DNA of 37,590 nucleotides, from IMG/VR virus record IMGVR_UViG_3300047509_000068, positions 1-37,590 of that record; one strand, 5' to 3'. A model generated the notes under the pieces. The model saw nothing but the letters and a program-made list of their open reading frames with translations, searched no databases and was not told where the DNA came from. Made by a program: the position numbers and the translations under genes. Shown here piece by piece: positions 1-37,590 of the stretch (positions within the stretch are counted from its first letter, which is position 1; the number at the start of each line of letters is the position of its first letter). Source of the DNA: a virus.

Positions 1-127
1 CGGGTATGGAAGTGCAAGGCCTGCAAGAAGCAGTTCAGCGTCAAGCTCGGGACGATCTTTGAGGATTCCGCTGTCCCGCTCGACAAGTGGCTGGCCGCGA
101 TCTGGATGCTGGCTAACAGCAAGAACG
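1..127. repeat. 127-bp terminal direct repeat, left copy
   Basis: These bases are identical to the last 127 bases of the window. The repeat lies within the zinc-ribbon part of an IS1595-type transposase, and the reading frame runs without a break from the right end into the left end. The simplest reading is a circular molecule of 37,463 bp opened at an arbitrary point. An exact overlap of this length is also typical of a short-read assembly graph overlap, so a contig beginning and ending in one repeated IS copy cannot be excluded. Confidence 0.95.
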
Positions 128-300
128 CGAACACGTCGAGGCGGGCGTCCCCCTGTACACAGATAGCGGCCGGCACTACAGCGGCCTAGAGGTCGACTAC
201 GCCCACGCGACCGTCGACCACGCCGAGCAGTACGTCAATGGGCGCGTTCACACCAACGGGATAGAGAACTTCTGGAGCCTGTTGAAGCGCGGCTTGCATC
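1..300 (+). pseudogene. IS1595-family transposase, central and C-terminal remnant (continues from 37308)
   Basis: The frame from the right end continues here (VWKCKACKKQF...WLAAIWMLANSKN) and stops at 187-189. Just after this, a different frame from about 159 encodes a typical IS1595 catalytic C-terminus: YTDSGRHY, then HATVDHAEQYV, then VHTNGIENFWSLLKRGL. It loses similarity near base 300. The middle of the DDE domain is therefore deleted, the two parts are out of frame, and the expected end of the protein is missing. The element cannot be autonomous. Its right edge cuts into the minus-strand gene that follows the Panacea gene. Known: IS1595/ISXO2 transposases have an N-terminal zinc ribbon and a DDE-type domain with the HTN-IE-FWS-LKR motif. 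Confidence 0.85.
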
Positions 301-440
301 ACTTCAAGCCTGTCCTCTATTTCAGCGTCGCTAATCGTCTCGCCGCGTTGGGCGAGCTCGGCTCGAAGGATCGCTATTGAACCGGCGAGGTCGGGGCCTT
401 CAATGAATCCGCCGCAGCGAAGGCGGTTAGTTCCAGCCAT
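186..440 (-). pseudogene. Truncated gene downstream of the Panacea gene
   Basis: An 84-codon minus-strand frame starts at 440 and overlaps the end of the Panacea gene by 14 bases, as expected for the second gene of a two-gene operon. Only the first 45 or so residues look native (GFIEGPDLAGSIAILRAEL, then an acidic helix). From about base 300 the frame runs antisense through transposase sequence, so the native C-terminus has been replaced. Panacea-domain antitoxins usually sit beside a toxin, so this may be a disarmed toxin. The visible part is too short to assign a toxin family. Confidence 0.4.
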
Positions 441-978
441 GCAGAGAGGCTAGTTCCTCTCCACGACGGACATCTTCGTCCGTAACGCCCCTAACGCCTG
501 TGCCAAGGAACACGGTGTTGTACGGAATCGGCTCCTTGTACTTCGCAAGCTTCCATCCAAGCTCCTTATGCGAGAGACCGCTCAAATAGGAGGCGCTCTC
601 GTATCCGTAGCGACGGAGGATCGTCTCGACGATCCCGAGGTCGTCCTCTGTGAACGGGGCCATGCGCGGATCGCGGGTCGCCGTTACGTGCTGGAGCGGC
701 TTCCCGTAGTAGTCGATCGTCTCCTGCTTGATGGCGGGGGGTTGCTCGGCCTCTAGATCCTTCTCCGCCATAACCCACTCGCGAGGGAAGTGGCCGTGTT
801 CCCACTTCTCGTAGGTCGCTCCCGTGATCGGCCTACCGGTCCGAGCGTAGGCGGTGAAGTCCGAGAGCATCAGGAGCTTCATCAGCTTCACGTGACCGAG
901 TGCAGCCTCGGGATCAAGCCGTCTAGCGATGTAGACGATCAGCTCGTAGAACTTCGCTTGGTTGAACCCCTCTGCCAT
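427..978 (-). CDS. Panacea-domain (SocA-like, DUF4065) protein, probable antitoxin
   Basis: The 183-residue protein matches the Panacea pattern. An N-terminal helix is followed by LGHVKLMKLLMLSDF (about residues 27-41), then GRPITGATYEKWEHGHFP, and a C-terminal SHKELGWKLAKYKEPIPYNT block. The family length (about 150-200 residues) fits. Known: Panacea proteins act as antitoxins for many unrelated toxins and also occur as phage-associated GepA/SocA-type proteins. The start at 978 is preceded on the minus strand by TAGGAG at a suitable distance. It is one of very few minus-strand genes in the window, divergent from the genes at 1083 onward, and its expected partner downstream is truncated by an IS remnant. 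A role as an orphan antitoxin or anti-defence factor is inferred. Confidence 0.75.
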   Translation of the reverse strand: MAEGFNQAKFYELIVYIARRLDPEAALGHVKLMKLLMLSDFTAYARTGRPITGATYEKWEHGHFPREWVMAEKDLEAEQPPAIKQETIDYYGKPLQHVTATRDPRMAPFTEDDLGIVETILRRYGYESASYLSGLSHKELGWKLAKYKEPIPYNTVFLGTGVRGVTDEDVRRGEELASLHGWN

Positions 979-1082
979 CTAGCCCACTCCTAACCCTATG
1001 CGGTTGCCTACGTGCTGCAGATGGACCATGCTTCGGGCTGGCTCTGCAAGTTCCTGGTACCAAAAACTACTGACGGCCTCGG

Positions 1083-1313
1083 ATGGCAAGGCCCAGAGAA
1101 GCCCCTACTACAAAGGTGAATATCGCTGAGTTCGCCAACGGCGAGCTAGACCTTCTTAGTACCGTTTTGACCAACCGCGCTAAGAAGGTCGTCTCGCGCC
1201 CACGGATTCTCGGTGCGCTCGTCCTAGCGGCCCGCCAGCTGCCCCCGGAGGTCGTCGAAGCCCTCTTCCCGGCCTACGACGAGGAGGCCGCACGATTCAT
1301 TCCAGATGAGTAG
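1083..1313 (+). CDS. Small unknown protein
   Basis: A 76-residue protein, hydrophilic at its N-terminus, followed by a helical segment LDLLSTVLTNRAKKVVSRPRILGALVLAARQLPPEVVEALF. The pattern of basic and hydrophobic residues would suit a small DNA-binding or helper protein, but no family is recognised. Its stop overlaps the start of the next gene by 8 bases, so the two are probably co-translated. It is divergent from the Panacea gene across about 100 bases in which no clear promoter hexamer pair is visible. Confidence 0.5.
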   Translation: MARPREAPTTKVNIAEFANGELDLLSTVLTNRAKKVVSRPRILGALVLAARQLPPEVVEALFPAYDEEAARFIPDE

Positions 1314-1509
1314 TGACCGTCTCGCGAACACCCGGAGCCGGGAGTACAGTCGAGGGGTGGCTGACGCGTCCCAGGGCAACCCGACCCCCTTCGAGCGGTT
1401 GGAGCGCATGACGAAGCAGTTGCTCTCCGTGCCGAAGAGAGAGCTAGACGCTCGCGTCGAGCAGGCGAAGCAGGAGTCGAAGCGCCGCCGGGGCCGGGCG
1501 GCTAGCTGA
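1306..1509 (+). CDS. Small basic unknown protein
   Basis: A 67-residue protein with a segment FERLERMTKQLLSVPKRELDARVEQ followed by a lysine/arginine-rich tail (KRRRGRAAS). The FxRLxxxxKxLLxVPKxELD pattern recurs in small uncharacterised proteins carried by phages and actinobacterial genomes; I know no function for it. It overlaps the preceding gene by 8 bases, which indicates a two-gene unit. Confidence 0.55.
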   Translation: MSSDRLANTRSREYSRGVADASQGNPTPFERLERMTKQLLSVPKRELDARVEQAKQESKRRRGRAAS

Positions 1510-1851
1510 ACGCCTGGGCGCTGCACCCCAACCCGGCCCTCATCGCCACCTTACGTCCTGCCGATAACGTGGGCCAGATGGCCACCAAGGACAGGTCCGA
1601 CTGCTGCTCCTGCCAGACTGCGACAGCAGTGGTGGACTCGCCTCGGTTGACGCCAAATGCGAAAACGCCGCGGAGGATCCCCGAGGCACGCCGAGAACCG
1701 TTCTGGAAGACTGGCCGAAGAGCTAGTAGGCCGGGGGTCGGCCCCGCGTCGACCATGTTCGCATCTGTACCGTCCGGTCAGGCGTTCCACCAAGGAGAGC
1801 CGCAATAAAATCGCGGCCTGCGCCGTCTCAGTAAGTAGAAGGGGGCATCGC
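1510..1851. other. Intergenic stretch with a possible promoter
   Basis: No convincing gene is seen. The open frames here are antisense or have poor codon patterns. A -10-like TAAAAT at 1806-1811 lies about 40 bases upstream of the GTG at 1852, but the -35 region is weak (TTCCAC at 1785-1790, spacer 15). This is the likeliest promoter position for the gene at 1852. Confidence 0.35.
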
Positions 1852-2097
1852 GTGTCGGTCAAGTTCATCGTCGAGGTCGACGGAGAAAAGAGAGAAGTAG
1901 AGCTGCCGGATGAGGTGTTCCGCGATCTGGCCCTCATCGCTTCTCGGAACGGGCTCAGCCTCGCGGCGGCACTAACGCAGGCTGTCGCGAACGAGAAGTT
2001 CCTTGAGGAACAGCAGGCGTCGGGTGCGAAGCTCCTGATCGAAGACGGCAAGAATCTCCGCGAACTTGTCCGTGTCCGAGAGCGCCAACTAGTTTAG
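1852..2097 (+). CDS. Ribbon-helix-helix-like small protein
   Basis: An 81-residue protein. A beta-strand-like N-terminus (VKFIVEVDGEKREVELPDEVFRDL) is followed by an amphipathic pair LALIASRNGLSLAAALTQAVANEKFLEEQ and a conserved-looking GAKLLIEDGKNLRELV tail. This layout is that of small ribbon-helix-helix (CopG-like) proteins common in actinobacterial and cyanobacterial accessory DNA. The GTG start was chosen because GAAGGGGG lies 8-12 bases upstream; longer in-frame extensions have no ribosome site and poor composition. It may regulate itself or the adjacent genes, but no operator is obvious. Confidence 0.55.
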   Translation: MSVKFIVEVDGEKREVELPDEVFRDLALIASRNGLSLAAALTQAVANEKFLEEQQASGAKLLIEDGKNLRELVRVRERQLV

Positions 2098-2104
2098 GTC
2101 CATC

Positions 2105-2551
2105 ATGGCTGATGATGACGACGCGCCCCCTCCGGCTGAGTCGTTTCAATATCGCCTAGGGCCCGAATTCGAGCCTCTTTCGCTGTACCGCCGTGGCAGC
2201 GAGTACACGACCGACGAACTCCGCGAGAAGGCTCGACGTGAACTCGCGCTTATGCTTGCGTTGCTCGTCTTTTCCCTTGCGCTGCTCATCGTCATCTTCC
2301 TTGCAACGAATATGTTGAGCGGCTCGGAGGCCAAAGACCTTGCAGCAGCCCGGCCTCGACGACGACTCGCAGGAGAACGTGTTTTTGCTCCTCGAACCAG
2401 AGGAGTCGGGGTGATGAGAACAAGATTGCGCCCCCGGCTGCAACCCGCAAGGGACCTGGCCGAGGGGCAGAAAGGCAGCGGCCCGGAGGGTTCCCCGGGC
2501 CACCTGGTCTCCGATTACTTGGGGGGCGCCTACGCAGGGGAAGGTGTTTAG
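2105..2551 (+). CDS. Small membrane protein; C-terminal part uncertain
   Basis: The first 80 or so residues look real: an acidic proline-rich start, a polar segment with YTTDELREKARRE, then one strong membrane helix LALMLALLVFSLALLIVIFLA (about residues 47-67). After residue 75 the frame becomes arginine-rich and unlike a native protein. A different frame from 2319 gives an acidic continuation (LQQPGLDDDSQENVFLLLEP) that ends at 2412-2414. A frameshift near 2320 is possible, but neither version can be confirmed. Function unknown. ATG at 2105 lies 7 bases after the previous stop. Confidence 0.45.
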   Translation: MADDDDAPPPAESFQYRLGPEFEPLSLYRRGSEYTTDELREKARRELALMLALLVFSLALLIVIFLATNMLSGSEAKDLAAARPRRRLAGERVFAPRTRGVGVMRTRLRPRLQPARDLAEGQKGSGPEGSPGHLVSDYLGGAYAGEGV

Positions 2552-2636
2552 CCCACCTTCTTGGAGTGCAATTCTCCCGCCCTCCACGATCTCGGAAAGC
2601 CGAATCTCATTGTACGCCGAGACAGGGAGTCCTGCG

Positions 2637-2810
2637 ATGCCGCCTGAAAAGAATATGACCGGGAAGCCGAGGCCCGTTCCGGAGGACGTAAAGAAGAAGC
2701 AGGATCCCGCGTACTCGGAGGCCAACTTCGACCACGCCTTGTGGCGAGCTACGAAGCGGCTAGGGATCCGCCTCCCCGGCAAACGCGGTCGAGGATCGTC
2801 CAAAAGATAG
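2637..2810 (+). pseudogene. Small protein truncated by IS1595 remnant
   Basis: From ATG 2637 the 57-residue frame reads MPPEKNMTGKPRPVPEDVKKKQ, then YSEANFDHALWRATKR. The FDHALWRATKR stretch resembles small uncharacterised proteins with an F-D-x-A-L-x-x-A-x-R motif. The last 16 residues or so are the antisense of the transposase remnant on the other strand, so the native C-terminus is probably missing. ATG 2637 is preferred over the longer frame from 2544 because the extra N-terminus is serine/proline-rich and unlikely. Confidence 0.4.
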
Positions 2811-3030
2811 GCCGCTCGTCTTTCCGGTGATTCCACCGGAAGGTGTACTCGTCCAAGTAGTTCGGCAGGTACTTCGCGCTGACCGAATGATGGGCGCCGC
2901 GGACGCTGTTCTTGAACAAGGCGAAGAACGACTCGATCGAGTTCGTCGTCGCGCCGTCCGCAGCCACATACACGCGCTGCTTGTGATTGATGCGGCGGTG
3001 GCCCTTGTACTCGCGCCCGATCCCGACGTA
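2749..3030 (-). pseudogene. IS1595-family transposase, C-terminal remnant (second copy)
   Basis: Read on the minus strand, the sequence gives YVGIGREYKGHRRINHKQ, then a VYVAADGATTNSIESFFALFK block, then the YLPNYLDEYTFRWNHRKD block. This is the canonical end of the IS1595 DDE domain, including the T-N-S-I-E-S-F-F motif and the final FRWNHR. Upstream (above 3030) the frame has no transposase similarity and meets a stop near 3090, so the N-terminal two thirds are gone. It differs clearly from the remnant at the window ends, so it comes from a different family member. Confidence 0.85.
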
Positions 3031-3278
3031 TAGTGGGTCACTTTGGAAGCTGACCCACCACCGTTCTGACGCGCCTTCACGCTTTGCTCATAGGAGGGTG
3101 AGATAGTCAGACCTCGAAGCTCTCTACCGAGAGCCGACGACCGAGGTGAGCCAAATAAGTCATCCCCCGTACAAGGACTGACGATGGAACCGCGTGCCGC
3201 CTCTGGCCTTGAGTTCGTATCGACAGGAAGCCGCCCGTTGCCGGGCGAGGTCGCGCAAGCGCATAGGGAGCTTGGATC
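3031..3278. other. Gene-free stretch after IS remnant, with a two-part hairpin
   Basis: No gene is supported here. A stem-loop lies at 3111-3147: outer arms ACCTCG/CGAGGT enclosing a tight GCTCTC-TACC-GAGAGC hairpin. No T-tract follows, so a terminator role is uncertain. AGGGAG at 3265-3270 is the probable ribosome site for the gene starting at 3279. Confidence 0.4.
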
Positions 3279-3677
3279 CTGAAACTGTGGTGTGCCGCCC
3301 TCGTCAGCGGAGTGTCGTTGGCGGTCGCCCCCGTCGCGCACCCTTCACCCATGCCTGTGCGCTGGCATGCGCCGCGCGCGTGGCTAGGCAGCCCGCCGAG
3401 CAGAAGCCATCCCTACGGGACAGGTGCATGGTGCATCCACGAACGCGAAGCTGCCTGGAACGACGAGTCGGCGTCGCAGCAGGGCGGAATGCAAGAGGAT
3501 TACGGGTTCCAGCACACCTACGGGCTCGAGTTCGTACGGCGGTGGGGCGACGCCGGCCACTGGCCGGCGTGGGCGCAGCTCGAGGCGGCATGGCGCGCCT
3601 ATCACGGCTACCACGGCTACAAGGCGCGCGGCTGGTCGCCGTGGCCGAACACCTCCCGGATGTGCGGCCTTAGATGA
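3279..3677 (+). CDS. Secreted lysin/transglycosylase-like protein, probable CTG start
   Basis: The C-terminal 85 or so residues have a W/Y-rich fold signature: WCIHEREAAWND, then GGMQEDYGFQHTYG, WPAWAQLEAAWRAYHG and WSPWPNTSRMCGL. This resembles the short transglycosylase/lysozyme-like domain attached to secreted proteins in Thermoleophilia-type actinobacteria (from memory of the family). The only ATG/GTG start in frame is GTG 3312. Beginning at CTG 3279 adds LKLWCAALVSG and completes a signal peptide (through SLAVAPVA), and AGGGAG lies 8 bases upstream of that CTG. The gene ends in an ATGA overlap with the HNH gene. It may act on peptidoglycan as an accessory to the main endolysin at 29978. 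Confidence 0.6.
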   Translation: MKLWCAALVSGVSLAVAPVAHPSPMPVRWHAPRAWLGSPPSRSHPYGTGAWCIHEREAAWNDESASQQGGMQEDYGFQHTYGLEFVRRWGDAGHWPAWAQLEAAWRAYHGYHGYKARGWSPWPNTSRMCGLR

Positions 3678-3946
3678 CCTGCGCGATGGCGTCCCTCGAC
3701 CCTGACTGCGAGCCCGGCCTTGAGCGCCACCATATTCTGCCGCGCCAGAAGCTGCGGCAGGCTGGGCACGCCGACAAGATCACGGATGCGCGCGACATCC
3801 TCGTCCTTTGCACCCGCCATCATCGGCGGAACCACAGCGGGCGGCAGCCTGTCCCGAGGGCTGTGCTCGACCTCGCCGTCGAGACCGGGCTTGAGTGGTA
3901 CCTAGCGAAGCACTACCCCGCAACCGAAACGGAGGGCAAGCAATGA
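3674..3946 (+). CDS. HNH-type nuclease-like protein
   Basis: A 90-residue protein with LERHHILPRQKL (His19-His20) and LVLCTRHHRRNHSG (His49-His50, Asn53-His54), the beta-beta-alpha metal core of HNH endonucleases. It is short but complete for the minimal fold. ATG overlaps the previous stop by 4 bases. Phage HNH proteins assist packaging or act as homing or nicking enzymes. This one is 1.7 kb from the terminase-linked HNH gene, so a DNA-processing role in replication is equally possible. Confidence 0.7.
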   Translation: MTCAMASLDPDCEPGLERHHILPRQKLRQAGHADKITDARDILVLCTRHHRRNHSGRQPVPRAVLDLAVETGLEWYLAKHYPATETEGKQ

Positions 3947-4179
3947 GCACTGCGAGCAAGGAAACCCGAGTGAAGACCACCTACCACGTCTTCGCAGAGA
4001 ACGACGGAGCCGACGGCAAGAGGTACTCGCCCATCGCCGCGAATGTGGAGGCGGCGAACAGCCAGGACGCGATCCGGAAGACCGTCAAGACGTCCGGGAG
4101 CTATGTCGCGATCCCGGCCAGGTCGTTCGTCGTGGTGAAGGTGAAGATCGAGCAGGTCTCAGTGGTCAAGCTGACCTGA
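3943..4179 (+). CDS. Unknown 78-residue protein
   Basis: A small protein with alternating beta-like segments (TTYHVFAENDG, YSPIAANVEAANSQDAIRKTV, YVAIPARSFVVVKVKIEQVSVVKLT). No family is recognised. The start at 3943 overlaps the preceding stop (ATGA), and the composition is typical of the phage genes around it. It is the last gene before the interleaved inverted repeats at 4213-4289. Confidence 0.65.
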   Translation: MSTASKETRVKTTYHVFAENDGADGKRYSPIAANVEAANSQDAIRKTVKTSGSYVAIPARSFVVVKVKIEQVSVVKLT

Positions 4180-4212
4180 TTCTCGCATCGGGGGGTGGGA
4201 AGATGACTGGAT

Positions 4213-4289
4213 GGCGACGAACCGGCTCTCACTCCCTTGAGCCCAGACCGCGACCGAACGGTTCGTCGCCTAACGGCGCGGTCTGGGCT
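4213..4289 (+). promoter_or_regulatory. Two perfect interleaved inverted repeats (pseudoknot or alternative-stem element)
   Basis: Arm A at 4213-4224 (GGCGACGAACCG) pairs perfectly with A' at 4259-4270 (12 bp). Arm B at 4240-4252 (AGCCCAGACCGCG) pairs perfectly with B' at 4277-4289 (13 bp). The order A-B-A'-B' makes the two stems interleave, which is the topology of an H-type pseudoknot. With only 6 bases between A' and B' the two full stems would be strained together, so they may instead be mutually exclusive. B' ends 4 bases before the ribosome site GGAGG (4294-4298) of the replication gene. The element could control that gene's translation or form part of a replication origin; the sequence alone does not decide. 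Confidence 0.8.
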
Positions 4290-4304
4290 GAACGGAGGTA
4301 GGTT

Positions 4305-5039
4305 GTGCCCTGGGTGAAGCTCGACGACGAGTTCCCCGACCACCCGAAGGTCGTCCTCGCCGGACCTCTGGCCGGGTGGCTGCACGTGTGCGGCATCTGC
4401 TACTGCAACCGGCACCTGACTGACGGGTTCATCCCTCGAGCTGCAGCGCACCGGCTCGCGAACTTCGAGCACGTCGGCCTCACAGGCACCGACGACGCCC
4501 TTGTCGCGGTCGGTGAGGCTGTCGACTGCAAGCAGCTCGCTGCGGTCCTGTGCGACGCTGGGATCTGGGAGGAAGTTGCCGGCGGATACCGCATCCACGA
4601 CTACCTCGACTACCAGCCGAGCAAGGCTGACATCGAGGAGATACGTCGGCAGAAGCAAGCAGCTGGTAGAGCAGGTGGTATAGCAGCTGCTAAAGCACGT
4701 GCTGGTGCACGAGCTATGGCACCTGTTATAACAGTCGCCGTAGCAGAATCCAAGCCCGTACCCAAGCCCAATCCCAATGAAGAGAAGGTCCTAGCCCTTG
4801 CAGTAGACGTGGAAGGGCTTGGGCTTCAAGAAACACTTTGGAGACGGCTCTGTGCTGCTGCCGGCGCGAAGGATGCCGACGCCATCCAGAAGCTCGAGCG
4901 GACGATCCGCGCGAACCGTTGCAGCGAACGCGACATCGTCTGCGCGATCGAAGCAGCCACCGGGCCCGGAGTCCGAGACGCGCTTGGCGTCGCCCTCTCC
5001 GAGCTCAAAAAGCGTTCAGCCGAACGAGCCACGACATGA
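4305..5039 (+). CDS. Replisome-organiser-like replication protein
   Basis: A 244-residue protein. Residues 1-110 have the pattern of phage replication initiators of the N-terminal replisome-organiser/DnaD type: WVKLDDEFPDHPKVVLAG, WLHVCGICYCNRHLTDGFIP, then AGIWEEVAGGYRIHDYLDYQ. Residues 115-160 are an alanine/proline-rich linker. The C-terminus (about 170-240) is helical, as expected for a DnaD-like tail. GTG 4305 has GGAGG 6 bases upstream. It probably binds the phage origin and recruits host helicase (family knowledge). The base composition around 4660-4800 is slightly lower in GC within the linker. The structured leader just upstream suggests controlled expression. Confidence 0.65.
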   Translation: MPWVKLDDEFPDHPKVVLAGPLAGWLHVCGICYCNRHLTDGFIPRAAAHRLANFEHVGLTGTDDALVAVGEAVDCKQLAAVLCDAGIWEEVAGGYRIHDYLDYQPSKADIEEIRRQKQAAGRAGGIAAAKARAGARAMAPVITVAVAESKPVPKPNPNEEKVLALAVDVEGLGLQETLWRRLCAAAGAKDADAIQKLERTIRANRCSERDIVCAIEAATGPGVRDALGVALSELKKRSAERATT

Positions 5040-5245
5040 GCCGCGTCGACGAAGCCCTCGCTCTCTACCCCCACTACCGCCGGCGGCTTGAACACCTGGA
5101 GCCCCTCCTGCGCCAAGCCGAACTCGTGATCCTGACGCTTCGCCACCAGCTCCGCGACTACGATCCCCGCCTGCCAATCGAGTACGACGGCACCGCCTGG
5201 GCACCACTCGAAGCAGCATGGAAGAAGGCACACGATGGACACTGA
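5036..5245 (+). CDS. Small helical protein, unknown
   Basis: A 69-residue protein overlapping the replication gene by 4 bases (ATGA). It consists of a helix-rich segment VDEALALYPHYRRRLEHLEPLLRQAELVILTLRHQL and a short tail. It is translationally coupled to the replication gene, so a helper role in replication is possible but not shown. No family is recognised. Confidence 0.6.
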   Translation: MSRVDEALALYPHYRRRLEHLEPLLRQAELVILTLRHQLRDYDPRLPIEYDGTAWAPLEAAWKKAHDGH

Positions 5246-5258
5246 GCCGCCGTTTCAG

Positions 5259-5329
5259 AAAACTCCACACGAGCGGGGGGGGATAACGCAATTGGGCGGG
5301 GTCGGATGCTCGATTTTGCGTGGAGTTTT
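5259..5329. other. G-rich nested hairpin before HNH/terminase, candidate cos site
   Basis: Outer arms AAAACTCCAC (5259-5268) and GTGGAGTTTT (5320-5329) are perfectly complementary. A second pair CGAGC (5270-5274) and GCTCG (5308-5312) nests inside. The loop carries G-runs of about 7, 3 and 4 (GGGGGGGATAACGCAATTGG...). The position between the early genes and the HNH-small terminase pair is where cos sites of HNH-using phages are usually found, and cos sites often contain dyads and G-rich overhangs. The T-run after the right arm also makes it terminator-like. The cos assignment is inference. Confidence 0.4.
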
Positions 5330-5354
5330 TGTCCCCTACCGGGTTGCGTTGTAG

Positions 5355-5576
5355 ATGCGGTATGGGGCTGCTCATTGGCGGTTGCGGCGTGTGTTGGGGC
5401 CGGTGGTGGCGTCGGGGTCGGCTCGGTGTGCTCGGTGTGGTGGTGTTATCGGGCCCGGTGAGCCGTGGGATCTGGGTCATGTGGATGGGACGGAGCGGTA
5501 TGCGGGGCCGGAGCACAGGCGTTGTAACCGGAGCACGGCTGGTCGGCGGCAGGTGAGGGCGAGCCGTGTCTGGTAG
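5355..5576 (+). CDS. Terminase-associated HNH endonuclease
   Basis: A 73-residue protein with CARCGGVIG (Cys25, Cys28), WDLGHVDG (His42) and HRRCNRSTAGRR (His54, Cys57, Asn58), a complete zinc-bound HNH motif. An in-frame stop lies directly before ATG 5355, which fixes the upstream limit. Known: HNH proteins next to the terminase of HK97-like phages are needed with TerL for specific cutting at cos. Gene order here (HNH, one small gene, another, TerS, TerL) supports that role. The end overlaps the next gene by 11 bases. Confidence 0.8.
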   Translation: MRYGAAHWRLRRVLGPVVASGSARCARCGGVIGPGEPWDLGHVDGTERYAGPEHRRCNRSTAGRRQVRASRVW

Positions 5577-5835
5577 GGACATCCTGGAACGGCTGCGCCC
5601 GGATGGTCTGACTGAGGCCGAAGGTGCTGCGATGGACGCCCTGGTGGAAGCGACGAACGGGTATGCGGCGCTCGAGGTGGAGCACCCGTCTGAGCCAGGC
5701 GAGTTCATCGCTGCTGTGCATCGTGCGCAGGATCTGCTCGCGGTGCGTGTCGCACGGCGGGAGTATCCTGCAGGGTGGTCGAGGTTCTCGTGCAGGGTCG
5801 AGTGGGAGGTTTCTGGTGGCGCCGTGCAGGAGTAG
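5566..5835 (+). CDS. Small acidic helical protein near terminase
   Basis: An 89-residue protein starting at GTG within the HNH gene: MSGRDILERLRPDGLTEAEG, then helices MDALVEATNGYAALEVEH and EFIAAVHRAQDLLAVRVARR, and an aromatic tail. No family is recognised. Tight overlaps on both sides show it belongs to the packaging operon. Confidence 0.6.
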   Translation: MSGRDILERLRPDGLTEAEGAAMDALVEATNGYAALEVEHPSEPGEFIAAVHRAQDLLAVRVARREYPAGWSRFSCRVEWEVSGGAVQE

Positions 5836-6001
5836 CGCGCATCACAGCTCAAGGCACCATCACGCGGCTGCGGCGAAGGCGAAGCGGAAGAAGGCGCCGG
5901 GGCATAGCGTGGCGTCGCGGCATACGGGGCTGGGTGGCCGGCACGCTGGTGGTGGCGCGGTGAAGCATTCGGGCTCGTCTGGGTGCGGCGGGCACATCTG
6001 A
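5816..6001 (+). CDS. Small basic His/Lys-rich protein
   Basis: GTG 5816 opens a 61-residue frame rich in His, Ala, Lys and Gly (HHSSRHHHAAAAKAKRKKAPGH, split by short Gly/Ser stretches). It ends in a TGATG overlap with the small terminase gene. The overlap pattern and the absence of any other gene in this gap support it. Composition suggests nucleic-acid binding, but the frame is low-complexity and could be spurious. Confidence 0.4.
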   Translation: MAPCRSSAHHSSRHHHAAAAKAKRKKAPGHSVASRHTGLGGRHAGGGAVKHSGSSGCGGHI

Positions 6002-6267
6002 TGAGCGTCGTCTCTGGTGTCCGGACGGATCTGGCGGGGTTCGAGCTCCGCCAGGCGGGCGTTTCCGAGTCGGCGTTCGCTTATGCGGCTTTGGCGTTGG
6101 CGGAGCGGATGGACGATCCGGAGACGCATCCGACGTCGCTCGCGAACTGTGCGCGCGCGCTGCAGGACATCCTGGCGATGATCGTACAATCGCTGCCGCC
6201 TATGGCGGAGCGTGACGGTCTGGACGAGCTGAACGACCGCCGGTCGCGTCGACGTAAGTCCGCTTGA
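6001..6267 (+). CDS. Terminase small subunit-like protein
   Basis: An 88-residue protein: helix-rich SESAFAYAALALAERMDD, then PTSLANCARALQDILAMIVQ, then LPPMAERDGLDELNDRRSRRRK. The pattern (ALALA-R-DD, a block of helix with conserved small residues, then D-x-LD-L-x-RR) matches the short TerS-like proteins of actinobacteriophages. It would recognise the packaging site and deliver DNA to TerL. ATG overlaps the preceding stop. TerL itself begins 1.65 kb downstream; the genes between form a moron-like island. Confidence 0.65.
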   Translation: MSVVSGVRTDLAGFELRQAGVSESAFAYAALALAERMDDPETHPTSLANCARALQDILAMIVQSLPPMAERDGLDELNDRRSRRRKSA

Positions 6268-6293
6268 CACCACGGCGCACCTGAGTGTAGGTT
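6264..6293 (+). promoter_or_regulatory. Sigma70-type promoter, apparently leaderless
   Basis: TTGACA (6264-6269), 18-base spacer, TAGGTT (6288-6293). The ATG at 6300 begins 7 bases after the -10 box, where transcription would start, so the transcript would be leaderless. No ribosome site precedes 6300. Leaderless mRNAs are common in actinobacteria. Confidence 0.6.
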
Positions 6294-6299
6294 GGTGGC

Positions 6300-6428
6300 A
6301 TGGCTAAGTCCGTGAAGGTCACAGATACGGCGTACGCCAAGATCGCCCAGATCTCGCAACGTGAGGAGCGGACGATCCAAGTCGTCATCTCGCGCGCCAT
6401 CGACGCGTACGAGAAACACTCGAAGTAG
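6300..6428 (+). CDS. Ribbon-helix-helix (CopG/Arc-like) regulator, 42 aa
   Basis: A very short protein: MAKSVKVTDTAYAKIAQISQ, then REERTIQVVISRAIDAYEKHSK. One beta strand (SVKVTDTAY) is followed by two helices with the typical R-x-x-R-T-I-Q-V-V-I-S-R-A-I-D-A-Y second-helix pattern of ribbon-helix-helix repressors. It has its own promoter (6264-6293) and starts without a leader. The gene for a secreted protein follows after 9 bases with its own AGGAGG. A role as local repressor of this island is inferred. A perfect 14-bp palindrome at 7109-7122 is a conceivable operator. Confidence 0.7.
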   Translation: MAKSVKVTDTAYAKIAQISQREERTIQVVISRAIDAYEKHSK

Positions 6429-6437
6429 GAGGGCTAC

Positions 6438-7043
6438 ATGAAGGGCAAGGCATTCGCAGCAGCCGCAGTCCTGGCGGCCGCGCTCACAATCGTCGGAGCC
6501 GCGTCAGCATCGCGTGCGTCGGCGACCTATTGCGTCGGCGGTGTCACCGTAGGACCGACCGACAGCTACATCCTCGCGTTCGAGGCTGGCAGATACGGCT
6601 CCGGCATGGTTTCGACCGACGAGGACTCCGGTGGCTACTGGTTCGCCGACGAGGACTCCGACGACGTCACTACCACACTCGGCCCATGCGTCACCGCCCC
6701 CGAGATCTCCAACAACGCCTGGGTCGCGTCAGGGACAACGCCGTTCGGCGAAACGCAGGCCAGGACGACCGTGGACGCGCAGGCGCTCCTCGACGGCACC
6801 TACGTCGGCATCGACGGTGTCTACCGGACGCCGATCGCGACGCAGAACCCGGACGGCTCCTGGTCGCTGCACGCGGGCGTGTCGGCCGGGTACAAGCTGA
6901 ACGGGATGGCCGTGGGTGGCGATTTCACCGACCCGCACGCGATCACGTTCCCCGTCACATCCGGGGTGCTCGACTCGAAGTCGGTTCTGCCGGGCCAGTT
7001 GACAGCCGGCGTGTATTTCGTGGCCGTGAAGGCTGCCGGGTAG
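6438..7043 (+). CDS. Secreted protein, unknown function
   Basis: A 201-residue protein with a clear signal peptide: MKGKAFAAAAVLAAALTIVG then AASASRASA (cleavage expected around residue 29). The mature part is beta-rich and acidic (DEDSGGYWFADEDSDDVTTTLGPC) with two cysteines (YCVGG and GPCVT) that could form a disulphide. AGGAGG at 6427-6432 precedes ATG 6438. A secreted, non-virion-like product under a local promoter and closed by a strong hairpin is the profile of a moron expressed from the prophage. No family is recognised. It could also be a surface or virion decoration protein. Confidence 0.65.
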   Translation: MKGKAFAAAAVLAAALTIVGAASASRASATYCVGGVTVGPTDSYILAFEAGRYGSGMVSTDEDSGGYWFADEDSDDVTTTLGPCVTAPEISNNAWVASGTTPFGETQARTTVDAQALLDGTYVGIDGVYRTPIATQNPDGSWSLHAGVSAGYKLNGMAVGGDFTDPHAITFPVTSGVLDSKSVLPGQLTAGVYFVAVKAAG

Positions 7044-7061
7044 CGCTTCACCCGGCGTTGG

Positions 7062-7102
7062 GCGGGCCGGACGAGCCTAGGCCGCTAGGAGGTCCGGCCC
7101 GC
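7062..7102 (+). terminator. Strong two-part hairpin after secreted-protein gene
   Basis: GCGGGCCGGAC (7062-7072) pairs with GTCCGGCCCGC (7092-7102) over 11 bp. Inside it, CCTAG (7076-7080) pairs with CTAGG (7085-7089) around a GCCG tetraloop. The position just after the stop at 7043 suits a terminator. The U-tract is poor (CACCTCATTT), as is frequent in high-GC actinobacteria. Confidence 0.55.
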
Positions 7103-7108
7103 ACCTCA

Positions 7109-7122
7109 TTTCCACGTGGAAA
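7109..7122. repeat. Perfect 14-bp palindrome TTTCCACGTGGAAA
   Basis: A fully self-complementary 14-mer directly upstream of the gene at 7130; its right half overlaps the GGAAAGG that may serve as ribosome site. It could be an operator, for example for the ribbon-helix-helix protein encoded at 6300, or the foot of a small hairpin controlling translation of the next gene. Confidence 0.45.
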
Positions 7123-7129
7123 GGGCGGC

Positions 7130-7309
7130 ATGAACGAGAGCGAACGCTGTCAGGCCATGAGATCACGCGAGCCCGACGGGACACGCTGCCAGCGAAAGGC
7201 AACCGACGGCAAGCTCTGTCGCCAGCATCAGCTCTCCGGAGCCGTCATTCCTGACGAATGGCTCGAGGGCGGCCTGCCCGTCTTTTACATCAGAAAGCGC
7301 GGCACATGA
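7130..7309 (+). CDS. Small zinc-binding-like protein
   Basis: A 59-residue protein with a Cys/His arrangement RCQAMRSREPDGTRCQRKATDGKLC then RQHQ, which gives C-x12-C-x9-C-x2-H, a likely zinc site. The remainder is LSGAVIPDEWLEGGLPVFYIRKRGT. Similar short C/C/C/H proteins are frequent in phages, usually without known function. It ends in an ATGATG overlap with the next gene. Confidence 0.55.
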   Translation: MNESERCQAMRSREPDGTRCQRKATDGKLCRQHQLSGAVIPDEWLEGGLPVFYIRKRGT

Positions 7310-7914
7310 TGGACTGGAACGCTCGCTCAGCCTGGATTTACGAAAACACCGCACCTGACCTGGCGAAAGCGGCCGCGAACAAGATCACCCTGATCTACAT
7401 CGATCCGCGCTCCTACAACGCCGCCACCGTCATCGCCATGTGCCGCGTCACCGGGATCGACGCCGGCATATACGCCGTCCCGAACTGGCGGCCCGAAATG
7501 ACCGGCCCTGAATTCGCCGACTGGGTCAACGGACTATTGCAAGACCTCCTGCCAAAAACCGCCGCGAACGTGGAGGCGGCGCCATTCATGGCTGACCTCG
7601 AAGGCGTCACCACCGCGTGGATGCGCGCATTCATCCGCCGCTACCGGCAACACCAGCCATCCCGGCCCACCAGCATCACCGTCGCCCCATTCCAGGGCGG
7701 CCTCATCCCCACCGACGCCATCCAGAAGGCCGGGATGCATCTCTACCCGCAGCTCTACTATGGGCCGATGACACCGGCAGACCCGTCCGCCGTCCTGCTC
7801 GAGATGGCACGCCAGGGGATGCCCGCGAACATGCTCCACCCCTTCTACGACGGCGCCGCGATCCCATCGGACGCGCGCGACGGCGCCATCTTCACGCTCG
7901 AGCGCATCTCCTAG
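7306..7914 (+). CDS. Predicted TIM-barrel, glycosidase-like protein
   Basis: A 202-residue protein with alternating strand and helix segments: KITLIYIDPR, GIDAGIYAVPNW, AAPFMADLEGV, RPTSITVAPFQGG, GMHLYPQLYYGP, NMLHPFYDG. This periodicity suggests a (beta/alpha) barrel, and the M-A-D-L-E-G strand end resembles the acidic active-site strand of GH25- or DUF1906-like hydrolases. No family can be named with certainty. It overlaps the previous stop and ends 4 bases before TerL. It could act on host cell-wall or capsule polymers. Confidence 0.5.
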   Translation: MMDWNARSAWIYENTAPDLAKAAANKITLIYIDPRSYNAATVIAMCRVTGIDAGIYAVPNWRPEMTGPEFADWVNGLLQDLLPKTAANVEAAPFMADLEGVTTAWMRAFIRRYRQHQPSRPTSITVAPFQGGLIPTDAIQKAGMHLYPQLYYGPMTPADPSAVLLEMARQGMPANMLHPFYDGAAIPSDARDGAIFTLERIS

Positions 7915-7918
7915 CCTG

Positions 7919-9391
7919 GTGGCGTTGACGGGCGAGTTCGTCGGCTCCAGGACGCCGCGCATCAGCTGCGTCCCGCCAGCCGTCGCATCATCAGGCCGCG
8001 AAGTCTGCGAGCTCGCTGAAATGGCCGGGCTCACCCTCGACCCGTGGCAGCGCGACATCCTCACAGCCGCCCTCGGCGAGAAGGAGGACGGATCCTGGGC
8101 AGCGCCGGAAGTCGCCGCGATCCTGCCACGCCAGAACGGCAAGAACGAGATCCTGGTCGCCCGGCAGCTCGGCGGCCTGTTCATCCTCGGCGAGCGCCTC
8201 CAAGTCCATACCGCCCACCAGTACGACACGTCGCTCGAGACCTACCGGCGGCTCAAGTTCCTCGTCCAGAACACCCCTGAGCTCGACAAGCGCGTGCGCC
8301 GCTACATTGGCTCTCACGGCGAGGAAGGCATCGAGCTCCGCACCGGCCAGCGGATCCGGTTCCGCACACGCACGAAAGGCGGGGGCCGCGGATTCTCCGG
8401 TGACGCCGTCTATTTCGACGAAGCCATGATCTTCCCGCAAGCATCGCTCGCGGCGATCCTGCCGATCGTGTCCGCAAGGCCGAACCCGCAGATCTGGTAC
8501 ACCGGCTCCGCCGTCGACCAGCTCGTCCACACCGACGGTCTCGTCCTCGCACGCATCCGGCAGCGCGCCATCCGCGGCGACGATCCACGCCTCGCCTACT
8601 TCGAGTGGTCGACAGACTCGCCCACCCCCGCCGACCTCACCAGCGAGCAGCTCCGCGACGTGCAAAGGTGGGCGGAAGCGAACCCTGCGCTCGGCATCCG
8701 GATCGCGCTCGACTATGTCGCTGGCGAGCTCGTCGCGCTCGGCCCGCGCGGATTCGCCGTCGAACGGCTAGGCGTTGGAGACTGGCCCGACCCCGACCAG
8801 GCCGCCGAGCTCGTCATCGACCCTGAGAAGTGGCAAGCCTGCCATGACGGGCAAACCGTGCTGCAGGACCCGGTCGTGTTCTCCTACGACGTCGTCCCGG
8901 ACCGCTCGAGCGGCGCGATCGGCGCGGCCGGCCTCGATCAGGGGGGCAGGTTCGCCGTCGAGGTCGTCAAATCCGAGGCGGGCACGGGCTGGATCGTGCC
9001 GTGGCTGATCGACCGTGTCCCGAAGCACCGCCCGGTCGCGGTCTGCTGCGACGGCGTCGGCGCCGCGGCGTCGCTCATACCCGAGCTCGAGCACGCCGGG
9101 ATCACGGTGCAGACGCTGTCGACGCAGGAGACGGTCGCGGCGTGCGGCATGTTCTACGACCTCGTCGACAGCGGCCTGCTCCACCATCTCGGACAGCAGC
9201 AGCTCGCAGCCGCCATCCGTGGCGCCACAAAACGGCCGCTAGGCGGTGCGTGGGCATGGAACCGGAAAACGTCGCTGACGGACCTGTCGCCGCTGGTTGC
9301 TGTGACGCTCGCGCTCGGCTGTTTCCGGTCGCAGACGCTCGAGCGGCCGAAGCCGGCACCTAGAGTCGTCAACCTCAACGATCTCGCCTGA
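7919..9391 (+). CDS. Terminase large subunit
   Basis: A 490-residue protein, the usual length for HK97-type TerL. The ATPase domain has LTLDPWQRDIL at about 37-48, the Walker A-like LPRQNGKNE (69-77), Walker B VYFDEA (164-169) and the coupling segment WYTGSAVD. The C-terminal RNase H-like nuclease has Asp324 (FSYDVVPD) and Asp378 (VCCDGVGAA) followed by a helix with YDLVDSG. GTG 7919 directly follows the previous gene. It is the motor that cuts and translocates DNA into the prohead through the portal encoded at 9728. Confidence 0.95.
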   Translation: MALTGEFVGSRTPRISCVPPAVASSGREVCELAEMAGLTLDPWQRDILTAALGEKEDGSWAAPEVAAILPRQNGKNEILVARQLGGLFILGERLQVHTAHQYDTSLETYRRLKFLVQNTPELDKRVRRYIGSHGEEGIELRTGQRIRFRTRTKGGGRGFSGDAVYFDEAMIFPQASLAAILPIVSARPNPQIWYTGSAVDQLVHTDGLVLARIRQRAIRGDDPRLAYFEWSTDSPTPADLTSEQLRDVQRWAEANPALGIRIALDYVAGELVALGPRGFAVERLGVGDWPDPDQAAELVIDPEKWQACHDGQTVLQDPVVFSYDVVPDRSSGAIGAAGLDQGGRFAVEVVKSEAGTGWIVPWLIDRVPKHRPVAVCCDGVGAAASLIPELEHAGITVQTLSTQETVAACGMFYDLVDSGLLHHLGQQQLAAAIRGATKRPLGGAWAWNRKTSLTDLSPLVAVTLALGCFRSQTLERPKPAPRVVNLNDLA

Positions 9392-9479
9392 CGCTGGCCG
9401 GGATCGGGCTCCCGCCGCGACGGCTCCATTCCCGAGAGGCCACGGGTACCAGCGCCAGGCATCTCGTAGCCTACGCCGT

Positions 9480-9508
9480 TTTACGGTATCCGCCACAGGG
9501 GCTAACAT
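9480..9508 (+). promoter_or_regulatory. Candidate promoter between TerL and the head genes
   Basis: TTTACG (9480-9485), 17-base spacer, TAACAT (9503-9508). Four of six bases match consensus in each box. The 185-base gap after TerL otherwise has no gene. The next supported gene starts at 9577. Confidence 0.35.
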
Positions 9509-9576
9509 CCCGCCTGAGTGGCGCTCACGGTTTCTGGGTCGGGTAAAGCGCTCTGCCCTCCGAGGCTGCGCGGCCG

Positions 9577-9726
9577 ATGACGCGCGCCCACGTCACCACC
9601 TTGTTCGAGATCGCAGGGTTCGTCCTCCTCGTCGGCGGCGTCGCCCGCATCAGCGTCACAGCCGCCCTCGTCCTCGCCGGGGCGCTGGTCCTCGCCGCCG
9701 GTGTGTACGCCGACCTGAGAGCCTGA
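9577..9726 (+). CDS. Small two-helix membrane protein, 49 aa
   Basis: MTRAHVTTLFEIAGFVLLVG, then GVARISVTAALVLAGALVLA and AGVYADLRA: two hydrophobic segments of about 16-20 residues with a short polar turn. It ends one base before the portal start, so it is coupled to it. Small membrane proteins in this place are common in actinobacteriophages and have no assigned function. Confidence 0.65.
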   Translation: MTRAHVTTLFEIAGFVLLVGGVARISVTAALVLAGALVLAAGVYADLRA

Positions 9727-9727
9727 C

Positions 9728-11149
9728 ATGGGCCTCCTCGCCACTCTGCTCGAGCGCGCCGACCCGGCCGAAGGGCGCGCGCTCGGGCCTACCAACCTCG
9801 CCTGGGACCGCGGCGACACCCTCAACGCCTTCAACGAGACCGTCGGTGTCCCCGTCAACCGCGACACCATGCTCGGCGTCTCCGCCGTCTGGGCGTGCGT
9901 CAGCCTCATCGCCGACAGCGTCGCGACACTCCCGATCTACGCCTGCAAGGACGATTCGGACGGGACACCGCGCAGGCTCGGGATGCCGCCCTGGCTCACG
10001 CAGCCGAACCCTGAGCAGACCCTCACCGATTTCAAGTTCGGCACCGTCGCCAGCCTGCTCCTACACGGGAACGCCTACATCTACCTCGTTCGTGACCGCA
10101 AACAAAACATCGTCGAAGCGTGGCTCCTCGACCCGCGCTGGGTGTATGTCCGCCGCGAGTTCCGCGCCGACGGCACCCTCGGCCTCAACTACTACGTGTC
10201 CGTCGGGAAAGGGATGCAGTCCCCCGTCGGGCCGTTCATCGTCCCCGCCGGCCCTGACATGTTCCACATCATGGCGTTCCAACCGAACTCAAGCTGGCCC
10301 ATGGGGATCGCCCCGCTCGACGTCGCCCAGATGATGTTCGGGTCCGCGATCGCTGGGCAGCAGATGGGTGCCCGCTGGTTCGGCTCCGGCTTCAACGCCG
10401 CCGGTGTCCTCGAAACCGAAGCCGACCTCACCCCCGACCAGGCCCAGACAGTCAAGCGCGACTTCACCGACGCCAACAGCGGCGTCCGCAAAATGCACCT
10501 GCCGCCCGTCCTCTCCGGCGGACTCACGTGGAAGCAGATCCAGATCAGCCCGGAGCAGGCGCAGTTCCTTGAGCAGCGCCAGTTCAGCGTGGATGAGGTC
10601 GCCCGCTGGTTCCGGGTGCCGCCGCACATGATCGGCAACCTCGAAAAAACCTCCAGCTGGGGTGCAGGGATTGAGCAGCAGAGCATCGGGTTCGGCACGT
10701 ACACGCTGCGGCCGTGGATGAAACGGATTGAGGACTCGTGGAGCCGCAACATGCTCACCTTCCAGCCCGGCGCGTACTTCCGGTTCGACATGACCGACCT
10801 CCTCCGCGGCGACATGGCCGCCATGGGCGACTTCATGGTAAAATCACACATGGTCGGCGCCTACAGCGCGAACGAGCTGCGCGCAAAGTTCCTCGGCGAG
10901 CCACCATTCGACGGCGGAGAGACACACTACTTCCCGGTCAACACCGCCCCCGTCGGCACCGACCCGATCACGCTGCTGAAGACGAAGGTCGATATCGGCC
11001 AGCCCGCACCTGTCGCAGGCGGTGTCGACGAAGGCCCGCAAGGCGAGAAGAACGAGCTCGTCGAGAATCTCGAGGCGCGCCTCGCCGCCTACGACCGCGC
11101 GTGGGCCGCTCTTGAGCCGGCCCCGACGAACGGGCACAATCCGACATGA
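9728..11149 (+). CDS. Portal protein (HK97 family)
   Basis: A 473-residue protein with the family's N-terminal block LGVSAVWACVSLIADSVATLPIY (about 49-71), a YIYLVRD core strand, a long alpha/beta stem region (VLETEADLTPDQAQTV) and WFRVPPHMIGNLEKTS near residue 295-310, all typical of HK97 gp3-like portals. Twelve copies form the ring at one head vertex through which TerL pumps DNA. The C-terminal tail is acidic and Pro-rich. It lies downstream of TerL as usual, but the protease is 5.4 kb further on because a block of fibre-like genes intervenes. Confidence 0.93.
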   Translation: MGLLATLLERADPAEGRALGPTNLAWDRGDTLNAFNETVGVPVNRDTMLGVSAVWACVSLIADSVATLPIYACKDDSDGTPRRLGMPPWLTQPNPEQTLTDFKFGTVASLLLHGNAYIYLVRDRKQNIVEAWLLDPRWVYVRREFRADGTLGLNYYVSVGKGMQSPVGPFIVPAGPDMFHIMAFQPNSSWPMGIAPLDVAQMMFGSAIAGQQMGARWFGSGFNAAGVLETEADLTPDQAQTVKRDFTDANSGVRKMHLPPVLSGGLTWKQIQISPEQAQFLEQRQFSVDEVARWFRVPPHMIGNLEKTSSWGAGIEQQSIGFGTYTLRPWMKRIEDSWSRNMLTFQPGAYFRFDMTDLLRGDMAAMGDFMVKSHMVGAYSANELRAKFLGEPPFDGGETHYFPVNTAPVGTDPITLLKTKVDIGQPAPVAGGVDEGPQGEKNELVENLEARLAAYDRAWAALEPAPTNGHNPT

Positions 11150-11186
11150 CTTCTATCGTTTCCGGCCAGACAACCTGGAGGCCCGC

Positions 11187-11435
11187 ATGACCGCATTCGT
11201 AGAAGGAGACCGGGTCGCGTGGGATCACGCTTTCGCGACCGTCCACGCCGCCGGCTCGATCGTCCGCGCCGACGCCGTACCCCCGACCGCCAAGGTCGGC
11301 ACCGTCACCGGGCCCGCCAATGACGAGGGCACCTGGTGGAACGTCCAGTTCGACGACGGCGAAGTCACTCTCACCGAGGACGAGCTCGTCAAGGTCGAAG
11401 ACGCGCCCGCAGTCGCTGAAGAGGCCGCGGCGTGA
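11187..11435 (+). CDS. Small SH3/KOW-like acidic protein
   Basis: An 82-residue protein with small-barrel features: FVEGDRVAWDHAF, then AKVGTVTGPANDEGTWWNVQFDDGE, then VTLTEDELVKVED and an acidic Ala/Glu tail. The G-D-x-V ... G-T-V ... W-x-V-x-F-D-D-G layout is seen in small SH3-like modules. ATG 11187 has TGGAGG upstream. The stop overlaps the next GTG. Function unknown. Confidence 0.6.
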   Translation: MTAFVEGDRVAWDHAFATVHAAGSIVRADAVPPTAKVGTVTGPANDEGTWWNVQFDDGEVTLTEDELVKVEDAPAVAEEAAA

Positions 11436-11665
11436 CACAGCAGAATGTCGACCATCTACCGGAGGTCGGAAAAACCACCGAGATGTTCGCGCAGGTCATC
11501 GCCGGACCGGAAACCGCCGCACGGCTCGGGATCCCGGTCGGAACAGTGCTGGAGGGCAGACATGTTGTGCTTCACCCAGACGGCAGACAGACCGGCGGAG
11601 AACCCCTCACAGGCGAGGAGATCAACCGCCGACTGGACGCCTCCACCTCCAACACCGAGGAGTAA
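11432..11665 (+). CDS. Unknown small protein
   Basis: A 77-residue acidic protein beginning at GTG, 4-base overlap with the previous stop. It contains TEMFAQVIAGPETAARLGIPVGTVLEGRHVVLHPDGRQTGGEPL and a polar tail. It ends 3 bases before the fibre-like gene at 11669. No family is recognised. Confidence 0.55.
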   Translation: MTQQNVDHLPEVGKTTEMFAQVIAGPETAARLGIPVGTVLEGRHVVLHPDGRQTGGEPLTGEEINRRLDASTSNTEE

Positions 11666-11668
11666 CCC

Positions 11669-12070
11669 ATGGCGTTCGGCACAGCCACGGTGGTCACGAA
11701 CAAAGGAAAGGCGATGCTCGCCGACCGCGTTCGCACCTCCCCAGGCACCTACACCACTTCACCGAAGTTCTGCGCGATGGGTGTCGGCGCCACCGGCGCA
11801 GCCCGCACCGCAGTCGCCGCCGACACCGCCCTCTCGACCGAGGTCGAGTCGCGCACATCCGGCACCGAATCCGTCGTCACGACGTCGCAGACCGGAGACA
11901 CCTACCAGGTCGTCGGCACCATCACCGCCACCAGCGGCCGCTCCGTCGACGAAGCAGGACTATTCGACGCGAGCTCGACCGGCAACATGTTCACGTCAGC
12001 CACGTTCAGCGTGATCTCGCTCAACAACGGCGATTCCATAGCTTTTACGTGGAAAACGCAACTGACTTAG
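11669..12070 (+). CDS. Tail-fibre or structural beta-rich protein
   Basis: A 133-residue protein whose pattern VVTNKGKAMLADRV, FCAMGVGATGA, ADTALSTEVESR, TYQVVGTITATSGRSVDEAGLFDA and FSVISLNNGDSIAFTWKTQL matches a small family of phage tail-fibre-associated proteins. In that family a common core begins V-N-x-G-x-x-x-x-A-D-R and ends with a G-D-S-hydrophobic-W strand. It opens the block of receptor-binding or fibre-like genes (11669-16534). Confidence 0.65.
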   Translation: MAFGTATVVTNKGKAMLADRVRTSPGTYTTSPKFCAMGVGATGAARTAVAADTALSTEVESRTSGTESVVTTSQTGDTYQVVGTITATSGRSVDEAGLFDASSTGNMFTSATFSVISLNNGDSIAFTWKTQLT

Positions 12071-12077
12071 CGTCGGT

Positions 12078-12293
12078 GTGAGCCGCGTAGTCGCAATCTG
12101 CAAGGGCGGCCCGCTGGACGGGCTGGCGTTCAGCGTGGAGGAAGGAGCGGCGATCGGTGGCGCGGACGAGAACCCGCGCGGCCACTACCTGTCGACTGGC
12201 GCGACGGGCGAGATCCCCGCCGATCTCGTCGATCAGTTCGGGTGGGCGGATCATTCAATGGCCGTCGTCTACCGGGAAGCTGTCGGTGGCTGA
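12078..12293 (+). CDS. Unknown small phage protein (GGPLDG type)
   Basis: A 71-residue protein beginning at GTG: VVAICKGGPLDGLAFSVEEG, then HYLSTGATGEIPADLVDQFGW, then SMAVVYREA. The C-x-G-G-P-L-D-G-x-x-F start is shared with small phage proteins of unknown function. It overlaps the next start by 8 bases. Confidence 0.6.
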   Translation: MSRVVAICKGGPLDGLAFSVEEGAAIGGADENPRGHYLSTGATGEIPADLVDQFGWADHSMAVVYREAVGG

Positions 12294-12675
12294 CGACTTC
12301 ACCATCGCGACCGCTGGCGGCACTGTCGTCGTCCGGGCGGTGCAGCTCGGTGGCGGCCAGGTCGCGCAGGTGCTGTTCGTGGCGCCGATGCGGAAGACGC
12401 CTGTCGGGCCGCCCGAGAAGCTGTCGGTCGGCGTGGGTGCGACCGTTGGATTGTCGCCGCCTGGTGGTGCGACACACGCGCTCGTGTTCGTCGAGTCATC
12501 CGGAATCCGGTACTACGATGACGGCTCGACGCCCACGACTGGTGCGACGGGGAACGGCGCGCCGATTGCGGCCGGATCGGCACTCGAGGTGGATCTGGCG
12601 TCGTTTACGAACTTCAAGATGATCGCGCAGACGGCGACAGCGACCGTCCACGTCCTCTACTCGAAGTACGTATGA
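12286..12675 (+). CDS. Beta-rich structural-type protein, unknown
   Basis: A 129-residue protein with repeated short strands (TVVVRAVQLGGGQVAQVLFVAP, GATVGLSPPGGATHALVFVESSGIRYYDD, SALEVDLASFTNFKMIAQTATATVHVLYSKYV). This resembles small beta-sandwich modules attached to tail fibres or baseplates. It overlaps both neighbours (GTG in the previous gene, ATGA into the beta-helix gene). A role as partner of the spike at 12672 is suggested only by position. Confidence 0.55.
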   Translation: MADDFTIATAGGTVVVRAVQLGGGQVAQVLFVAPMRKTPVGPPEKLSVGVGATVGLSPPGGATHALVFVESSGIRYYDDGSTPTTGATGNGAPIAAGSALEVDLASFTNFKMIAQTATATVHVLYSKYV

Positions 12676-14189
12676 GCCCGTTTCAGCGGTTCATCGGCGC
12701 TGTGGTTGCGGCGACGGTGATCGGGGCGTCGATCGGCGTGCCGATCTACATCGGCAACAGCGGCGGCGGGGGCGGAGGTGGGAGCGGGCAGGCGTCCGTG
12801 TTCGTCGCCCTGACGGGCTCGTCGACATGTACGCGGAATGGCGGCACCGCGACTGATTTCGCTCACTCAGCAGGTCACATATGCGATAATTTTCAGCACG
12901 CCTACAACGTCGCATCGTGCGGCGACACTGTCCTCGTCGAGAGCGGAACATATGGTGCCCAGGAGATCGACCGGCGCGCCACCGATCTGACATGCGGTGC
13001 CAGCACATGCGACCAGTATCAGGCGAACGTGTCGACCGCGCCGACCGGGACAACAAATAACTGCATTACGTTCCAGCCCGACGGCTGTTCAACCCCTGTG
13101 CAGATTGGCGTAAGCGCGGCAACGAGTAACGACATATGGACGAACGCCGACTATCTCCGCCTCGACGGACTGAACTGCATGACGGTATACGGGAGCCTCG
13201 CCGTGATTGCGAGATCGGGTGCAAAGTTGGGCACCGCGGACTCGTGCAACGTCGCCTATGGACACGACGACATCTTCCAAAACATGGTGTTTGACGGGCA
13301 GTTCAATACGACCGTGACGACGTCGCCGGGGACATTTCAACTAAAGGGTCCGCTACGGGTCAGCCTGATCGGAGACACATTCAAGAACGCGGTCGGTTCT
13401 ACATCGGCTGGTGTCGTAAACCGCTTTACCGACTGCGGAACGGGCGGCACAACCTATGGTGCGGCGAGCCACTCAATGTTGAAGAACATCACCATCCTCG
13501 ACCAGGTAAAGACGGTGTCCGCGTCCGGTCACTGCGAAGGCATCCACATGGAGGACAACGGTGGCCCGCTTACGATCATCAATAGCCGCTTCCTCGACCT
13601 GTGCGAACAGGACATCAGCCTCGAGCCAGAGCTCGCCGCCGCGACGCCACAGGTGCAGGGGCTCGATGTTGAGAACAACGTGTTCGACTATCCGTCGTCG
13701 CATTCGGTGGCGCTCGGGTTCGCTGACACGTTCAACGCTGCCACGTTCGGAAACATCACCATCATCTGTAAGACGGCGGGCACGACGCCGTTCAACGGCC
13801 TCGTGTTCCGCAACAATAGCTTCGGAAACAAGGCAGGATCGGGCGGAACGATCAAGTGGCAGATCGACCCAGGCTGCACACCATCCACGAGCGGTAACTC
13901 CCTCACCGGCAACATCCTGAACGGCATCGCGGGCTGCCCAGGTCCGACAGGACTCTGGAACACCGTCGCCGACAACATAATCCCATCCGGGACCGGATGC
14001 GGCTCAGACATCCCGTTCGGATCGTCGAACTTCCCATATAACGATGCAGCTAATTACGACTACTCGATCAACCCTGCGAACGCAGGCGCCGTGTACGGAG
14101 CGGTGCCCGGCTCAACAGGCTACCCGTCAACCGATGCAGCTAACGTCGCCCGGCCGAACCCGGCCGACGCAGGTGCGTACCAGCACTAA
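12672..14189 (+). CDS. Parallel beta-helix protein with N-terminal membrane/signal segment
   Basis: A 505-residue protein. Residues 7-27 are a hydrophobic helix (FIGAVVAATVIGASIGVPIYI), followed by a Gly-rich linker (GGGGGGGSG) and a large domain starting VFVALTGSSTC. The domain shows repeated G-D-T-V-L-V / V-F-D / I-I-N-S-R-F-L-D / V-E-N-N-V-F-D / F-R-N-N-S-F-G coils, the pattern of right-handed parallel beta-helices (pectate-lyase-like). Many cysteines in the first half suggest disulphides and an extracellular location. Such folds form phage depolymerase spikes or host polysaccharide-active enzymes. The membrane or signal segment is odd for a virion spike and points to a secreted or anchored product. 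Catalytic residues are not identifiable. Confidence 0.75.
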   Translation: MSPFQRFIGAVVAATVIGASIGVPIYIGNSGGGGGGGSGQASVFVALTGSSTCTRNGGTATDFAHSAGHICDNFQHAYNVASCGDTVLVESGTYGAQEIDRRATDLTCGASTCDQYQANVSTAPTGTTNNCITFQPDGCSTPVQIGVSAATSNDIWTNADYLRLDGLNCMTVYGSLAVIARSGAKLGTADSCNVAYGHDDIFQNMVFDGQFNTTVTTSPGTFQLKGPLRVSLIGDTFKNAVGSTSAGVVNRFTDCGTGGTTYGAASHSMLKNITILDQVKTVSASGHCEGIHMEDNGGPLTIINSRFLDLCEQDISLEPELAAATPQVQGLDVENNVFDYPSSHSVALGFADTFNAATFGNITIICKTAGTTPFNGLVFRNNSFGNKAGSGGTIKWQIDPGCTPSTSGNSLTGNILNGIAGCPGPTGLWNTVADNIIPSGTGCGSDIPFGSSNFPYNDAANYDYSINPANAGAVYGAVPGSTGYPSTDAANVARPNPADAGAYQH

Positions 14190-14993
14190 ATGTCCGCTGT
14201 CACCGAGATAGCGGCCGGCGTTGCCGGGTCGAGCGCCCTCAGCTATCAGCTGACGCTGACAGGGTCTGCGGCAGTAGGCGACCTCGTCGTCGTGATAGGA
14301 GGCAACTCGAACACCAACGCCCTGGCCTCCTCGGCCGTCACCGACTCGCAAGGAAACACGTGGACGCTCGCGAAAGCCACCACGCAGGCGTCAGCTACGA
14401 GGGCTGGCGTTTGGTACTCGGTGCTGACGACCGCGCTTACAGGGGGTACCGACTGGGTGAAACTCACCACATCGTCCGGGTCGAACTCGTGGAAGACGCT
14501 TCTGGTGTGGAAACTGACCCCGGCAACCTCGATCAGCCTCGACAAGATCAACTCGCACGACACGCAGCCGACCAACACGGCGATGACTCCCGGCACCACC
14601 GGCACGCTAACCCAAACCCTCGAGCTTGCTGTCGCCCTATACCAGTACGCGAACGCGTCGTCGCCGGCATTCACAGCGACCGCGGGCTGGTCACAGACCG
14701 CGACCACACAGCAGATCGCCGGCGGAACGACTGTAAACGCACTGTCGGCGCAATACCAGATCACAGCTGCAACGACGGCGCTGAACCCGTCAGCGACGAT
14801 CTCGCAGACCAACACATATGGGGCGGCGATCGCCACATTCGCGTTCACCGCGACAGTTACGACAAACACGACGCTCACCGCGACCCAGGCGCAGACCGCG
14901 ACGCTACCACGGCAAGCTGGCGCAACCAGGTCCCCGACCCAAGCGCAGACGCCGACCGTGATCAAGCAGACCGCGAAGACGCTAACCCCCTGA
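14190..14993 (+). CDS. Fibre/adhesin protein, N-terminal part; ends at a C5 run
   Basis: A 267-residue product beginning directly after the beta-helix stop. The first 215 residues form a beta-sandwich-like domain (LTLTGSAAVGDLVVVIGGNS, TDSQGNTWTLAKATT, AGVWYSVLTTALTGGTDWVKLTT), as found in phage and secreted proteins with a carbohydrate-binding-like fold. The last 45 residues begin a 19-20-residue repeat (LTATQAQTATLPRQAG; SPTQAQTPTVIKQTAK). The gene stops right after CTA-ACC-CCC (C5 at 14986-14990), and the repeats continue in the -1 frame in the next gene. The joined product 14190-14990/14990-16183 would be 664 residues. Confidence 0.65.
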   Translation: MSAVTEIAAGVAGSSALSYQLTLTGSAAVGDLVVVIGGNSNTNALASSAVTDSQGNTWTLAKATTQASATRAGVWYSVLTTALTGGTDWVKLTTSSGSNSWKTLLVWKLTPATSISLDKINSHDTQPTNTAMTPGTTGTLTQTLELAVALYQYANASSPAFTATAGWSQTATTQQIAGGTTVNALSAQYQITAATTALNPSATISQTNTYGAAIATFAFTATVTTNTTLTATQAQTATLPRQAGATRSPTQAQTPTVIKQTAKTLTP

Positions 14994-16183
14994 TGCCCGT
15001 CGGCACCTCAGCAACGATTACCAGCGGTCGCGCACAGCCGTTGTCCGCATCCACGTCAGCGCACTCGGACGCCGTCCGCAAAAGCGTGACCGCTATCCGC
15101 AGCGCGTCCACAGCGACAAGCCCGTCGCTCGTGAAGCAGACGCAGAAGCCATTCCTGCTCACCCTCACAACGGTCGCGACGCAGACCAGCGGCCATATCT
15201 ACCCGATCACTCTCTCAACGATCGCGCACGCCGGCAGCGGATCACGCACCGCCACGCTGACCGCGTCCTCCGCGACCGTCGCCACGCTTCTCACCTCCAA
15301 GACGCTGAACAGGACGCTGGCATCGACGCAGTCCCAGACCCCTGTCACGCTCAAACAGGCCGGCAAGACGATAACCGTCGGGACGCAGCTGGCGCTGCCA
15401 CCGCTGTTCAACGGTGCGAGCCCAATCGCGGCGCTCGCGACCAGCATCGTCCGGGTCATCGCAAAAACGCTCACCGCCAGCCAAACCCAAGCGGGCTCGG
15501 TGCGGAAAGCCGCCGCGCGCTCTCTCTCGATCAGCCAGGCTCAGACGGCCACGATCCAGAAGACAGGACAGCCGACCCTGTCCGCCTCGTCGGCTACCTC
15601 GCCGACGATCACCGCTCTGAGGTCGCTGTTCCTCACGCTGGCGCAGGCGCAGGCGCCGACCGTTTCCAAGGCGGTCGCCTACAAGTTTGCGGCGGCGGTC
15701 GTGATCGCTCAGACGATGACGAAGACCGCGGGCCGGACGCTCATCAACCAACTCAACGAGCTCGCGAGTCTTGCCGCCCAGAAACTCGCAAAACTCAAGA
15801 CACTCTCACCGACGCAAGGGCAGACCGAGACGGTTACTCGGTCCTCGGCGGTCACGGAGACCGCTACGCAGGATCAGGCCGCCTCCTACACCGCCACGGT
15901 CGGGACATCCAAGACCGCCGCGAGCGGCACCGGAGCTACGCTCGCGGGCCGGCAGACCAAGAGCATCCGCGCCGCAGCCATAGTTACGGTCTCCCGGAGC
16001 GTCCGCGCTGTCACGGTCACCATGAGGGCTACGACCGCCGCCATCGTCAACCTAATCGGTATGGGACCTGCTGTTACCCCCGTCAACGACGGCACCTCCA
16101 CCGATAGCCACAAGAACCCGCGCGGGCGATCCACCATCAAGACAGGGGCGTCCCGTTCCCGCAGCCGGCTCGGAGACAAATAG
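14993..16183 (+). CDS. Repeat protein, C-terminal part of split fibre/adhesin
   Basis: A 396-residue Thr/Ala/Ser/Gln-rich protein built of about 15 imperfect 19-20-residue units with the consensus x-L-(T/S)-x-x-Q-x-Q-T-x-T-V-x-K-x-A-x-K. The TGATG overlap gives it its own ATG. Read in the -1 frame from CCC at 14988-14990, however, the bases before ATG supply the missing residues of a unit (TLTP then LMPVGTSATITSGRAQ) and keep the repeat in step. The final 45 residues are basic (NPRGRSTIKTGASRSRSRLGDK). A long fibrous stalk or cell-wall-like adhesin is inferred. It is either a separate coupled gene, a mutated one, or a frameshift product. Confidence 0.6.
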   Translation: MPVGTSATITSGRAQPLSASTSAHSDAVRKSVTAIRSASTATSPSLVKQTQKPFLLTLTTVATQTSGHIYPITLSTIAHAGSGSRTATLTASSATVATLLTSKTLNRTLASTQSQTPVTLKQAGKTITVGTQLALPPLFNGASPIAALATSIVRVIAKTLTASQTQAGSVRKAAARSLSISQAQTATIQKTGQPTLSASSATSPTITALRSLFLTLAQAQAPTVSKAVAYKFAAAVVIAQTMTKTAGRTLINQLNELASLAAQKLAKLKTLSPTQGQTETVTRSSAVTETATQDQAASYTATVGTSKTAASGTGATLAGRQTKSIRAAAIVTVSRSVRAVTVTMRATTAAIVNLIGMGPAVTPVNDGTSTDSHKNPRGRSTIKTGASRSRSRLGDK

Positions 16184-16186
16184 GCC

Positions 16187-16534
16187 GTGGGCCCCGACTT
16201 CACCATCGGCCAGGGCGACACCGCCAGCATCCTCACCGACACCCTCGAGGACCAGGACGGCAACCCCGTCGATATCAGCGGCGCCACCGTCGCGTTCAAG
16301 ATGCGGAAACTCGACGCCACCACCCCGACAGTGAACGCTGCCGCATCAAACAAGCAGAACGGCGACGGCACCGACGGGTCGAAAGGAAAGGTGTCCTACA
16401 CCTGGGGCAACGTCGACACCGCCGTCCCTGGCAGCTACGTCGGCCAGTGGGTCGTTACCTATTCGAGCGGGAAGGTGCAGACGTTCCCGAACTGGACGTA
16501 CATCAGCATTCTGATCACGGGGAAACTCGCGTGA
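16187..16534 (+). CDS. Baseplate upper protein-like (BppU N-terminal type) domain protein
   Basis: A 115-residue protein: FTIGQGDTASILTDTLEDQDG, then VDISGATVAFKMRK, VSYTWGNVDTAVPGSYVGQWVVTYSSG and QTFPNWTYISILI. This Ig-like beta layout (G-D-T ... D-x-x-G-x-x-x-x-x-x-G-A-x-V-x-F ... Y-x-W ... G-x-Y ... F-P-N) is that of the N-terminal attachment domain of phage baseplate upper or fibre proteins. GTG 16187 follows the repeat protein by 3 bases. It closes the block of receptor-binding-type genes. The overlapping GTG at 16531 leads toward the protease. Confidence 0.65.
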   Translation: MGPDFTIGQGDTASILTDTLEDQDGNPVDISGATVAFKMRKLDATTPTVNAAASNKQNGDGTDGSKGKVSYTWGNVDTAVPGSYVGQWVVTYSSGKVQTFPNWTYISILITGKLA

Positions 16535-16551
16535 GCCGAGGAGGTAGAGTC

Positions 16552-17670
16552 ATGAGCATGGAGCAGCGTGCGTTCCGGGGGCAGGTCGAGGTCCGGGAAG
16601 GACCTAATGGGCCGATGATCACCGGGTACGCGGCCGTTTTCAACCGCGACAGCTCGGACATGGGGTTCATCGAGCAGGTCGATCCGGCCGCGTTCGACAA
16701 GACGATCCGGGAAGCCGACGTCCGCGGCCTCGCGAACCACGATCAGAACTGGCTGCTGGGCCGCACGAAGGCCGGCACGATGCGCGTCGCGAAGGACACG
16801 GTCGGGCTCCGGTACGAGATCGACGTGAACACGGCCGACCCGGACGGGCAGCGGGCGCTCGCGAAGGTCCAGCGTGGCGACTGGGATGGCTCGAGCTTCT
16901 CGTTCGCGACGATCAGCGACCAGTGGAATTGGTCGACCACACCGCCGCAGCGCAGACTGACCGAGGTGCGGCTCGTCGATGTCGGCCCGGTCACCTACCC
17001 GGCCTACCCGGACGCGACAGCGGAGGCGCGCGCGCTCGCCCCGATCGCTGGGAAGCTCGGCCGCCCGGTCGAGGAGCTCGTGACGGCGCTCCGGACCGGG
17101 GAGATTCGTAGCCTCCTCGGAGACGAGAAGCCAGATGAGGGTCGGGCGTTGAGCCCGGTCGCCGGGACGGTGATGTGGGGCGGCGAGGACGGATTCTGCG
17201 ATCTCCTCTCGGACGTCAACGCCGAACTGATGGGCGTCGACACGGGAATGTCCGCGATGGACGTCAGCGTCAAGCTCGACAAGGTGCTGATCTGCGACTG
17301 GGCGGGCGGCGTCTATTACGTCGCCGGGATCACCGTCGACGAGATGGGTGAGCCGCACCTCGACCCGCAGGATCAGTGGGTGCCGGTCGAGCAGGGCTGG
17401 CTCGTCGATGATGACGCCGGCCGGGTGTTCGCGATCGCGGCGGAGATGCGGGCCGGGAAGATGCTCTCGAAGGCGAACGCCGACGTCCTGCAGGGGATCG
17501 CGGACCAGCTCCGCGACCTGCTAAAGCAGGCGCTCGGCGAGTCGCCGGAAGAGAGCGAGATCGGGCCGCCGGTCGCGGACAAGGGGGAGGACGAGCGGTC
17601 AGTCGATCTGCTGGCCGCCGACATCGAGATCCGGCGGCGCGTCGCGCTCGCCGAACAGGAGGCCGCATGA
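16552..17670 (+). CDS. Prohead protease (HK97 family)
   Basis: A 372-residue protein; the protease core is the first 160 residues. It has ITGYAAVFNRDS, then a catalytic-His block LANHDQNWLLGRTKAGTMRV (His63) and GDWDGSSFSFAT (Ser115), the family's usual His and Ser positions. ATG 16552 was chosen over GTG 16531 because GAGGAGGT (16538-16545) sits correctly. The C-terminal 200 residues are extra and acidic (about 205-300: DLLSDVNAELMGVDTGMSAMDV and similar) and may act as a scaffold fused to the protease. The family matures the capsid by removing the capsid protein's N-terminal delta domain. Confidence 0.85.
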   Translation: MSMEQRAFRGQVEVREGPNGPMITGYAAVFNRDSSDMGFIEQVDPAAFDKTIREADVRGLANHDQNWLLGRTKAGTMRVAKDTVGLRYEIDVNTADPDGQRALAKVQRGDWDGSSFSFATISDQWNWSTTPPQRRLTEVRLVDVGPVTYPAYPDATAEARALAPIAGKLGRPVEELVTALRTGEIRSLLGDEKPDEGRALSPVAGTVMWGGEDGFCDLLSDVNAELMGVDTGMSAMDVSVKLDKVLICDWAGGVYYVAGITVDEMGEPHLDPQDQWVPVEQGWLVDDDAGRVFAIAAEMRAGKMLSKANADVLQGIADQLRDLLKQALGESPEESEIGPPVADKGEDERSVDLLAADIEIRRRVALAEQEAA

Positions 17671-17744
17671 TCACATACGAACGCTGCATCTGGACCGTCA
17701 TCGCGCTCGTCCTCATCTGGGCGAAACTGCGCGGATGGGGCTAG
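17667..17744 (+). CDS. Single-helix membrane microprotein, 25 aa
   Basis: MITYERCIWTVIALVLIWAK followed by LRGWG, started at an ATGA overlap with the protease stop and ending directly before the next GTG. One hydrophobic helix with basic ends is visible. The perfect packing between neighbours supports it, but the size makes it uncertain. Confidence 0.4.
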   Translation: MITYERCIWTVIALVLIWAKLRGWG

Positions 17745-18005
17745 GTGTTCGAGGAGATCATCATCCGGATCCGTGAACGGATCAGCTCGGGAGACCACGC
17801 AGGCGCTCTCGACGAACTCGCTCGAGAGGGGGTGAATCTCTTGGCGACCATCGACGAGGCGAAACAGGCCGTGGATGCGTACATCCAGGCGGCGCAGGCG
17901 GCGATCTCCGAGCTGCAGGCCGCAGCGGCGGCGAGCGACGCGCAGCCGATCATCGACGACGTGGCGGCGGCGACCGCGGCTCTGCCGCAACCACCGGCAC
18001 CGTAG
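17745..18005 (+). CDS. Small alanine-rich helical protein between protease and capsid
   Basis: An 86-residue protein beginning at GTG. Its helical, coiled-coil-like segments are EEIIIRIRERISSGDHAGALDEL and VNLLATIDEAKQAVDAYIQAAQAAISELQAAA, with a Pro-rich end. The location between prohead protease and major capsid gene, and the acidic helical make-up, are those of a scaffold-like or assembly protein, but no homology is recognised. Confidence 0.55.
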   Translation: MFEEIIIRIRERISSGDHAGALDELAREGVNLLATIDEAKQAVDAYIQAAQAAISELQAAAAASDAQPIIDDVAAATAALPQPPAP

Positions 18006-18239
18006 TCTCCTTCTCCGCACACGCTGGCGGGGGCGGTTACGCAGCCCACGGGCGTGCCACCGGCCCCGCCACCCTTTATGTCCGCCGACCGATCCGCTAA
18101 CCTAGCCGTCAGACAACGGCCGGCAGCGAGGGCGCGCCACCGTAGGCTGACTGAGCAGCCCACCCACCCGACGGGGCGGGCCGGGCAAGGCAGAAGCCGG
18201 GCAGTGACCAACCAGAGTCCACCCGAAGGAGCTTCTGTC
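18006..18239. other. Leader region of the capsid gene
   Basis: A gap of about 234 bases with no supported gene. The best promoter-like pair is TTTATG (18075-18080), 17-base spacer, TAACCT (18098-18103), which is weak. The ribosome site GAAGGAG (18225-18231) lies 8 bases before the capsid start. Long leaders before capsid genes are common; the function of this one is not visible. Confidence 0.3.
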
Positions 18240-19604
18240 ATGCACGCAGAGATGGAGAGGCGACTCCTCGACGGGCGCGCCCGCGAGACGGGCGAGTTCC
18301 AGTCCTGGTTCGCAGAGGCCCGGAAACGAGCCGACGAAGCGAAGTCGGCGACGCTTCTCGCCGAGGACGCCCAGGAGTGGGAGCGCCGGCAGGCGTCCCT
18401 CGACGAGTACGACAAGCAGATTAGGCTCGTCCGTGACGGCGCCGTCGGCGACCGGCAGGCGGACGAGATGCGCGCCCAGGTGGAGCAGTTCATCCGGCCG
18501 CGCGGCCTCGAAGGCGTCGGCGACCCCGACTGGGCGGAGCAGGAGAAGCGGCTGTACGACTTCTTCACTGCCTCCGTCGACGACATCCGCAACAACAACG
18601 GCCCGAACACCATCGAGCTGTCGCTCCGCGGTATCGCGGTCGACCGGGTCGGCGGCCAGAACGTCGTCCGGGAGACCCGCAGCCTGAAGCCGCTCTCCGG
18701 CGGCGTGTTCCCCGCAGTCGAGTCGCGCACCGGCCTGTCGGACACGTTCGCGGCAGGCGGCGCCACATTCGGCCCGTCGTTCCGGACAGTCCTCTACCAG
18801 CACCTCGTCTTCCACTCCGCGATCCGGCAGACCAGGGCGACCGTGCTGGCGACCAGCGGCGGCGAGAACCTGCTGCTGCCGAAGACGACCGCCCACCCCG
18901 GCGCAGGCACGATCGTCACCGAAGGCGCCGTGATCGGCGAGACCGACCCGACGTTCGACGCAGCGACGCTGTCCGCGTACAAGTACGCGAACCTCGTCCT
19001 CGTCTCGTCGGAGCTCGAGCAGGACACCCAGGTCGACCTCCTCGGCTACCTCGCCCGCATCATGGGGCAACGGCTCGGAGACGGCATGGGCGCCGACTTC
19101 ACGACCGGCTCCGGCTCATCGAAGCCGAAGGGCGTCATCACGGCGGCCGGCACGATCGCCCAGGTCACGGGGGGCACCCCGGCAGCGTCGGGGGCGACGT
19201 TCGCGGAGCTGACGCAGGTGTTCGACAAGATCATCCCCGGCTACCAGGTGAACGCGGAATGGTTCATGGGGCAGACCGCGATGCAGAAGATCCGTGCTCT
19301 CGTCAACAGCCAGGGAACCCCGCTGTTCCTGCCGTCGCTGTACGGGGCAGGCCCGGACACGCTGTTCGGGAAGCAGATCATCCTCGACCCGAACGTCGCC
19401 GCTCCCGCGTCGAACGCGACGTCGATCGCTTTCGGCGACTTCTCGGCGTACTTCATCCGGGATGCCGGGGCGCTCCGGTTCGAGCGTTCCGTCGATCGCT
19501 ACTTCGACACCGACCAGATCGGGTACCGGGTCGTGTGGAGGGCGGATGGCAACCTGCTCGACACGACCGGGGCCATCGCCGTCTACAAAGGCGGCACGGC
19601 GTAG
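18240..19604 (+). CDS. Major capsid protein (HK97 fold)
   Basis: A 454-residue protein. The N-terminal 120 residues are charged and helical (RKRADEAKSATLLAEDAQEWERRQ), the expected delta domain. The folded core begins around VRETRSLKPLSGGVFPAVES and contains the family blocks LLLPKTTAHPGAGTIVTEGAVIGETDPTF (split by short turns), YKYANLVLVSSELEQDTQVDLLGYLARIMG, FTTGSGSSKPKGVI and, at the end, RYFDTDQIGYRVVWRADGNLL. ATG 18240 has a good ribosome site; the longer GTG alternatives do not. It assembles the icosahedral shell and is processed by the protease at 16552. A strong hairpin follows the gene, as often after highly expressed capsid genes. Confidence 0.95.
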   Translation: MHAEMERRLLDGRARETGEFQSWFAEARKRADEAKSATLLAEDAQEWERRQASLDEYDKQIRLVRDGAVGDRQADEMRAQVEQFIRPRGLEGVGDPDWAEQEKRLYDFFTASVDDIRNNNGPNTIELSLRGIAVDRVGGQNVVRETRSLKPLSGGVFPAVESRTGLSDTFAAGGATFGPSFRTVLYQHLVFHSAIRQTRATVLATSGGENLLLPKTTAHPGAGTIVTEGAVIGETDPTFDAATLSAYKYANLVLVSSELEQDTQVDLLGYLARIMGQRLGDGMGADFTTGSGSSKPKGVITAAGTIAQVTGGTPAASGATFAELTQVFDKIIPGYQVNAEWFMGQTAMQKIRALVNSQGTPLFLPSLYGAGPDTLFGKQIILDPNVAAPASNATSIAFGDFSAYFIRDAGALRFERSVDRYFDTDQIGYRVVWRADGNLLDTTGAIAVYKGGTA

Positions 19605-19617
19605 CCGGATCCGTGTA

Positions 19618-19641
19618 GACCGGGGGCTCCGGCCCCCGGTC
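19618..19641 (+). terminator. Hairpin with UCCG tetraloop after capsid gene
   Basis: GACCGGGGGC (19618-19627), loop TCCG, GCCCCCGGTC (19632-19641): a perfect 10-bp GC stem 13 bases after the capsid stop. No T-run follows (TCTGGGTTCT). It may terminate part of the transcripts or protect the 3' end of capsid mRNA. Confidence 0.6.
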
Positions 19642-19678
19642 TCTGGGTTCTGCTCACGCCCCGCGAAGGGAGAAAGCG

Positions 19679-20104
19679 ATGGCGAAACTCGGTCCGTTCA
19701 CCCAGGGCGTCCTCAAGGTCTCCGGCACCGACCTCTCGACGCGCGTGGAGGCGATGACCCTCACGCTCGTGAAGGACGATGTCGACCTGACCGCGATGGG
19801 CGACGGCGGCCACGCACACCAGGGCGGCCTCGAGAACGACAAGCTCGTCGTGAACTTCTGGCAGGATCTCGCGCCCGGCTCGGTGGACGCGACGCTGCTG
19901 CCGATCTTCCAGGCGGGCACCGCGGTCGCGATCAAGATGGCCGGATCTGGGACGACGATCAGCTCGTCGAACCCGGTCTACACGTTCAACGGGGTCCTGA
20001 CGGACTATCAGCCGCTCGGCGGCAAGGTCGGCGACGGTCTGCAGGCGCCAGTGACGTTCGTGGTTTCCGGGACCGTGACGGAAGGGACGTCCGGGGCCTG
20101 GTAA
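19679..20104 (+). CDS. Tail tube-like (major tail) protein
   Basis: A 141-residue beta-rich protein: VLKVSGTDLSTRVEAMTLTLVKDDVDLTAMG, then GGLENDKLVVNFWQDL, SVDATLLPIFQAGTAVAIKM, YTFNGVLTDYQPLGGKVGD and APVTFVVSG. The order L-S-x-R-V-E-x-M-T-L ... V-D-L-T-A-M-G ... W-Q-D ... D-x-x-L-P-I-F ... Y-x-F-x-G-x-L matches the small tail-tube or major tail proteins annotated in actinobacteriophages. Its place directly after the capsid gene, before the connectors, is unusual. A head-decoration role is an alternative. AAGGGAG lies upstream of ATG. Confidence 0.65.
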   Translation: MAKLGPFTQGVLKVSGTDLSTRVEAMTLTLVKDDVDLTAMGDGGHAHQGGLENDKLVVNFWQDLAPGSVDATLLPIFQAGTAVAIKMAGSGTTISSSNPVYTFNGVLTDYQPLGGKVGDGLQAPVTFVVSGTVTEGTSGAW

Positions 20105-20116
20105 ACGGTGGGGGCG

Positions 20117-20146
20117 GCCGTCGTCCTGAGCCCTCCGGACGACGGC
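20117..20146 (+). terminator. Hairpin after tail tube-like gene
   Basis: GCCGTCGTCC (20117-20126) and GGACGACGGC (20137-20146) form a perfect 10-bp stem with a 10-base loop, 12 bases after the stop. No T-run follows. Together with the promoter at 20158 it marks a boundary between transcription units. Confidence 0.5.
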
Positions 20147-20157
20147 TATCCCCAGCA

Positions 20158-20186
20158 TTGGCGTAAGCCGACGGGGGGCGTAAGGT
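20158..20186 (+). promoter_or_regulatory. Candidate promoter for the glycosyltransferase block
   Basis: TTGGCG (20158-20163), 17-base spacer, TAAGGT (20181-20186). It lies directly after a terminator-like hairpin and 28 bases before ATG 20215, which has a repeated AGGAGGAGGAGG ribosome site. Box similarity is moderate, so this is a prediction from position and spacing. Confidence 0.4.
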
Positions 20187-20214
20187 TCCGCTCAAATCTA
20201 GGAGGAGGAGGGCT

Positions 20215-20403
20215 ATGGGTATCGAGGTCGGGAGGCACAACCCAAGCGGCCAGCACATCGGCGACATGCTCGAGACGGCCATGCGGGAGGGCTACACGAA
20301 GGGGTGGAAGCTCCTCACGGTGCTGAACACTTTCGACGAGTGGCTGCTGGTCTGGGAGACCCCGGATCAGGAGAAGCGCGAGCAGACGGTCGAGAAGCGA
20401 TGA
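20215..20403 (+). CDS. Small unknown protein at head of glycosyltransferase block
   Basis: A 62-residue protein: MGIEVGRHNPSGQHIGDMLE, then TAMREGYTKGWKLLTVLNTFDEWLLVWETPDQEKRE. It may be a small alpha/beta fold. It has an unusually strong ribosome site (AGGAGGAGGAGGG) and overlaps the next start by 4 bases. No family is recognised. Confidence 0.6.
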   Translation: MGIEVGRHNPSGQHIGDMLETAMREGYTKGWKLLTVLNTFDEWLLVWETPDQEKREQTVEKR

Positions 20404-20654
20404 CGACCGTCCTCGACCTCAGGCCCCGGCTGCGGCTCGAGCTCGCCGAGAACGCCGCCGGCTCTCGGATCTTTCTCGTCCCCGGCCCGGACGACTGGTT
20501 CGCGGACGAGACCGACATCTCACGGTTCGTCACCGAGGCCCGCGTCTTCGCGAAAGTGGGAGACCCGACCAGAGCCGAGCTCAGCATCATCAGCCTCTCC
20601 GCAGCCGTCGAGACGAGCAATCCGCCCGTGTCGCGCTGGAGGTTCTGTAGATGA
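20400..20654 (+). CDS. Unknown 84-residue protein
   Basis: Starts at an ATGA overlap: MTTVLDLRPRLRLELAENAA, then RIFLVPGPDDWFADETDISRFVTEARVFAKVGDPTRAELSIISLSAAVE. The beta-rich layout resembles small phage proteins with a strand-turn-strand core. The end overlaps the glycosyltransferase start by 4 bases, so it is expressed with that cassette. No family is recognised. Confidence 0.6.
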   Translation: MTTVLDLRPRLRLELAENAAGSRIFLVPGPDDWFADETDISRFVTEARVFAKVGDPTRAELSIISLSAAVETSNPPVSRWRFCR

Positions 20655-21874
20655 AGGTGCTCGTCCACAGCAACGCTCCGTGGGCGCGGACCGGCTACGG
20701 CCAGCAGACCGATCTGCTCACCCGGAAGCTGAAGGCTGCCGGCCACCAGGTCGGGATCTCCTGTTCGTGGGGGATCGAGGGGTCCGCGATGGACTACGAC
20801 GGCATGGTCGTCTACCCCGCCGACGGCGCCTACGGGAACACGTGGCTCGTCGCGGCGGCGGCGAGCTTCTCCGGCGGAGATCTGCTGAACACGCTCGTTC
20901 TGACGCTGATGGACGTGTGGGTGCTCGCAGACCGCAAGCTCGGCTCGTTGAATCTGGCGTGCTGGGTGCCGGTCGACCATGAGCCTGTCTCGCCGAACGT
21001 GGCGCAGTTCTTCGAGTGGTCGGGGGCGTGCCCGATCGCGATGAGTCGGTTCGGGGAACGGATGCTCCAGGATGCGGGGCTCGATCCGTTGTATGTGCCG
21101 CACGCGATCGACACCGACCTTTTCCGGCCGATCCCGCAGGCGGAGGCGCGCGCGTCCGAGGTTGGGTGCGCACCGGCGGACGCTTTCGTGGTCGGCATGG
21201 TCGCGAACAACGCCGGGAACGCCTACCCGCGTAAGAGCTTCCCAGAGGTTTTCAAGGCGTTTGCGCGGCTCCGCGCCCGCCACGATGACGCGATCCTGTA
21301 CCTGCACTCGAGGATGCAGCCGGGCGCGGCCGGCCTCGACCTGCTCGCGCTCGCGCAGGTGATGGGGATCCCGAAAGAAGCTCTCGCGTGGACTCCGCCG
21401 TTCGCGATGTGGGCCGGCGTCGACCAGGCCGTCATGCCATGGCTCTACAGCCAGTTCGACGTCCTCGCCAACCCATCCCTTGGTGAGGGGTTCGGGATCC
21501 CGATCGTCGAAGCGCAAGCCTGCGGTGTCCCGGTGATCGTGAACGACTTCTCCGCGATGCCTGAGCTCGTCGGTGATGGCTGGAAAGTCTCCGGCACACC
21601 ACTGTTCGACCCGTCGCAGGGCTCCTATTTCCAGAGCCCGAACGTCGACGAGGTCTATGAGGCGCTCGAGGCCGCCTACGAGCGGCGCGGAGGGGCTTCG
21701 GAGGCGGCCAGAGCGCATGTGCTCCAGTACGACTGGAACACCGTCTGGGATGAGCATTGGACGCCAGCGCTGGATGCGGTGATGGAGCGGCGCAGGCGGC
21801 TGGTGGAGATGCCGGAGGTGACGCTGAACCGGGCGGCGCGCCGGCGCGCTGAGAAGCGGAGGCAGACGGCGTGA
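20651..21874 (+). CDS. GT4-type (GT-B fold) glycosyltransferase
   Basis: A 407-residue protein. The N-terminal Rossmann-like half has MKVLVHSNAPWARTGYGQQT and WGIEGSAMDYDGMVV. An interdomain PHAIDTDLFRP segment at about 150-160 and RKSFPEVFKAFARL precede the nucleotide-sugar site NPSLGEGFGIPIVEAQACGVPV, which carries the E-x7-E motif (Glu279, Glu287) of family 4. The C-terminal 30 residues are very basic (LNRAARRRAEKRRQTA). It would transfer a sugar from a nucleotide donor; the acceptor is unknown. It is the first of three consecutive overlapping transferase genes lying inside the structural region, so modification of virion proteins is a reasonable inference. Confidence 0.85.
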   Translation: MKVLVHSNAPWARTGYGQQTDLLTRKLKAAGHQVGISCSWGIEGSAMDYDGMVVYPADGAYGNTWLVAAAASFSGGDLLNTLVLTLMDVWVLADRKLGSLNLACWVPVDHEPVSPNVAQFFEWSGACPIAMSRFGERMLQDAGLDPLYVPHAIDTDLFRPIPQAEARASEVGCAPADAFVVGMVANNAGNAYPRKSFPEVFKAFARLRARHDDAILYLHSRMQPGAAGLDLLALAQVMGIPKEALAWTPPFAMWAGVDQAVMPWLYSQFDVLANPSLGEGFGIPIVEAQACGVPVIVNDFSAMPELVGDGWKVSGTPLFDPSQGSYFQSPNVDEVYEALEAAYERRGGASEAARAHVLQYDWNTVWDEHWTPALDAVMERRRRLVEMPEVTLNRAARRRAEKRRQTA

Positions 21875-22551
21875 GCCGGGCGATCGTCACGTTCGCGACC
21901 GGCCAGCATGAGCGGCTCCTCGACATCGCCCGCCCATCGTTCGAGGCGTTCGCCGACCGGCACGGCTACGACCTCCTCGAGGCCGACATCCCGTCGACCC
22001 GGCCGCCGTCATGGCGGAAGGTCGCCGCGCTCCGCGCAGCCCTCCAGGACGGCTACGAGGAGGCACTCTGGCTCGACGCCGACACCGTCATCGTCGACGC
22101 CTCGGAGGACATGGACGTACCTAGCTGGGCGTGGCAGGCGCTCGTCCGCCACCACACCGGCGACGGCGATGTCCCGAACTGCGGCGTCTGGCTCGCCCGT
22201 ACCCCGATGCTGCCGGTGCTGGAGCAGCTGTGGGGGATGACGGAATGGCTGCATGACGGGTTCTGGGAACAAGCCGCCATGCTCGAGCTCCTCGGCTTCT
22301 CACGGCGACCTGCGAGGCTCGCCGATCCTACCGACCTCTATGAGCACACCTTCTGGCTCGACCACGGGTGGAATTACCACCTGTGGGATACGCCGGGCCC
22401 GCAGCACGTCCGCATCGGCCACGCAACGATGCATCCTGACCGCAAAGCTGTAATGCGGGATTGGGCGGCTGGCGTCGTCGCGGCGCCGCTGGCGAACTGC
22501 GGCCACCGCTATCCGATTCAACGGTGCCTCTGCGAACGGGCGGTGGTATGA
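21871..22551 (+). CDS. GT-A fold glycosyltransferase with DxD motif
   Basis: A 226-residue protein beginning at GTG, 4-base overlap with the previous gene. It has AIVTFATGQHERLLDIARPS, then HGYDLLEADI, a nucleotide-sugar/Mn site LWLDADTVIVD (Asp69-Ala-Asp71) and a later NCGVWLARTP plus FWEQAAMLELLG pair. This resembles the GMA12/MNN10 (GT34)-like and related GT-A enzymes. The C-terminus carries HVRIGHATMHPDRK, where a metal-binding His is often found. It probably acts in sequence with the neighbouring transferases; donor and acceptor are not predictable. Confidence 0.75.
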   Translation: MSRAIVTFATGQHERLLDIARPSFEAFADRHGYDLLEADIPSTRPPSWRKVAALRAALQDGYEEALWLDADTVIVDASEDMDVPSWAWQALVRHHTGDGDVPNCGVWLARTPMLPVLEQLWGMTEWLHDGFWEQAAMLELLGFSRRPARLADPTDLYEHTFWLDHGWNYHLWDTPGPQHVRIGHATMHPDRKAVMRDWAAGVVAAPLANCGHRYPIQRCLCERAVV

Positions 22552-23147
22552 CGGCGAGTCAGCCGCAAATGGTGCGCCTCATCCCGCAAGCGGCGGGCCT
22601 GATCATTCGTGCCGCACAGACGACTTTTTTGTCTGTCTACACACCGACATACCGGCGACCATTCCTGCTCGAGCTATGCAAAGCCAGCGTCAAGGGCCAG
22701 TCCGTCCCCGTCGAGCACATCATCGTCCGCGACGACATCGGCCTCGGCATCGGCGGCATGTACGCCGACCTCCGAAACCACGCCCACCTTCCCACCGGCG
22801 AATACGTGATGGTGCTCTCCGACGACAATGTCCTCGTCGACGCGGACTTCGCGAAGTATCTCGAGGAGCTCGTCCGGGAGCATAAGCCCGACGTGGTCGT
22901 GTTCCAGGGGCAGATCGGGACGACGCTGCAACCCGCCTGGTGGGGTGAGCCGCGCGAAACGATGATCGACCTCTCCTGCTTCGCCGTCCGCCGTGACCTC
23001 TGGGTCGCCTACGCCGACAGGTGGGGTGCCCGGTACGAGGGCGACTACGATTTCATCCGCGCACTCTGGGACGACGGCCACGAGTTCTGCTGGTGGCGGA
23101 GGCTCGCGTTCCAGGCGTTGAAGATCAGCCGCGGGGCGGCGGAATGA
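22548..23147 (+). CDS. GT2-type glycosyltransferase
   Basis: A 199-residue protein starting at an ATGA overlap. FLSVYTPTYRRPFLLELCKASV (about 27-48) is the family's first strand and helix. VEHIIVRDDIGLGIGG follows, then GEYVMVLSDDNVLVDADFAKYLEEL with the D-D-N metal site (residues 92-94). AVRRDLWVAYADRWGARYEGDYDFIRAL near the end fits the acceptor-side loop with an E/D-D motif. It is shorter than most GT2 enzymes (about 250) but has the full catalytic core. It is translationally coupled to the GT-A gene before and the radical SAM gene after. Confidence 0.75.
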   Translation: MTASQPQMVRLIPQAAGLIIRAAQTTFLSVYTPTYRRPFLLELCKASVKGQSVPVEHIIVRDDIGLGIGGMYADLRNHAHLPTGEYVMVLSDDNVLVDADFAKYLEELVREHKPDVVVFQGQIGTTLQPAWWGEPRETMIDLSCFAVRRDLWVAYADRWGARYEGDYDFIRALWDDGHEFCWWRRLAFQALKISRGAAE

Positions 23148-24303
23148 CCGGGATCATCTACGCGCTCGCGAGGAACGCCGAGCTCTCACCGCAGCCGCAA
23201 ACGAAGCCTGGAGAAGCCGTGCTGCCTAACTCATTCATTGATCCGCAAAAGAAGCTGTTCGCCAACCTGGGACGTATAGCCCTTTTACAAGAAGGAGGTG
23301 TTCCGGCACCAATCAACGTCGAGATTGACCTCAGCAATCGCTGTTCTCTCGGCTGCGAATGGTGCCACTGATTAGCTTCGCGTACACACACACTCGTGGT
23401 CCGCTCACCGGGAAGCAGCAGAAGCCGCTGAACGCGCTCCCCGGCGGCGACCTGATGGACACCGACCTTGCCTGCAGGATCATCGACGAGCTCGCAGCCG
23501 CTGGCGCCCGCTCGATCACCTGGACAGGTGGCGGCGAGCCGACCCTGCACCCCGACTTCGACGAGATCGTCTCCTACGCAGACGGGAAGGTCGCCCAGGG
23601 CCTCTACACGCATGGCGGCCACATCACCCCCCCGCGCGCCGCGCTGCTGAAACCCACGCTCTCCTGGGTGTACGTGAGCCTCGACGCCGCAGACCAGGAC
23701 TCCTACAAGGCCGCAAAGGGCGTAAATCGTTTCCAGCACGCCTGCGACGGAATCCGCGCCCTCGCAGCCGCCCCAGGCGGTGCGACGATCGGGGTCGGCT
23801 ACCTCGTCACCGAAGACAACTGGCAGGCCGCTGACATCGCCGTCGACGTCGCCTCACGGCTCGGCGCCGACTATATCCAGTTCCGGCCGACTGTCCGGTA
23901 CGCACCGTCGAGCCCGCAGCTCGTCGTCGAGGACACCGGCTGGCTCGCCCAGGCGGTCCCGTGGCTCGAGGAGGTCGCCTCCGCCCAGCCCGAGTTCGTG
24001 CTGCTCGACACTGAACGGTTCCGCGCATATCAGGATTGGAGCGGGCATCCGTTCCGCCGCTGCTACTGGGCCGGCCTCCAGACGGTGATCACGCCGAACG
24101 GGAAGGTGTGGGTGTGCGCGAACAAGCGGGAGCACGCCGATGCCGCGCTCGGCGACCTGTCGGTGGAGAGTTTCCAGGAGGTGTGGTCTCGCAGGCGGCT
24201 CCCTGACGTGGACGGGCAGTGCCGGGCGATGTGCCGCGGCTACCTCCCGAACGTCGCCCTAAACGAGATGCTCAAGTCGCGCGAGCATCCGGAGTTCATC
24301 TGA
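23144..24303 (+). pseudogene. Radical SAM enzyme with SPASM-like C-terminus, interrupted by a frame change
   Basis: The first frame (23144-23371) carries PINVEIDLSNRCSLGCEWCH with the CxxxCxxC iron-sulphur motif (Cys67, Cys71, Cys74) and then meets TGA. The second frame (readable from 23359 to 24303) continues SFAYTHTRGPL, then TWTGGGEPTLHPDFDEI (the GGE SAM-binding motif), WVYVSLDAAD, and a C-terminal Cys cluster FRRCYWAGLQTVITPNGKVWVC ... CRAMC, as in SPASM-type auxiliary clusters. Either a -1 shift after CAC or removal of 8 bases (TGATTAGC) joins the two. As written, the enzyme is broken unless it is made by recoding. The substrate is unknown; the neighbouring transferases suggest sugar or protein modification. 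Confidence 0.75.
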
Positions 24304-24313
24304 TGGAGAGGGC

Positions 24314-24319
24314 TAAACT
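24314..24319 (+). promoter_or_regulatory. -10-like box, possible leaderless start of connector genes
   Basis: TAAACT lies 6 bases before ATG 24326, the same spacing as in the two better promoters at 6264 and 37273. No ribosome site is seen between it and the ATG, and the -35 region is not recognisable. It could start a separate transcript for the connector and tail genes. Confidence 0.3.
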
Positions 24320-24325
24320 CGACCC

Positions 24326-24967
24326 ATGAGCCAGTACGTCACACTCGAGACCCTCAAGAAGACGCTGGGCATCACCGGCACCAGCGGCGACGACGACGGC
24401 CGCGCCAGCCTCATCGCCGCGTCCGGCGCGGTCGACCTGATCTGCCAGCGCGGCCGGAACGCCTTCAACGTCGACGCGACCACGAGTTCGCGAACCTACA
24501 GCCCCCGCAACCCCGACCGCCTCGCAATCGACGACCTCGCGTCCACCAGCGGCCTCCTCGTCACGACCCGTGACGATGGCGTCGACATCGACACGAACGA
24601 CGGCAAAGCGAACGTGTGGACGCTCAACACCGATTTCGTGCTCGAGCCGGAGAACGCGACCGCCGGCGTCGGTGCAGTCGAAAAGTGGCCGTACGAGCGG
24701 ATCGTCGTGCAAACCTCGGGAGCGTTCCGTTTCAACACGTTCTACCGGCGATCGGCAAAGATCTCCGGTCAGTTCGGATGGGCGGCCGTTCCAGCAGGTG
24801 TGCTGGAGGCGACTGAGCTGCTCGCAGAGCGGCTGTTCAAGATGAAGCGGGAGGCGCCGCTCGGCGTAATCGCGTTCGAGCAGCTCGCCGTCCGGGTCGC
24901 CAGAGCGGACGCGAACGTGATGATCCTGCTCGCCCCCTACATGCGGCACATCCACGCCGTTGCCTAG
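24326..24967 (+). CDS. Head-tail connector (gp6-like)
   Basis: A 213-residue protein. The start YVTLETLKKTLGITGTSGDDDGRASLIAASGAVDLICQRGRNAF fits the gp6-like/adaptor family: L-x-x-L-K-x-x-L ... D-D-x-x-x-x-x-x-I-x-A-A-x-x-x-I-D. A beta-rich middle and a helical end follow (VLEATELLAERLFKMKREAPLG). It would attach beneath the portal and plug or extend the head exit channel. Position after the transferase block and before the tail completion genes fits this role. Confidence 0.75.
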   Translation: MSQYVTLETLKKTLGITGTSGDDDGRASLIAASGAVDLICQRGRNAFNVDATTSSRTYSPRNPDRLAIDDLASTSGLLVTTRDDGVDIDTNDGKANVWTLNTDFVLEPENATAGVGAVEKWPYERIVVQTSGAFRFNTFYRRSAKISGQFGWAAVPAGVLEATELLAERLFKMKREAPLGVIAFEQLAVRVARADANVMILLAPYMRHIHAVA

Positions 24968-25382
24968 CACCATCGCCGGGATCCGGGCCGCGCTCGCGGA
25001 CGCGATGGACAAGCACTACTCGCCGCGCGGCTGGAACATCTCTCCGTATCTGTCGCCTAAGCCGGAGCCGCCCTGGCTGGACATCGCGGTCGGCCCGATT
25101 GAATACGACGCCGCCATGATGCGCGGCGACGACGCCATCCACATCGTCATCCGCGCCCTCACTCAGTGGGGCGACGGCGACGTCGGGCAGGCGCTCCTCG
25201 ACGACATCATCGACCTGCAAGGCTCAGACGGGCTCAAGAAGGTACTGGAGGCCGACAAGACCCTCGGAGGCGCCTGCGACGCCATCCACGTCCAGTCAGT
25301 GTCGGAGCCGAAGATCTACTCCGCCGGCGGCTCGGACCTGCCGGGCGTCGATTTCGCGGTCGAGGTGTATCCGAGTGGCTAG
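24960..25382 (+). CDS. Tail terminator / neck-like protein
   Basis: A 140-residue protein. The TTG start at 24960 overlaps the previous gene; no better start is in frame. It has IAGIRAALADAMDK, then PPWLDIAVGPIEYD, HIVIRALTQWGDGDVGQALLDDIIDLQGSDGLKKVLEAD, LGGACDAIHVQSVSEP and a final strand DFAVEVYPSG. The R-A-L-x-x-x-x-D-x-x-x-x-x-x-L-L-D-D ... L-G-G-x-x-D ... V-E-V-Y pattern is that of the small tail-terminator/neck proteins of actinobacteriophages. It probably caps the tail tube at the head junction. Confidence 0.6.
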   Translation: MPSTIAGIRAALADAMDKHYSPRGWNISPYLSPKPEPPWLDIAVGPIEYDAAMMRGDDAIHIVIRALTQWGDGDVGQALLDDIIDLQGSDGLKKVLEADKTLGGACDAIHVQSVSEPKIYSAGGSDLPGVDFAVEVYPSG

Positions 25383-25746
25383 CGGCACCGTCCGGGTCGA
25401 AGGGCTGTCGAAGCTGTCGCGCGCGATTGCGGACAGCGAGGACGACATCGAGATGTTCCTCCGGTCAGGGCTGCTCGAGATCGGTGAGCATGTCGCCGTC
25501 GATGTCCGCGCCGAGTACGGCCGGTTCTCAGCGAAGGGCGCGGCTGGTGTGAAGGCGAAGGTGCTGAAGCGCGGGAACGTGCTCGTTGCGCAGACGCTGA
25601 GCAAGAGTCGTGTCCAGTCCCGTCGACGTAGGAACTTTGGAGGGCTGATGATGAAGGATGCGTTTTTGCCCGCGGTGGCAGCCAACGAGGAGTACGCGCT
25701 CGCCGCTGGTGAGTCGCTGCTCCGTGAGCTCGAGGCGCGCTGGTGA
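25375..25746 (+). CDS. HK97 gp10-like head-tail joining / tail completion protein
   Basis: A 123-residue protein from GTG, overlapping the previous gene by 8 bases. GTVRVEGLSKLSRAIADSEDDIE is the typical V-x-G-L-x-x-L-x-x-x-L start of the gp10 family. A basic middle (SKSRVQSRRRRNFGG) and a helical end (AANEEYALAAGESLLRELEARW) follow. Family members join the completed tail to the head. It overlaps the next gene by 4 bases. Confidence 0.7.
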   Translation: MASGTVRVEGLSKLSRAIADSEDDIEMFLRSGLLEIGEHVAVDVRAEYGRFSAKGAAGVKAKVLKRGNVLVAQTLSKSRVQSRRRRNFGGLMMKDAFLPAVAANEEYALAAGESLLRELEARW

Positions 25747-26135
25747 CCGGCCCGGCGTTCAAGATCGGCGAGGATCTGTTCCCGTACCCGACCAGGTTCC
25801 GGCTCGGAGACGGCGTCCTTGTGAAGGAGCTAACCGGGCTGGAGTGGGATGAGTTCGCGGCTCGCTTCGACGCGGTACGTGAGGATCCGAAGACGGCACG
25901 CGACTATCTCGTCATGGTCGGACTCGTCGGTGTTGCGGTGTGGCAGGCAAACCCGCGGTGGACGATGCCGAAGGTGATCGCGTTCGTGAACGATGTCGAC
26001 ATGGAAGCGTTCGACTCAGTCGGCGGGGATGATGCTGGCCCCCCGGTAGTAGCGGAGGAGGAGCAGGTCTCGCCGACCTTGTCCGTCGAGCCCACAACTT
26101 CTCCGGAGCTCTCGGCGGAGCCGGCCCCCGTATAG
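25743..26135 (+). CDS. Tail assembly chaperone, G-type product
   Basis: A 130-residue protein starting at GTG: KIGEDLFPYPTRFRLGDGVLVKELTGLEWDEF, then ARDYLVMVGLVGVAVWQANPRWTMPKVIAFVNDVDME, and an acidic Pro-rich tail. Placed directly upstream of the tape measure gene, it is the first of the two chaperone frames found in lambda-like siphoviruses. It stops at 26133-26135, just after GCC-CCC-GTA. A -1 slip on the C5 run (26125-26129) would continue into the second frame ending at 26272. Confidence 0.85.
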   Translation: MTGPAFKIGEDLFPYPTRFRLGDGVLVKELTGLEWDEFAARFDAVREDPKTARDYLVMVGLVGVAVWQANPRWTMPKVIAFVNDVDMEAFDSVGGDDAGPPVVAEEEQVSPTLSVEPTTSPELSAEPAPV

Positions 26136-26272
26136 GCGATGACCCCCGCAGCTTTCATCATTGGTGGATGTCTCAGCTGTTCGGTATCCGGCCGTGGGAG
26201 ATGGCTGAGATGAGCATCGACGAGTATGTGTCCGCGAGCATGGCGTATAGGGAGATGAAGCATGGCGGCTAA
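26129..26272 (+). CDS. Tail assembly chaperone, T-type extension by -1 frameshift
   Basis: The -1 frame after the C5 run reads PRIGDDPRSFHHWWMSQLFG, then IRPWEMAEMSIDEYVSASMAYREMKHGG. R-S-F-H-H-W-W-M-S-Q-L-F-G-I is a hallmark of the second chaperone frame in actinobacterial siphoviruses. No independent start with a ribosome site exists. The predicted fusion 25743-26129/26129-26272 is 176 residues. Slip site GGCCCCC at 26123-26129 (zero frame GCC-CCC, -1 frame GGC-CCC). The end overlaps the tape measure start (26262). The unshifted and fused forms together guide tail-tube assembly around the tape measure. Confidence 0.8.
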   Translation, partial: RIGDDPRSFHHWWMSQLFGIRPWEMAEMSIDEYVSASMAYREMKHGG

Positions 26273-27782
26273 GCTCTCGGTCGTCGTCATCGGTGATGCG
26301 GCGTCGGCGAAGGCTGCGATGGCCGAGACCGGCGCTGCCGCTGAGGGGATGTCGGGGAAGGTCGGGAAGGCGGGCTCGTCGATCGCGGGGTCGCTCGGGG
26401 GTCTGGTGAAGTCGGTCGCGCCGCTCGCGATCGCGCTCGGCGCAGCTGATTTCGCAAAGGGCGCGATCGGGGGCGCAGAGAAGCTGAAGAAGGCGAATGA
26501 TTCGCTTGCGGTCGCAATCCAACACACGCACGGCAACCTCAAGGTGTTGCAACCGCAATACGAGGCGACGGCGTCGGCGGCGGCGAAATACGGCATGACG
26601 CAAGTGGACGCCATGCAAGGACTCGCCAAGGCGACGCTCCTCACCGGTAGCGCGAAGTCGGCGCAAGCCGCCTATAACGAGGCGCTCGTCATCTCCAAAG
26701 CGACTGGCAAGGACTTCGGCGCCGTCCTCACCGCGACATCGAAGGCGCAGGACGGCAACACGGGCGCGCTCGGGCGGTACGGGATCCTATTGAAAAAGGG
26801 ATCGGACGGTCAGGAACAACTCAACGACGTAATGAAGCGGTTCGGCGGGCAGGCGCAGGCTAATACGAGCGCGACGGATCAGCTGCACTCGAACTTCTCG
26901 AACCTTATGACGACAGTGGGTACGGCGCTGCTGCCGATCTTCGACAAGCTCGTCGGAGCACTCGATGGTCTCATCCAGCACCTCTCACCCGTCGTCTCCC
27001 AGATTTCCGGGGCGGTCATTCCGGTGTTCCAGACGCTCTACGGATTCTTCAACGACAACATCCTGCCGGTGCTCGGTCAGTTGCGCACGATTTTCGTGAA
27101 CGCGGTCCAAAAAATCGGCGGGGTGGTGCAGGCGCATATGCCCGAGATACACACGATCTTCTCGAATCTGTCGAAGGTGATCGAGAACATCGGCAAGATC
27201 GTAATGCCGATCCTCAAGGTGGCGTTTGACACCATCCTCCCGGCCGCGCTGAGCGTCGCGATCCCTGTGCTGAAAATCATCACCGGCATCCTCGCCAACG
27301 TGTCGACCGCTCTCTCGGATATCATCGGCTGGGGCATCAAGGTCGCCAACTGGCTCGCGAACCTGCCCGGCAAGCTCTCATCGGTGTTCGGGACGCTCGG
27401 CCACGACCTCGCAGGCGCGTTCAAGGCACCGCTCGACATGGTCATCTCGGCGTGGAACGCGATCGGGTTCGACCTGACCTTGCCGAAGATCCACATCCCA
27501 TTCGTCGGTGACATCGGCGGCGAGCACATCAGCTGGCATGTACCGCAGCTGCCGATGCTCGAGACCGGCGGCCTCGTCATGCAGACCGGGCTCGCGGTCG
27601 TCCACCGCGGTGAGATGTTCTCCGGCACCCAGAACCAGATGGGATTCGGGGGTGTGACGGTCAACGTGACGGTAAACGGGTCCGCTGATCCAGCGTTCGC
27701 AAGAATGCTGTCGGAGCAGCTCGCGGTCCAGTTGCGCGGCGGCCGTGCGCCGGCGCTCGCGTCGGCGATCGGGAGCCTGTGA
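26262..27782 (+). CDS. Tape measure protein
   Basis: A 506-residue protein with the layout of short siphoviral tape measures. It has an N-terminal helical, Gly/Ala-rich segment (AASAKAAMAETGAAAEGMSGKVGKAG, split by turns), hydrophobic stretches VKSVAPLAIALGAADF and IISKPVLKI-like helices at 300-370, and a Gly-rich end. The family block YGMTQVDAMQGLAKATLLTGS and LHSNFSNLMTTVGTALLPIFDKLVGAL is clear. At about 0.15 nm per residue the tail would be about 75 nm. It starts inside the chaperone's second frame, as usual. Confidence 0.88.
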   Translation: MAAKLSVVVIGDAASAKAAMAETGAAAEGMSGKVGKAGSSIAGSLGGLVKSVAPLAIALGAADFAKGAIGGAEKLKKANDSLAVAIQHTHGNLKVLQPQYEATASAAAKYGMTQVDAMQGLAKATLLTGSAKSAQAAYNEALVISKATGKDFGAVLTATSKAQDGNTGALGRYGILLKKGSDGQEQLNDVMKRFGGQAQANTSATDQLHSNFSNLMTTVGTALLPIFDKLVGALDGLIQHLSPVVSQISGAVIPVFQTLYGFFNDNILPVLGQLRTIFVNAVQKIGGVVQAHMPEIHTIFSNLSKVIENIGKIVMPILKVAFDTILPAALSVAIPVLKIITGILANVSTALSDIIGWGIKVANWLANLPGKLSSVFGTLGHDLAGAFKAPLDMVISAWNAIGFDLTLPKIHIPFVGDIGGEHISWHVPQLPMLETGGLVMQTGLAVVHRGEMFSGTQNQMGFGGVTVNVTVNGSADPAFARMLSEQLAVQLRGGRAPALASAIGSL

Positions 27783-29008
27783 GCAGCTTCCTGTCCGTTC
27801 TGCCGGGGAGCGTTGCCCCGACGATCTGCTTCGAGGTCGACCTCGACAACGATCCGACGTCGGGGACGACGACATGGACTGATTTCACGTCGAGGCTGGT
27901 GGCGTATTCGCGGCAGCCGGTCAGGTCGAATGAGTTCGACCAGCCGCAGGGGGCGGGGGCGCAGGTGAAGCTCCGAAACGATGATGGCGCGCTCATCCCG
28001 GACAACACCGCGGGCGCGTATTACGGGAAGCTGAAGAAGCTCCGCCGCTGCCGGGTCAGGGCGCAGTGGGGTGGCGTCACCTACAACCGCTTCAAGGGGT
28101 ACGTGGAGGACTGGCCGCAGACGTGGGATATGGCGGGGAAGGACCAGACCGTCACGCTGCAGCTAAAAGACGGGCTAAAGCCGCTCGAGACGTTCGACCT
28201 GGGCGGACGCGACTATGGCGGCGCCCTGACAGGTGCGCTTGTCGCGCAGGTCCTCACGGACGCTGGTATCACGGCGCAGAACCTCGACGTGGGCCAGAGC
28301 AACCCCCCCGACTCCGGCGTCCTGAGTTCGCCGACGTATGCGTTGCAGCGCGTCCACGACATCGCCGCTACCGAGAACGGGGTCGCGTTTGCGGACGGTG
28401 GCGGAACGATCCAGTTCCACGACCGGCACCACCGCATCTACGCCGGCACTGCTGTTCCGTCAGCCACGATAGGCGATTCCGCTGGCGAGGTCCGCTATAC
28501 GGGGCCGCAACCGATCTTTGGGGATGTGTGGCCGATCGTGAAGGTCACCCCGGCTGGCGCGACGACAGCCGTAGTCGTGACGAACGACGCAGGGACAGCC
28601 TCGTTCTTCCAGCAGACGCTCGTGTTCCCGACCGCCGGGAACTACCTCGTCGACGATCCCGCCGAGGCGCTCGCGGCGGCGCAATACCTGGCCGGCAGGT
28701 ATTCGCAGGAACTGACCAGGATCCCGTCGGTGGATCTGATCGGAGCACGCGACCCGACGACATGGCCTGTCATCCTCAACCTCGATACCAGCGACCGGGT
28801 CGTGTTCCGCCGACGCTGGCTCCACAATGGGACGATAGGAGGAACCGTGGAGATCGACGGCTTCATCGAGGGTTACGGCGAGCAGGTGACGGTCGGGCAG
28901 GACTGGCGAGTCAATGTGCCGATCAGCCCCGGCTCCCTCGACGCCTACTGGATCCTCGGCGACCCCGTCTACGGCGTCCTCGGCGTAACCACGACCCTTT
29001 CCTACTGA
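27779..29008 (+). CDS. Minor tail protein (tail tip)
   Basis: A 409-residue protein from GTG, overlapping the tape measure stop. It has a beta-rich start (APTICFEVDLDNDPTSGTTTWTDFTSRLVAYSR), then VKLRNDDGALIPDNTAGAYYGKLKKLRRCRVRAQWGGVTYNRFKGYVEDWPQTWD. This is a pattern of the tail-tip proteins of actinobacteriophages that combine distal-tail and hub functions (R-x-D-x-x-G ... Y-R-G-Y-V ... W). The second half is beta-rich with Pro-rich turns. It would form part of the tail tip complex, with the collar protein at 29010 as receptor-binding partner. Confidence 0.75.
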   Translation: MSSFLSVLPGSVAPTICFEVDLDNDPTSGTTTWTDFTSRLVAYSRQPVRSNEFDQPQGAGAQVKLRNDDGALIPDNTAGAYYGKLKKLRRCRVRAQWGGVTYNRFKGYVEDWPQTWDMAGKDQTVTLQLKDGLKPLETFDLGGRDYGGALTGALVAQVLTDAGITAQNLDVGQSNPPDSGVLSSPTYALQRVHDIAATENGVAFADGGGTIQFHDRHHRIYAGTAVPSATIGDSAGEVRYTGPQPIFGDVWPIVKVTPAGATTAVVVTNDAGTASFFQQTLVFPTAGNYLVDDPAEALAAAQYLAGRYSQELTRIPSVDLIGARDPTTWPVILNLDTSDRVVFRRRWLHNGTIGGTVEIDGFIEGYGEQVTVGQDWRVNVPISPGSLDAYWILGDPVYGVLGVTTTLSY

Positions 29009-29009
29009 C

Positions 29010-29765
29010 ATGGCAAATCGCACGGTCGGCATCACGGTCACGGGCCCTCAATACAACGAGGACACGTTCGACATCGGGGATCTCAAGTGGAGCGCACGCC
29101 GGGTTGCCTCGTCGGGGTGGCTGCTAGCGAATGGTTCGGCCGTGTCGAGGACGACGTATGCGAGCCTGTTCGCGGCGATTGCCCCGTCGCTCGGGGCGGT
29201 CACCGTCACGCTCGCCACGCCTGGCGTGTTCACCCTCACCGCACACGGCCTAACCGTCGGCGACTCCATCTACCTGACGACCACAGGGGCGCTCCCGACC
29301 GGCCTGTCCGCGAACACGCTCTACTACGTCGTGTCGACGCCGGATGCGAACACTTTCACGGTGAGCGCGACCCAAGGCGGCAGCGCTATCAACACGTCAG
29401 GCTCCCAGTCAGGTACGCACACGCTCTGGTACTGCCCTTATGGGCTCGGTGACGGCTCGACGACGTTCAACCTCCCCGACGGACGGGGCCGCGGCCTTGT
29501 CGGGCCTGGCCCGGCCGATGTGTCGCCGGACGTGTGGGCGCTGGGCCAGAACGACGGGACAACGCTCGGCCACCGCGGTCCGCGGCACCGGCATACCGTG
29601 AACAACACCGGGGCAGGGAATCTTGTAACTACCAGCGGTGGCGGCCAATACGTGGGGGGCGTTACTGGCGGCGCGAGCGTGCTGACGGTCGGCCATGACG
29701 CGGTCAATGACCCGCTCGATTCGTCCTCATATGTCGTCGCCAACCTGTTCGTGAAATACGCATGA
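29010..29765 (+). CDS. Tail-collar domain protein with inserted repeat module
   Basis: A 251-residue protein. GDLKWSARRVASSGWLLANGSAVSRTTYASLFAAI (about 23-57) and YGLGDGSTTFNLPDGRGRGLVGPG (about 145-168) form a phage tail-collar domain, split by an inserted module ATPGVFTLTAHGLTVGDSIYLTTTGALPTGLS (about 66-140). That module is a known small beta domain frequently inserted in fibre proteins. The tail GHRGPRHRHTV ... VVANLFVKYA is typical of collar proteins. It binds at the tail tip and probably recognises host surface molecules. ATG lies 1 base after the previous stop. Confidence 0.8.
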   Translation: MANRTVGITVTGPQYNEDTFDIGDLKWSARRVASSGWLLANGSAVSRTTYASLFAAIAPSLGAVTVTLATPGVFTLTAHGLTVGDSIYLTTTGALPTGLSANTLYYVVSTPDANTFTVSATQGGSAINTSGSQSGTHTLWYCPYGLGDGSTTFNLPDGRGRGLVGPGPADVSPDVWALGQNDGTTLGHRGPRHRHTVNNTGAGNLVTTSGGGQYVGGVTGGASVLTVGHDAVNDPLDSSSYVVANLFVKYA

Positions 29766-29773
29766 GTCGCCTT

Positions 29774-29802
29774 TTGGGAACACCCGACCCGCGGCCTATG
29801 AT
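29774..29802 (+). promoter_or_regulatory. Promoter before the lysis genes
   Basis: TTGGGA (29774-29779), 17-base spacer, TATGAT (29797-29802). The -10 box has 5 of 6 consensus bases. The first lysis-region start (GTG 29812) begins 10 bases after the -10, leaving a leader of only a few bases at most. Confidence 0.5.
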
Positions 29803-29811
29803 CCAGCGAGG

Positions 29812-29892
29812 GTGGAACTGCCTCTCGAGACCCGCGTCGCGCTTCTGGAGAGGCAAGTGGCCGACCTGCGCGAGCCAGGAGAGCGCCCCTGA
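29812..29892 (+). CDS. Coiled-coil microprotein, 26 aa
   Basis: VELPLETRVALLERQVADLR followed by EPGERP: one amphipathic heptad helix. Short coiled-coil peptides of this kind precede holin/endolysin genes in many phages. It overlaps the next ATG (TGATG) and follows its own promoter. Confidence 0.45.
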   Translation: MELPLETRVALLERQVADLREPGERP

Positions 29893-29981
29893 TGGCGCTC
29901 ACGTTCGCGGGGCTGCTGACGTTCTGCGCGATGGCAGCGCTCGCGGTCTCGATCTTCGTCGCGTTCCACCATCACCCGTGA
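29892..29981 (+). CDS. Single-helix membrane microprotein (holin-like), 29 aa
   Basis: MALTFAGLLTFCAMAALAVS, then IFVAFHHHP: one membrane helix and a His-rich end. It starts in a TGATG overlap with the coiled-coil peptide and ends in a GTGA overlap with the endolysin. Position and single helix suggest a small holin or accessory lysis factor. Confidence 0.55.
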   Translation: MALTFAGLLTFCAMAALAVSIFVAFHHHP

Positions 29982-30520
29982 GCACCTCGGGCCACTACTC
30001 CGCCCCGCTTTCCCGCTGGATCCCCGCCATCCAGAAGGTGAAACGGGTCATCCCGGCTCTAACGGCCAGGCAGCTGGTCGTGAAGTGGGCCAGGTGGGGT
30101 GTCGCGCACACCGGCGACATCCACTACACCGAGACCGTCGCGCGCGCCGGGTGGCTCCGGAATCCGCGCACCGACGGCCAGCTGCCTCTCAACACCGACT
30201 GTTCCGGGTTTGCGACGTTCTGCTACCGGCAGGCTGGGCTGCCCGACCCGAACGGGCTCGGCTACAAGGAACTCGGATACACGGGGACGCTGCTCCAGTA
30301 CGCGGAGCATCACGGCCGCATCATCACCGACGTTTCACAAGCCAAGCCGGGCGACCTGATCGTGTACGGCCCCGGCACAGGCTGGCATGTCGCCGTCATT
30401 GTCCAGGCAGGCCGGGATCCACTCACCGTGTCGCACGGGCAGGAGTCGGAGCCCAGCTACGTCCGCGTCAGCCAGGACGGACGGCAGCCACAACGCGTCT
30501 GCCGGTACTTGAATGGCTGA
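29978..30520 (+). CDS. NlpC/P60-type endolysin
   Basis: A 180-residue protein from GTG 29978. LNTDCSGFATFCYRQAGLPD (catalytic Cys75), then AKPGDLIVYGPGTGWHVAVIVQAG (catalytic His137), gives the Cys-His arrangement of NlpC/P60 peptidases, with a third polar residue likely in SHGQESEP. The N-terminal 45 residues are a helical, basic region. The enzyme cleaves peptide stems in the cell wall at the end of infection. A start at 29762 in the same frame is unlikely, because two microprotein genes and a promoter fill that stretch. It overlaps the next gene by 8 bases. Confidence 0.82.
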   Translation: MSTSGHYSAPLSRWIPAIQKVKRVIPALTARQLVVKWARWGVAHTGDIHYTETVARAGWLRNPRTDGQLPLNTDCSGFATFCYRQAGLPDPNGLGYKELGYTGTLLQYAEHHGRIITDVSQAKPGDLIVYGPGTGWHVAVIVQAGRDPLTVSHGQESEPSYVRVSQDGRQPQRVCRYLNG

Positions 30521-31127
30521 GGAGCCGCGCCCGTCCGGGCTGGGGGTGGACTCGAGTGGGAGTCCCGTGATCGACCCGACGGCGAATGTCCGCGAGCTCG
30601 TCGAGGCTGCGATCAAACGACAGGACGACCTCCGCGAGTCGGAGAGCCGGCATGTCCGCGACATCGCAAGGCTCCGCGCCGAGTACCAGGAGGAACTGCG
30701 ACGAGCGGAGACGGAACGGATCAACGCGATCCGTGCGGTCGACGTGCAAGCGGTGCAGCAGGCGTCGTCGGTTCAGGAGACGCGGGCGACTGCGCTGGCC
30801 GCGCAGGTTGCCGCAAGCGCTGAGGCGATGCGGAGCCAGGTCGCCGCAGCCGCAACCGCAGCCGCGACATCACTCGCGGCGGCGCTCGAGCCTGTCCAAA
30901 AAGACATCGCCGACCTCCGCCGCGCACAGTACGAAGCGCAGGGGAAACAGACGCAGGTGGTGGACACGCAGGCGCGCGGCGGTGCCGTCGGCATGTGGGC
31001 GGCCATCGCGATCTCAGCCGTCGTCGCGATCTTCACCGTCATCTACTACTCACAGCACAAAGCAGGATCCTCGACAACGCCGGGGATCATCTGCTCAGCC
31101 ACCTATCACCCCAGTCCATGCCCATGA
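30513..31127 (+). CDS. Coiled-coil membrane protein in lysis region
   Basis: A 204-residue protein. A soluble N-terminus is followed by a long charged coiled coil (VRELVEAAIKRQDDLRESESRHVRD, REYQ-like repeats to about residue 95), an Ala-rich helix (RSQVAAAATAAATSLAAAL) and one membrane helix near the C-terminus (WAAIAISAVVAIFTVIYY, about 160-178), leaving a short tail with two cysteines. The position between endolysin and holin-like gene suggests a lysis accessory protein bridging membrane and wall, which is inference. Confidence 0.6.
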   Translation: MAEEPRPSGLGVDSSGSPVIDPTANVRELVEAAIKRQDDLRESESRHVRDIARLRAEYQEELRRAETERINAIRAVDVQAVQQASSVQETRATALAAQVAASAEAMRSQVAAAATAAATSLAAALEPVQKDIADLRRAQYEAQGKQTQVVDTQARGGAVGMWAAIAISAVVAIFTVIYYSQHKAGSSTTPGIICSATYHPSPCP

Positions 31128-31143
31128 AAGGAGAACCGATCCA

Positions 31144-31392
31144 ATGATCAGGGACAATCCGAACGCCAGCGTGTCGCTCGGCTCCGGTGCCGGTGTCGGG
31201 TCGCTGCTGGTCTGGGCGCTCGGCCGGTTCGGTGTGAGCCTAGACCCGGTGGAAGCGTCCGCGATCGCCGGGGCGCTCTCCTGGCTCGCGCTCTACGTCG
31301 GCCGCGAAGGACTGCACGGGATCGTGAGCCGGCTGCGGTGGGGAAGCAACGGGCCGCCGAAGCCGCCCGCGACGGTTCCGCCTGCGGGCTGA
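31144..31392 (+). CDS. Holin-like protein, two membrane segments
   Basis: An 82-residue protein. LGSGAGVGSLLVWALGRFGV and VEASAIAGALSWLALYVGREG are two hydrophobic segments separated by a short polar loop, with a basic Pro-rich tail. AAAGGAG precedes ATG 31144. Size, two helices and place after the endolysin are those of a class II-type holin that releases or activates the endolysin. Confidence 0.65.
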   Translation: MIRDNPNASVSLGSGAGVGSLLVWALGRFGVSLDPVEASAIAGALSWLALYVGREGLHGIVSRLRWGSNGPPKPPATVPPAG

Positions 31393-31396
31393 AGGT

Positions 31397-31481
31397 TTCC
31401 GGGGAGCCTCCGAAGCGGCCCGGCCTATCTCGTCGTGAGGGTCAGGGGACGTCCCTCCTGGCCGGGCCGCACTCCCCGGAA
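31397..31481 (+). ncRNA. Large nested hairpin, possible structured RNA or terminator
   Basis: TTCCGGGGAG (31397-31406) pairs perfectly with CTCCCCGGAA (31472-31481). Inside, GCGGCCCGGCC (31415-31425) pairs perfectly with GGCCGGGCCGC (31460-31470). The 34-base inner loop can form two small hairpins (CTC-GTCGT-GAG and AGGGG-ACG-TCCCT). The bulge is asymmetric: 8 bases on the left, 1 on the right. This is far more elaborate than a simple terminator. It sits between the lysis genes and the early genes, where a terminator, an untranslated regulatory RNA or an origin would all make sense. Confidence 0.55.
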
Positions 31482-31551
31482 GTCGCAATCTTTCCCCGCT
31501 ATTTGCGAACTTTCCGGAATCAGTCCTCTAGGATCTGTCCGGTGGGTGGCG

Positions 31552-31557
31552 TATAGT
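31552..31557 (+). promoter_or_regulatory. -10-like box for early genes
   Basis: TATAGT, 34 bases before GTG 31592, with the ribosome site AGGAGG between them. No good -35 is visible. It is the likeliest start point of the early transcript because the nested hairpin ends just upstream. Confidence 0.35.
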
Positions 31558-31591
31558 GGTCATCGTCCACCCAGGGAACTAGGAGGCCCAA

Positions 31592-31822
31592 GTGGAAAGC
31601 GGAACCCTCAAACCTTACGACCGTGAGCTCGATATCCCAGAGTCCGAGCTAAACGCGCGCGCCGCGCGCGAGGTCGCCGCGCTCGCCATCGAGACCGGCG
31701 TCGACGGCACCGACTACAACCAGCTGATCACGTTCGCGATCGCCTGCTACCGCACCGGCTACACCGCCTGCGTCGAAACTCTCAACCGGGCCGTCGCGGA
31801 TGAGTCGGGGATACGGCTGTGA
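31592..31822 (+). CDS. Small unknown protein at head of early operon
   Basis: A 76-residue protein from GTG, with AGGAGG upstream: LDIPESELNARAAREVAALAIETGVDG, then YNQLITFAIACYRTGYTACVETL. Helix-rich, no family recognised. It overlaps the next GTG by 4 bases and is the first of a chain of small overlapping genes leading to the recombination genes. Confidence 0.6.
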   Translation: MESGTLKPYDRELDIPESELNARAAREVAALAIETGVDGTDYNQLITFAIACYRTGYTACVETLNRAVADESGIRL

Positions 31823-31977
31823 GCCTCTCGCGGGGCCTCTACAGGGCCGCCAGGCTCTCACGCGACCTGGACGCCGTCGAATCGGGAAATCCCCGCAGAA
31901 TAGTTCGTAGGGCGAAGAACCATGCCGTCGGCAGGATGCTCGCCCGCGCCGGCTTTTGGAGATGGCTATGGAGGTAG
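31819..31977 (+). CDS. Small basic protein (RGLYRAARL type), 52 aa
   Basis: VSLSRGLYRAARLSRDLDAV, then ESGNPRRIVRRAKNHAVGRMLARAGFWRWLWR. The R-G-L-Y-R-x-A-R-L ... G-N-P-R-R-I-x-R-R-A-K-N-x-x-V-G-R ... A-G-F-W-R pattern recurs in small actinobacterial phage proteins of unknown function. The strongly basic helix suggests nucleic-acid or membrane contact. It overlaps both neighbours. Confidence 0.6.
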   Translation: MSLSRGLYRAARLSRDLDAVESGNPRRIVRRAKNHAVGRMLARAGFWRWLWR

Positions 31978-32078
31978 TCACCCGCACCTTTTGGCGTGGC
32001 CTCCGGAACGGCGTCGCCATCTCGGTCGTGGTCTGGATCGCCGTGGTCGCACTCGTCTACACCGGCTGGCACGTTTAG
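31968..32078 (+). CDS. Single-helix membrane microprotein, 36 aa
   Basis: MEVVTRTFWRGLRNGVAISV followed by VVWIAVVALVYTGWHV: a short basic start and one strong membrane helix. It overlaps the previous gene by 10 bases; the winged-helix gene starts 4 bases later. Its role is unknown. Confidence 0.5.
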   Translation: MEVVTRTFWRGLRNGVAISVVVWIAVVALVYTGWHV

Positions 32079-32081
32079 AAT

Positions 32082-32375
32082 ATGAGCCAGTGCGACCGTG
32101 TCCTCGCCGTACTCAAAGACGGGCGCCCCCATTCGATGCGGGAGATCCACGCGCGCGCCGGATTCATGCGGCTCAACTCGCGCATCTCCGATCTCCGCAA
32201 CCGCGGCCACGAGATCACCTGCACCCGCAAGAAGGGCGACTACGTCTACCGGCTCATCTCGCCTGCAGAGCCGCAGCCTCAAGCCGCCCCGACGGCCCCC
32301 TGCGGCTCTGCAGACGAGAGCGGCCAGCTCGCCCTCCATGTCCCGCGCGGCGCCTATGAGGAGCAGGCGGCGTGA
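32082..32375 (+). CDS. Winged-helix DNA-binding protein
   Basis: A 97-residue protein. CDRVLAVLKDGRPHSMREIHARAGFMRLNSRISDLRNRGHEITCTRKKGDYVYRLI is a full winged helix: helix 1, the S-M-R-E-I-H turn, recognition helix N-S-R-I-S-D-L-R-N-R-G and a wing with K-K-G-D-Y-V-Y-R-L. The same layout occurs in phage helix-turn-helix proteins that control early functions. The C-terminal 40 residues are Pro/Ala-rich. It is a candidate regulator of the early region or of integration. The end overlaps the next start by 4 bases. Confidence 0.7.
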   Translation: MSQCDRVLAVLKDGRPHSMREIHARAGFMRLNSRISDLRNRGHEITCTRKKGDYVYRLISPAEPQPQAAPTAPCGSADESGQLALHVPRGAYEEQAA

Positions 32376-32578
32376 ACGCCGCGCAGATGCCGACCGGGAC
32401 GCGGCTGCGGCAGCGCGTCGACGAGCTCCAAAAACAGCTCAGCCGAACGAAAGCCAAGCTAAGCCAGGCGAAAACCTCGCACGTGCATACACGGACACGG
32501 CTCGCTGAGGCCCGCAGGGAGATCACGCGGCTCCGGAGAATCATCCGGTTCCTCGAGAAGAAGCAGCTCGAACCATGA
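32372..32578 (+). CDS. Small basic coiled-coil protein
   Basis: A 68-residue protein from GTG with a continuous heptad helix: LRQRVDELQKQLSRTKAKLSQAKTSHVHTRTRLAEARREITRLRRIIRFLEKK. It is very basic. It may bind nucleic acid or oligomerise with the adjacent winged-helix protein. It is coupled by 4-base overlaps on both sides. Confidence 0.6.
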   Translation: MNAAQMPTGTRLRQRVDELQKQLSRTKAKLSQAKTSHVHTRTRLAEARREITRLRRIIRFLEKKQLEP

Positions 32579-32769
32579 AGCGTCTCTCCAAAGACGGCAG
32601 CCGCACCTACAACGTGGGCTCGGAGCGCGGCTGGGGCCTGTATCCGCGCGTATGTGCGTGCGGCTGCGGACAGCCCTTACGTGTCACCAAGGACGCGATC
32701 TGGTTCGAGGCCACGGATGGCGGCCGCCTGCTGCGGTCGTGGCATTTCCAGCATCGGCTGGCAGCGTGA
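32575..32769 (+). CDS. Small zinc-knuckle-like protein
   Basis: A 64-residue protein. VCACGCGQPLRVTKDAIWFE gives a C-x-C-x-C cluster, and WHFQHRLAA near the end offers two histidines, so one zinc site is likely. Such C-x-C-G-C-G proteins are common small phage proteins of unknown function. It overlaps the next GTG by 4 bases. Confidence 0.55.
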   Translation: MKRLSKDGSRTYNVGSERGWGLYPRVCACGCGQPLRVTKDAIWFEATDGGRLLRSWHFQHRLAA

Positions 32770-32921
32770 GCCGCCTCGGCCTGATAGAGGCGTGGAATGC
32801 GCAGATCGCGGAGCACGACCGAAAACCGCAACGCGACCGCATGTGGCAGGCGACCCGCCGCGACCTCGAGCGGCACCTCGCCGCCGCCGTCCGCGCCGAG
32901 AAGGAGACTTCCCATGCCTGA
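32766..32921 (+). CDS. Small helical protein, 51 aa
   Basis: VSRLGLIEAWNAQIAEHDRK, then PQRDRMWQATRRDLERHLAAAVRAEKETSHA: two charged helices. It overlaps its neighbours (GTGA at the start, 8 bases at the end) in the early operon. No family is recognised. Confidence 0.5.
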   Translation: MSRLGLIEAWNAQIAEHDRKPQRDRMWQATRRDLERHLAAAVRAEKETSHA

Positions 32922-33645
32922 AACCGACGAGGAGATCATGGATCACAGCACCGACCTAGCCGTGCGTGAATCCGGCGGCGTGTTCGCGACCCGCGACCCT
33001 GCCGAGATGATCCGGCAGGCGACCGAGGCCGCGAATCAGCTGATGGCTGTCGTGTCGAAAGCTGGTCTGAAGATGCGGATCGGGTCGAAGGACTACCTGA
33101 AGGTCGAGGCGTGGACGACGCTCGGCGTGATGGTCGGCTGCACCGCCCGGACGGAATGGTCGCGGCCGGTCGAGAACGGCTGGGAGGCCGCCGTCGAGGT
33201 CGTCAACGCTGCCGGCGTCGTAATCGGCCGCGCGGAAGCGGAGTGTCTCCGCAGCGAGGCGAACTGGAAGAACCGCGACGATTACGCGGTCAGGTCGATG
33301 GCGCAGACGCGCGCGATGGGGAAGGCGCTGCGGATGCCGCTCGGCTGGATCGCGGTGCTCGCTGGATTCGAGGCGACCCCGGCCGAGGAGATGCCCGCTC
33401 AGGCTGCCACGGAGCCCACCGCGGCGGCGGCGAGCTCGGCACCGGCTGACGTCATGCTGACCTTCGGGAAACATCGCGGAGAAACGATCAGCCAGATCGC
33501 CGACACCGACCGCGGCTACCTCGAATGGTGGACGTCGCAGCCGGTGCCTGGCGACGCGAACCTGAAGGTGCAGCACGATGCCGTGGTTGCGTTCCTCGCG
33601 CAGGAATCGCTTGAACCGGTCGTCGAGGACGACATCCCGTTCTGA
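32914..33645 (+). CDS. Strand-annealing-like protein with ExoX-type C-terminal domain
   Basis: A 243-residue protein. The N-terminal two thirds (LKMRIGSKDYLKVEAWTTLG, then TEWSRPVENGWEAAVEVVNAAGVVIGRAEAECL, RDDYAVRSMAQTRAMGKALRMPLGW) belong to a phage protein type that resembles single-strand-annealing (Erf/RecT-like) recombinases; this is from memory of the family. The C-terminal segment VMLTFGKHRGETISQIADTDRGYLEWW matches the ExoX C-terminal-like domain. The pairing suggests a DNA end- or strand-binding function in replication or recombination. It lies directly before the integrase. No nuclease active site is seen. Confidence 0.55.
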   Translation: MPETDEEIMDHSTDLAVRESGGVFATRDPAEMIRQATEAANQLMAVVSKAGLKMRIGSKDYLKVEAWTTLGVMVGCTARTEWSRPVENGWEAAVEVVNAAGVVIGRAEAECLRSEANWKNRDDYAVRSMAQTRAMGKALRMPLGWIAVLAGFEATPAEEMPAQAATEPTAAAASSAPADVMLTFGKHRGETISQIADTDRGYLEWWTSQPVPGDANLKVQHDAVVAFLAQESLEPVVEDDIPF

Positions 33646-34529
33646 TGATGTTCTGGCATCGCAAATCCGCCGTACCTTCCGCGCGTGAGGAGCGCGACGT
33701 CTGGCTCGCCCACCTCGACCTCGACGGCAAAGCCAAGTCAACGATCGACGGCTACCGGCAGATCACGAATCTCCTGCTCAACCGCTGGCCCGAGCTGACA
33801 CTCCCCGAGTTCGACGACGAACAGATCGCCGGTGTCATCGAAGATGCGAATCCGCCGTCCCGCCAGTCGAGGCGTGGGGCGTTCGCGAACCTCTTCGCGT
33901 GGGCGCTCCGCACCAAGCGCATCCCACGCAACCCAATGATCCACGTGCCCATGTACAAGCAGTCCGCCCAGGAACCGGCCGACTGCTTCAAGCCGGACGA
34001 GTGCAAGCGGCTCCGGTCGCTGCCAGGCCCGGACGGCACCCTCATGGCGATCCTGCTCGGGTCTGGTATCCGGAAGGCCGAAGCGAGGCACCTGACCGTC
34101 AGTCGAGTGGATTTTGACAACGCAGAGCTCACCATCGTCTCCGGAGCCAAGGGCGACTCGTTCGGGGTCATCCCGCTCGAGCGCCGCTTGGCAAAGCGGA
34201 TCGCCCACTACGTCCAGGCGGAAGAGCTCGGCCCGGACGACTACCTCTGGTACTGCCATCCAGGCGGCACGCTGGTTCGCCGCCACGATCGGCCGTTGTC
34301 AGACACGGCGTTTGCGAACTGGTGGACCCGCTGCGTCGCTGACGCCGGCGTCCGCTACCGGAACCTGCACCAGACGCGGCACACGTACGCGACGGAGTGG
34401 CGCCGCCGCGGGCTGAGCATCGACGACGTGTCGGATCTGCTGCGCCACGCTGACCCGCGGACGACCCGCCGCGTGTACGTCCATACGAACGCGATCGACA
34501 TCAGGCCGAGAATGGAGGCGTTGGCGTGA
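33645..34529 (+). CDS. Tyrosine-family integrase
   Basis: A 294-residue protein. An N-terminal SAM-like core-binding domain (about 15-95) includes WLAHLDLDGKAKSTIDGYRQ. The catalytic domain has Arg143 (LGSGIRKAEARHL), a likely Lys169 (SGAKGDSF), His242-x-x-Arg245 (LHQTRHTYATEW), His268 (LLRHADPRTT) and nucleophile Tyr278 (RVYVH). All canonical positions are present. No arm-binding domain is evident, so it is XerC/D-like in size. The probable att region (tRNA-like gene and repeats) lies 2.5-2.7 kb downstream. Its presence implies a temperate lifestyle. Confidence 0.88.
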   Translation: MMFWHRKSAVPSAREERDVWLAHLDLDGKAKSTIDGYRQITNLLLNRWPELTLPEFDDEQIAGVIEDANPPSRQSRRGAFANLFAWALRTKRIPRNPMIHVPMYKQSAQEPADCFKPDECKRLRSLPGPDGTLMAILLGSGIRKAEARHLTVSRVDFDNAELTIVSGAKGDSFGVIPLERRLAKRIAHYVQAEELGPDDYLWYCHPGGTLVRRHDRPLSDTAFANWWTRCVADAGVRYRNLHQTRHTYATEWRRRGLSIDDVSDLLRHADPRTTRRVYVHTNAIDIRPRMEALA

Positions 34530-34753
34530 GCGGAGAAGTGGCACGAGGACAAAAAACACCTGAGTCGGCGGCTTCGACTGCCGCTTTCCCGCGTGGCCGC
34601 ACGTCGAACGGGCGCGAGGTCATCGTCTGCTACTGCGGCGGCGGCGACCCGCACGAATGGAAGCCGAACGGCGGCGGTGCTCGCATCCTCGCTTGCCCGC
34701 CTGGTGAGCCGACGCCGTTGCACCACACCAGGAAGGGACTCGACCGTGGCTAA
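34526..34753 (+). CDS. Unknown small Cys-containing protein
   Basis: A 75-residue protein from GTG, 4-base overlap with the integrase. A Ser/Ala-rich start is followed by VIVCYCGGGDPHEWKPNGGGARILACPPGEPTPLHH, a short C-x-C/C/H-containing core that could bind zinc. No family is recognised. Confidence 0.5.
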   Translation: MSGEVARGQKTPESAASTAAFPRGRTSNGREVIVCYCGGGDPHEWKPNGGGARILACPPGEPTPLHHTRKGLDRG

Positions 34754-34943
34754 CGGTACCGCCTTGGTGTACTACCTCGCAGAGATCCGCGAGGCGAAGC
34801 GTCACGAGCGAGCGCGTCTCGCGCTTCTTCGCGCACGCCACTGCGCGGAACCGCTGCGGTCGATGCAGCAGCACGCTGAGGACGCCGCCAGAGAGTCGTG
34901 GGTAGGCGTTTGCAACGCCTACCGGAGCTACGCCAATGGCTGA
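34746..34943 (+). CDS. Small helical protein
   Basis: A 65-residue protein from GTG: LVYYLAEIREAKRHERARLALLRARHCAEPLRSMQQHAEDAARESWVGVCNAYRSYANG. Amphipathic, charged helices; overlaps both neighbours by 8 bases. No family is recognised. Confidence 0.5.
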   Translation: MANGTALVYYLAEIREAKRHERARLALLRARHCAEPLRSMQQHAEDAARESWVGVCNAYRSYANG

Positions 34944-35202
34944 CCCTGGAGCAATGCTCCGTCTCCGAGGGCGCGAGAAGCCGTTCGAGGGTGAGGAGAT
35001 CGAGACGCACGTCGCCACTATCCGCGTCGTCCTGAGCTACGACCCGTCGCAGACCTTCGGCTTCCGCTACCGGGAGAGCGACCTTCGGTGTGTCGCCGAC
35101 CGAGCGGTTCATGCCGCAGCCGCCGCCTACAACTTCCACAGCACCCGCATCGTCGCGGTCGAGCTTGTGGACATCGTGGAGGTCGAAGCCGATGCAAGCT
35201 GA
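34936..35202 (+). CDS. Unknown alpha/beta small protein
   Basis: An 88-residue protein: ETHVATIRVVLSYDPSQTFGFRYRESDLRCVADRAVHAAAAAYNFHSTRIVAVELVDIVEVEAD. Strand-helix-strand spacing suggests a small single-domain fold. ATG 34936 overlaps the previous gene. Function unknown. Confidence 0.55.
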   Translation: MADPGAMLRLRGREKPFEGEEIETHVATIRVVLSYDPSQTFGFRYRESDLRCVADRAVHAAAAAYNFHSTRIVAVELVDIVEVEADAS

Positions 35203-35324
35203 CAGCCACCGTCAAGCAGTTGCGTGTGGTGAAGGAGGCGCGGAAGGAGACGGAGCGGCAGGAAGCCGAGCTCGAGCAGACGTTGAAATCGAAGCCTACG
35301 TGTGCGACTGTCCTGGCCCGCTGA
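35199..35324 (+). CDS. Possible short coiled-coil gene with non-ATG start
   Basis: The frame reads LTATVKQLRVVKEARKETER then QEAELEQTLKSKPTCATVLAR, a plausible charged helix. Its only natural start is CTG 35199 in a CTGA overlap, or TTG 35220 / GTG 35226 further in. The alternative frame over the same bases is Gly/Ala/Arg-rich and looks like a shadow. Low certainty. Confidence 0.3.
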   Translation: MTATVKQLRVVKEARKETERQEAELEQTLKSKPTCATVLAR

Positions 35325-35500
35325 GCAACGCCACGGTGGACGGCAACGGCGGACACTCGCCCGACTGCCCCGCGAACTACCGCAACCTGCCGCATAACCT
35401 CACTCACTGCGCCGGATGCGATCTCCCGTTCGATGCGCCGATGCTCGATCCGGGATGCGACCCCTACGGCGAGTACGTCTGCGACGGTTGTCATGGCTGA
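35300..35500 (+). CDS. Small zinc-ribbon-like protein
   Basis: A 66-residue protein from GTG 35300, overlapping the preceding coiled-coil frame. VCDCPGPLSNATVDG, then SPDCPANYRNL, HCAGCDLPFDAP, DPGCDPYGEYVCDGCHG: eight cysteines in pairs (C-x-C, C-x2-C, C-x2-C), which suits two zinc sites. A longer start at 35192 adds only low-complexity sequence. It overlaps the next gene by 8 bases. Confidence 0.5.
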   Translation: MCDCPGPLSNATVDGNGGHSPDCPANYRNLPHNLTHCAGCDLPFDAPMLDPGCDPYGEYVCDGCHG

Positions 35501-35669
35501 CGAAACCCAGCGTGCCGCCAGGGGCCGTCGCTTGCGCTTTCTGTGGGCGCGATACCTTCAATGGACAGCGGATCGTCTAGAGCGCAAGGCCGTGAAGGTC
35601 ATGCGCCGCGCGGAGGACTGTCGCGCGATGGCCGAGCGTCACTTCGAGAGGCTGGTCGAGAGTGCTTGA
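35493..35669 (+). CDS. Small basic helical protein, 58 aa
   Basis: MADETQRAARGRRLRFLWAR, then YLQWTADRLERKAVKVMRRAEDCRAMAERHFERLVESA. One long, strongly basic amphipathic region. It overlaps the zinc-ribbon gene. No family is recognised. Confidence 0.5.
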   Translation: MADETQRAARGRRLRFLWARYLQWTADRLERKAVKVMRRAEDCRAMAERHFERLVESA

Positions 35670-35699
35670 GAGGGTCGAGCGGGCGATCGCGGCGAAGGC

Positions 35700-35843
35700 G
35701 TGACGATCGTCGCGACCCATACCGTCTCGGTCGAGCTCGTGCTCGAGGCGCCGGACGCGGCCGCGCTCGACCAGGCGCGGCGGCGGCTCGCCGACCGGCT
35801 CGTCGAGGCGGTCCCGTTCGCGCCGGAGTCCGCGCATGTCTAG
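35700..35843 (+). CDS. Small alpha/beta protein, 47 aa
   Basis: VTIVATHTVSVELVLEAPDA, then AALDQARRRLADRLVEAVPFAPESAHV: one strand pair and one helix, as in small ferredoxin-like or dimerising modules. It starts at GTG in a GTGA context and overlaps the membrane-protein gene at 35836 by 8 bases. It is the last gene of the early chain. Confidence 0.45.
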   Translation: MTIVATHTVSVELVLEAPDAAALDQARRRLADRLVEAVPFAPESAHV

Positions 35844-36960
35844 ATTCTCCCTCTGGATGCTCGTGCTGCTCGCCGCCGTAACGACGACAACAACAACCGT
35901 CACTACGACGGCTTCGGGAGGCGACTCGGGGCTCTCCACGGTCGCTAACGCCGTCGGGATCTTTACGGGGCTAGTTGTTCTCATCGGCCTCATAACCGTC
36001 TTTGTGCAATGGCTGAAATGGCGCGACCCCGTCACGGTGTCCTTCTTGTTGCCGAAGGAGCGGTACACGCTCAAGACATTTCCCGGTGCGCCCAAGACGG
36101 AGGTAACCCAAGACTCGTTGACGATCGGCACGGGGTCGTACGACGTGATGATTCAGGTTCGGGCCATGCTCGACCTCGACATTACGCAACTGCGGGTCTT
36201 GCTTGATGAAGGTGGGGACGGTGAGCGTCCAAGACAACTCGGGGTGGTTCCAAGCCGACTCTCGCAAACCATTAGTCCGGATCATCGTGACCGCCATCGC
36301 TATGTGGACTGGAACGGCGAAGTACGCGTATCGGAAGACTTTGAGTGGCCCCGCTTCGTTCACGAGGGGGATTCGTGCCTCGTCACACAGCGGCTACGAA
36401 CTCATGGCGATTGGAAGGGCAACCTCGTCGTCATCGTTGCGACCCGAGGAGGGAGGTTTGCTCGCTCGCGTACCTACAAACTGCCACTTGTGGTTGAGGC
36501 AGGTACGGAGGCGAATCAATTTCTCGCATCGCCCACGACTTACGAGGCCGAACTGAACATCGCCTCTACGTACGACCGGGTTGCCGTGGTGCGGTTCGCT
36601 GTTGGTAATGCCCAGCAGGACCATATTGAACGATGCTCAATGAACTTTCGTGTTCCAGATTACGTGGTCGGCCTTGCGCCGTCCCACGCTAATGGCGATC
36701 TTCTGATGAATCCCCGCGGCACTCTTGATCATGGAGACGAAGTGCTCGTTGACCAAGACGGACTACCTCACGGATCGGGGATTGCGTATTGGAACAGCAC
36801 TGACCTTTCCCTCCCCGGCCGGATCATGACGCACTTCCACTTCCGGGTTCCGCTCCCCGCGAACCGAAATTCTTTCCCTGTTCGGGTCACTTTGACGTCC
36901 CCCGATCTAGACGATCCCATAGAGATGTGGGAGACCCTCTATCCCAACTTTTCTGGGTGA
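35836..36960 (+). CDS. Membrane protein, moron candidate next to the att region
   Basis: A 374-residue protein. A Thr-rich hydrophobic start (SLWMLVLLAAVTTTTTTVTT, possible signal) and a membrane helix VGIFTGLVVLIGLITVFVQW (about 40-59) are followed by a long soluble part without a recognised domain, beta-rich, with several DWNG/DWKG and HFHFRVPLP strands. Base composition in the soluble part is less GC-rich than in its neighbours (for example ATTGCGTATTGGAACAGC), which suggests recent acquisition. Its place between the early genes and the integration region is typical of genes expressed from a prophage. Host-protection or surface-change roles are inferences. Confidence 0.6.
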   Translation: MSRFSLWMLVLLAAVTTTTTTVTTTASGGDSGLSTVANAVGIFTGLVVLIGLITVFVQWLKWRDPVTVSFLLPKERYTLKTFPGAPKTEVTQDSLTIGTGSYDVMIQVRAMLDLDITQLRVLLDEGGDGERPRQLGVVPSRLSQTISPDHRDRHRYVDWNGEVRVSEDFEWPRFVHEGDSCLVTQRLRTHGDWKGNLVVIVATRGGRFARSRTYKLPLVVEAGTEANQFLASPTTYEAELNIASTYDRVAVVRFAVGNAQQDHIERCSMNFRVPDYVVGLAPSHANGDLLMNPRGTLDHGDEVLVDQDGLPHGSGIAYWNSTDLSLPGRIMTHFHFRVPLPANRNSFPVRVTLTSPDLDDPIEMWETLYPNFSG

Positions 36961-37007
36961 GCGAGTTGCTTCATCGGCAGCGCCTCACCCTCGATGATCC
37001 GCAAGTG

Positions 37008-37080
37008 CGGCCCCGGCAGGATTCGAACCTGCGACCTCTCCCGTTCGACTGGGGCGCTCTGTCCACTGAGCTACGGGGCC
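37008..37080 (-). tRNA. tRNA-like gene, anticodon position reads CGA, weak anticodon stem
   Basis: On the minus strand the 73 bases fold as a class I tRNA: acceptor GGCCCCG/CGGGGCC (perfect 7 bp), D-arm GCTC-AGTGGACA-GAGC, T-arm GCAGG-TTCGAAT-CCTGC (perfect), with the invariant T-loop. Counting by position, the anticodon stem CCCCA/GGGAG has two mismatches, and the loop GTCGAAC gives anticodon CGA (Ser), although a serine tRNA should have a long variable arm. No CCA is encoded. It may be a mutated host-derived tRNA (body like Arg-type tRNAs) maintained as part of the attachment site rather than a working tRNA. Confidence 0.6.
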
Positions 37081-37149
37081 ACGCGTGTTGTGCGGAGGAC
37101 CGGGAGGCTACGGAGCGCACCGGACGGCACCAGTCGAGAGAAAAGGGCG

Positions 37150-37183
37150 GATTTGCAGGACCTTTGCAAAATCCCTGCAAATC
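37150..37183. repeat. Inverted repeat with TTTGCA/TGCAAA motifs (possible integrase arm sites)
   Basis: GATTTGCAGG (37150-37159) is the exact inverse of CCTGCAAATC (37174-37183). Further TTTGCA/TGCAAA copies lie between them and at 37208-37213. Clusters of such short repeats next to an att core are typical binding sites of integrases or excision factors; this role is inferred from position. Confidence 0.45.
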
Positions 37184-37221
37184 GGCATGGACAACGTCCG
37201 GAGTTACTGCAAAACTCCCGT

Positions 37222-37249
37222 CCGTTCGACTGGGGCCTGAGCTACGGGG
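37222..37249. repeat. Partial copy of the tRNA-like gene (10-base deletion), possible att duplication
   Basis: CCGTTCGACTGGGGC (37222-37236) equals 37041-37055, and CTGAGCTACGGGG (37237-37249) equals 37066-37078. The 10 bases between (37056-37065, D-arm) are missing in this copy. The copy covers the anticodon region and the 5' half of the tRNA. An integrase of the tyrosine type is encoded 2.7 kb upstream, so an old att or recombination product is a reasonable reading. Confidence 0.6.
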
Positions 37250-37272
37250 AGCGCCTTTAGGCACTGAATTAC

Positions 37273-37301
37273 TTGACACACCTGGGGGTAGGTAGTAGAC
37301 T
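37273..37301 (+). promoter_or_regulatory. Strong promoter of the transposase gene, leaderless
   Basis: TTGACA (37273-37278, all 6 consensus bases), 17-base spacer, TAGACT (37296-37301, 4 of 6). The GTG start at 37308 lies 6 bases after the -10 box, at the expected transcription start. No ribosome site precedes it. Confidence 0.6.
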
Positions 37302-37307
37302 CACCTT

Positions 37308-37590
37308 GTGAGCGAGACCCCGCTTCCCACAACGCTTATGCAGGCGATTCGGTACTTCTCTGACCCGGACGTTTGCGTCGAGTTCGTCGCCAAGCTCCGT
37401 TGGCCTGACGGTCCCGTATGCCCCGCCTGCGACGGGCGCGAACACTCGTACCTGACCACGCGCCGGGTATGGAAGTGCAAGGCCTGCAAGAAGCAGTTCA
37501 GCGTCAAGCTCGGGACGATCTTTGAGGATTCCGCTGTCCCGCTCGACAAGTGGCTGGCCGCGATCTGGATGCTGGCTAACAGCAAGAACG
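37308..37590 (+). pseudogene. IS1595-family transposase, N-terminal part (continues at 1)
   Basis: GTG 37308 opens SETPLPTTLMQAIRYFSDPD, then FVAKLRWPDGPVCPACDGRE and VWKCKACKKQFSVKLGTIF: the N-terminal zinc ribbon (CPAC ... CKAC) of IS1595/ISXO2 transposases, then WLAAIWMLANSKN. The window ends in frame, and the same sequence (127 bases) restarts at position 1, where the frame soon stops after an internal deletion. If the molecule is circular, the whole remnant is 37308-37463 joined to 1-189, with detached C-terminal coding up to about 300. It still has a strong promoter, so a truncated zinc-ribbon protein could be made. Confidence 0.85.
37464..37590. repeat. 127-bp terminal direct repeat, right copy
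   Basis: Identical to bases 1-127. It supports circular closure, giving a unit of 37,463 bp. All expected head, packaging, tail, lysis and integration genes occur once in that unit. Confidence 0.95.

Follow-up and report, generated by a model that had tools for sequence, protein, structure and literature searches.

Interleaved complementary arms upstream of RepA-like phage initiator genes suggest a nascent-RNA switch in the leader transcript

Immediately upstream of a gene for a RepA-like replication initiation protein, the window (the whole stretch of viral DNA analysed here, 37,590 bases) carries two perfect inverted repeats interleaved in the order A–B–A′–B′, and the same arrangement, built from changed sequence, recurs before five other genes of this kind. 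From these sequences, the element is probably a nascent-RNA switch, i.e. a conditional terminator capable of forming a pseudoknot, which would lie in the untranslated leader of the initiator transcript and set the amount of initiator; in the window, occlusion of the ribosome site is the more likely mode of action. Control of initiator levels by leader RNAs is textbook knowledge for plasmids. The sequences analysed here point to a similar, as yet unnamed device in unrelated phages, and one pair of leaders shows clear covariation. If the switch reading is true, it offers a handle on how such phages time or silence replication.

Results

Two interleaved stems cover the ribosome site of the initiator gene

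The window, a virus record, encodes terminase, portal, capsid and tape-measure proteins as well as a tyrosine integrase (Pfam Phage_integrase, 3e-20). Its ends (1–127 and 37464–37590) are identical over 127 bases, as a circular assembly would produce. A tblastn search with the initiator gene leads to RepA-like initiators of actinophages. Upstream of this gene, A complements A′ over 12 bp and B complements B′ over 13 bp, both without mismatch (Table 1), exactly at the positions and in the interleaved order given in an earlier note on this DNA. That note also judged a chance origin very unlikely, which is borne out by a scan for perfect repeats of at least 10 bp with gaps up to 80: the pair is the only interleaved one in the whole window, and 100 order-2 Markov versions of the window yielded one such pair in total, at the lower threshold of 10 bp. 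The 12- and 13-bp cores thus stand, but the B stem does not end before the ribosome site as had been stated: it grows outward to 19 of 21 pairs (4232–4252/4277–4297; 21-nt arms, 90% complementary), and the outer pairing CUCC.UU./.AA.GGAG runs on to 4297 and spans the ribosome site, CUCC facing GGAG (4294–4297). The stem also grows inward, CCG (4254–4256) pairing with CGG (4274–4276). A′ has a weaker third partner at 4250–4258, with one bulge, and this pairing may be due to chance.

Table 1. Features of the initiator leader and gene in the window
Feature	Position	Strand	Evidence
Promoter-like pair CTGATT-17-GAAGAT, very weak	4176..4204	+	Position matching relatives' promoters only
Open frame, 32 codons, Shine-Dalgarno GGGGGG, coding doubtful	4203..4301	+	Shine-Dalgarno −10.7 kcal/mol; codon use
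Arm A, 12 nt, GGCGACGAACCG, probable 5′ end region of leader RNA	4213..4224	+	Perfect complement of A′; position relative to −10 box in five relatives
Outward extension of B (CUCC, UU), partner of Shine-Dalgarno	4232..4238	+	21-nt arms, 90% complementary
Arm B, 13 perfect pairs, AGCCCAGACCGCG	4240..4252	+	Duplex −27.8 kcal/mol
Weaker alternative partner of A′, GCGACCGAA	4250..4258	+	−7.5 kcal/mol
Inward extension of B (CCG)	4254..4256	+	Pairs with 4274–4276
Arm A′, within B hairpin loop	4259..4270	+	Duplex −23.2 kcal/mol
Inward extension of B′ (CGG)	4274..4276	+	Pairs with 4254–4256
Arm B′, ending 15 nt before start codon	4277..4289	+	Complement of B
Outward extension of B′ (AA, GGAG), which includes most of Shine-Dalgarno	4291..4297	+	21-nt arms
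Shine-Dalgarno GGAGG of initiator gene	4294..4298	+	Anti-Shine-Dalgarno duplex −10.8 kcal/mol
RepA-like replication initiation protein gene, GTG start	4305..5039	+	PHROG 2447 (replication initiation protein) 3.3e-29, residues 1–159; PHROG 3926 2.9e-22; tblastn
12-bp-period repeats within initiator gene, candidate origin, outside leader	4658..4717	+	Repeat pattern, partly palindromic

The 100-nt stretch that begins at 4191 has a fold stability above that of all 750 sampled windows of the genome. As duplexes, the 13 pairs of B are more stable than A:A′, and as hairpins the extended B stem (−41.5 kcal/mol) exceeds the A stem (−23.2 kcal/mol). For a growing transcript, the prediction is that A:A′ forms when the RNA ends at 4270–4280 and that B replaces A from 4285 onwards.

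The arrangement recurs before five other RepA-like genes

Close relatives of the window were sought in several ways: DNA searches and first protein scans gave nothing near, no leader-region DNA similarity was found in phages, the initiator protein had no match in plasmids, and the exact B/B′ pattern had none in IMG/VR. With the terminase, the portal and the upstream gene as baits, only short or distant contigs that did not reach the leader were recovered, so that near relatives of the window yield no classic covariation. Two profile scans with initiator alignments enlarged the set by 158 loci. When 386,642 bases were searched under a strict criterion for interleaved, near-perfect stems, 14 interleaved pairs emerged, versus 9 in shuffled DNA. 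In five of the 14 (the four best and one other), B′ ends 16–34 nt before a RepA-like start; these are the window and loci L032, L040, L043 and L048. The remaining pairs are scattered, and their number is close to that of shuffled DNA.

Once the sets were joined and stripped of duplicates, 148 distinct leaders of homologous genes were available, with start codons assigned automatically; cultured phages contributed 26. A weaker stem of at least 9 Watson–Crick pairs, with B′ near the start, is present in six leaders (0.37 expected), and one of at least 10 pairs in five (none in 8,880 shuffles). Control stretches of the same loci never reached 9 pairs, whether coding (0/148) or located more upstream (0/132). 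The six members are the five loci named above and L131; as the window prompted the search, it is not counted as independent evidence, and the other five count. This recurrence at the same place agrees with the proposal of the earlier note that the element is a pseudoknot or a two-state RNA leader. It also bears on the idea that we are dealing with chance, or with an ordinary terminator and a fortuitous second repeat: simple strong hairpins do precede RepA-like genes in several other phages, but a second interleaved stem in six leaders, against the expectation given above and its absence from the controls, makes this explanation scarcely credible.

The element is absent from 142 of the 148 homologous leaders, including the first repA relatives (L003–L005) and the 26 cultured-phage leaders. 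Homologous leaders devoid of the stems had been named beforehand as an argument against the element; given these 142, the argument applies in part. When leaders were scored by a permissive, energy-based knot measure, they could not be told apart from shuffles (25% versus 22% at 18 kcal/mol), and applying this measure genome-wide was uninformative. Only the strict criterion of near-perfect stems made the distinction; imperfect members would therefore be missed. One further leader, L094, looked interleaved at first and was dropped; its stems overlap other hairpins. The members are scattered on the Rep tree, where at least three changes are forced (few alignment columns, weak forks), and a single inheritance of the element is not supported by this weak tree.

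Pairing rather than sequence appears to be kept

Compared pairwise, the member leaders show no resemblance beyond that of shuffles for any two, and the arm sequences are unrelated in most of the five relatives. The initiators of L040 and L131 are 61% identical, and the geometries of their leaders are almost superimposable (L1 68/63, L2 13/20, L3 11/10, B′-to-start 18/18, span 152/153). Between these two leaders, 10 of the 13 pairs of the A stem and 9 of the 16 pairs of the B stem differ on both sides, and none differs on one side only, so that 19 of 29 pairs have been replaced on both sides. The compensatory changes that the earlier note suggested looking for are thus found in both stems, in the form of wholesale two-sided replacement. 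This is the clearest sign that pairing rather than sequence is kept, bearing in mind that it is one comparison and that the stems were selected for pairing. More generally, searching by architecture (A–B–A′–B′) brings to light RNA elements that escape searches based on sequence or nested structure.

Promoters and T-rich tails delimit an RNA unit in the relatives

All five relatives have a sigma-70-like promoter shortly before A, with 5–15 nt between the end of its −10 box and A: TTGACG-18-TAGGAT (L032), TTGACA-16-TAGAAT (L040), TGTACA-17-TATGAT (L043), TGGACA-17-TAGCGT (L048) and TTGACA-18-TATCAT (L131). With this spacing, the transcript would begin at A or close to it. The promoters of L032, L040, L043 and L048 score as high as or higher than at least 98% of shuffled versions of their stretch, a level reached in about 1–2.5% of windows from the same locus. 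At the other end of the element, B′ is followed by a T-rich tail in L032 (GGGGATTTTCTTTT), L040 (GGGGCTTTTTGCTTT) and L131 (GATTTGCGTTT); the tail of L048 is weak (only CCTTTGT), and a T-run is absent after B′ in L043 and in the window. The B stem ends 18–21 nt before the start codon in four of the five relatives. The Shine-Dalgarno sequence is contained in the B stem in the window only; the relatives do not conceal theirs. The promoter-like pair of the window is no better than shuffles (53%), and its leader shows no convincing promoter. Lacking both this signal and a T-run, the window owes its place in an attenuator model to its geometry.

A DNA-level function, with the arms serving as an operator, a cruciform or an origin for the initiator, is very improbable: perfect palindromic arms can also fold as single-stranded DNA, but the promoters before A and the T-rich tails after B′ mark an RNA unit in the relatives, and candidate origin repeats sit inside the initiator gene. 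The cruciform origin considered in the earlier note is accordingly disfavoured. The 12-bp-period repeats in the middle of the gene, which are also partly palindromic, are the likelier candidate for a replication origin, in analogy to origins known within other phage initiator genes.

In L131, the B′ sequence occurs a second time further upstream, and this extra copy can, by its sequence, pair with B in the manner of a textbook antiterminator; the stretches concerned lie at −154 to −143 and −97 to −86, counted from the start codon at position 1201. A further crossing helix, GCCGGTGT/ACACCGGC, is seen in this leader.

Scans of the window and the member loci with the whole of Rfam 15 gave no hit above the curated threshold for the element (in the window, only tRNA), and the best matches to the element loci are sub-threshold and at chance level. 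These scans support the statement of the earlier note, which recognised no known riboswitch or phage element here. In the literature consulted, we found no phage precedent for the A–B–A′–B′ arrangement.

Discussion

A model for the switch

In the model that we favour, the element would be the untranslated leader of the phage replication-initiator transcript and would be active as RNA. Its common core would be a stem just before the start codon, the loop of which complements the 5′ end of the same transcript. The polymerase would make A first, and A could pair with A′ as soon as A′ emerges, at a time when B′ is not yet made; A:A′ would have this head start because A′ is made before B′. The stronger B:B′ stem would then form, with A′ in its loop. 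In three relatives, this stem runs into a T-rich tail and therefore looks like a transcription terminator; the output in the relatives would be a choice between termination and continued transcription of the initiator gene. In the window, where the B stem extends over the Shine-Dalgarno sequence, the closed stem would block translation, and the output would be a closed versus an open ribosome site. A:A′ would set the amount of initiator either by delaying B:B′ (a switch) or by stacking with it (a pseudoknot). What the sequences themselves show is that the two stems are complementary, that they recur with altered sequence, and that the relatives have promoters before A and, in part, T-rich tails; we infer the kinetic competition between the two pairings and the sign of its effect. 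A ribosome, an antisense RNA or a protein might tip the balance. B wins over A by energy in five of the six members, so that A could be secondary.

The choice between delay and stacking may depend on the A′–B′ spacer, which is 1 nt in L032, 6 nt in the window and 10–26 nt in L040, L043, L048 and L131, for a span from A to B′ of 77–153 nt across the members. Where the spacer is short, full A:A′ and full B:B′ should exclude or strain each other; that of L032 is too short for both full stems to exist simultaneously. Where it is long, in the last four leaders, geometry makes an H-type pseudoknot possible.

Loop lengths feasible for an H-type fold in these four leaders would also suit a stable pseudoknot to which a protein binds, either the initiator or a regulator of the phage, so that translation is repressed; T4 gp32, acting on its own mRNA, is a phage precedent (PMC535899). 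Recognition by a protein sits poorly with member leaders that share no conserved sequence and with the lack of a visible single-stranded repeat motif downstream, and we regard this possibility as quite unlikely. Like the T4 gene 32 operator, the phage element has an H-type pseudoknot, here predicted, upstream of the ribosome site of a replication gene; unlike it, its stems are much longer and UUAAA repeats are not seen, while T4 has no terminator and protein binding to the phage element is only putative (PMC535899).

A purely translational switch has somewhat more in its favour, although we consider it unlikely as well. In the window, an open frame contains the whole element, has a good Shine-Dalgarno sequence and ends 3 nt before the initiator start; a ribosome travelling along it would open the B stem that hides the Shine-Dalgarno sequence of the initiator gene and re-initiate 3 nt further on, the A:A′ pseudoknot forming behind it. 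IncI/IncB plasmid rep leaders, as cited in PMC10286972 and PMC10724649, provide a precedent. The codon use of the frame is non-coding (below 99% of coding chunks), for which reason coupling to a leader peptide is kept as an alternative only; moreover, a 32-codon open frame is common at this GC content, and the relatives do not hide their Shine-Dalgarno sequences.

Relation to known leaders

The proposed nascent-RNA switch would work like plasmid rep leaders (IncI-alpha/IncB, pIP501), yet we assign it to neither group. In the IncI/IncB rep leaders, the pairing is a short loop contact, whereas the arms of the phage elements form 10–17 perfect pairs. The leaders of IncI-alpha ColIb-P9 repZ, IncB repA and IncL/M repA (Asano and Mizobuchi 1998 and others, as cited in PMC10286972 and PMC10724649) share with the phage element a replication-initiator gene and a pseudoknot-capable pairing upstream of it and, with the window in particular, a ribosome site in a stem (GGAG, 4294–4297) and a leader frame ending at the start. 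The phage leaders differ in that no antisense RNA promoter was found in them (sigma70 scan of four), that relatives have T-tailed stems and that the coding character of the window frame is doubtful.

Attenuation in pIP501/pT181 (PMC4981023) involves a rep gene, a dedicated promoter and a leader terminator competing with an upstream pairing, a scheme that the phage leaders may share. Those systems belong to plasmids and the present one to phages; its leader is shorter (77–153 nt from A to B′ versus 329 bp), its arms follow the order A–B–A′–B′ with A′ in the loop of the putative terminator, and no countertranscript was found for it (PMC4981023 for the plasmid side). The sigma70 scan detected no minus-strand promoter match in the leaders of the window, L040, L032 and L131, so that antisense control of the pIP501 type is not supported.

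In the immunity systems of phages P4 (CI RNA) and P1 (C4 RNA), early termination in a leader located upstream of replication or early genes is controlled by RNA pairing. Early termination under such control is what the phage element would share with them; a processed or trans-acting RNA is a feature of theirs, while the phage element, known from its sequence, has no Rfam match to C4. The element could nonetheless be the precursor of a trans-acting RNA of the immunity type: terminated prophage transcripts would stop the polymerase from reading through into an infecting relative's initiator gene, with diversifying arms setting the specificity. A promoter and a T-rich tail do delimit a short RNA in L032, L040 and L131, the arms diverge while the architecture stays, and the window phage encodes an integrase. 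Against this, neither a trans target nor an antisense promoter was found, Rfam gives no C4/P4-like match, and A:A′ and B:B′ are complementary in cis; we judge such a precursor improbable as the main explanation. Tentatively, and returning to the nascent-RNA switch, these leaders might form an undescribed class of phage regulatory RNA in which an arm close to the promoter contacts the loop of a stem just before the initiator gene, this stem being a terminator or blocking the ribosome. The architecture would be kept while the sequence is replaced, perhaps because the leader, once terminated, has a second role in trans as an RNA of the immunity type whose pairing is specific to the lineage.

Additional observations

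The gene that follows the L040 initiator has a weak match to the G39P helicase-loader family (0.0012, short of the curated cut-off), which would fit a replication module. In L003, two RepA-like frames lie in tandem at 2822–4404, and the first of them seems to carry a fused HNH-like tail. About 40–90 nt before the RepA-like starts of L067, L071, L082 and L084, there are strong simple hairpins that lack an A arm; those of L067 and L084 have related sequences. In the window, the identical 127-base ends read by eye like part of an IS1595-type transposase gene, and a similar-looking fragment is apparently present on the minus strand near 2800–3040. Just upstream of an HNH gene (5355–5576), inverted AAAACTCCAC and GTGGAGTTTT flank a G-rich stretch at 5259–5329, a possible terminator or cos region. 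A 20-nt inverted repeat (95% complementary, 23-nt loop) lies within small overlapping reading frames at 32257–32319. Finally, an 11-bp hairpin at 19617–19642, directly after the major capsid gene, is probably a terminator.
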